Origin: Phycisphaerae bacterium
GTDB lineage: Bacteria > Planctomycetota > Phycisphaerae > Phycisphaerales > SM1A02
DNA: 43,620 nt
Direction of reading: 5' to 3'
Assembly (NCBI GenBank): GCA_002722935.1
Contig: PBMX01000022.1
Location: forward strand, 1 to 43,620
Shown here piece by piece: positions 1-43,620 of the stretch. The number at the start of each line of letters is the position of its first letter. Position 1 is the first letter of the stretch. The translations under genes were made by a program, and so were the position numbers. Below the pieces are notes generated by a model. The model saw only the letters and a list, made by a program, of their open reading frames with translations. It had not been told where the DNA came from and did not search any database.

Positions 1-2
1 AC

Positions 3-2102
3 TGGCGGGCGGCCTTCTGGGTCGGCATGGGGTTGATCATCGCCTTCTCCGGAACCCTCATCCTGATGAGCTGGACGGGCACGACGCTGAATCTCCTCAC
101 GATGTTCGGGCTGATCGTCGTCATCGGCCTGCTCGTCGATGACGCCATCGTGGTCTGCGAGAGCATCCAGGCATCGCATGACAAGGGCATGGATCCGATC
201 GAGGCCGCGGAACGAGGGGCACTCCGCGTGCAGTGGCCGGTCGTGGCGACCGTGTTGACGAGCATCGTGGCCTTTCTTCCGCTGACCTTCATCAAGGGAA
301 CCATCGGCGACCTGATGGGCGCGCTGCCCATCGTCATCGCTCTGGCCCTTTTCATGAGCCTGGTCGAGTGCCTGCTCATGCTGCCGGGGCACATGGGGCA
401 CAGCCTCAGGCGACGTGGTCGATCGGCGGGCGGGGGACTGGCGGGAGCCTTCCGTCGATATGAGCAACGAAGGGATCACGTCATCTTCAACAGGATCGTG
501 CCTGCTTACCGAGCCTTGCTTGGTCGCCTGATCAGGCACAGGTACCTGACTCTGGCGGTGTCGTGTTCCGTCCTCGTGTTCTCCGTGGGCATCCTGGCCG
601 GTGGGCGCGTGCCCTACACCTTCCTTCCCAATGATGATGCCGAGAGCGTCATGATCAAGTTCGAACTGCCTGTGGGTACGCCAATCGAGCAGACCCGGGC
701 CATGGCCGAACTCGTCGAGGATGCGGCCGGGTCTCTTGAAGAAGTGCGAACCGTCAACTCCATCGTGGGGGCATCGATGAGCATGGATTCGAGGATGGGT
801 TCGAACTTCTCCACGAATGTTGCGCAGTTCTTCCTTGAATTGCAGCCGGCCGAGGAACGTGACCGCAACGCGGCCGCCGTCATGACGAGTCTCAGGAACA
901 TGCTCGAGGGACGGATGCACGGGGTGCAGAGTTTCTCGGTCGAGGAGCTTTCCGGTGGCCCCGGGGGAAAGGACATCACCATCTACATTACGGGTGATGA
1001 CGGTGATCGCATGCTCGAGATGGCCGAGCGCATGAAGGCCGACCTCCTGGCATTTACCGGTGTGCATGACGTCAGCGATGATCTCTTCGACGGCCAGCGG
1101 GAGTTGCAGATCTCGCTGAATCCATCCGGTGCCGCGATCGGGTTCACGGTCGCCGATGTCGCCCAGCAGGTTCGAACCTCGGTCTTCGGCCGCGAAGCCC
1201 ATGTCTTCGCCGATGAAGGCGAGGACATCGATGTCCGTGTCAGCGCCGCGGGTGTCAGCAGGGGTTCGCTTGACGCCATCGAGACGATGTGGGTCATTGC
1301 GCCCGATGGTCGCTCGGTCCCCCTTGCCGAGATCGCGACCATCAGAGATGGCGACGGCTATGCAGGCATCCGGAGGCGGAATCGATCCAGGTCGATGTCG
1401 GTCACGGCGGAGACGGCCGAGGGGCTGAGTCCTGAACTCGTGATGGCCTCGCTCCCCGTCGATGAATGGCGATCGAGCTTTCCCGGTCTCGACATCACCT
1501 TCGGTGGGCGCCAACAGTCACAGGCCCGTGCCTTCGCCTCCCTCCCGATGGGGTACATGGCCGCGATCTGCGTCATCTACGGGATCCTGGCATGGCTCTT
1601 CCGAAGCTACACGCTGCCCTTCACCGTGCTGCTCGGGATCCCCTTTGCGATCATCGGCGTCATCTGGGGGCATGTCATCCTCGGCTTCTCCCTGACCTTC
1701 CTGAGCATCATCGGTTTCGTCGCTCTCAGCGGCATCGTCGTCAACGACTCGCTGATCTTAGTTCACTACTACCAGGAGGAACTTGAGCGTGGCGCTCCAC
1801 TGCGGCAGGCACTGCTCTCGGCCGGCTCCGAGCGGCTGCGCCCGATCTTCCTCACCACGATCACGACCGTACTCGGCCTCACGCCGCTGATGCTGGAGGA
1901 GTCCTTCCAGGCCATATTCCTGATACCCATGGCCATCGCCATTTCGTTCGGACTCATGAGCGCCACCGTACTGATACTTCTTCTCATGCCGTGCCTGATC
2001 GTCATCCTCGATGACATCAAACGCCTCTTGTACCACTGCTGGCATGGGCGGGCCCGGCCTCCGGCGACGGGCCTGGAGGACCAGGCGATACCTGGCCACT
2101 GA
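3..2102 (+). CDS. RND-family efflux transporter permease (AcrB/HAE-like), 5' truncated by window edge
   Basis: Frame is open upstream of the listed Met (WRAAFWVGMGLIIAF). TM4-type GLLVDDAIVVCESI acidic pair, large periplasmic porter domain, C-terminal GFVALSGIVVNDSLILVHYYQEEL. Confidence 0.93.
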   Translation, partial: WRAAFWVGMGLIIAFSGTLILMSWTGTTLNLLTMFGLIVVIGLLVDDAIVVCESIQASHDKGMDPIEAAERGALRVQWPVVATVLTSIVAFLPLTFIKGTIGDLMGALPIVIALALFMSLVECLLMLPGHMGHSLRRRGRSAGGGLAGAFRRYEQRRDHVIFNRIVPAYRALLGRLIRHRYLTLAVSCSVLVFSVGILAGGRVPYTFLPNDDAESVMIKFELPVGTPIEQTRAMAELVEDAAGSLEEVRTVNSIVGASMSMDSRMGSNFSTNVAQFFLELQPAEERDRNAAAVMTSLRNMLEGRMHGVQSFSVEELSGGPGGKDITIYITGDDGDRMLEMAERMKADLLAFTGVHDVSDDLFDGQRELQISLNPSGAAIGFTVADVAQQVRTSVFGREAHVFADEGEDIDVRVSAAGVSRGSLDAIETMWVIAPDGRSVPLAEIATIRDGDGYAGIRRRNRSRSMSVTAETAEGLSPELVMASLPVDEWRSSFPGLDITFGGRQQSQARAFASLPMGYMAAICVIYGILAWLFRSYTLPFTVLLGIPFAIIGVIWGHVILGFSLTFLSIIGFVALSGIVVNDSLILVHYYQEELERGAPLRQALLSAGSERLRPIFLTTITTVLGLTPLMLEESFQAIFLIPMAIAISFGLMSATVLILLLMPCLIVILDDIKRLLYHCWHGRARPPATGLEDQAIPGH

Positions 2103-2197
2103 CGAGAAAGAGAAGTAGAAAACAGTCCGCTTCGAGTCGTAAGCCCTTCATGAAGAAAGGCTTAGGGCTATCACCAAGGCAGGGGGGCATCCAGACG

Positions 2198-2203
2198 TAT
2201 AAT
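2198..2203 (+). promoter_or_regulatory. candidate -10 element (TATAAT) upstream of ptsI
   Basis: Perfect TATAAT hexamer in the 135-bp gap, 34 nt before the ATG; no convincing -35 seen. Confidence 0.4.
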
Positions 2204-2210
2204 GGACCCT

Positions 2211-2230
2211 CTTCAGGCCAACCCCTGAAG
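2211..2230 (+). other. hairpin in short ptsI leader
   Basis: cttcagg-ccaacc-cctgaag: 7-bp perfect stem, 6-nt loop, between the TATAAT and the ATG at 2238. Confidence 0.4.
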
Positions 2231-2237
2231 CCTCACC

Positions 2238-3995
2238 ATGCAAAGCATCCAGGGAATCGCAGTTTCCCCCGGGATCGTGATTGCAAGGGCATTCGTCCTT
2301 GAACAGTTCCGGGAGCGCATTCCGCACCACCAGGTCGCGGAATCCGACGTTGCGCGCGAACTGGCAACCCTCGAGCAGGCCGTGGAGGATGCACTCGAAT
2401 CGATCCAGGCCGACCGGGACAGGGCGGAAGCCGACCTGGGAACCGAGCCGGCGAAGATCTTCGAGTTTCACCTCGGGCTTCTCAGGGATCCGACCCTCAT
2501 GGAGCCGGTCAGGAACAGGATCGAAACCGAGACGGTCACGGCGGCGTTTTCCGTTTCCGAGGCCTTCAGCAGTCTCGCTGACAAGTTCAGGGCCATGGGC
2601 TCAAGGGTCTTCCGGGACAAGGCACGCGACATTCTCGACCTGGAACGCAGGCTCATCGACAACCTCCTCGGACGTGCCGAAGATCGGCTCTCGACCCTGG
2701 AGACCCCGGTCATCATCGTGGGTCACGAGATGACGCCGATGCAGGCCGCTTCTCTCACCGAGGAGATGGTGGTCGGCCTCGCGACGGACTTCGGTGGTCG
2801 GACGGACCACACCTCCATCGTGGCGGCGGCACTGGGGATGCCCGTCGTCGTCGGATGCCAGACCCTTACCGAGCATGTCGATGACGGGGACATGGTGATC
2901 CTGGATGGATTCGCCGGCAAGGTGATCGTCGATCCTGATGAAGAGGTTCTTCAGCAGTACCACGATCGCATCAAGGCCATCGAGGAAGCGCGGTCCATCG
3001 TGGCGGTCTCGCCGGATGAGGAAGCGATCACACTCGATGGAACGCGCATCCAGTTGATGGGCAACATCGAGTTCCCCCGCGAGATTCCCTCGCTCCTGGA
3101 ACATGGTGGAGAGGGTGTCGGCCTGTACAGGACCGAGTTTCTCTATCTCACCAGCACATCGGAGCCGACCGAGGAAGAACTCTACGAGCAGTACGTCAAC
3201 TGCGTTCGAAACCTCGATGGTGGCCCCCTGACGGTTCGAACCCTTGACCTCGGTGCCGACAAGCACACGCAGGCGCAGGCGCTTGAACCTGAACGCAATC
3301 CCTTCCTGGGGCTGCGAAGCATTCGATACAGCCTGCAGCATCTGCCGCAGTTCAAGAGGCAGTTGAGGGCCATTCTTCGCGCCGGTGCCCATGGCCCCCT
3401 CAAGATCATGTTCCCGCTCATCACGACCATGACCGAGCTGAAACAGGCCAAGATGATCCTCGCCGATGTCCGCGAGGAACTCGAGGACGAGGGAGTCGAG
3501 ATCGCCGAATCGGTACCCGTGGGCATGATGATCGAGGTTCCCAGCGCCGCCCTGATGGCATCGACATTCGCCAAGGAGGTCGATTTCTTCTCCATCGGGA
3601 CCAATGACCTCACCCAGTACACGGTGGCCGTGGATCGTGGAAACCAGCGTGTCGCCAGCTTGTACACGGCGACGAATCCAGCGGTTATCAGGCTTGTAAA
3701 GGCCGTCATACGTGCTGGGAAGCGAAGAAACGTCGAAACCAGCCTTTGCGGCGAAATCGCGGGTGATATCAACTACACTATGCTTCTGATAGGACTCGGC
3801 TTGCGAATCCTGTCCCTCGTCCCTTCCCAGATTCCTCGCGTCAAGCAGGTCATTCGGAGGGTCGACGTAGGAAGTTGTGAGCGGCTGGCCAGGAAGGTCG
3901 GCTCATTTGATTCGGAGCGCAGGACGCTGAAATGTCTCCAGGATGAACTGAAATTGATCATGCCGGATCTGGATGGTGGATGGTCCACCGCGTAA
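2238..3995 (+). CDS. ptsI: phosphoenolpyruvate-protein phosphotransferase (PTS enzyme I)
   Basis: 585 aa; phospho-His motif GGRTDHTSIVA, PEP-binding barrel motifs (MIEVPSAAL, FFSIGTNDLTQY), catalytic Cys region SLCGEIAGD. Confidence 0.93.
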   Translation: MQSIQGIAVSPGIVIARAFVLEQFRERIPHHQVAESDVARELATLEQAVEDALESIQADRDRAEADLGTEPAKIFEFHLGLLRDPTLMEPVRNRIETETVTAAFSVSEAFSSLADKFRAMGSRVFRDKARDILDLERRLIDNLLGRAEDRLSTLETPVIIVGHEMTPMQAASLTEEMVVGLATDFGGRTDHTSIVAAALGMPVVVGCQTLTEHVDDGDMVILDGFAGKVIVDPDEEVLQQYHDRIKAIEEARSIVAVSPDEEAITLDGTRIQLMGNIEFPREIPSLLEHGGEGVGLYRTEFLYLTSTSEPTEEELYEQYVNCVRNLDGGPLTVRTLDLGADKHTQAQALEPERNPFLGLRSIRYSLQHLPQFKRQLRAILRAGAHGPLKIMFPLITTMTELKQAKMILADVREELEDEGVEIAESVPVGMMIEVPSAALMASTFAKEVDFFSIGTNDLTQYTVAVDRGNQRVASLYTATNPAVIRLVKAVIRAGKRRNVETSLCGEIAGDINYTMLLIGLGLRILSLVPSQIPRVKQVIRRVDVGSCERLARKVGSFDSERRTLKCLQDELKLIMPDLDGGWSTA

Positions 3996-4296
3996 CCGGA
4001 ATCCGGTTCACACTACGAAAAAACGCTGATCGAGAAATCGAGCCCGACGTACGAGGCCTTTCCGGTCGGCAACCGACGAACCACGTGGATCGTGGATGAG
4101 AAGATGGAAGCACGAGCAACAATGCACGACGTGACCGAAGAGCGCCCAGGACGACTTTTGTCGACCAGGCGGCCCGGACACGCCATCGCCTGCACTCAGG
4201 AGCCAACGCTCCCGGGGGTGCTGGCCGCATGTACCCGCCTGTGCCATTCCTTCCGCGACCACTGGAACGCCGGATCCACTGGAAAGGGATCCAATC

Positions 4297-6858
4297 GTGG
4301 CACCAAGAAAGAAGAAGACGGAACAGCCCGACGAACTGATGATCGTCAACGACGTTCCCGGCGAGGAATGCCGGATCGCCATCGTCCAGGATGGACACCT
4401 CGAGGAGCTCTATGCTGAGCGAGTCGCGGCAGCGAGCAACGTCGGCAATATCTACAAGGGACGCGTAACGAACGTCGAATCCGCCATCCAGGCGGCCTTC
4501 GTCGATTTCGGTCATGCCCAGCGCGGCTTCCTGCACATCTCCGACCTGCATCCCCAGTATTTCCCGGGGGGTGACAAGACGGAGAAGGTCGGTCGCAAGA
4601 CGACGCGACGTGATCGTCCACCCATCCAGAACTGCCTGAAGCGAGGCCAGGAGATCCTCGTCCAGGTCCTGAAGGAGGGCATCGGTACCAAGGGGCCGAC
4701 CCTGACGAGCTACCTGTCCATTCCCGGCCGCCTGATGGTGATGATGCCGAACATGGACCGGGTTGGTGTGAGCCGCAAGGTCGAGGACGACGACCAGCGC
4801 AAGATCATGCGGGACGTGCTCGACAAGCTCGACCTCCCCGACGACTTCGGGTTCATCCTCAGGACGGCGGGCATCGGGCGTACCAAGCTGGAACTGAAAC
4901 GTGACGTGGCCTACCTCACCCGGTTGTGGAAGGTCATGAAGAAGCGACAGGACACGGTGGGGGCTCCATGCGAGCTCTATACCGAGTCGGACCTCTTCAT
5001 ACGGACGATCCGCGACGTACTCAGGCCCTCGATCAAGGCGATCGTCGTCGATTCGGATTCCGCCTACCAGCGATGCATGGCGTTCCTCCGCGTGATTGCA
5101 CCACGCTCGGCGCCGGAGATCATCCAGTATCGACGTTCGCTTCCCCTGTTCCATGCCTTCGACGTGGAACGCCAGATCGACTCGATTCACCAGCGGGAAG
5201 TCACGCTGCCTTCCGGTGGCCGACTTGTGATCGACCAGACGGAGGCGCTCGTCGCCATCGATGTCAACTCGGGTCGCAGTCGTTCGGCCAAGGACAGTGA
5301 GACGAACGCCTTCCAGACGAACATGGAAGCCGCGGATGAGATCTGTCGCCAGCTTCGGCTTCGGGATCTGGGCGGATTGATCATCCATGACCTCATCGAC
5401 ATGCGGATGCAGCGGCATCGCCGCACCGTCGAGGAGCGTTTCGCCGAGAATCTCGAGCGTGACCGTGCGAGGACGACCATCCTCAAGATCAGCGAGTTCG
5501 GAATTCTCGAGATGACCCGGCAGCGCATGCGTCCGAGCATGCGGATGAGTCATTTCATCAGTTGCCAGTCATGCGATGGGCAGGGCGAGATCAAGTCGCC
5601 CGACTCGGTGGGCACGGATGTGCTCAGGAACGTCGGGTACCTGCTGCAGCACGACCAGGTCGCACGCGTCGAGGTGGTCGTTTCGCCGAAGGTGGCTTCC
5701 GTCCTGCTCTCGACACGTCGTCATCATCTCAACTCGATGGAAGACCAGCTCCAGAAGCAGGTCGACGTGCGGGTGAGCGAGACCATCGCGGCGGATCGCG
5801 TAAGTTTCTACGCCTACGACGAATCGAATACCGACCTTGAACTCTCCTCTCTGAAGAAGCCGACGCTGCCGTCGATCAAGGAACTGTCTGATGAAGCTGC
5901 TTCGTGGACCGGTGAAGAGATCCAGGCGGAGGAATCGGATGATGAAGATGAAGGTGGACGCCGTCGCCGTCGTCGTCGCAAGGCGCCTCCGGCCGATGCG
6001 GCCGCCATCGCGCTCTCCGGCGAGTTGATGAAGGAACTCGATGAACTCGAGGAAGAAGCCGACCAGGATGATGACGAAATCGTCGTCGAGGCTGAAGAGG
6101 CTCCCAGGAGTTCCAAGAAACGTCGACGGTCAAGGGGAGGCAGGGGTCGTCGTGGCCGAGGCAGGAAACCGGTCGTCGAGCCGCCAATCGAGGCCGCGGC
6201 TCGCCTCTACATTCTCGCGAAGAAGCTCAACTCGTCTTCCAAGGAGATCCTCGAGAAGATCACCGCTGCGGATGCCGCGGAGGTCGAAGGATGGTCCATC
6301 AAGAATCACATGTCCACGGTCACTCCGGAGCAGGCGATGGTGATCGCCGGCTGGCTCGCACCGCCGGCAGAAGCTGAGCAGGAAGGCTCCGAGGAGGAGA
6401 CGCCGAAGCGCGGTGGTCGCCGGCGACGCCGGCGTCGCAGGCGTAGCGGTGGCGACGGTGAGTCCTCGGGAGAGGCCAAGGAGCAGTCCGACACCGGCGA
6501 AGACAAGGATGAGGATGAGCCCGCTCCCAGGAAGAAGCGTCGTTCACGGCGTGGCTCGAGGGGAGGACGAGGGCGTAGGAAGAAATCAGGCGGCGAGGGG
6601 GATGACGGCCAACCGGAGGCGGAAGCCTCCGAAGGCAAGAAGAAGAAGCGAGGTCGCAGAGGTGGACGAGGCAGAAAGAAGAAGACCACGACGACCGGGT
6701 CTTCGGACAGTGCCGAGACGAAGTCGCCCGAATCGACCTCTGAACCGAAGCCCAAGCCGGAGCCGAAGCCGAAACGCCGAACGCTCTACGGTGGCTCGAG
6801 GCGAGGTGTGTCCAAGAGTGAAATCGACAAGGCGCATGCCGGAGACGGAGTTGCGTGA
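4297..6858 (+). CDS. ribonuclease E/G family protein with long basic/acidic C-terminal tail
   Basis: GTG start; S1-type N-terminus (GNIYKGRVTNVESAIQAAFVDFG), catalytic EALVAIDVNSGRS and GGLIIHDLIDMR, Zn-link CQSC, Arg-rich tail. Confidence 0.93.
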   Translation: MAPRKKKTEQPDELMIVNDVPGEECRIAIVQDGHLEELYAERVAAASNVGNIYKGRVTNVESAIQAAFVDFGHAQRGFLHISDLHPQYFPGGDKTEKVGRKTTRRDRPPIQNCLKRGQEILVQVLKEGIGTKGPTLTSYLSIPGRLMVMMPNMDRVGVSRKVEDDDQRKIMRDVLDKLDLPDDFGFILRTAGIGRTKLELKRDVAYLTRLWKVMKKRQDTVGAPCELYTESDLFIRTIRDVLRPSIKAIVVDSDSAYQRCMAFLRVIAPRSAPEIIQYRRSLPLFHAFDVERQIDSIHQREVTLPSGGRLVIDQTEALVAIDVNSGRSRSAKDSETNAFQTNMEAADEICRQLRLRDLGGLIIHDLIDMRMQRHRRTVEERFAENLERDRARTTILKISEFGILEMTRQRMRPSMRMSHFISCQSCDGQGEIKSPDSVGTDVLRNVGYLLQHDQVARVEVVVSPKVASVLLSTRRHHLNSMEDQLQKQVDVRVSETIAADRVSFYAYDESNTDLELSSLKKPTLPSIKELSDEAASWTGEEIQAEESDDEDEGGRRRRRRRKAPPADAAAIALSGELMKELDELEEEADQDDDEIVVEAEEAPRSSKKRRRSRGGRGRRGRGRKPVVEPPIEAAARLYILAKKLNSSSKEILEKITAADAAEVEGWSIKNHMSTVTPEQAMVIAGWLAPPAEAEQEGSEEETPKRGGRRRRRRRRRSGGDGESSGEAKEQSDTGEDKDEDEPAPRKKRRSRRGSRGGRGRRKKSGGEGDDGQPEAEASEGKKKKRGRRGGRGRKKKTTTTGSSDSAETKSPESTSEPKPKPEPKPKRRTLYGGSRRGVSKSEIDKAHAGDGVA

Positions 6859-8042
6859 GTTCGCCTCGTAGAGTCATCCTGCTGGGTTCGACGGGATCGA
6901 TCGGGACAAGCACGATCGAGGTCATCGAGCATCTCAATGCAGGGGGCCAACGCTTCGAGGTCGTCGGCCTGGCTGCTGGAAGCAATGGCGAACTGCTTGC
7001 CGAGCAGGCGGCGCGACTCGAAGTCGCTGACCTGGCCTTGCGGGATGAAAGGGGCGCATGTTCGATCGGTCCGTCGGCTACCGTTCGCACCGGTGAAGAT
7101 GCGGCCTGTCGGCTCGTCACCGAGGTGGCGAAGCCGGGAGATCTCCTCATCGCCGCCATCGTCGGTGCAGCCGGACTTGAAGCCGTCCTCGAGGGGATAC
7201 GCCTGGGCTGCGACATCGCCCTGGCGAACAAGGAGACCCTCGTTGCCGGTGGCAGCCTGGTCATGCCCATGGCGAAGCAGCAGGGTGTCGAACTGATTCC
7301 CATCGACTCGGAACACAGCGCCATCGCCCAGTGCTTGCGGAGCAGCCGGTCCATGGACGAGGTCGATCGAATCGTCATCACGGCCTCGGGCGGTCCGCTG
7401 CGGACATGGACGAGAGACCGGATCGAAGAGGCCACCGTCGAGGAGGCGTTGGCGCATCCAACGTGGACGATGGGGCGGAAGATCACCATCGATTCGGCTT
7501 CGCTGATGAACAAGGCGCTGGAGGTCATCGAGGCCCACTGGCTCTTCGGGCTTCCGGCATCGAAGATCGATGTCATCGTGCACCCGCAGTCGATCGTTCA
7601 CAGCTTCGTCGAGTACGTCGACGGATCCGTCATCGCCCAGTGCGGGCCACCGAGCATGAAGACACCGATCCAGTACGCGTTGACGTGGCCGGATCGCCTC
7701 GATGGCTGCGGTCCCAGGTTGGACTGGGAGGCCCTGCAGTCGCTCGAGTTCGAGCAACTTGATCATGAGCGGTTCCCCTCCGTTTCACGAGCCTGGGATG
7801 TCATCGAAGCCGGTGGCACCTCCGGGGCAATCTTCAATGCCGCCAACGAGGTGGCAGTCGAGGCCTTTCTCGAGGGGAGGACGAGGTTCGGGGGCATCTT
7901 CAGCCTCGTGGCACATGCCATGGATACGATCGACTCGACTGAAGTGTCCTCCCTTGACGATGTACTCCAGGCGGACAGGCGGTCGAGGGCCGTGGTGTCC
8001 GAGATGATCGCCTCGCAGGACACCGCAGCGGCAGGAACCTGA
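6855..8042 (+). CDS. dxr: 1-deoxy-D-xylulose 5-phosphate reductoisomerase
   Basis: NADPH motif VILLGSTGSIGTSTIEVI, SEHSAI, ASGGPLR, MNKALEVIEAHWLF; GTGA overlap with upstream stop. Confidence 0.96.
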   Translation: MSSPRRVILLGSTGSIGTSTIEVIEHLNAGGQRFEVVGLAAGSNGELLAEQAARLEVADLALRDERGACSIGPSATVRTGEDAACRLVTEVAKPGDLLIAAIVGAAGLEAVLEGIRLGCDIALANKETLVAGGSLVMPMAKQQGVELIPIDSEHSAIAQCLRSSRSMDEVDRIVITASGGPLRTWTRDRIEEATVEEALAHPTWTMGRKITIDSASLMNKALEVIEAHWLFGLPASKIDVIVHPQSIVHSFVEYVDGSVIAQCGPPSMKTPIQYALTWPDRLDGCGPRLDWEALQSLEFEQLDHERFPSVSRAWDVIEAGGTSGAIFNAANEVAVEAFLEGRTRFGGIFSLVAHAMDTIDSTEVSSLDDVLQADRRSRAVVSEMIASQDTAAAGT

Positions 8043-8043
8043 A

Positions 8044-10185
8044 ATGTCTCTCTTCTCGTCGGGCTTCAACATGCTGCTGATCATCCTCGGGTTCGGCCTG
8101 TTGATCTTCGTGCATGAACTGGGGCATTTCCTGGCAGCGAAATGGGCGGGCATCAGGACTCTCGGGTTCTCGATCGGCTTCGGTCCACCCATATGTTCCT
8201 GGAGAAAGGGCATCGGATTTCGCGCCGGCTCGACCTACGAAGCCGTGCGAGAGCGAACAGGGAAGCATCCAGGCGAACTGACCGACGAGGAACTCGCCGG
8301 GTACGGACTTGGAGAAACCGAGTACTCGCTGCGCTGGCTGCCGCTGGGCGGGTTCGTGAAGATGCTCGGACAGGATGATGTCGATCCATCTGCATCCAGT
8401 GCACATCCCCGCAGTTTCAACATGCAGTCCATCGGGGCACGCATGGTCGTGATCTCGGCGGGGGGGGTCATGAATCTCCTCCTGGCGGCAGTACTGTTCG
8501 TCGTGGCATTTTCGGCGGGCGTGCGGTTCGAAGCGCCCATCATCGGGATTGTTGCGCCCGGTACACCGGCCGCAACGACCGTTCCGCTCGAAGCCGATTC
8601 CCGGGGCATCGAAGCCATCGGGCTCCAGCCGGGTGACCGCATCCTCTCGATCGACGGGGAGCCGACGAATACCTTCGGCGATGTCCTCATCGCGACCGCG
8701 ATGGGCCGGCCCGACATCGACCTCCGGATCGTCGTCGAGCGTGAAGGAGTCGACGCGCCCATCAACTTCGAGATGGCGCCCGTCAAGAGCGAGGTATCCG
8801 GACTGCTTGGCATCGGGGTGATGCCGGCATCGTCAACCAGACTCATCGACGATCCCGAAGCGATCGAGTTCATCACGGCGGAACTTGATCGCCTGGGCCT
8901 GTCCAGGCAGGGTGTGAAACCCGGCATGACGCTTGCATCCGTGGACGGGCGACCGCTCTCGAACTGGGAGTCCTTCGAGACGATCAGCCGGAACTCGGAC
9001 GGTCGAACACTGGAAACCTCCTGGGTGATGGAGCCTGCCACGGGAACCGATGCCCGTGTATCAGCCGAACTTGAACCACTCCCGGAGTGGGAACAACTCC
9101 GGTACGTCGGGGCATCTCCTTCGATGAGCGTCGGATACGAGCAGGGACTGCTCGGGCTTGTGCCACTGGTCCAGATCGGGGCCTTGACCGAAGGCAGTCC
9201 CAACGAGGGCATTCTCGAGCCCGGTGATGTCGTTCTTCGCATCGGTCGCCACCAGGCTCCACGCATGCGAACATTCCGCGATGCCATTCCAGCCCATGGG
9301 GCCGGCCTGCTGGACATGTCGGTACTTCGAGAGGGCAAGCGGGTCGACGTGCAGGTTCGAATCATGGAATCCGGCATCCTCGATCCAAGGCCGGTGGTGG
9401 GGGTCAACCCGGTCTATGCATGGGATGTGCCACGGATCGCGAGGCCGATGGTCGCGATTGAAACGACGGATCCGAAGACGCAGGAGGCGGGCGAAACTCC
9501 AACCCCCCTTGCCGGCAGGGATGTGATGGGTGGGTCGATCCTTCTGGCGGTTGACGGACATTCCATCGAGGAGTGGACCGATCTCTGGGAGGGGTTGCAT
9601 GCAGCAGCCGTGGCAGGGAGGGATTCCATATCCATCGAGTTGAAGGCACCGACTCCCGGCGGGGAAGTGCAGGTCGTGGAGTTGCCGCTGGATGCGGGAT
9701 CCCGGAGCCGGCTCCTCGAACTGGGATGGTCGCCCCCGATTCCTCTCTACTACTTCGAACCCCTCTACGTCGTACGCAGTGCGGGGGGCAATCCCCTCAA
9801 TGCCATCAGCATGGGCCTCCAGGAAACGACCAAACTGGTCGTCCTGACGTACCTGACCATCGACAGGCTCTTCAGGGGCACGGTCGGTGTCGAGCAGCTC
9901 CATGGACCACTGGGCATCGTTCACCTGGGAACGAAGGTGGCCGATCGTGGATTCACCTACCTGCTGTTCTTCCTTGGCCTGATCTCGGTCAACCTGGCAG
10001 TCATCAACTTCCTGCCGCTGCCCATCGTCGACGGGGGACTCTTCCTCTACCTGGTCTACGAGAAGATCAAGGGACGTCCGCCGTCGGTGGGCTTCCAGAA
10101 TGGTGCGGCGATCGCGGGCCTGCTCCTGATCGCCACGGCATTCGTCGTGACCTTCTACAACGACATCGCGCGCATCATCGGCTAG
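8044..10185 (+). CDS. rseP: RseP-like site-2 zinc metalloprotease with multiple PDZ-like segments
   Basis: FVHELGHFLAAK (HExxH), GGFVKMLGQDD, C-terminal NFLPLPIVDGG (LDG-type motif); 713 aa. Confidence 0.93.
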   Translation: MSLFSSGFNMLLIILGFGLLIFVHELGHFLAAKWAGIRTLGFSIGFGPPICSWRKGIGFRAGSTYEAVRERTGKHPGELTDEELAGYGLGETEYSLRWLPLGGFVKMLGQDDVDPSASSAHPRSFNMQSIGARMVVISAGGVMNLLLAAVLFVVAFSAGVRFEAPIIGIVAPGTPAATTVPLEADSRGIEAIGLQPGDRILSIDGEPTNTFGDVLIATAMGRPDIDLRIVVEREGVDAPINFEMAPVKSEVSGLLGIGVMPASSTRLIDDPEAIEFITAELDRLGLSRQGVKPGMTLASVDGRPLSNWESFETISRNSDGRTLETSWVMEPATGTDARVSAELEPLPEWEQLRYVGASPSMSVGYEQGLLGLVPLVQIGALTEGSPNEGILEPGDVVLRIGRHQAPRMRTFRDAIPAHGAGLLDMSVLREGKRVDVQVRIMESGILDPRPVVGVNPVYAWDVPRIARPMVAIETTDPKTQEAGETPTPLAGRDVMGGSILLAVDGHSIEEWTDLWEGLHAAAVAGRDSISIELKAPTPGGEVQVVELPLDAGSRSRLLELGWSPPIPLYYFEPLYVVRSAGGNPLNAISMGLQETTKLVVLTYLTIDRLFRGTVGVEQLHGPLGIVHLGTKVADRGFTYLLFFLGLISVNLAVINFLPLPIVDGGLFLYLVYEKIKGRPPSVGFQNGAAIAGLLLIATAFVVTFYNDIARIIG

Positions 10186-10212
10186 CGGATCAGCGAGGAG
10201 GTCGCCCTTCAC

Positions 10213-11001
10213 ATGTCATCCCCAGTCGCACTTGTCACGGGGGCTTCGTCCGGAATCGGCCGTGCCGTCGCCTCGATGCTCTCGGCAGAGGGGTACGATC
10301 TCGTGCTCTGCGCGCGCCGTGAGGATGCTTTGGAGGCGCTGGCGTCGGAACTGCGTGAGCAGCACGAAACCGACGTGATGGTCCGGCCGGTCGATCTCGT
10401 CGATCTCAACGACGTGTCCGCGATCGTGCCCGAGTTGCTCGAGCATTTCGGTCGTCTTGACGTGCTGATCAACAACGCCGGGATGGTCGAGAAGTCTTCG
10501 CTCCAGGAGATGCCCATGGGGTTCATGCAACGAGCCATGGCCGTGCATGCAATCGCCCCGGCGATTCTCGTCCGGGATGCCTGGGCGGCACTCGCCGAGG
10601 CCGATCGCGGTGTCGTCGTGCATGTCTCGACCGTTTCGACACTCAGTCCGTTCCCTGGACTGGCGGCCTACGCCATGAGCAAGCACGCCCTGGAAGGCCT
10701 CGCCCGTTCGATCCAGGCAGAGTCGGAGGAGCAGGGCCTTGGAATCGTGTCTCTCGTAATCGCCCCCGGAGCAGTCGATACGGACGCGCTTCGATCCGTT
10801 CTCGAGGGAATCGAGCCCCCCGCCGAGGCCCTTGTTCCGATGGACGAAATCACCTCGCTGTTTCTGGCCTGCATCGGAGGAAAGCATGATCAGGAGGCCG
10901 GCGGGGTCATCTACATTCCCGCCCCCGGGGTGGTGACGGCCGATGCGGAACGGGCGATGGAGGCCCTTGAAGCATGCTGGGGTGGCCCTGGAGAGGGATG
11001 A
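10213..11001 (+). CDS. SDR-family oxidoreductase
   Basis: Rossmann TGASSGIGRAVAS, NNAG, catalytic S..YAMSKHALEGL; SD-like gaggagg upstream. Confidence 0.92.
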   Translation: MSSPVALVTGASSGIGRAVASMLSAEGYDLVLCARREDALEALASELREQHETDVMVRPVDLVDLNDVSAIVPELLEHFGRLDVLINNAGMVEKSSLQEMPMGFMQRAMAVHAIAPAILVRDAWAALAEADRGVVVHVSTVSTLSPFPGLAAYAMSKHALEGLARSIQAESEEQGLGIVSLVIAPGAVDTDALRSVLEGIEPPAEALVPMDEITSLFLACIGGKHDQEAGGVIYIPAPGVVTADAERAMEALEACWGGPGEG

Positions 11002-11136
11002 CCTGTGCGGGTCGTGCAGGCTGTAGCAGGTCCTCGAGGGGGAATCCGGGAAGGTTGACTGGCTACTGGCCGTGTTGTTTTCGACACTCCATGAGACTCA
11101 TGGTGCTGGAAGGAGCATCACGGAGGGGCAGTCATC

Positions 11137-12210
11137 ATGGACACCAACATGCAGAGCGAACCGGGTTCACACCGTGCACGGAGAACATTGCGTGTCCTGT
11201 TCATCGAACCTGACGCCGAAATCGCGGCTGGGTACAAGACAGCCCTCCATGCAAGGGCCGGTTCAGGCGTTGGATGGGATACCGTCAGTTCAAGGTCACT
11301 TCCTTCGCTGGGGGCCCTGCACGAAGCGGATCTCTCGCTGGTGGATGTCATTGTTTCTGCATCGACCCTGCCCGATGCATGCGGTCTCGACCTGCTGGCC
11401 TACGTCCAGGGGTCCTGCCCGGACACACCGGTGATCCTGACGGGGGATGCATCGGATTCCGCCATCGCGGTCGAAGCGATCCGTGGAGGGGCCGTCGAGT
11501 TCGTCCTGCAGACGGGCCACGAATCGATCACCATGCCACTGGCCATCGAGAAGGCCTTCGTCCACAGGCAGCTTCGCTACGAGAATGAATGCCTGCACGC
11601 GGATCTGGGTCGGTCGGTTGCCGAACTGGCCATGGTCAATCGAAAGCTCAAGAAGTCGATTCGAAGACTTGAAGTCACGGCGAGGACGGATGAGTTGACC
11701 GGGCTGACCAATCGCCGCTGGTTGAACCTGATGCTCGAGGGTCGCTGGGCGGAGGTGGAACGACACGACCTCTCGCTGGCGTTCGTCATGCTCGATCTCG
11801 ACGGTTTCAAGCAGCTCAATGATCGACTCGGTCACCAGCGAGGCGACGACCTGCTTCGCGTGACGGGGGAAGTCATCCGTGACAACTGCCGTTCGATCGA
11901 TGTCGCCGCCCGCTACGGCGGGGACGAGTTCTGCCTCCTGATGCCGCACACCAGCGTGGATGCGGCGATGCAGGTTGCATTGCGCATCGTCGAGGCGTTT
12001 CGAAGCCGACTCGCGGAACATGAACTCGGAGATGTCCCGCTCGACGTGTCCATCGGCATCAGTCACAGCGAGCTCTCGAATCCCACCTGCGCTGAAGAAC
12101 TCGTGCACCATGCGGACCAGGCCATGTACGCCGCCAAGTCATCGAAGAACGAGGGGCCGCGGGTCATGTTGCGAGGAGCGACGGGCAGCATGGGTCGCCT
12201 GGCGGCCTGA
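11137..12210 (+). CDS. diguanylate cyclase with N-terminal receiver-like domain
   Basis: TDELTGLTNRRWL and ARYGGDEFCLLMP (GGDEF), RSID I-site 5 residues before GGDEF; N-terminal receiver-like fold. Confidence 0.93.
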   Translation: MDTNMQSEPGSHRARRTLRVLFIEPDAEIAAGYKTALHARAGSGVGWDTVSSRSLPSLGALHEADLSLVDVIVSASTLPDACGLDLLAYVQGSCPDTPVILTGDASDSAIAVEAIRGGAVEFVLQTGHESITMPLAIEKAFVHRQLRYENECLHADLGRSVAELAMVNRKLKKSIRRLEVTARTDELTGLTNRRWLNLMLEGRWAEVERHDLSLAFVMLDLDGFKQLNDRLGHQRGDDLLRVTGEVIRDNCRSIDVAARYGGDEFCLLMPHTSVDAAMQVALRIVEAFRSRLAEHELGDVPLDVSIGISHSELSNPTCAEELVHHADQAMYAAKSSKNEGPRVMLRGATGSMGRLAA

Positions 12211-12231
12211 GCAGGCCCTTCGTCCAGGAAC

Positions 12232-12714
12232 TCACCGTTTCAAGGCTCGATCCATGTGGCGACGGGCATCGCGCTCTCGTATGTCCTGCCGACGATCCCG
12301 CTGCTTCTTTCCCTGGCCGAGGCCGATGAGGACCTTGGCACGGCCGTTGACGAAGTACATCTTCAGGGGAACGATCGCGAACCCCTTCGCCCGCGCGGCC
12401 ACGGCGAGTTTCCGGATCTCCCGCTTGTGTGCAAGCAGGACGCGAGCCCGGTCTGGCTGATGCTGGCGTGCCGGTCCGGCCGGTGGATACTCGGCGATGT
12501 GCACGCCGTGGAGTACGAGGGAGACGGGTGCGTCCTCCGCTCGAACATACCCCTCGCCGAGGCTGACCTGGCCGGCTCGTACCGACTTGGTCTCGGTGCC
12601 CGTGAGCTTGATTCCGCACTCGAGCGTCTCCGAGATGGCGTAGGAATGACGCGCCTTCCTGTTCTGGATGACGGGTTCGTTCGCGACGCCCTTGTCGTGC
12701 CTGTTCCGTGCCAT
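12232..12714 (-). CDS. smpB: SsrA-binding protein SmpB
   Basis: NRKARHSYAISETLECGIKLTGTETKSVRAGQVSLGEGYVR...KGFAIVPLKMYFVNGRAKVLIGLGQGKK. Start set at MARNRHDKG; the ORF-track extension runs into a tRNA. Confidence 0.96.
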   Translation of the reverse strand: MARNRHDKGVANEPVIQNRKARHSYAISETLECGIKLTGTETKSVRAGQVSLGEGYVRAEDAPVSLVLHGVHIAEYPPAGPARQHQPDRARVLLAHKREIRKLAVAARAKGFAIVPLKMYFVNGRAKVLIGLGQGKKQRDRRQDIRERDARRHMDRALKR

Positions 12715-12736
12715 TTCGAAGCCCATGCTATGGAAA

Positions 12737-12764
12737 CGGCCCTGCAGCGTGTGCTGCAGGGCCG
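12737..12764 (-). other. perfect 11-bp inverted repeat between tRNA-Leu and smpB
   Basis: cggccctgcag-cgtgtg-ctgcagggccg. On the minus strand it is followed by GTTTCC, so it is a processing hairpin or weak terminator. Confidence 0.6.
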
Positions 12765-12768
12765 AAAA

Positions 12769-12854
12769 TGCGCGAGAGAGGACTCGAACCTCCACGGGAT
12801 TTAACTCCCACCAGCACCTCAAGCTGGCGCGTCTGCCAATTCCGCCACTCGCGC
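12769..12854 (-). tRNA. tRNA-Leu (anticodon GAG)
   Basis: Minus strand GCGCGAG..TGGCGGAATTGGCAGACGCG..CCAGC-TTGAGGT-GCTGG..TGGGAGTTAAATCCCGT..GGAGGTTCGAGTCCTCT..CTCGCGC-A. 7-bp acceptor stem, long variable arm, no encoded CCA. Confidence 0.95.
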
Positions 12855-12959
12855 CGAGTCGGGAAGGGGGTCAGGATACCCCAGCGGGGCTGGTTCTGGA
12901 AGCCCTCGCCACCCCTTGAATCCGTCGATCAGGCCGTGCCCTGAGTACCATGCCGGGTC

Positions 12960-13646
12960 ATGACTGCTTCATCCCTCCTGATCAACGAGGTCTTCCACTC
13001 GATCCAGGGCGAATCCTCCCGGGCTGGTGAACCCTGTGTCTTCGTTCGACTCCGGGGTTGCCACCTCAGGTGCCGCTACTGCGACACCGAGTATGCATTC
13101 AAGGAGGGGGACCGGCGGGACATCGATTCGATCGTCGAGGAAGTCCGCAGCCATGGATGCGACCTGGTGGAGATCACGGGGGGAGAACCACTGCTGCAGA
13201 AACCAGTCCACGAGTTGATGGAGATACTGTGCGACATGGGCATGACGGTGCTGCTCGAGACCTCGGGTGCATGCGACATCGGGCCGTGCGATCCACGCGT
13301 GATTCGGATACTCGACCTGAAGACGCCGGGCAGTGGCGAGGTCGACCGGAACGACTGGGGAAACATCTCGAAACTGAGAATGGCCGACGAGGTCAAGTTC
13401 GTCATCATCGACCGGGCCGATTACGAGTGGATGAAGGAGATCATCGCGGAGCATGGTTTGTCGGAAAGGGTCGGCACGATTCTCGTTTCACCGGTGCACG
13501 AGCAACCGGCCGGTTCCGAGATCCAGGGCGCTTCCGCACTGCCCCCGCGTGATCTTGCTGAATGGGTGCTCGAGGATTCGCTCCCGGTGCGGGTCCAGCT
13601 GCAACTTCACAAGTTCATCTGGGATCCGCAGGCCCGGGGCGTCTGA
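12960..13646 (+). CDS. queE: 7-carboxy-7-deazaguanine synthase (radical SAM)
   Basis: INEVFHSIQGESSRAGEPCVFVRLRGCHLRCRYCDTEYAF (CX3CX2C), EITGGEPLLQ. Confidence 0.94.
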   Translation: MTASSLLINEVFHSIQGESSRAGEPCVFVRLRGCHLRCRYCDTEYAFKEGDRRDIDSIVEEVRSHGCDLVEITGGEPLLQKPVHELMEILCDMGMTVLLETSGACDIGPCDPRVIRILDLKTPGSGEVDRNDWGNISKLRMADEVKFVIIDRADYEWMKEIIAEHGLSERVGTILVSPVHEQPAGSEIQGASALPPRDLAEWVLEDSLPVRVQLQLHKFIWDPQARGV

Positions 13647-14251
13647 TGGCCGACTCGCGAACATGGCTGAACGTCGAGCCACTCGCCGAAGGCGCATGGT
13701 GCACCGGTCCGGTGCCGTTCGATGGCGACACGCTTCTGCTCGAGGATCGTTCCCTGCTCATCGACGGACCCTCCCCGGTACCCTGCTGCCAGTGGACCGG
13801 CACGCTTGCGAATCCGGATGACCCGCCCCTGACCTGGATCGAGCAAGGGTGGCAGCGACTGGAAGAACTCCTGCCCAGTTGCAGTTCCAGGGGCCTCCTT
13901 CGTCCACACGCCCAGCATCTTGCAAGTGATGTTCCTTCGACCCGCCTCCTCATCGAGAAGACGGCTCCGCTCGGGCTCGGCCTGGGCCTCGGCCCGGCCT
14001 CGATGCTTGTGCCCTCGATGCTCGAGGATGCGCACGATCACCTCGTTCGCCTTCTTGAAGGCCTTGGCCCGGCCTGCAGCATGGTGCTTCTCGAGGATCT
14101 CGATGAATCAGGGGGTCCGGTGATCGCGGGGCAGGGCATCCTGCCCGGGAAACTGCTGGGCGAGTTGATCGCCGAGCATGTTCCGGTCAACGTTCCCGTC
14201 GTGGCATCGGGATCGTCAATCGAGCATGTGCTGGATTGGCTGGAAGCCTGA
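13646..14251 (+). CDS. hypothetical protein
   Basis: 201-aa ORF from the ATG overlapping the queE stop by 1 nt (TGATG), same strand; no family recognised. Confidence 0.7.
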
Positions 14252-14263
14252 CTTCGCTACAAT
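14236..14263 (+). promoter_or_regulatory. candidate promoter of nuoC (TTGGCT-N16-TACAAT)
   Basis: -10 TACAAT at 14258-14263, 8 nt before ATG 14272; -35-like TTGGCT at 14236-14241. Confidence 0.5.
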
Positions 14264-14271
14264 CAACGTAC

Positions 14272-14826
14272 ATGTCGACGACATCCATTGAACATCCAGT
14301 CCTGCAGCGAGTGAAGGAGACCTTCCCGGAGGCGGCCTTCTCCGCGTCTCGATTCAGGGGCCAGGTGACCCTCGTACTCGAGCCGGAGGTCGCTCACGAC
14401 GTCCTTCGCTTTCTCCGCGAGGATCCCGACTGCAATTATGAACTGCTCAGTGATGTCACGGCAGCCGATTACCTGGACTACCCCGCCCGGACCTCGAAGC
14501 GATTCGCGGTCATCTGGGTACTGCGGAGTTTCAGCAGGGATGACCTGTTGCTGGTCAAGTGCTGGCTCGACCCGAGCATGGAAACCGGTGGAAACGAGGA
14601 TGATCCTGCACTCGAGGTCGCCTCGGTATGCGATATCTGGCCCGGCGCCGAATGGAGAGAGCGCGAGGTCTACGACATGTTCGGAATCCGCTTTGCCGGG
14701 CATCCCGATCTGCGTCGCATCCTCATGTGGAAGGACTTCCCGGTCTTCCCGCTTCGAAAGGACTACCCGCTCCGAGGTCGAGGAGAGCGTGAGAACCTCG
14801 AGATCATCGATCGCGAAGCGACCTGA
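14272..14826 (+). CDS. nuoC: NADH-quinone oxidoreductase subunit C
   Basis: [52 protein letters not shown] is the diagnostic 30-kDa subunit signature. Confidence 0.95.
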
Positions 14827-14829
14827 TGG

Positions 14830-17800
14830 TCAGGGATTGACGGCGCCGCCGCGGGCATCGGTAATGGTGATCGTGTCGATGGCGGGGTCCATGTTCCACA
14901 GGACACTGCCCGCCCTGACCGGGGTGGGGGACCCCTCGGTCAGGATGGAGACCGTTCGTCCCGGAACGGAATCGAGTTTCGCCAGTCCCGTCGACAGGTT
15001 GTAGTCGAAGAGATTGCAGTCCACCCGCCGCCTGGGGGTGCTGATATAGACACTGCCTTCGGCGAACAGCCGCTCGATCTCCATGTCGCGTCCAAGGTCG
15101 AGTACGCCTTCGCCCGGAGCCGATCCACCGCGGCCCTCGGCCTCCTCGATGGGGGCCGTCACGGCCTTGACGTGCTGGGCGGTGATGGTCGCCGTGTCTT
15201 CGTCTTCCATCCCCTTGTAGAGACCCTCGACATCGCCATCCATGTCGATGGTGAAGCCGCCCGATTCATCCTGGACCATGTCCAGACGTCGGGTCCAGAT
15301 GAACCTGGAGACGCCCGGTCCCCTGAAGAGCCCCGATTCGGGAGTCGCGCCGTCGACGGGGGGGGCTTCGCGCAACACGAGTTCGCCGTCCCCGATCACT
15401 TCGGCGCTCGTCTCGAGGTCATTCCACGTGATGTGCTTTGCCGCGATGTAGAACACGTTCGGAATGCTCGCCCGCTGTTCATCCGGCCAGGTCCGCTGCT
15501 CGAGTTTTGCATCACCACGGGCAATCAGTGTTTCGAGGACTCGTGAACTCCGCTCGATGTCGAAGGGATCGTCTTCCTGGTTCTTCCTGAGGTTCGAGGA
15601 CAGCGATTCCGAATCGACCTTGCCGGCATCGACGAACTGGAGCACCATCTTCTGTCCCTCGAGTCGATCGAGTTCATGGGGCTTGGGTTGGGCCACCACG
15701 GCGACATCTCCATCGAGCTCGATGGATCCGGCCCCCTCGTTGAACCTGCTGTCATACTGCATGCTCGTGTTCCACCTCGCCCGCATCGTGACGGAGGCGT
15801 CATCCCCGGGTGCAGGTCGCGGGACCTCCGGTCGATCGATGCGCTGGTCAGCCGACAGGTCCAGTGGTCGGGTCAGGAGTCGTGCCTGCCCGGGACCGAT
15901 CCAGGTCGCCGTGCCGTTTCGACGTTCAAGTTCGACATGGCGACCGTGATCGATGAGCATGTCGTCGCGAGCGATGACGACGTCTTCTCCCGTGAGGACG
16001 ACCTGTTCCTGCTTCGCGTCGGCGACCAGATGATCGGCGAATACGCGGGCGCCATCCGACATGAGTACCTGGACATCGCCGTTGGCCAGGACATCCTTGA
16101 CCCGTGTTCCACTGCCCATGAGTGATCGTGAACCGGTCGGTTCTTCGTCGGGTTCACCCTCGACGTCCTCGACGAGGAACGTGACTTCCAGGTCGTCGGC
16201 CCAGATGGTCTGGTCCTCGTTCTCCGCCTTCACCTGTTCACGGGCCAGCAGCCTCGAGGGGACTGCCTTCTGCTCGTCATCCTTCTCGAAGAACATTCTC
16301 ATCCAGTTGCTCGAGAACAGGCCGTCCGGCGAGACCACGTCCACGTCGCCCCTGAAGATGATGTCCTGAATCGATGGATCATCCGAGGAATCGGTGGAAT
16401 CGAAGGAGATGTCCACTCCCTCGGTCCAGGTGATGTCCAGTTCGCTCTCGGGTGGCGTGTCCTCGACCTGGTCCTCGAGGTCGATCGAGGTGTTCGCAGC
16501 GGGGGGGAGAACCGACACGCTGGCAAGGGCGACCTGATCGCGGTCGAGAATCGAGATCGTCCCGGGATCGATGAAACCGCCTTCACCGCGTTCCTGGGCG
16601 ACCCACAGGTGTGTGCCGCGTGCAAGCAGCCTTGGATCTTCCAGGATGACCTCGCGTCCCTCGTCCGCGTAGAGATCGAACCGGTCCTCGAGGCCGCGGT
16701 AGACAAGGCGATCGCAGGTGATCTCGGTCTGTTCGCCGGCGTCGAAGATGAAGACTGGTGTTCCTTGCAGTTCCGCGAGGGTGTCATCCGGATCCTGGAG
16801 GATCACGCTGCCGGAGTCATTCGCGGGAACCATGATCATTCCATCGTCGCACGTGACGAGGGTGTCATCCGGACCGACGGAAGGGGCAAGCCGATGGCCG
16901 AGTGTCGATGCGAGTACCAATTCGACCCAGTGTGGTTGTGGACCGAGCTCGCGTTGCGGTTCCGCATGCGCGGACGCCATTACGATCGAATCACCCCTGC
17001 TGGACTGGTCGAGCGAGAAGGTCACGTCCAGTTGATTCCCGGTGACCGTTCGGCCTCCCCTGGCATCTCCCTGCATGATCCGGACGTTCTCACGAAGGGT
17101 CAACGTGTAGAACTCGGTGTCCATGGCAGCACTTTCCGGCCCCGATTTCCCCTGCTGCATTGCCACGGGTATGACAGAGGATGAACGTGTCCCGTCGTGT
17201 ACCGGAGGATGCTCCGTCTCGGCACGGCGTGGCCAGCCGGGACGCGTGTCGAGGGCCAATGCACTTGAATCGGGCCGTATCAGGAGGTAGTCCAGTTCGT
17301 TGATCCGCATGAACTTCACGCGGTCGGTGGCATCATCGACCAGAACCTCCATGTTGGAGCCCACCATCTCCTCGGTGGGGGTGTGGACCTCGATTCGTCC
17401 CTTGCAGGTGATCTTCCCGAGGTAGTTGTCGAATGCGACTCGCTCGGGACGCATCTCCACGCTGGGAGGATGCACTGCAGGATCAGCCGTGCGGCCATCC
17501 ACGGGTTCATAGAGGTTGATCCTGACATTGCCCGTGATCCAGCCTTTCTCGAGAGCCCGGTTCGGGGCGTAGGTCTCCGCCTTGTCTCCCTCGATGGTCA
17601 TCAGCCTGTCGTTCTCGAGGAACAACTCGACCTGTGGTCGCGTCATGTCGATCCAGTGGGCCGGAAGATGGGAAGGATTGGGGTCGAGGTGCTCGCAGCG
17701 ATACTGCTGGGATGGATTGCCCCGCTTGTCGGCTATCTGGATCCAGCCTCCACCGGGAAGATCCAGCTGCATGCTCGGATCGAGCATGTCGGTGGAGCCG

Positions 17801-18018
17801 GTTTCCTGCAGAGCGCTTGGGCCGATGAGATCGGTGACATCGATCTCGGCGATGTCGCGTGGCCTTTCAGGTGTCGGCGAGTCGATCGCGAGGACGATTG
17901 CCAGGAGGACGCCGGCGCCTACGACGCCGATGAGTGTCAGCCGGAGAGCAAGATTGCCGCGTCGAGTTTCCCCGCCTTCCTGAAGCAGCATTCGTCTGAG
18001 TCGTCCCTTGTCTGCCAT
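14830..18018 (-). CDS. very large LptC/LptA (OstA)-like protein, putative LPS transport bridge
   Basis: 1062 aa; single N-terminal TM (LALRLTLIGVVGAGVLLAIVLAI), LptC-like GDKAETYAPNRALEKGWITGNVRI, repeated OstA-like strands (KGRIEV, RGDVDVV, NGDVQVL, DGDVAVV, RGDAKL, EGSVYI). Directly downstream of kdsC. Confidence 0.72.
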   Translation of the reverse strand: MADKGRLRRMLLQEGGETRRGNLALRLTLIGVVGAGVLLAIVLAIDSPTPERPRDIAEIDVTDLIGPSALQETGSTDMLDPSMQLDLPGGGWIQIADKRGNPSQQYRCEHLDPNPSHLPAHWIDMTRPQVELFLENDRLMTIEGDKAETYAPNRALEKGWITGNVRINLYEPVDGRTADPAVHPPSVEMRPERVAFDNYLGKITCKGRIEVHTPTEEMVGSNMEVLVDDATDRVKFMRINELDYLLIRPDSSALALDTRPGWPRRAETEHPPVHDGTRSSSVIPVAMQQGKSGPESAAMDTEFYTLTLRENVRIMQGDARGGRTVTGNQLDVTFSLDQSSRGDSIVMASAHAEPQRELGPQPHWVELVLASTLGHRLAPSVGPDDTLVTCDDGMIMVPANDSGSVILQDPDDTLAELQGTPVFIFDAGEQTEITCDRLVYRGLEDRFDLYADEGREVILEDPRLLARGTHLWVAQERGEGGFIDPGTISILDRDQVALASVSVLPPAANTSIDLEDQVEDTPPESELDITWTEGVDISFDSTDSSDDPSIQDIIFRGDVDVVSPDGLFSSNWMRMFFEKDDEQKAVPSRLLAREQVKAENEDQTIWADDLEVTFLVEDVEGEPDEEPTGSRSLMGSGTRVKDVLANGDVQVLMSDGARVFADHLVADAKQEQVVLTGEDVVIARDDMLIDHGRHVELERRNGTATWIGPGQARLLTRPLDLSADQRIDRPEVPRPAPGDDASVTMRARWNTSMQYDSRFNEGAGSIELDGDVAVVAQPKPHELDRLEGQKMVLQFVDAGKVDSESLSSNLRKNQEDDPFDIERSSRVLETLIARGDAKLEQRTWPDEQRASIPNVFYIAAKHITWNDLETSAEVIGDGELVLREAPPVDGATPESGLFRGPGVSRFIWTRRLDMVQDESGGFTIDMDGDVEGLYKGMEDEDTATITAQHVKAVTAPIEEAEGRGGSAPGEGVLDLGRDMEIERLFAEGSVYISTPRRRVDCNLFDYNLSTGLAKLDSVPGRTVSILTEGSPTPVRAGSVLWNMDPAIDTITITDARGGAVNP

Positions 18019-18021
18019 GGT

Positions 18022-18564
18022 TCAGTGCTCCTGCATGGGCTGCGTCATGCGTGTCCTTGACTCGACGAGCGCATCCCATCGTCCCTGGGCCTTCAGAAGA
18101 TCCTCGATGAGTTCTCGGATTGCGCCCTGTCCACCGCTCCTGGCAGTGACATGGCTCGCCATCGCCTTGACCTCGGGAACCGCGTTGGCCACGGCGATCG
18201 GCAGAGCGATCGATCCGAGCATGGGGAGGGCGGCAAGATCATCGCCGACGGCCGCTGTTTCAGAGGCTGTCGCTCCGGCAGCCTCCAGTACCTGCCGGAT
18301 CGTCTCCTGCTTGTCGGCGACCCCCTGGTATACATGCGTGATGCCAAGTTCGGATGCGCGGGCGGTCACGGCTCCACTGCTTCGACTGGTGATGATGGCA
18401 ACGGCATGCCCGGCTTCCTGCCACAGGCGGATCCCCATGCCGTCGTGGACATGAAAGACCTTCGTTTCACGGCCGTCTCCGTCAAGCACGATGCGTCCGT
18501 CGGTCAGGACACCGTCGACATCGAGGCAGAGCAGCCGAATTGAGGCAGCGCGATCAGGATCCAT
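18022..18564 (-). CDS. kdsC: 3-deoxy-D-manno-octulosonate 8-phosphate phosphatase (HAD family)
   Basis: LLCLDVDGVLTDGRI, HVHDGMGIRLW, IITSRSSGAV, AVGDDLAALPML. Confidence 0.94.
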   Translation of the reverse strand: MDPDRAASIRLLCLDVDGVLTDGRIVLDGDGRETKVFHVHDGMGIRLWQEAGHAVAIITSRSSGAVTARASELGITHVYQGVADKQETIRQVLEAAGATASETAAVGDDLAALPMLGSIALPIAVANAVPEVKAMASHVTARSGGQGAIRELIEDLLKAQGRWDALVESRTRMTQPMQEH

Positions 18565-18634
18565 CCCGGGGGGCCTCCAGCCAGTTGATGAACAGTGTAT
18601 GCGAGGGTCGAGCAGCGGGCATCCAGAGGGCCGC

Positions 18635-19699
18635 TTATTCCTGGACGATCTTCATCGTGACGAGGTCCTGGACGTCAACGAGCCCAACCGGGTGTCCCTC
18701 GGCGTCGACAACTGGTATCTCGTCGATGCGGTGTTCGGCCACAAGTTGCCTGGCATCCCGCACCCGGTCGGTGGCCAGCAGGCTCCTGGGATGACGGGTC
18801 ATGACATTGCTGATGGGCTGGGCGAGGGCCTCACGGTCGTTCATCACCAGTCGACGCAGGTCGCCGTCCGTGAAGATGCCGCTGAGGAGTCCCTGGTCAT
18901 CGATGAGAATGATGGCCCCGGCTCGTCTGAGTTCGCTTCGCTCGTTCCAGGCGACTGCAAGCGCTTCCTCGACGGTGAGTTCATGTGAGACGACAGGGAG
19001 TTCCTCGCCGGCCCTGAAGCGCATGACATCCGAGACCTGGCGGAGGCCCGCGCCGAGCATTCCACCCGGGTGGTGGCGATGGAAGTCGTCCTCGGAGAAA
19101 TCACGCCGCTTCGAGGCGGCCAGGGCCAGGGCGTCACCGCAGGCGAGAGTCGCCGTGGTCGACGTGGTGGGCGCGAGACCGACGGGACCTGCTTCTTCAA
19201 GATCTCCCAGCGCCAGGTGCGTGTCGCAGAGCTTGGAGAGGTGGGTGTCGTGGTTGCAGGAAATGCCGATTCGACACACGCCGTCCGCCTTGAGGATCGT
19301 GGCAAGGTTGAGGACTTCCTCGGTGTTCCCCGAGTAGCTCAGGAGGAGCACGACATCATCCTTCCGGATGCGGCCAAGGTCACCATGGACGGCCTCCGCG
19401 GGGTGGATGACATGGGATGGGAGCCCCAGGCTGCTGAAGGTCGCCGAGATCTTGGCCCCGATGAGTCCGGATTTGCCCATCCCGCTGACGACGACGTGGC
19501 CGGAGCAGTCGGCGATCAGTTTCACGGCCTCCGACCAGTGAGAGGCTTCGCCTCCGGGGTCCGATGCCGTGATCTCGTTGGCGATACGGTCAATGGCCTC
19601 CGCTTCACAACGAAGGACTTCCGCAAGAAATCGGGACTCGTCACCCATCGTGGTATCCGCCTTGCCTTGCGACGTCGATCTGGATGGTTGTGCGCTCAT
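18635..19699 (-). CDS. kdsD: arabinose-5-phosphate isomerase (SIS + two CBS domains)
   Basis: VVVSGMGKSGLIGAKISATFSSLGLPSHVIHPAEAVHGDLGRI, LLSYSGNTEE, C-terminal CBS pair. Start at MSAQPSRS inferred. Confidence 0.94.
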   Translation of the reverse strand: MSAQPSRSTSQGKADTTMGDESRFLAEVLRCEAEAIDRIANEITASDPGGEASHWSEAVKLIADCSGHVVVSGMGKSGLIGAKISATFSSLGLPSHVIHPAEAVHGDLGRIRKDDVVLLLSYSGNTEEVLNLATILKADGVCRIGISCNHDTHLSKLCDTHLALGDLEEAGPVGLAPTTSTTATLACGDALALAASKRRDFSEDDFHRHHPGGMLGAGLRQVSDVMRFRAGEELPVVSHELTVEEALAVAWNERSELRRAGAIILIDDQGLLSGIFTDGDLRRLVMNDREALAQPISNVMTRHPRSLLATDRVRDARQLVAEHRIDEIPVVDAEGHPVGLVDVQDLVTMKIVQE

Positions 19700-19771
19700 C
19701 GTGGGGTATGATGCTGGGGAGAGAATGCCGCACCAGCGTGCATAGTGTACCCCCGCAGGCCGACTTCGACG

Positions 19772-20713
19772 ATGCAAGCCACGGATATGAGCACATCCCG
19801 TAAAGCAGCCCAGGACGACTACGTCATCAGCCTGGAGGCCTTCGAGGGGCCTCTGGACCTGCTTCTGTTTCTCATTCGCCGAGCGGAAGTGGATATCCAG
19901 GACATTCCCATAGCGGCCATCACGGACCAGTACCTCCTCGTGCTGCAGCAGGTCGATGAAGTCGATATCGAGCAGGCCGGCGAGTTTCTCGTCATGGCTG
20001 CGACCCTCATCGAGTTGAAGTCCCGCACCCTTTCGCCACCCGTCGAAACCGGCGAGGATGGGGAGGGGGAAGAGGGCGAGCCCATGGCCGACCCCCGGCA
20101 GGAACTGGTTCGGCAGTTGCTGACCTATCAGCGGATCCGTACGGCCGGCGAGGATCTCGACGAGGCACGGGTAGCGTTCGCTCGTCGCGCGAGGGCCAGA
20201 GTTCGACCATCAGATGATGTATTCGAGTCCGAGGATGACGGCCTGGAACTCGACGACCTCCACCTGATGGACCTTGTTGAATCCTGGGAGCGAATTGCCC
20301 AGGCGATCGACTTCGACCAACTCGGCGCCTCCCACCTGGTCTCGGTGGATGATGCGCCCATAGCGCTCTACCAGGAAGATCTGCTCGACAGGCTGGAGCG
20401 ACGGAAGGGCATGCCCGTCGTGCTGCAGGAGACCTTCGCGGGCAAGACGGCTGCCCAGCGGGTCGGCCTGTTCCTCGCCGTACTGGAACTGGTGAAGACA
20501 AGTCGAGTCAACTGCGCCCAGGAAGGCTGGGGCGAGCCCATCACCATCGAGCTTACGACTGCTTCCGACGAGATGCTGGAGGAGCCTGCCGAGGTTCCCG
20601 ATTCGCAACCGCCTGGAGCTGCTCAACCTCCCACGGAGTCAGGTCACGCCACTGCCCCGGACGAAGACCTTTCAGGTTCAGCGGACCGATCCGAAGACGG
20701 CGAAGTTTCCTGA
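19772..20713 (+). CDS. scpA: segregation and condensation protein A
   Basis: VISLEAFEGPLDLLLFLIRRAEVDIQDIPIAAITDQYL...FLVMAATLIELKSRTL; C-terminal winged-helix region VNCAQEGWGEPITIEL. Start uncertain (also 19787). Confidence 0.94.
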   Translation: MQATDMSTSRKAAQDDYVISLEAFEGPLDLLLFLIRRAEVDIQDIPIAAITDQYLLVLQQVDEVDIEQAGEFLVMAATLIELKSRTLSPPVETGEDGEGEEGEPMADPRQELVRQLLTYQRIRTAGEDLDEARVAFARRARARVRPSDDVFESEDDGLELDDLHLMDLVESWERIAQAIDFDQLGASHLVSVDDAPIALYQEDLLDRLERRKGMPVVLQETFAGKTAAQRVGLFLAVLELVKTSRVNCAQEGWGEPITIELTTASDEMLEEPAEVPDSQPPGAAQPPTESGHATAPDEDLSGSADRSEDGEVS

Positions 20714-21479
20714 CTGGATGGCCCAGCCGGGCCATCATGCGCCGAACCTGTCGGTTCCGGCCTTCGGCCAGCACGATGTTCAGGCGGGTGCGATCACGAT
20801 CCCGGTGAAGAATGTCGACCTTGTTCGCCAAAGCCTTCTTGGCGCGAACGCGACCGCGGGATCTACGATCCGCCAGCATCATGCCCTTCCTCAACCTGTT
20901 CAGCGACTTGTCCGAGAGTTCCCCGCGGACCGTGACCTCGTATTCCTTCTTGACGCCGTGACGAGGATGTGTCAGTCGGGCCGCCAGATCACCGTCATTG
21001 GTCAGGACAAGCAGCCCGGATGAATCGACGTCGAGTCTTCCGACCGGGAAGAGCCGGACTCCCTTCGGGTGGGGGACGAGGTCGATGGCTCGCCGTCGGT
21101 CTTCGGTGGGTGCATTTGAACAGATCACGCCCCGTGGCTTGAAGAGCAGCACGTAGACGAGAGGGGCGTTGGTTCGCACGCTCTGACCGGAGACGACGAT
21201 GTGATCCCGGGACGGGTCCACCCATGCCGGAAGCGTGTTGACGACATGCCCGTTGACGAGCACCTCCCCCGCAAGAATCAGTTCCTCGCAGGCCCTCCGT
21301 GAACCGACACCGGCGCTGGACAGCACCTTCTGCAATCGATCACCTCTGCTGGCATCCTGGAACGAATCGGAGGAACTGGGTGTTCCATCCGGCTCGGTCG
21401 ACCAACCATCCCCGACCGGAGGCGGTGGCGAAGGCGGCATCCCGGGATCCGGGGCCTGGCTGTGTTCATCGTGAGGCAT
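20553..21479 (-). CDS. rluB: 23S rRNA pseudouridine synthase, RsuA/RluB family
   Basis: S4 domain (RLQKVLSSAGVGSRRACEELILAGEVLVNG), catalytic VGRLDVDSSGLLVLTNDGDLA, EGRNRQVRRMMARLGHPVRKLRRLRIGPL. Confidence 0.94.
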   Translation of the reverse strand: MPHDEHSQAPDPGMPPSPPPPVGDGWSTEPDGTPSSSDSFQDASRGDRLQKVLSSAGVGSRRACEELILAGEVLVNGHVVNTLPAWVDPSRDHIVVSGQSVRTNAPLVYVLLFKPRGVICSNAPTEDRRRAIDLVPHPKGVRLFPVGRLDVDSSGLLVLTNDGDLAARLTHPRHGVKKEYEVTVRGELSDKSLNRLRKGMMLADRRSRGRVRAKKALANKVDILHRDRDRTRLNIVLAEGRNRQVRRMMARLGHPVRKLRRLRIGPLNLKGLRPGQWRDLTPWEVEQLQAVANREPRQAPPASRRKQS

Positions 21480-21615
21480 GGTGAATCGGATAGGCTACCT
21501 TGGCATGGTTCCAACGAACAGGGGGGACCTGCATCCATCCTGCGTATTGAACCGATAACAGGTTGCAAGGTCGATTTTCAAGCGATGCACGGGGGCCAGG
21601 TCGGACGACATATCC

Positions 21616-22605
21616 ATGAAGGCACCACTTCGACAACGCCTGCGTGACCTGGTCAACCGGCTTGAAGCCATGCCGATGAACGAGTTGACGAGGGGCCAGA
21701 GGTTCATCAGGTTCCTCTGGCAACTCTGGGCGACGGCCTACCAGCAGTTGCGACAGGACAGGGCGGGTTCCAACGCGGCCGCCCTGACCTTCCGAACGCT
21801 CTTCTCGCTGCTCCCGATCCTGGTACTGACGGCGGTCGTGACGCGGTCCTTCATCAGTGACGAGACCTTCATGAACTCGATCGACGAGGTCATGAACTGG
21901 TTGCACATGGACGAGGTGGGAATGGCGGCAGCGGATGGCGTGGAAGCAGACTCGATCGACCTGGAGGAATGGGTCTCGGACAGGGCCAGAGAGGCCATGT
22001 CCGTCGATCTCACAGGTCTTACCTGGCTGGGCATCATCATCGTGCTCTATGCAGCCGTTCGGCTGATCGAGGAAGTCGATACCACTTTCAACTTCATCAC
22101 TCGATCCACACCCGGCGGCTGGATTCGAAAACGCATCTGGGTCTATCTCGGGGTGCTCCTGCTGGCGCCGGCCGCGGTCATCGCCGCCGGCTGGTTCCTG
22201 GAACGAGGAGTCCACGAACTGGGCGAACTCGTCGGAACCTGGCCCTGGGTTGTTCCCACGGTGCAGACCTGCATCACGCTGGTTCTCCTGTGGTGGTTGC
22301 TGCGTCTCTGCTACCGGGCGATTCCCGCACGCGAGATCCGGCCCCGGCCGGCGAGTCTCGGCGCGGCTTCGGCGACGGTCCTGCTCGTGATCGGGCAGTG
22401 GCTGCTGGTGTTCTACGTGGACCAGGCGGTGAGGTCGAGCCCGCTCGGTGGAAGCCTCGGCTTCGTGCCGGTCTTCATGTTCTGGGTCTACATGATGTGG
22501 CTGTCGGTGCTCTACGGGCTGGAGATCACCATGGTCGCCCAGCAACTTGGAGATCTCAGGTCGAAGGAAGCAGGGGCCGCTGAAGCGGCAGATCCGGCAA
22601 GCTAA
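21616..22605 (+). CDS. YihY/BrkB-family inner membrane protein
   Basis: RAGSNAAALTFRTLFSLLPILVLTAVV, multiple TM segments, LGAASATVLLVIGQWLLVFYV. Confidence 0.85.
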   Translation: MKAPLRQRLRDLVNRLEAMPMNELTRGQRFIRFLWQLWATAYQQLRQDRAGSNAAALTFRTLFSLLPILVLTAVVTRSFISDETFMNSIDEVMNWLHMDEVGMAAADGVEADSIDLEEWVSDRAREAMSVDLTGLTWLGIIIVLYAAVRLIEEVDTTFNFITRSTPGGWIRKRIWVYLGVLLLAPAAVIAAGWFLERGVHELGELVGTWPWVVPTVQTCITLVLLWWLLRLCYRAIPAREIRPRPASLGAASATVLLVIGQWLLVFYVDQAVRSSPLGGSLGFVPVFMFWVYMMWLSVLYGLEITMVAQQLGDLRSKEAGAAEAADPAS

Positions 22606-23648
22606 CCGCGATCCCACCAGGCATCTTCCTCGTCCCGGAGCCAGCGTCGCTCAAGTCGATCGATCGGGCCGAAGGCGTCTTCGAACGCCTTGAGTTGGTC
22701 CCGGGGAAAGACGTAGTCGGGGTTCTCCCTCAGGGATCGTATGTAGCCGTTGAGCTGGGTTCGGCGGAACCTCCAGAGCCAGCGAACCACGGCGTAACTC
22801 TGTGCATAGATCACGTTCAGGCGTTCGGGGTCGATGCCATCGAAGTCCCGGATTACAAGAAGTTCCTCGAGCGGGAGCAGGGTGGACTCGTTCATCGCCT
22901 TCACGAACTGGTCCCGCCTGAAGGGTGATTCATGTGTCGGACCGAAGGCACGCGAGGTGTCGTGGGTTTCGAAGCAGGTCGCGAATCCCTCGTGCAGCCA
23001 GAGATTCCATCCACCACGGTGGTCGGTGAACTCGGTGATCCATGCCAACTGGTGCGTCGCTTCGTGAACCGCCAGCGAAGTCCTGAGCCCGGTCTCAAGG
23101 TCATCGAGAGCATCCCGGTGCTCGTTGATGCGCCGTTCATGTTCCCTCGCCTGCTCCTCGTCGTCCGGAGGTGAAGCCTCGTCTTCATCAAGTTCCCTCC
23201 GGGCCGATTCCAGTCCCGGGAGTCCTCGAGGTTCGTAGAAAAGAATCCACTCGGCCGAGGGGGAGAAGTAGCCGCCGATATGTTCGGGTTCGATCTCCAG
23301 TCCATCGCATGCACTGGCGAAGTCCCTGAACGCCTCCGCTTCACTGAACACGATGCACAGCATCCGTTCCGTGGGCATCGGGCGCGTGGCGCCCAGCAGC
23401 CTGCAGACGCGTGAGAACTGGTGCAACGTCGCTTCCAGGTGCCTGCCGACATGCTCGATCGTGTCCCAGCGAGCGTCTGACAGAATGACCCAGTGCCGGG
23501 TCTGGTGTTCGCTGAAGCCTCCGGGAAGCAGTGACCTGGCCTTCTCTACGGGGCTGGTCACCGCTTCCTGCGCCGGATCGATGCCCGGTGTCGAGGGTGT
23601 CGGCCCGGGTGCGAGTGCCAGAAGAATGCCCAGGAGCAGTGGGATCAT
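22602..23648 (-). CDS. putative exported zinc metalloprotease (gluzincin-like, DUF1570-like)
   Basis: Signal-like N-terminus; AVHEATHQLAW (HExxH) followed by WLHEGFATCFE. Confidence 0.7.
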   Translation of the reverse strand: MIPLLLGILLALAPGPTPSTPGIDPAQEAVTSPVEKARSLLPGGFSEHQTRHWVILSDARWDTIEHVGRHLEATLHQFSRVCRLLGATRPMPTERMLCIVFSEAEAFRDFASACDGLEIEPEHIGGYFSPSAEWILFYEPRGLPGLESARRELDEDEASPPDDEEQAREHERRINEHRDALDDLETGLRTSLAVHEATHQLAWITEFTDHRGGWNLWLHEGFATCFETHDTSRAFGPTHESPFRRDQFVKAMNESTLLPLEELLVIRDFDGIDPERLNVIYAQSYAVVRWLWRFRRTQLNGYIRSLRENPDYVFPRDQLKAFEDAFGPIDRLERRWLRDEEDAWWDRG

Positions 23649-23706
23649 GGGCGGATTCTATGCTTCCCGACCCGATCGAGGATCGGCCTGCCCGATAACG
23701 GCATTC

Positions 23707-23737
23707 CAGGTTTCAACTGGGGGGGTTGAAGGACCTG
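23707..23737 (+). other. bulged hairpin upstream of STAS gene
   Basis: caggt-ttcaac-[tgggggg]-gttgaa-gg-acctg: 6-bp plus 5-bp helices, 2-nt bulge, in the divergent intergenic region. Confidence 0.5.
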
Positions 23738-23857
23738 CAACGGCCTCGCCTCCAGCATGGGCGGGGGCTCCACGTACATCACCACATGAGCCTCTCGAGG
23801 ATGTCGATGCAATCCCTGGAGACCAGACCCGGAACACGTGAACACGGAGTGCCAGAC

Positions 23858-24217
23858 ATGAAAATGCAGGACCAGGGTCGAATGAGCCCCTACGTGAGGA
23901 TGTCGTTGAATGACGGCACGTTGACGGTCCATATGACGGCTCGTTTAGTCGGTGAGAGGGAGGTCTCGATCATCGCGTCGGCTGCCCAGCGTGCCTTGCA
24001 ACATCACGGCGCATCGATCAGGAGGCTCGTCCTCGATGTCGGAAGCGTCGAGATGATGAAGAGCATCGGGTTGGGCATGTGCATCGATCTTCGGAACAGG
24101 GCGGGGGCGTTTGGAATCCCGACTTCCCTGGAGGGCCTCTCAGGACGACTCGAGGCGCTGTTCGGCATGTTGAAGATCGACCGACTGTTTCAGGTGTACG
24201 CCCACCAGGCAGCCTGA
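23858..24217 (+). CDS. STAS-domain protein (anti-sigma factor antagonist-like)
   Basis: [19 protein letters not shown]...[29 protein letters not shown], a SpoIIAA-like layout with a Ser. Confidence 0.8.
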
Positions 24218-24299
24218 GGGACATCGTCTGCTGGAGCAATGGCAACCATGGGCCTACAATGCCCGCAGGTGGCGATGTTGCCTCCTGCTGGAGCGAGCC

Positions 24300-24872
24300 A
24301 TGGGTCTCGAAACTGCACTTCCCGTTGATGGAATCCTGACGACGCAGTTGAACCGTGTCATCAACTGGGCACGTCGTTCCAGCATATGGCCGATGCCCTT
24401 CGCCACGGCGTGCTGCGGCATCGAGTTGATGGCGACCGCTTCGAGCCGTTTCGACCTCTCGCGCTTCGGTGCCGAGGTCTTCAGGTTCAGTCCCAGGCAG
24501 GCCGATCTCCTGATCGTCGCCGGACGAGTCAGCGTCAAGATGCTCCCTGTCCTCCAGCACATCTACATGCAGATGACGGAGCCCAAGTGGGTCATCTCCA
24601 TGGGTGCCTGTGCATCGACCGGCGGCGTCTTCGATACCTACGCCGTCGTCCAGGGAATCGACCAGTACGTGCCCGTGGATGTCTACGTTCCCGGGTGCCC
24701 CCCGAGGCCGGAGATGCTCATCGAGGGGATCATGGCCATCCAGCGGATCATCGATGAGGACAACATCCCTCATGATGGACAGGGGCGTCGCCTGCCCTTG
24801 AACGTGGCCATCGAGCCGACCCATGTCCCGGGGGCGCAGCCCATCGACGTCAGCATCGGCGCAACAGGCTGA
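24300..24872 (+). CDS. nuoB: NADH-quinone oxidoreductase subunit B
   Basis: [31 protein letters not shown]: the four cluster-N2 cysteines are present. Confidence 0.96.
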
Positions 24873-24887
24873 ACGACCCTTCCATTC

Positions 24888-26474
24888 TCAGTGCCTGAAA
24901 TGACGCGTGCCCGTGAAGAGCAGGGTGATGCCCCGATCCTCGCAGAGCTTGATCGTGTCTTCGTCGCGGCGTGAACCACCGGGTTGCACGATGCAGTTGA
25001 TCCCGGCGTCGGCGAGAATCGCGGGTCCGTCGTCGAAGGGGAAGAAGGCGTCGGAGGCGGCGACGATCCGATCGAGCGACTTCAGCGAGTCACCAGCCCG
25101 TTCGATCGCCAGTCGACATGCTCCAACGCGATCGACCTGGCCGGTTCCGGCTCCACGCAAAGCGCCACCTCCGCCGACGGCGATGGCATTGGATGAGAGG
25201 TGCTTGCAGGTGATCCACAGGAGGCGTGCATCATCGAGCATGGACTCGTCGGGCTCGGGGCCGGCCACGACCGTCCAGCGATCAGGATCGGCCAGTTCCG
25301 AGTCGGCATTCTGGACCAGGAGACCGCCTGGGATGCTTCGAATCATGTTCCCATCCGTACGGCTGTCACCGATTCCACCCACCTCGAGCAGGCGGACATT
25401 TGCCCAGCGGCTTGAAAGACATTCGACGGCTTCATCCGAGAACGAGGGGGCAATGATGACCTCGAGGAAACGTTCGCCCTCCGCCATCGTGGCTGCAAGG
25501 GACTCGTCCACCGGCTTCGAGGAGACGACGATGCCTCCGAAGGCGGCCCGGGGGTCTCCTTCCCAGGCGCGTTGGAATGCTTCTTCCGGGGACCCCCCGA
25601 TGGCGGCACCGCAAGCATTCGTGTGCTTGATCACCGTGGCGACGCATTTCCCGGGGAAGACCGTAGCCAGATCGGAGGCCAGTTGGAGGGCGGCGGCTGC
25701 GTCGTTGAGGTTGTTGTAGCTCAACGGTTTGCCACTGCGCATCTGGGCACCTGCCAGCTGCATCGAATCCTGGGTATCAGTCGTATAGAGGGCGGCATCC
25801 TGGTGGGGGTTCTCGCCGTACCGGAGTACTCGTTCCCTGCGTCCAACCACCTGGAGAATCGGGGGGAACCGGTCGGTGCCCTCATCGGCCATCCATGAAC
25901 TGATGGCCGTGTCATAGGCAGCCGTCCGGGCGAAGGCCTGTGCTGCAAGGGCTCGCCTCAATGGCAGGTCGGTGGATCCATCGTTCTTCTTCAGTTCACT
26001 GACGACGCTGTCGTACTGGGTGGGCGATGTGATCGTGCAGACGAATGCATGATTCTTGGAGGCTGATCGGAGCATGGCCGGGCCGCCGATGTCGATCTGT
26101 TCGATCGCTTCCTCCCGCGTGACCCCATCCTTCTGGATCGTCTGTTCGAATGGATAGAGGTTGATGCAGATCAACTGGATCGGGACGATGCCATGCTCCT
26201 TCATCGAGTTGGCATGTCCCTCCTGGTCAGGACAGCCCAGAAGAGCACCATGAACGAGCGGATGGAGCGTCTTGATCCGACCATCCATCATCTCCGGGAA
26301 CCCGGTGACTTCCTGGATCCTCGTGACGGCGAGCCCGGCGTCCTCGAGTGCATTGGCCGTGCCGCCCGTCGAGATCAACTCGACCCCGAGTTCAGAGAGC
26401 GAACGGGCAAATGGCACGAGATCGGTCTTGTTGCTGACCGAAAGAAGAGCTCGCTTTACTTCAACGAGTGCCAT
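24888..26474 (-). CDS. purH: bifunctional AICAR transformylase/IMP cyclohydrolase
   Basis: RALLSVSNKTDLVPFARSLSELGVELISTGGTA, KTLHPLVHGALLG, KHTNACGAAIG. Confidence 0.97.
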   Translation of the reverse strand: MALVEVKRALLSVSNKTDLVPFARSLSELGVELISTGGTANALEDAGLAVTRIQEVTGFPEMMDGRIKTLHPLVHGALLGCPDQEGHANSMKEHGIVPIQLICINLYPFEQTIQKDGVTREEAIEQIDIGGPAMLRSASKNHAFVCTITSPTQYDSVVSELKKNDGSTDLPLRRALAAQAFARTAAYDTAISSWMADEGTDRFPPILQVVGRRERVLRYGENPHQDAALYTTDTQDSMQLAGAQMRSGKPLSYNNLNDAAAALQLASDLATVFPGKCVATVIKHTNACGAAIGGSPEEAFQRAWEGDPRAAFGGIVVSSKPVDESLAATMAEGERFLEVIIAPSFSDEAVECLSSRWANVRLLEVGGIGDSRTDGNMIRSIPGGLLVQNADSELADPDRWTVVAGPEPDESMLDDARLLWITCKHLSSNAIAVGGGGALRGAGTGQVDRVGACRLAIERAGDSLKSLDRIVAASDAFFPFDDGPAILADAGINCIVQPGGSRRDEDTIKLCEDRGITLLFTGTRHFRH

Positions 26475-26497
26475 GGTTCCTCTGCTGTTGAGCAGGT

Positions 26498-27742
26498 TCA
26501 GTTCGAGGGAGTCAGGCAGGTCAACCGACCGTCGTATCCAAGGGCGAAGAGGGTGCCGTTCTCAAGGTCATCCGCGATGACTCGTACGACATCAGGTACA
26601 TGCAGGAGGGTATCGGTCGTGCCCTGGGAGGTGGAAATCGTCCCCAGTACGTGGTTGGCATCGTCCCAGACGACGAGTGAGCGTCCATTCCTCGTCAGGA
26701 CATTTCCACCGATGTCACCATTGATCCAGTACTGGTGGCCGTTGAAGTCGTCGGCCGGGTTGGCTGCGAATGCGGCAAGACCCTGGCCGGGAATCTGCTG
26801 GTAGACCCTGTCACCGAGGAGAACCGGGGAATCCACGAGGGGTGTATTCGTCAGCACGCGCCATCGCGTATTGCCGTCGAAGAGGTTGAAAGCCCGCAGA
26901 TGCTGATCGAGTCCGGCGATGTAGGCGGTATCGGAGGAGGCGACCGGGTTGGTCGTGACGTTGTCGAGGAGTTTCTTCCGCCACATTTGTGAAGCAGTAT
27001 TTGCATTGAACGCCTTCACGACCCCGGAGGAGCCGGTGATGACGACGATGTCGCTGGAGATGACCGGGGCCTGCCTGAGCCCGTGATCGACCTGGTAGGC
27101 ACGCCAGGGGAAGCCGATTCGCCAGGCCTGCCAGACGAGTTGGCCGGACCGGGCTCCGTAGAGCAGGTGTTCTCCGTCGAGGACACCGGGAGTATTTGCA
27201 ACCCATTCCAGGGACTGCGTGGCCTTGCCGATGGTGACCTTCTCGGCCATTCCGGTCGAGATGTTCAACGTGGTGATCGTGCTGGGCTTGAGTACGATGA
27301 CGAGCCCCTCGGCCTCGTTGGGAAGGATTGAAAGGACCTCGTCGAGCGGTTTGCCCACCGAGACAGACCACACCCGCAGCCCATCGTGGGTTCGGATGCA
27401 GATCAGGTCGTTGTCATGGGTGAGAATGAAGAGATGCTTCCCCGCAGGAACCAGTTGCTTCACGCTCTCATCCGGAATCGCGAACTGCCAGTTGACCTTG
27501 TAATCGAGTTTCGCAGCCGAGACGGGGCCGACCGTGTACCGGTCCTCGAGTTCCGCTCGGATGGCCTCCTGCCGCGCATCTCGATCCGATGATGAAGCCT
27601 GCGGTTGAACCGACGCGACTGGTGTTTTGTCGGGCGTGCTCTGGCATCCGGGGGCCGTGATCGGCAGGGCGGAGAGGACGAGCAGCAACAGAGATCTGGA
27701 GATCATCTGGCGGCAACGGAAGGTCTTTGAGTAGGTCATCAT
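26498..27742 (-). CDS. exported PQQ-type beta-propeller protein
   Basis: Signal/lipoprotein-like N-terminus (LVLSALPITAPGCQS); repeated W/A-x-D propeller strands (GLRVWSVSVG, ASQMWRKKLLDNVTTNPVASSDTAYIAGLDQHLRAFNLFDGNTRWRV). Confidence 0.8.
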   Translation of the reverse strand: MMTYSKTFRCRQMISRSLLLLVLSALPITAPGCQSTPDKTPVASVQPQASSSDRDARQEAIRAELEDRYTVGPVSAAKLDYKVNWQFAIPDESVKQLVPAGKHLFILTHDNDLICIRTHDGLRVWSVSVGKPLDEVLSILPNEAEGLVIVLKPSTITTLNISTGMAEKVTIGKATQSLEWVANTPGVLDGEHLLYGARSGQLVWQAWRIGFPWRAYQVDHGLRQAPVISSDIVVITGSSGVVKAFNANTASQMWRKKLLDNVTTNPVASSDTAYIAGLDQHLRAFNLFDGNTRWRVLTNTPLVDSPVLLGDRVYQQIPGQGLAAFAANPADDFNGHQYWINGDIGGNVLTRNGRSLVVWDDANHVLGTISTSQGTTDTLLHVPDVVRVIADDLENGTLFALGYDGRLTCLTPSN

Positions 27743-27809
27743 GAGTGGGCAATCTTCCCCGCTGGTTCACCTGGGGGGTACAGGGGAGAAGTGGAGCAGT
27801 ATCAGGACT

Positions 27810-27839
27810 CTGACGGGGGCCGTCAAGACCACGTACACT
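27810..27839 (+). promoter_or_regulatory. candidate promoter of riboflavin synthase gene (CTGACG-N18-TACACT)
   Basis: -10 TACACT at 27834-27839, 7 nt before ATG 27847. Confidence 0.4.
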
Positions 27840-27846
27840 TCCTTCG

Positions 27847-28464
27847 ATGTTTACGGGCCTCATCAGGCACCTTGGGTGCGTCAGAGCAGCGACTTCGTCC
27901 CCTGGTTCAGGTGGCCTGGTCCTGCAGGTGGACATCCCGGCATGGCCCCACGAACCGATTCTGGGGGAGTCAATCGCCGTCGATGGGTGCTGCCTGACCG
28001 TTTCAAGCATCGAGGAGGGGGAAGCAGGGGGGGTGTCGGCCGGTTTCGACGTCGTTCCCGGGACCCTTGATCGAACGACCATCGGCTCGCTACAGCCCGG
28101 GGACAGGGTCCACCTTGAACCCGCCCTGAAGGCGGGTGATCCCATCGGCGGGCATTTCGTGCAGGGTCACGTGGAGGGCACGGGGGAGGTCAGGTCCGTA
28201 GAGATCAACGGGGATGACCACCGGGTGGACATCGTCATTCCATCGGGGATGCTGAAACTGGTCCTTCCTCGTGGATCCATCTGCGTCGCCGGGGTATCGC
28301 TGACCGTCTCGGACAAGTCCGAAGAGGGGTTCACCGTGACCCTTGTGCCGACCACGCTGAGGGAGACGCTCCTGGAGAAGCTCCAGGTCGGCGACAGGGT
28401 GAACATCGAAACCGACATGCTCGTTCGAAGCATGGCCGAGGCAGGTGGGGAGGGTTCGTCCTAG
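27847..28464 (+). CDS. ribE: riboflavin synthase (alpha subunit type)
   Basis: MFTGLIRHLG, SIAVDGCCLTV, GGHFVQGHVEGTG, VAGVSLTVSD duplicated lumazine-binding fold. Confidence 0.95.
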   Translation: MFTGLIRHLGCVRAATSSPGSGGLVLQVDIPAWPHEPILGESIAVDGCCLTVSSIEEGEAGGVSAGFDVVPGTLDRTTIGSLQPGDRVHLEPALKAGDPIGGHFVQGHVEGTGEVRSVEINGDDHRVDIVIPSGMLKLVLPRGSICVAGVSLTVSDKSEEGFTVTLVPTTLRETLLEKLQVGDRVNIETDMLVRSMAEAGGEGSS

Positions 28465-28994
28465 CCTGGAGGTGAGCCGGCAGGCAGTCCCCTGTCGGCG
28501 TCCGATCGAATCGCCTTCAGGGCATCCAGGTCAAGCGGGATGTTCTGGTTGACGCGCAGTTGCAGCCGCTCGATCGAGCCTGCCGGCAGTTCGATTGCGA
28601 AGCGTGCCGGGAAGGCGCTTTCATAGTTCTTCAACCGCGCGTTGTATGCCAGTTCGGATTCGCCCGCTTCGCGCGGAGGTTCGATCTTCATCTCGTGAAG
28701 TGCCGTGATCGTCCCACGTCCGTCGAGGAAGATCAGGTCGATGTCGACAAGGCAGTAGGCCATCCAGAAGGAGCGGTAGTCGGAGTCGGGAAAGATGAAG
28801 AGCATGCCTCCATCATCCGGAATCGTCTCCCGGTGCATGAGTCCCCGCCTGATGGAATCGTCGTCGAGTGCCAGTTCAAGCACCCAGGTCTCACCGCCGA
28901 TCGCGATTTCCTGGTGAGTGGGAAGACGGGCGCCGTTGGAACAGGCCGTCATCCAGAGTGCACCCAGCAGCAGGATCAACCTGATCGAAGCCAT
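28461..28994 (-). CDS. DUF192-family lipoprotein
   Basis: Lipobox WMTAC; ETWVLELALDDDSIRRGLMHRETIPDDGGMLFIFPDSDYRSFWMAYCLVDIDLIFLD. Confidence 0.85.
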   Translation of the reverse strand: MASIRLILLLGALWMTACSNGARLPTHQEIAIGGETWVLELALDDDSIRRGLMHRETIPDDGGMLFIFPDSDYRSFWMAYCLVDIDLIFLDGRGTITALHEMKIEPPREAGESELAYNARLKNYESAFPARFAIELPAGSIERLQLRVNQNIPLDLDALKAIRSDADRGLPAGSPPG

Positions 28995-29917
28995 TGGTCG
29001 TCCTCCCTTCCCATCGTGATCGGTGTCGAAGGCAGCAGATCGATTTCGAAGCCTTCACGGAAATCCTCGATCGTCATTTCTTCAGGCTCAGTGGTCAAGC
29101 CGCACCAGTGTCCAAGAAGCCCGATGATCCGTTCAGGTCGGATTCCATGAGCCCTGTAGGAGGATACCCGGGTATCTCCATGCCGCTTGGCGAGCCTGTG
29201 GCCGTCTTCTCCGAGCACGAGGGGAAGGTGCCACCACTCCGGGGGTTGCAGGCCGAGGGCTTCATACAAAAGCGTCTGCCTGGCTGCACTTGGCAGGAGA
29301 TCCTCTCCACGTACGACCTGGGTCACGCCTTGCCTGGCATCGTCTATGACGACGGCCAACTGGTACGCGGGTGCATTCCGGCGGGTCCAGACGACGAAGT
29401 CGCCGGGGACCGCATGGACATCATGTCGGCTCGACCCGAGCAGATGGTCATCGATCTCCCGGATGCCCGGCTCGACCATGAACCTGAAGTTCTCGCCTGC
29501 CGGATCGAAGGGGATGGGTGTACCAGCTGTCGGTGGTCTCAGGGAAGCCGGGAACGGCGTCTCATGAACGCCTTCCTGCGGGGCGGAAGCGACGGAGGCG
29601 ATGTCGGATCGACTCAGGTCGCAGGGGTAGACCCTGCCGGAACTGCAGAGTTGCTCCATGGCTTCGAGATAGGGGCCTTGATCATTCGACTGCACGAGCA
29701 TGGGACCATCCCAGTCCAGCCCCAGCCACTGGAGCGTCTGCAGGCACTCGTCGACGGCGCCCTGCTTGACGCGGGGTCCGTCGAGATCCTCCATGCGCAT
29801 GCAGAGCGTCCATCCGTTCTTCCGGGCGATCGCCCAATTCACCAGGAATGTCCTCGCGTTGCCCAGATGCAGTGCGCCTGTAGGAGATGGAGCCAGCCTG
29901 GACGCCTGCATGTTCAT
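28976..29917 (-). CDS. gluQ: glutamyl-Q tRNA(Asp) synthetase-like (truncated GluRS paralogue)
   Basis: RLAPSPTGALHLGNARTFLVNW (HIGH-type), MEDLDGPRV, VVRGEDLL, LAKRHGD; no anticodon-binding domain. Start at MNMQASRL inferred. Confidence 0.85.
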   Translation of the reverse strand: MNMQASRLAPSPTGALHLGNARTFLVNWAIARKNGWTLCMRMEDLDGPRVKQGAVDECLQTLQWLGLDWDGPMLVQSNDQGPYLEAMEQLCSSGRVYPCDLSRSDIASVASAPQEGVHETPFPASLRPPTAGTPIPFDPAGENFRFMVEPGIREIDDHLLGSSRHDVHAVPGDFVVWTRRNAPAYQLAVVIDDARQGVTQVVRGEDLLPSAARQTLLYEALGLQPPEWWHLPLVLGEDGHRLAKRHGDTRVSSYRAHGIRPERIIGLLGHWCGLTTEPEEMTIEDFREGFEIDLLPSTPITMGREDDQWLRSG

Positions 29918-30009
29918 GGATTCAAGGGAACCGCCTGGGGGTGTTGACAGGAAGATGTGCAACCCTGATGGTATTGCCTCGGGCGGATCGGTGCCCGGAG
30001 GACCCCACC

Positions 30010-30294
30010 ATGGACAAGCTTGCACAGAATGTCGTGGAGGAATGCATGGCCCGACTGCCCGAGTGGTCGCTCAGCGGTGATTCCATCCAGCGGACCTTCA
30101 CGTTCGATGACTTCAACGCCGCGATCGGCTTCGTGAACTCGCTGGCGGAAATGGCCGAGTCCATGAACCACCACCCGGACATTCTCATCCGGTGGAACAA
30201 GGTGACGCTCACCCTCTCGACGCATGATGCCGGGGGACTTACGAGCAGGGATTTCGATCTTGCGGGGCGGATCGACGAGTCTACTGCTGGCTGA
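30010..30294 (+). CDS. phhB: 4a-hydroxytetrahydrobiopterin (pterin-4-alpha-carbinolamine) dehydratase
   Basis: 94 aa; AESMNHHPDILIRWNKVTLTLSTHDAGGLTSRDFDLA; SD ggagga upstream. Confidence 0.93.
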   Translation: MDKLAQNVVEECMARLPEWSLSGDSIQRTFTFDDFNAAIGFVNSLAEMAESMNHHPDILIRWNKVTLTLSTHDAGGLTSRDFDLAGRIDESTAG

Positions 30295-31306
30295 GCGTGT
30301 TTCGCACGATCAACGCGCGGTATTCAAGTTCATCATTGTCGGAGAGAGTCGACTGGGCCTGCTGGTTCAGGTGAGCGGGCTGCACCTGCACGAGCAGTTC
30401 GTCGATCGTCTGGATCGAGCAGTCTACGTGCCCGAGGGAAGCACCAAGCCGTACGCGGCTGAGGAGTTTCATGGCCTCGTCGACCTTCAGGAGTCTCGCC
30501 GAGCAGAGCACGCTGTAGGCCCGCTGGATCCGATCATCGAGCAGCATGCTGTTCTTCTTCATCAGGACGTTGCGAGCCGATCGTTCGTAGTCGATCAGCG
30601 CGGGAATGATGCTCTTGGAGAACTCCTCCTGTATCTCCTCCTCGGTCCGGCCGAGGGTGACCTGATTGCTGACCTGGTAGATCTGACCGGTGGACTCCGA
30701 CCCTTCGCCGTAGTACCCGCGGACGACGAGGTGGAGTTCCTTCGCGGCACGCTGGACCTTGGCCAGTTCATTCGTGATCCGCAGGGCGGGGAGGTGGACC
30801 ATGACTGAAAAGCGAATGCCGGTTCCGACGTTCGTCGGGCAGACGGACAGGTAGCCCCACTGGTCATGGAACGCGTAGTCGAGCTGCTGCTCGAGCAGGG
30901 CGTCGATCCGCATGAGTTGTTCGAAGGTCTCGTCGAGCCTCGATCCCCGCTGGATGACCTGGATCCTGAGGTGATCCTCCTCGTTCACCATGATGCTCAT
31001 GTGTTCATCACTGGAGATGGCGACGCCACGATGGAGGCTGCTCTCGGAGTGGTGCCTGGAAATGAGGTGTCGCTCGACGAGAAGGGACCTGTCAAGCGGG
31101 GTAAGTTCATCCAGGTCCATCCAGAGCGTCTTTTCCGAGAGGGGTGCGTCAAGGAGGACCCGCTGTGCGGTCTGCATGACCAGGGCGCTCTGCATGTCCG
31201 AGGCGCGGTTGAGGAAGGGATGATCGGCGAGATTCCTCGCCAGGCGCGACCGGGTAGTCAGGACGACGTCGTTGTCGGGGATCCCGTTGTCGCCATCGAT
31301 GTTCAT
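30281..31306 (-). CDS. mcsB: protein arginine kinase McsB (ATP:guanido phosphotransferase)
   Basis: VVLTTRSRLARNLADHPF, VNEEDHLRIQ, CPTNVGTGIRFSVMVHLPAL. Confidence 0.92.
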   Translation of the reverse strand: MNIDGDNGIPDNDVVLTTRSRLARNLADHPFLNRASDMQSALVMQTAQRVLLDAPLSEKTLWMDLDELTPLDRSLLVERHLISRHHSESSLHRGVAISSDEHMSIMVNEEDHLRIQVIQRGSRLDETFEQLMRIDALLEQQLDYAFHDQWGYLSVCPTNVGTGIRFSVMVHLPALRITNELAKVQRAAKELHLVVRGYYGEGSESTGQIYQVSNQVTLGRTEEEIQEEFSKSIIPALIDYERSARNVLMKKNSMLLDDRIQRAYSVLCSARLLKVDEAMKLLSRVRLGASLGHVDCSIQTIDELLVQVQPAHLNQQAQSTLSDNDELEYRALIVRNTLSQQ

Positions 31307-31824
31307 GATCCACCGTCCCCGCCCTGGACCTCGTCCTCATCGGCCTGGACCTCGGTGCTGAGCTTGTTGAGCCGGTCGCGGAGTATCGCGGCCCGCTCGT
31401 ACTGCTCGGCAGTGACGGCGGCATCCAGTTCATTCATCAGTTTCTTCGCGCGGAGTTCGAACTGGCTGGGCGTATGTTTCCTGTTGGGAACCCGGCCGAT
31501 GTGACTGCTGGCCCCGTACTGGGCCTGCTCGATGAGGGAGCCGAGCGAGTCCCGGAACGCGTTGTAGCATCCGGGGCATCCGATCAGGTTCGATCGCTTG
31601 ATCTGCGCAAAGGTGATGCCGCAGTCGGGGCACTCTTTCCCGGTGGACTTCGGCGACTGCCCGATGACGAATTTCGTGAGGAGCTTGTTGATCGGCTGTT
31701 GCCCGGGAATGGCGACCCCGGCTGCCTGGGCGTGTTCCAGACAGAGGTGTACTTCCTTCTTCTTGCCGTTGTTGATCGACACCTCGTGAACGACGGCGGG
31801 CTTGTTGCAGAGATCACACTTCAT
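31303..31824 (-). CDS. mcsA: McsA-like zinc-finger/UVR protein
   Basis: CDLC..CLEH, CPDC..CPGC, C-terminal UVR motif LMNELDAAVTAEQYERAAILRDRLNKL; ATGA overlap with mcsB. Confidence 0.9.
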   Translation of the reverse strand: MKCDLCNKPAVVHEVSINNGKKKEVHLCLEHAQAAGVAIPGQQPINKLLTKFVIGQSPKSTGKECPDCGITFAQIKRSNLIGCPGCYNAFRDSLGSLIEQAQYGASSHIGRVPNRKHTPSQFELRAKKLMNELDAAVTAEQYERAAILRDRLNKLSTEVQADEDEVQGGDGGS

Positions 31825-31851
31825 CGGAGAGACCCTGTCGGGGGGGGTGTT

Positions 31852-32688
31852 CTACGTTGCCGCGGCATCCGATTCCATCACGTGTCGTATGGCGGCGACT
31901 TCACGAAGGAGTCTCTCGGCAGCCTCGAGCGTCTGCATCGTACTGCCGTCGGACATGGCCGAAGCGGGATCGGGATGACATTCGATGAAGAGTGCGTGGA
32001 CACCCGCTGCAACGGAGGCTCGTGCAAGCAGCCCGGCGCGATCGGGTCGGCCGGCTGTCACGTCGGCGCCCGCTCCGGGAAGTTGCGTCGAATGCGTCAC
32101 ATCGAAGCAGACGGGGACGCCCAGTTCCATCAGGTCACCGAGGCCGATGAAGTCGTTGACGAGGCGGTGATAGCCGAAGAAGGTGCCTCGCTCGGTGAGC
32201 ATGGATTCCTGGCAGCCGCACGAAGAGAGTTTCTCCAGCGGGTGACTCATCTCGGCAGGGGAGAGAAACTGGCCCTTCTTCACGTTGACCGGCCGGTCGG
32301 TTTCAGCACAGGCCTGAAGCAGGTCGGTCTGCCTGCAGAGGAATGCCGGGACCTGCAGCAGTTCGGCGACCTCTGCGGCCATCGACGCCTGCTCGGGCAG
32401 GTGGACGTCGGTCGTGAGGGGCACGTCGAACTCGTCCTTGATCTTGGAGAGCATTCCAAGGCCTTCCTCGATACCCGGGCCACGATGGGAACGCATGCTC
32501 GTCCGGTTGGCCTTGTCGAAGCTGGCCTTGAAGACCAGGGGGAGCCCCAGGTCGGAACAGGTCTCCTGGAGCATTCCGGCAATTTTCCTGTTGGTCTCCA
32601 TGTCTTCAAGGACACATGGGCCGGCAATGATCCCCAGGGGCATTTCCGGGCCAATTTTGACGTTTCCGATGGAGATATGGGGCTGCAT
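31852..32688 (-). CDS. kdsA: 3-deoxy-8-phosphooctulonate synthase
   Basis: LGIIAGPCVLED, FKASFDKANRTSMRSHRGPGIEEGL, CRQTDLL, VNVKKGQFLSP, FDVTHSTQLPG. Start at MQPHISIG inferred. Confidence 0.94.
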   Translation of the reverse strand: MQPHISIGNVKIGPEMPLGIIAGPCVLEDMETNRKIAGMLQETCSDLGLPLVFKASFDKANRTSMRSHRGPGIEEGLGMLSKIKDEFDVPLTTDVHLPEQASMAAEVAELLQVPAFLCRQTDLLQACAETDRPVNVKKGQFLSPAEMSHPLEKLSSCGCQESMLTERGTFFGYHRLVNDFIGLGDLMELGVPVCFDVTHSTQLPGAGADVTAGRPDRAGLLARASVAAGVHALFIECHPDPASAMSDGSTMQTLEAAERLLREVAAIRHVMESDAAAT

Positions 32689-32900
32689 GGGTACATCGTA
32701 CCCACACGAAGGTTGGAAGGGGAGCACCATTATTGATGCCTTCAGCTCGATTTTCATAGAGGGATGATCCAAACCCCTCCAACATACGTAGGGAGAAGTA
32801 GATCTTCGGCTTCAGGCCTCCCCGGGTTCGCCCGATGGAAGGACTGGAAGGGCACAGGGGTGCCATACAACGTGATGTCTGGCGGATCGTGGAGGTCTTC

Positions 32901-33692
32901 ATGACCCAGATGCCAAGAGAACCGGAAGCGTTCAGCGAATACGTACTGCGGGTCATCCGCAAGCGCGTGACCGATCGACAGGTCGAACTGATGGGGCCCA
33001 TGGATCTCACCATCGGCGGTCGACACCTGGACCTGGGGAATCTCTACCGGATGGTGTCCTGCGACCGTGACAACGGTGTTGAAATCGTCGAGGACTTTCT
33101 CGATCGCCTCGCCGAGGGAGACACCATCGCGAAATCACCCATGCCCCTTTCGCTGGCAAAGACGCGGATCATGCCGCGCATCCAGCCTACCTCGATATTC
33201 GAGCATCTTGATCGCGAGCAGGTTGCACACCTGCCCTACGTCAACGATACGGTCATCGTCTACGTCATCGACATGCCTCGCATGACGGTGAGCATCACGG
33301 TCGAGCAGCTCATGCAATGGAAGATCTCAGTCGATGACCTTGACCGCTATGCACGTGAGAACCTTCTCCGGTACACGCCGGACCTGAAGATCCAGCTCGT
33401 GGACTCCGAGGACGGGGGTCGAGCCGCGATCTTCTCCGCCCACGATGGGTACGACGCGGCCCGGCTGCTGCTGGAGTCGCTTCATACCAGGCTTGCACCG
33501 GAGTTGAAGGGTGACTTCTACGTGGCGGCTCCTGCAAGGGACATGTTCGTCGCGATGTCATGCAATCCGGAGGCCTTCGTCGATCGATTGAAGAAGAAGG
33601 TCGATCGCGATTATCGTCGCCTGCCGTACCCGATCACCACCGATCTCTTCGTCGTGACCCGGGATGGTGTGGCCGGGACCATGGCCGCCTGA
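32901..33692 (+). CDS. DUF1444-like conserved protein
   Basis: RIQPTSIFEHLDREQVAHLPYVNDTVIVYVIDMPRMTVSITVEQL...; SD GGAGG before ATG 32901. Confidence 0.65.
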   Translation: MTQMPREPEAFSEYVLRVIRKRVTDRQVELMGPMDLTIGGRHLDLGNLYRMVSCDRDNGVEIVEDFLDRLAEGDTIAKSPMPLSLAKTRIMPRIQPTSIFEHLDREQVAHLPYVNDTVIVYVIDMPRMTVSITVEQLMQWKISVDDLDRYARENLLRYTPDLKIQLVDSEDGGRAAIFSAHDGYDAARLLLESLHTRLAPELKGDFYVAAPARDMFVAMSCNPEAFVDRLKKKVDRDYRRLPYPITTDLFVVTRDGVAGTMAA

Positions 33693-33748
33693 GCCCGGAT
33701 CCGGATCAGAGGTACCATGCCGTGATCCAACACCGCCGGGACTCCGAC

Positions 33749-34354
33749 GTGATTCTTCTCATCGACAACTACGACTCCTTCACCTGGAACCTCGTCCAGT
33801 GCATGAGCACCATTGCGACCGGTGAGACCATCGAGGTCGTCCGGAACGACCAGGTCACGGTCGAAGAAGCAAGGGCCATGGATCCCTCCTACCTGGTGAT
33901 ATCGCCCGGCCCGTGCACCCCGAGTGAAACCGGGGTCTGCCTGGACCTGATCAAGGCCTTCGCAGGAGAGATTCCCATGCTCGGCGTGTGCCTCGGACAC
34001 CAGGCCATCGCCGACGTCCACGGCATGAAGGTCGTTCGCCACGACAAGCCAATGCATGGCAAGACGTCTCAGGTACATCATGACGGGCAGGGCATCTTCG
34101 ATGGACTCGAAGATCCCTTCATCGCGACTCGATATCACTCGCTGGTCGTCGATCGTTCCACGATCCCGCCCGGGTTCACTCTCAGCGCCTGGACCGGGGA
34201 CGGCGTGGTCATGGGTATCCGTTGGAACGGCCCGGAGGGTTCTGCGCCGATGGATGGGGTCCAGTTCCACCCGGAGAGTTTTCTCAGTACGAGGGGGCCC
34301 TTGCTCCTGGGCAACTTCCTTCGCCAGGGAAATGCCGCCGTCGGAAGTGCATAG
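33749..34354 (+). CDS. trpG: anthranilate/aminodeoxychorismate synthase glutamine amidotransferase subunit
   Basis: LLIDNYDSFTWNLVQ, PMLGVCLGHQAIA (catalytic Cys), GVQFHPESFLS. GTG start at 33749 (alternative 33722). Confidence 0.92.
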   Translation: MILLIDNYDSFTWNLVQCMSTIATGETIEVVRNDQVTVEEARAMDPSYLVISPGPCTPSETGVCLDLIKAFAGEIPMLGVCLGHQAIADVHGMKVVRHDKPMHGKTSQVHHDGQGIFDGLEDPFIATRYHSLVVDRSTIPPGFTLSAWTGDGVVMGIRWNGPEGSAPMDGVQFHPESFLSTRGPLLLGNFLRQGNAAVGSA

Positions 34355-34390
34355 ATGCGGTCCGGCCGCGAGGCACGTATGATTCCTGCC

Positions 34391-34804
34391 ATGACGACCC
34401 GAACCTTTCGAGCGAAACTCAATGAACGAGCCGGCGACATGCTCGTCCTGGCGCCGGGCGGTACCGCCTACGAACTGTCCTTCGTCGCCGGGGACGAAGT
34501 CGATGCGGAAGCCGGAGAGCGTGTCACCGGATACGTCGAAGCCAACGCCCTGGCGATCCATCCTGCAACCGCGGGCGGACGCTTCATCGAGCCCATCCAG
34601 GGCCAGCCGCGGATCGTGGCCGGGCGGGTGGTAGAAGTCGACCGTGATGGTGGCCGGGTTCTCCTGGAATCGGTCGTCCCGATGACGTTGAACGTCCATT
34701 CGCACGCCGACATGGCTCACTGCGTCGAACGATGTGAAAGCGGCGAGTTCGTCAATTGCCACGTCGAATCGGGATCGACGTTCGTTCCTTCAAGGGATGG
34801 ATGA
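34391..34804 (+). CDS. hypothetical protein
   Basis: 137 aa from MTTRTFRAKLNER; no family recognised; coding-like composition. Confidence 0.6.
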   Translation: MTTRTFRAKLNERAGDMLVLAPGGTAYELSFVAGDEVDAEAGERVTGYVEANALAIHPATAGGRFIEPIQGQPRIVAGRVVEVDRDGGRVLLESVVPMTLNVHSHADMAHCVERCESGEFVNCHVESGSTFVPSRDG

Positions 34805-34831
34805 CCCGCTGGATCGGCGTGCAGGAGCGCC

Positions 34832-35503
34832 TTACTGGGCCGCCTGCTTCATGCCCGTGATCATCGACATGTAATGGGCCCTGTTCGCCTCGACGGTGTC
34901 GTCGGGGCCGAGCAGCTTGATGAATACGGTTCCCACGGGGGCATCGATGACCGCCATCAGCATCCTGTGATCGGTCTTGTGCCAGTGACCACCCATGCCC
35001 ATGTATTCACCATGGAGTTCGACGATGGTGACCGGCATCGAGTCGGCATCGAGAGTGCTGATGAGCGGCTTGGGATTTCCACCGTCGATGGTCCTGAACT
35101 GCTTCGACCATCGGCTCAGGTTCGCATCCAACGTGTTCCCCGGCGCTTCCGGGAAGTGGTTGATCACCAGTTCTGCCTGGTCTTCTCCATCACGGCCGGG
35201 AACCGTGAAGTTGGCCTTGCGCATCGTTCTCTTGGGTGGTTGCCATATCCAGGTGGCCGGTTTCGGAGCAGTCAGTCCAAGCACCGTCAGGGATGTTGGA
35301 TCATCCGGGGGCGAGTCGAGGGCGCTCGTGTCGATCCTCACCTGCGATTTCCTGCCAGTGAGCAGATCGGATGTCGACTCGGCCGAGGTGCTGGCGGTCC
35401 GTTGAGCCTCTTCCTGCGGTTCATCGCAGCCGGCGGGAGCGAAGAGGAGTGAAGATCCGAGGCTTGCAGCCACGAGCAGGGATGGAAGCGGGCATTTCAA
35501 CAC
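34832..35503 (-). CDS. hypothetical lipoprotein
   Basis: Signal peptide with lipobox-like FAPAGC; overlaps moaC stop. Confidence 0.75.
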
Positions 35504-35958
35504 GGCGTTTCCTTGTGCTTGGACACCAGCCGGACACCTTCGATCGTGGCCGAGTGCTCGATGGCCTTGATCATGTCGTAGATGGTCAAGGCGGCGACCG
35601 ATACGGCTGAGAGCGCTTCCATTTCGACCCCGGTACGTGCGGCAGTGGCGGCCCGGGCCTCAATTCGAATCCGATCGGGGGCGATGCGTTCGAACTCCAC
35701 AGCGGCATGATCCAGCGGAAGTGGATGGCACAGCGGAATGAGATCCGAGCATCGCTTTGCGGCCATGATGCCGGCGATGCGAGCAGCCCCGAGGGCTTCG
35801 CCCTTTGGAAGATCGCCGGCCTCGAGTCGATCAAGCGTTTCAGTGCCGGCGACGAGGAAACCTTCGGCGACCGCCTCGCGCCAGACCACGGGCTTGGCCG
35901 AGACATCGACCATGGCCGCCTGCCCGTGTTCATCGAGATGAGTCAACTGGTCATGCAT
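35497..35958 (-). CDS. moaC: cyclic pyranopterin monophosphate synthase
   Basis: [55 protein letters not shown]. Confidence 0.96.
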
Positions 35959-37489
35959 CGTCGCTTCCATCGTAGACGACCTTGCCCCCGAGTACAGTCA
36001 ACAATGCACGAGGAAGACCTGATTTCCAGTCATGCAGGAGCAGGTCCGTCGACCAACGAACGAAATCTCCACGGGCCTGGGGCCGGAGCATCCCGATGTC
36101 GCGACGATTGCATGCCAGGGCTGCGCCCGTGGTCCAGCCATGGAGCGTGGACTCGATGTCGAGTGCCTGCCCTGGATGGAAGGGAGTCCCATCTGAATCC
36201 TCGGCCGTGACGGCGGCATGGATTCCGGGCATCGGGTCGCAACTGGCCACGGGCCAGTCTGATCCGAACGCGAAGCGTGCACCGGCATCCTGGAGGTCTC
36301 TGAAGCGAAGCATCCGGTGGTCACGGTCGGGGCCAAGTGCTCGGAGGGCCACGCGAGCATCATCCGCTCGATGGAGCGGCTGCATGCTCAGCAGGGCACC
36401 GGCTGTCCTCGGCAGGTCCTCGTCTCTGACGACCTGGGCATGTTCGATGACGCATCGCCGCTCACCACGGCTTTGCTCGTGGAGGTCGAGTGCGAGGGAA
36501 ACGGCTTCGTCGCCGATGGCGTGGACTGCGGTGTCCAGCCCCGCTTCATGGACCACCTGTTGCCATTCCTCCAGTCGTTTCTCCGCGGCAAGTTCAAGCC
36601 ACATGCCTCGCGAGCCGGGGCTGTCGGTCCAGTCCTCGAGCATCCGCGCTGTTCGTGAACCAACGGTGCCATCAAGAAAACTCTTGCAGCCGATCACCTG
36701 CAGGCGAGCATCCTGGCTGAAGCCCTCGAGCCAGGCCAGGTCCAGTGGGAGGGTGCGATCGAGGAGTACGATCGAGATTCTCAGGTCGAGTTCATCACGA
36801 ACTGGCTCGATGACCTCCCGGAGCACTTGACCGTATTCCATGGAGCGAACCGACGTGAGCCCGAGTCGAAGGCAATGTTCCTGTGCCAGGACAAGCGCCT
36901 CCTGCCGGGCTTCCACCGGGAGGGGTGGAATGGCCGGTACGAGGTACCCCCAGGCCGCGTGCTCGAGGAGCATGCCGGAGGGAGTCCCGTCATCGCGAAG
37001 GGGAGCGTCGCCACCGGCAGCGGCCAGTTCTCCGGGGGAAGGCAGATCGAGCTTCGACAGGATGGGCCCGTTGACGAGGGCTGCGTGCAGGTCCGATCTC
37101 CAGCAGGCCGTGGGGCGGTCATGGACGCATTTCAGCCAGTCCATGTCGGGAGTGGTTCCAAGGTTGGCATCCGACCATCCATTCGCGATGAGCCAGCGAT
37201 CTTCCGGCAACGCCTCGTGCGCCGCGGCAAGTGCCTGTTCGAACTCCTCACGGTTGGTTACGGCGGAAAGGTCGACCTGCGAGAGGCTTTCGCCGCCAAG
37301 AAGCAGGTGCACGTGCGAATCGATGAACCCGGGCGTGATGAAATCCCCCCCGCAGTCAAGCAGGGGTTCGTCACCCGGGGCGACATCGAGTGATTCAACC
37401 AGCCCATCGCGGATGGTCATCGACGAGGCGTAGGGTCGCGCGTGATCACCCGTCCAGATGCGGGCGTTCGTCACATGCAGTGAACTCAT
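35951..37489 (-). CDS. amidohydrolase family protein (YtcJ-like)
   Basis: [54 protein letters not shown]. Confidence 0.9.
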
Positions 37490-38121
37490 GGAGAAACGGC
37501 CTCCCGCACGGCATCACAGAATGCCCGGATGAGGCCCGGGTCCTTCGTTCCCGGGGCGGATTCGACACCGGTGCTGACGTCAACGCCCCAGGGATCAACC
37601 TGCTTGATGATGGAGCGGACGTTCGTTGGATCGAGTCCTCCTGCGACGATCAGGGGTGTCGCCGGCATCGACTCGAGTGACTCGAGGGCGGCGTGGTCGA
37701 AGGCCATGCCACTGCCGGGAGAAGCCGCATCGACGAGAAGCCGTTCCACGTCATCACATTGATCCCATCGTGCAACAGCCTCGAGATCGAAGGAGAACCC
37801 CCTGACGATCGGCCCCTCGTACGTCGAGAGGCTGGCTTCGTCCTCCTGCCCGTGGAACTGGATCCAGCGTGGAGCCCACCGTGCCAGCAGGGCGGGGTCG
37901 TCGTCGACGACCACTCCGATCGGGACGACCGAGGATGGCAGGGCGGACGCCAATGCAAGAGCGTCCTCGATGGAGATTGTGCGGGGCGAGTCCTGGGCGA
38001 GGACGAAACCGACCGCGTCGGCTCCGGCCTCGACGGCGACCTCGATCATCTCGATGTCGCGAAGGCCGCAGATCTTGATCCTCGTGCCGGGGTCTCGGGT
38101 ATCGGTCCAGGAGCAGTTCAT
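37486..38121 (-). CDS. trpF: phosphoribosylanthranilate isomerase
   Basis: RIKICGLRDIEMIEVAVEAGADAVGFVLA, IQFHGQE, LIVAGGLDPTNV, GVDVSTGVE. Confidence 0.95.
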   Translation of the reverse strand: MNCSWTDTRDPGTRIKICGLRDIEMIEVAVEAGADAVGFVLAQDSPRTISIEDALALASALPSSVVPIGVVVDDDPALLARWAPRWIQFHGQEDEASLSTYEGPIVRGFSFDLEAVARWDQCDDVERLLVDAASPGSGMAFDHAALESLESMPATPLIVAGGLDPTNVRSIIKQVDPWGVDVSTGVESAPGTKDPGLIRAFCDAVREAVSP

Positions 38122-39281
38122 GGCGTCGGCTCGGTTCCAGTGCCTTGCAGTTCATCCAGGAGTGTCTGCGCAAGGGCTCGTTGCTGCACGTCCTGGAGTT
38201 GCTTCAGGGCCTTCTCGAGAAGTGGCTTTGCGTCATCAGGTCGTTGCAGGTTCCGAGCGTACAGCATCCCGAGCATGAGTTCGACTTCCTGCATCTGTGA
38301 CGAACCAGGGTAGTTGGCGAGCACCCGTTCGTAGGCCGTCGCGGCTTCGGCACGATGGCCCGCTGCCAGGAGACGATTCGCCAGTTCGAGTTGTTCTTCC
38401 TCGGGCAGGCTTCCCTCGGGCAGTTCATCGACGTAGTCCCTCCAGGCCTCGGCCGCCCCCGTCCAGTCCTGGTCCCGGATGTGTTTCCTCAGCCGGGCAC
38501 GGAGGCCGGCGGACTCGTCGCGGTGTTCAACGGGGAGCTCGCGTGCAGGGATGGCCCCGGAGGGAGCTTCGGCGGAGGTGACCACGCGTTTCCATTCCGC
38601 TCGCCGCTTCTTCTGTCTGAGGATGTACAGCATGTCGAAGTCGTCGGACTTGATGACCCTCGTTGCAAGGAGGACCAGTGCCAGGAGGAAGCCGTAGAGG
38701 TATCCGGCGAGGTGGGCGATGTACGCCACGGAACTGTCGCTCGGGGCGACCCATCCGATGAAGTCGATGAAGACGTAGAACCCCACGACCCACAGGCTGC
38801 CGACTTCGAAGATGCCGATGATGAAGAACAGGATCAGGAGCCTGATGCGACTTCTCGGGAAGAGGGCGATGAACCCCCCGATCAGTGCACAGACCGAGCC
38901 GCTTGCTCCGATGACGGGCGCAGCGGTATCCATCATGTGGGCTCCGCCTGCAACGGCACCTCCCATGAGGTAGAAGGCCAGGAAACTCATGTGGCCGAGG
39001 CGGTCATTCAGCGCGACGCCGAAGATCCACAGGCCGACCATGTTGAACACGAGATGCAGGATGTCCGAGGGGCTGTGTGCAAACTGGTAGGTCACGAGGG
39101 AGAAGACGTTGAAATCAGTCCGTGACAACTGCATCCATCGCGTCAGGGCCTCGAAGGAGCCCACCCCCAGCACATCGGAAGCCAGCCCGAGCAGATAGAT
39201 GAGCATGTTGAGGACGATCAGGACCTCGACGACCCTGGGTCTTCGGCGTACGGGACGATCTGTTCCGATGGGGATGAACAC
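38118..39281 (-). CDS. rhomboid-family intramembrane serine protease with C-terminal TPR-like region
   Basis: GASGSVCALIGGF (Ser), YIAHLAGYLYGFLLAL (His), polytopic; C-terminal helical repeats ending LLEKALKQLQDV. Confidence 0.92.
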   Translation of the reverse strand: MFIPIGTDRPVRRRPRVVEVLIVLNMLIYLLGLASDVLGVGSFEALTRWMQLSRTDFNVFSLVTYQFAHSPSDILHLVFNMVGLWIFGVALNDRLGHMSFLAFYLMGGAVAGGAHMMDTAAPVIGASGSVCALIGGFIALFPRSRIRLLILFFIIGIFEVGSLWVVGFYVFIDFIGWVAPSDSSVAYIAHLAGYLYGFLLALVLLATRVIKSDDFDMLYILRQKKRRAEWKRVVTSAEAPSGAIPARELPVEHRDESAGLRARLRKHIRDQDWTGAAEAWRDYVDELPEGSLPEEEQLELANRLLAAGHRAEAATAYERVLANYPGSSQMQEVELMLGMLYARNLQRPDDAKPLLEKALKQLQDVQQRALAQTLLDELQGTGTEPTP

Positions 39282-39331
39282 GGCAGGACAGTGTAGGCAT
39301 CCGCGAAGGGGGCATCAGGAAGTCCCACTCG

Positions 39332-39360
39332 TTGCCGAACGCATCATGTGGCTCTACAAT
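39332..39360 (+). promoter_or_regulatory. candidate sigma70-type promoter for citrate synthase (TTGCCG-N17-TACAAT)
   Basis: -35 TTGCCG 39332-39337, 17-nt spacer, -10 TACAAT 39355-39360, in the divergent intergenic region. Confidence 0.6.
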
Positions 39361-39462
39361 GGCGGAACACGCTTCGTGGTGGGACCTTGGCCATCCACCT
39401 TCCGTGGTTCGGCCTGCTTCCGAGGGTGGAAGCCGGAGCGTGAAGAAAACCAGGGAAGACCA

Positions 39463-40644
39463 ATGCCGGGCCATGTCCTTGCCGAGGAAACGCGATCGAT
39501 GCCAGAAGCACCTGCCATGCATATCGACAAGGGACTCGACAACACCATCATCGGTGAATCGAGGAAGTCGTTCATCGACGGCCAGGCCGGGATCCTCGAG
39601 TACGTCGGCATCGACATAGACGACCTGGCACGAACCTCCACGTTCGAGGAGGTCGTTTTCCTTCTCTGGAACGATCGCCTGCCGACCGCTGCCGAACTGG
39701 AATCCTTCGAGACCGAACTTCGGGCCGAGTATTCCCTCTCCAGCGAGATGGTGGGAATGCTCAAGTCGATCCCGCATGATGCATCGCCGATGCACGTACT
39801 TCGGTCGATGGTCTCCTCGCTTGCACTGGAAGATCCGGAATGCAACGACCAGTCGCTCGAATCCGAGCGCCGAAAGGCCATCCGGGTGCTTTCGAAGACG
39901 CCCGCGATCATCGCCGGTTTCGATCGATGTCGACGAGGCCTCGAGCTCATCGATCCCGATCCGAGCCTGAACATGGCGACGAATTTCCTCTGGATGCTCA
40001 ACGGGGAGATGCCCGGAGAGGCCAGTGCACGGGCCATCGATGTCTGCCTGATTCTTCACGCGGACCACGGCATCAACGCCTCGACGTTCGCCGCGATGGT
40101 GACGATCGCGACCCAGAGCGACATGTACTCGGCCCTGACCTCGGCGGTCGGGACCCTTCGAGGTCCTCTGCATGGCGGTGCCAACGAGCGCGTGATGCAC
40201 ATGCTCCAGTCCATCGGCGGGCACGACGAGGTCGAGTCCTTCGTGATGAACTCGCTGGAGAACAAGACCAGGATCATGGGCTTTGGCCATCGCGTCTACA
40301 AGGCTCTCGACCCGAGGGCGAAGTATCTCAAGACGTTTGCCGAGCAGATCGCCGAGGAAACCGGGAACACGGATCTCTACGTGCTCAGCACCCGGATCCA
40401 GGACATCATGGACCGCGAAGTCGGTGCCAAGGGGATCTACCCGAATGTCGACTTCTACTCGGCGACGACCTACTTCTCGCTGGGCCTGGCGATCGACCTG
40501 TTCACGCCGGTCTTCGCCATGAGCCGCAACGCCGGCTGGGCGGCGCACTCGCTCGAGCAGCATCAGGACAACCGGCTGATCCGACCACGATGCCAGTACA
40601 TGGGCGAGCACGGCGTCGAGTACGTTCACATCGACAAACGCTGA
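39463..40644 (+). CDS. gltA: citrate synthase
   Basis: LILHADHGINASTFA, GPLHGGANERVMHML, IMGFGHRVYKALDPRAKYLK. Start at MPGHVLAEE (alternative 39499). Confidence 0.95.
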   Translation: MPGHVLAEETRSMPEAPAMHIDKGLDNTIIGESRKSFIDGQAGILEYVGIDIDDLARTSTFEEVVFLLWNDRLPTAAELESFETELRAEYSLSSEMVGMLKSIPHDASPMHVLRSMVSSLALEDPECNDQSLESERRKAIRVLSKTPAIIAGFDRCRRGLELIDPDPSLNMATNFLWMLNGEMPGEASARAIDVCLILHADHGINASTFAAMVTIATQSDMYSALTSAVGTLRGPLHGGANERVMHMLQSIGGHDEVESFVMNSLENKTRIMGFGHRVYKALDPRAKYLKTFAEQIAEETGNTDLYVLSTRIQDIMDREVGAKGIYPNVDFYSATTYFSLGLAIDLFTPVFAMSRNAGWAAHSLEQHQDNRLIRPRCQYMGEHGVEYVHIDKR

Positions 40645-40659
40645 GTTGCAGCTCCGGAT

Positions 40660-42966
40660 CTACTGCTCGTAGAGCAGGACGCGGTCGTGTATGAGCATGA
40701 CGATGTCGTGCGCTCCGTCACCGGTCAGGTCAGTGATGATCGCCTGGCTGGGCTGGTACTCACGGCCATCGCCTCGGCCGAAGAGCCTCGACTCGTAGAT
40801 CTTGAAGTTGGTCACGTGGTGCATTGCGGCATCGTGGCCGAACGTGAAGAGTTCCATCATCTGTTCGCCCGAATCGATCGCGATCATGTCGCCATAGCCG
40901 TCGGCATTGATGTCGCCGACGTAGAGGGCGTAGTGAAGCCGTCGCTCCTCGTCGGTCCGCCATGAATCGACCTCTTCGAGTTCCTGTCGAAGACCGCCGA
41001 GTCGAATGACGGCGAATCCATCGTTTCCGAAACTCAGGATGCTCTCTTCCCGGTCACCGGTGAAGGAGCCGGCCTTGATCGGGCCGAGGGGGAACCCGCG
41101 GACGGTCAGGGATTCGGTTTCGTTCCAGGTGCCGTTCTCGTCGGCGTCGAAGACCACGAGCCTGTTGTTTTCATCATCGGCCGCGATGATTCTTCGCCCG
41201 AGCGTCGCCAGCGAGACGAGTTTCGAGTCGGGATCCTTCGTATTGACCTGTGAGACGACCTGCCAGCCGGGACTGCTGCCATCGGTCGGCTCATCCTCGT
41301 AGCGAACGGCTCGGACATGGTTCGAGTCGGCGATCAGCAGTTCATTCCTGCCATCTCCATCGATGTCGAAGACGGTCGTGTTGTCCGAGGCCGCCTTTGC
41401 GACCAGCCCGAACTGCCCCATGTCGTCCTTTTCCATCTTGGTGAAGGAACTGGCGCCTGTTTCCTCGTCGGCACCGGCATGAAGCATGATCATCGGCTTC
41501 TCACGCGTGAACAGCAGCAGGTCCGTCCGGGAGTCCTGGTCGGCATCGACTGCCATCACGGTGTCGGGGGCCCTGCTCATGGCGCCCAGTTCGATGGTCT
41601 CCTTCGAACCGTCCATGCTGATGAGGTCGACGAGGTACTCTCGCTTCTCGTTGGCGATCACGGCCAGTTTCGGCCCATCCTCGAGTTCGACGAGGTTCAT
41701 CGCCACCGGCGTGTACCCGTCGGAGATGGCCATGGGGCGGGGGAACTCGACCGCCCCGTTCCGGATCGTCGATCGACCGACGACTCCTTCTTCCTCGGAA
41801 AGGACGAATATCTCGGCCGTTCCATCTCCATCGACATCCGACGCGGCGACGTAACCGACCTTCGAGAGCGTGGGGAAGGAATCACTGGCCTGCAATCCCT
41901 GGCCGTCGGCCTGCCTGTAGACGACCAGTGAACTCGACCTGGTATCGGTCGCGACCAGGTCCTCCAGCCCGTCGCCATCGATGTCCGCGACGACCTGGGT
42001 TCGATCCCTGTTCCCCGGATCATCGAACGACTGGACGACGAAGGAGGCGTCGCGGTTGCCGCTGTTCTCCACGAGGTTCGACGAGAGGCTGTAGAGCACG
42101 ATGCGCTTCGAGGCACGCTCGATCACGCCGATTCTCGCTGCTGGTTCACCGGGCAGTTCGACGGCCTCGAAGACGATGATCGGCGGCATCTCGAAGATCA
42201 CCTGGGCCCCGAGTTCACGCTGTCCGTCGTGTTCCTGTCCGAACCAGATGCGGACCGGTGCGCTGTCGTCGGGAACGATGCCGGCGATGTCCACCAGGCC
42301 GTCGCCGTTGTAGTCTGCCGGAACGATTCCCCTGATGGCCTGTCCCGCGGACAGGGTCAGGGGTGTGCCAAGGTCATCGCCTTCCAGGGGCCAGGCCATG
42401 ATCTTTCCCTCGACGATGCTCAGGAGGTCCGGTTCGCTTGAGCCCAGGACGTTCGACAGGACGAAGGCTCCTTGCGTCGCCTCGAGTCCCTGAACCGTGT
42501 GGATTCGGCTTCTCGTGAACTCTTCAGGTGCATCCTGTTCAAGAGCGACGATCCTGTTGCGAGCGGCGTAGAGGATGTCCAGGTCGCCATCTCGATCGAG
42601 ATCGATCGTTCGGAAGGCCCGCGCGGCGTCGGCCAGGGGGATGGACTCGCGGCGGTATCGCCAGTGGTCGGGCAGTTCGTTGACACGACTCGGGGGTTCG
42701 ATGTCTTCCGGGTCCGGATCCTGCTTCTGGTAGAGGACATCGATCCGGCTGTCCTTGTTGTTCACGATCAGAAGGTCCTCGAGCCCGTCGCCATTCAGGT
42801 CTGCGGCCAGCATCGGCCCCGGGTCATCACCGATCTTGATGACGTCATGCGAGGAGAATCCAAAGTAGTCGGAAAGCGAGGTTTCCATGCCGTCCTGCGC
42901 CATGACAGGCCCTCCGGCGAGGAGGCAGACCAGGACGGTGGGGGCCAGTTGGACGGGATGCGGCAT
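40660..42966 (-). CDS. exported FG-GAP/VCBS repeat beta-propeller protein
   Basis: Signal peptide; about ten Asp-rich loops (DLNGDGLEDLL, DLDRDGDLDIL, DYNGDGLVDI, DIDGDGLEDLV, DVDGDGTAEIF, DIDGDGRNELL, DINADGYGDMI, DLTGDGAHDIV); SD AAGGAG upstream. Confidence 0.92.
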   Translation of the reverse strand: MPHPVQLAPTVLVCLLAGGPVMAQDGMETSLSDYFGFSSHDVIKIGDDPGPMLAADLNGDGLEDLLIVNNKDSRIDVLYQKQDPDPEDIEPPSRVNELPDHWRYRRESIPLADAARAFRTIDLDRDGDLDILYAARNRIVALEQDAPEEFTRSRIHTVQGLEATQGAFVLSNVLGSSEPDLLSIVEGKIMAWPLEGDDLGTPLTLSAGQAIRGIVPADYNGDGLVDIAGIVPDDSAPVRIWFGQEHDGQRELGAQVIFEMPPIIVFEAVELPGEPAARIGVIERASKRIVLYSLSSNLVENSGNRDASFVVQSFDDPGNRDRTQVVADIDGDGLEDLVATDTRSSSLVVYRQADGQGLQASDSFPTLSKVGYVAASDVDGDGTAEIFVLSEEEGVVGRSTIRNGAVEFPRPMAISDGYTPVAMNLVELEDGPKLAVIANEKREYLVDLISMDGSKETIELGAMSRAPDTVMAVDADQDSRTDLLLFTREKPMIMLHAGADEETGASSFTKMEKDDMGQFGLVAKAASDNTTVFDIDGDGRNELLIADSNHVRAVRYEDEPTDGSSPGWQVVSQVNTKDPDSKLVSLATLGRRIIAADDENNRLVVFDADENGTWNETESLTVRGFPLGPIKAGSFTGDREESILSFGNDGFAVIRLGGLRQELEEVDSWRTDEERRLHYALYVGDINADGYGDMIAIDSGEQMMELFTFGHDAAMHHVTNFKIYESRLFGRGDGREYQPSQAIITDLTGDGAHDIVMLIHDRVLLYEQ

Positions 42967-43096
42967 CCTTCAATCTCCTTGCCATGAGGGTGGTCCGGCA
43001 TGGTATCCGCGAAGGGTGGTTTGTGGCAGGAGGGGGGCAACTTCTCCCTTCCTTCCTCCTATACTGGCCTGTTCACCAATCCCCCTGGAGACCACC

Positions 43097-43620
43097 ATGT
43101 CGACTTTCCGCCTGTCCTCGGCCACACTCCTTGCGCTGCTCCTGGTTGGACCGTCCATTGCGGACACGGTCATTCTCAGCGATGGGAAGGAACTGGAAGG
43201 GACGATCCTCAAGCAGAACGAGACGACGCTCTGGCTGGATATCGGGCCGAAGGTGATCGAGCTGGACAACAACGATGTCAAGGACGTGATCGAATCAGGG
43301 GATGAGGAGGTCAAGGTCGTTCGTGAATCCCTCTTTCACACGGTGGAGGATCCTCGCGAGTTGAGTCCGAAGCTGCAGGCACAGCGTGTCTCCTCGAGCG
43401 TGATCAAGGTCCGGACGCCGGGCGCAATCGGTTCCGGCGTCATCATCAACGAGGAAGGCTACGCCATCACGAATGCCCACGTGATCCAGGGAGAGCAGGA
43501 CCTGCGGTCGATCATCTGGGTCCCCCAGCCCGATGGCACCAAGCAGCGAACGACCGTGGAGGATGTCGAGATAATCGCGGTCAACAATCACCTCGACCTT
43601 GCGCTGCTGAAGATGAATCA
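43097..43620 (+). CDS. DegP/HtrA-like exported serine protease, 3' truncated by window edge
   Basis: Signal peptide MSTFRLSSATLLALLLVGPSIAD; GSGVIINEEGYAITNAHVI (His), NNHLDLALLKM (Asp). Open to the window end. Confidence 0.85.
   Translation, partial: MSTFRLSSATLLALLLVGPSIADTVILSDGKELEGTILKQNETTLWLDIGPKVIELDNNDVKDVIESGDEEVKVVRESLFHTVEDPRELSPKLQAQRVSSSVIKVRTPGAIGSGVIINEEGYAITNAHVIQGEQDLRSIIWVPQPDGTKQRTTVEDVEIIAVNNHLDLALLKMN

Follow-up and report, generated by a model that had tools for sequence, protein, structure and literature searches.

In E. coli, the LptB2FG transporter extracts lipopolysaccharide, and LptC together with LptA forms a beta-jellyroll bridge to LptD. The number of LptA units per bridge, and whether the bridge is stable or exchanging, are questions that are hard to settle with loose subunits. 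E. coli does not strictly require a stable LptA oligomer (PMC5575297), and in diderm Firmicutes OstA occurs as two separate proteins, each of about 200 aa (PMC5007114). Planctomycetes have LptD (PMC3422733), and in a survey based on hidden Markov models (HMMs) their Lpt system was rated 'largely reduced' (PMC8871954). Searches of open-access full text brought up no account of a natural fusion of LptC and LptA; the two domains may already appear together in public listings of domain architectures.

Here we analyse a gene carried on a 43,620-nucleotide stretch of Phycisphaerae DNA (contig PBMX01000022.1), referred to below as the window. Very probably, its product is a natural fusion in which LptC and about four LptA/OstA-type modules, each predicted to be a beta-jellyroll, form one chain. 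The open reading frame extends from 14830 to 18018 on the minus strand, starts with ATG and gives a product of 1062 aa. Its assignment draws on the open frame, on an alignment of 35 family members (A1), on Pfam and NCBIfam matches in these homologues and on a collinear profile match to LptC-LptA3 chains.

The gene is located directly behind the Kdo genes. On the minus strand the order is kdsD (18635-19777, a KpsF/GutQ-type arabinose-5-phosphate isomerase; TIGR00393, 1.4e-73), then kdsC (18022-18564, Kdo-8-phosphate phosphatase; TIGR01670, 4.8e-45), both over cut-off, and then the LptC/LptA-like gene, which a gap of 3 nt (18019-18021) separates from the end of kdsC at 18022, exactly as the preliminary description had it. 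Among 20 relatives whose synteny we examined, 18 have kdsC immediately before the homologue, even where kdsD is not adjacent. The kdsA gene for Kdo-8-phosphate synthase (31852-32772, minus strand; TIGR01362, 3.2e-96, over cut-off) lies about 12 kb from kdsD-kdsC, and together the three encode, within the window, the steps from arabinose-5-phosphate to Kdo. On the plus strand, positions 8044-10185 encode a 713-aa RseP-type site-2 protease, which is long for its family and has PDZ matches separating its two M50 halves.

Inspection of the protein by eye shows one hydrophobic segment at residues ~24-45 (17884-17949, minus strand), preceded by positive residues and followed by no later hydrophobic segment, in agreement with the single N-terminal transmembrane helix proposed earlier. 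The segment is also present in the aligned homologues and in the LptC-LptA chains of other planctomycete families, and would have the N-in/C-out orientation of LptC. An LptC-like module follows at residues ~88-250 (17269-17757, minus strand), supported by the homologues and by the NCBIfam LptC model TIGR04409, which matches the window protein at 125-225 with E 0.011 (15.3 bits, against a cut-off of 38).

Beyond the LptC-like module we distinguish four further modules, all on the minus strand and with approximate boundaries. The first, M2 (residues ~302-500; 16519-17115), is OstA-like and possibly composite, perhaps consisting of two degenerate units: residues 428-493 pair with 654-717 of M3 at 94% probability, and within the window protein an HMM built from M2 matches M3 (3e-6). 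M3 (residues ~524-741; 15796-16449) is the LptA/OstA module in which the best Pfam LptD_N stretches of the homologues fall; in the window protein this model, which describes the LptA domain, matches residues 659-690 with E 0.011 (16.4 bits, against a cut-off of 20.4). The OstA-like modules M4 (residues ~742-902; 15313-15795) and M5 (residues ~903-1062; 14833-15312) are identified mainly through internal repetition. M4 is recognised by internal homology only (524-600 against 742-841, 96%, 2E-9), while M5 pairs with M4 (745-839 against 904-992, 92.5%) and is also matched in some homologues, at reference positions 975-1044, by an LptA HMM derived from the chains of other families. All eight short strand motifs that the preliminary description had listed as recurring were located in the protein: TGNVRI at residue 162, KGRIEV at 206, RGDVDVV at 556, NGDVQVL at 646, DGDVAVV at 769, RGDAKL at 834, DGDVEGL at 927 and EGSVYI at 987.

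Taken by itself, the window protein scores under the cut-off of every curated model, and the domain assignment is carried by its relatives. Of 101 genomes from the same family, 97 gave a homologue, covering all 45 genera sampled, and the closest relative with a name, at 83% identity, is a metagenome bin assigned to Phycisphaerales. The extracted full-length homologues measure 876-1441 aa. With the profile of the 35 homologues, matches extend throughout the class, in frames of 776-1468 aa, and weakly into other classes. An assembly artefact is ruled out by the recurrence of the long open frame across the family. A 1751-aa candidate from another genome (G245) was dropped, as its frame gave an implausible protein.

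Among the 35 homologues, Pfam detects LptC in 13 (best 2.4e-7) and LptD_N in 21 (best 1.9e-7), and NCBIfam detects LptC in 26 (best 7.4e-8) and LptA in five. When homologues above the cut-off are examined singly, the LptC match is the N-terminal module and the LptD_N match the central one: in the homologue L039, Pfam LptC covers 88-220 of the N-terminal module (2.4e-7, 31 against 21 bits), and in L046 LptD_N reaches 28.3 bits, over its cut-off. The LptC-like segment proposed for the N-terminus is thus borne out at family level, the window protein itself being sub-threshold (E 0.011), and OstA/LptA matches do occur outside the N-terminus.

These matches also bear on a different identity for the protein. 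Members of the TamB/YhdP/AsmA superfamily have an N-terminal anchor and a long beta groove, and the gross anatomy of our protein, an N-terminal helix followed by a long repetitive beta chain, is alike; it could then be a bridge-like lipid transfer protein of this kind, with phospholipid rather than lipopolysaccharide as its cargo. We regard this as extremely improbable, since LptC and LptD_N recur among the Pfam matches of the 35 homologues while no such family appears among them, and the neighbouring genes are those for Kdo.

The tandem organization was assessed by comparing profile windows of the 35-member family with one another (hhalign). Internal repeat pairs were recovered at 80-96% probability, whereas none of 576 control comparisons using reversed profiles scored above 29%. 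M3 is tandemly duplicated in L034, L041 and L033, three homologues with lengths of 1193-1441 aa, both copies being recognised at E 7e-28 or better, and the alignment shows that part of M2 is missing from some shorter homologues. The length of the chain therefore changes by whole modules.

The family alignment further shows that the modules are separated by low-complexity linkers of variable length. Such linkers would be compatible with a fusion that is translated as one chain and then cut in the periplasm into LptC and LptA parts, leaving an ordinary, non-covalent working bridge. However, the linkers vary freely among relatives and, by eye, the alignment contains no conserved cleavage motif, which makes processing very unlikely.

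With the window protein and one 83%-identical relative as input, AlphaFold returned a pLDDT of 26 for the full chain and of 43 for residues 527-720, a segment modelled as all-beta; confidence is very low in both models. A Foldseek search with this low-confidence model gave no match at E<=0.001, the highest probability (0.72) belonging to E. coli LptA (2r1a, E 0.14), and we do not count it as support. Single E. coli LptA and LptC sequences showed no significant match to the family profile, and the PDB sequence search with this profile returned weak LptD matches only (E 0.53 and 1.4), ranking below a chance-like match to MarR.

Clearer relatives of the chain are found elsewhere in Planctomycetota. 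Pfam LptC matches occur in 56 of 250 genomes of the phylum, and in 40 of these 56, a figure we counted from two listings, the same open frame (or the same gene on a fragmented contig) also has up to three LptA matches. Chains of ~640-735 aa from other families of the phylum carry one LptC and as many as three LptA domains over curated cut-offs. We aligned 16 such LptC and LptA chains of 650-723 aa (A4); all 16 have both Pfam domains, with best values of 4.2e-37 for LptD_N and 4.1e-20 for LptC. In one 655-aa chain, the LptA equivalog model matches three stretches (3e-38) and the LptC equivalog model is also found (5.3e-14), both over cut-off.

The A1 and A4 profiles are collinear from the LptC module onward (96.7%, 3.6E-10). 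At iE<=0.01, the LptA-module HMM derived from A4 identifies 28 domains among the 35 homologues, and the reversed sequences yield none. The corresponding LptC-module HMM finds nothing in the family at iE<=0.01, so that the link to LptC depends on the curated models together with the collinearity of the profiles.

Long chains are also seen elsewhere in the phylum: in one of 1112 aa, residues 141-235 match LptC over cut-off and residues 690-757 form an LptA-type domain. A protein of 1690 aa from another family (L186:2748-7817, plus strand) has an N-terminal anchor and an LptC match at 2.2e-5, and is possibly a still longer single-chain bridge. The unfused state occupies the same slot in a genome of another family (G122; L192:3010-4969, minus strand), where kdsD-kdsC is followed by a stand-alone canonical LptC of 174 aa, suggesting that the fusion arose at the kdsC-adjacent locus.

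We looked for separate LptA and LptC genes in two ways. In 61 genomes of the family, all chosen for 90% completeness except the bin from which the window comes, neither PF06835 nor PF03968 gave a match outside the homologue gene; the generic Pfam LptD_N model has matches in 2 of these 61 genomes and misses most homologues, so that this negative weighs little when taken alone. We also used a mixed, family-specific module profile (A5), which is far more sensitive. It recovered the homologue gene from all 41 genomes searched, at E 8e-10 or better, and no other open frame at E<=0.01 in the same genomes. Neither search found an lptA or lptC of normal size elsewhere in the genomes covered.

The same searches address the reading in which the protein is an LptC whose long C-terminal beta extension serves another purpose, the bridge being made by a strongly diverged separate LptA that the profiles miss. 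A diverged LptA could indeed escape the generic model, which overlooks most homologues, and the bin of origin is 65% complete. Against this stand the module profile, which retrieves the homologue in every genome and nothing else, and the chains of other families, which hold bona fide LptA domains within the same polypeptide. We consider this reading very unlikely.

A search for the remaining components, as called for in the preliminary description, succeeded in part. LptB and LptD are both over cut-off in the genome of origin, but LptF and LptG were not found in this 65%-complete bin, whereas the LptF/LptG family is present in a genome of the same genus (G004) and in 39 of 41 genomes. The LptD (1034 aa; L087:2999-6100, minus strand, contig C41) has its Pfam barrel match from about residue 567, leaving a pre-barrel part of ~500 aa that is much longer than that of E. 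coli LptD. A profile comparison of this N-terminal region with the family modules gave no match above the reversed null. One LptF/LptG-type permease, seen at L089:3546-5240 (minus strand) and L091:2511-4181 (plus strand), is enlarged to ~560 aa, a long insert dividing its family match into two parts.

The proposal that an inner-membrane anchor and several LptA-like modules are fused in one polypeptide is thus supported by domain matches, tandem repeats, the collinear A4 chains and gene context. At the level of sequence, the protein has an anchor, homology to LptC and LptA, tandem modules and a conserved gene order, with no detectable separate LptA; we infer the fold, expected to be V-shaped beta-jellyrolls (an open beta-taco), the continuity of the groove, docking to LptF/G and LptD, the cargo and the span. 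By analogy with E. coli, the protein most likely acts as the whole or most of the LptC-LptA bridge in one chain. Its N-terminal helix would anchor the chain in the inner membrane, where the LptB2FG transporter would hand lipopolysaccharide over to the LptC module. The single chain would replace separate lptC and lptA, occupying their usual slot behind kdsD-kdsC.

If each strand takes up ~12 residues, rungs are spaced 4.8 Angstrom apart in two sheets and linkers account for no more than one fifth of the 975 residues in the periplasm, such a bridge would span roughly 14-19 nm. We tentatively raise the possibility, which we hold with limited confidence, that one polypeptide makes up the whole bridge to LptD, that the number of modules fixes its length and thereby matches or sets the local width of the planctomycete periplasm, and that gain and loss of modules (876-1441 aa) track envelope geometry.

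The apparent LptC-LptA fusion is common in Planctomycetota, and with it one gene would determine how long the bridge is. The 'largely reduced' score of the Lpt system in the earlier survey would be explained, because LptA and LptC are fused and, in Phycisphaerae, have diverged beyond the curated models. In a natural covalent bridge, stoichiometry and order are fixed, so that removing modules offers a direct test of span, continuity and module function.

Compared with described systems, the protein resembles LptC (PF06835 / TIGR04409, E. coli b3199) in having an N-terminal anchor followed by a putative LptC domain, and in being encoded directly behind kdsC. However, LptC of E. coli has ~190 aa as opposed to 1062 aa here, where the chain continues into LptA-like modules. 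With LptA (PF03968 / TIGR03002, E. coli b3200) it shares, by prediction, OstA-type modules with the recurring strand pattern GxVxV - AdxL - GxVxV, which are in tandem here. E. coli LptA is a single soluble domain of ~185 aa with its own signal peptide that forms non-covalent oligomers, whereas the window protein holds several modules in one anchored chain and has no signal peptide of its own; since its LptA modules are fused in an anchored chain, we name it a fusion and not LptA. The likeness to TamB/YhdP/AsmA-like bridge proteins is one of manner of working only, an anchored protein with an expected long beta groove, and the gene context differs. The closest counterparts are the LptC-LptA3 chains of other planctomycete families, which likewise consist of an anchor, LptC and then LptA modules with collinear profiles, and from which the Phycisphaerales chain differs in being longer, in its extra modules and in its far greater divergence.
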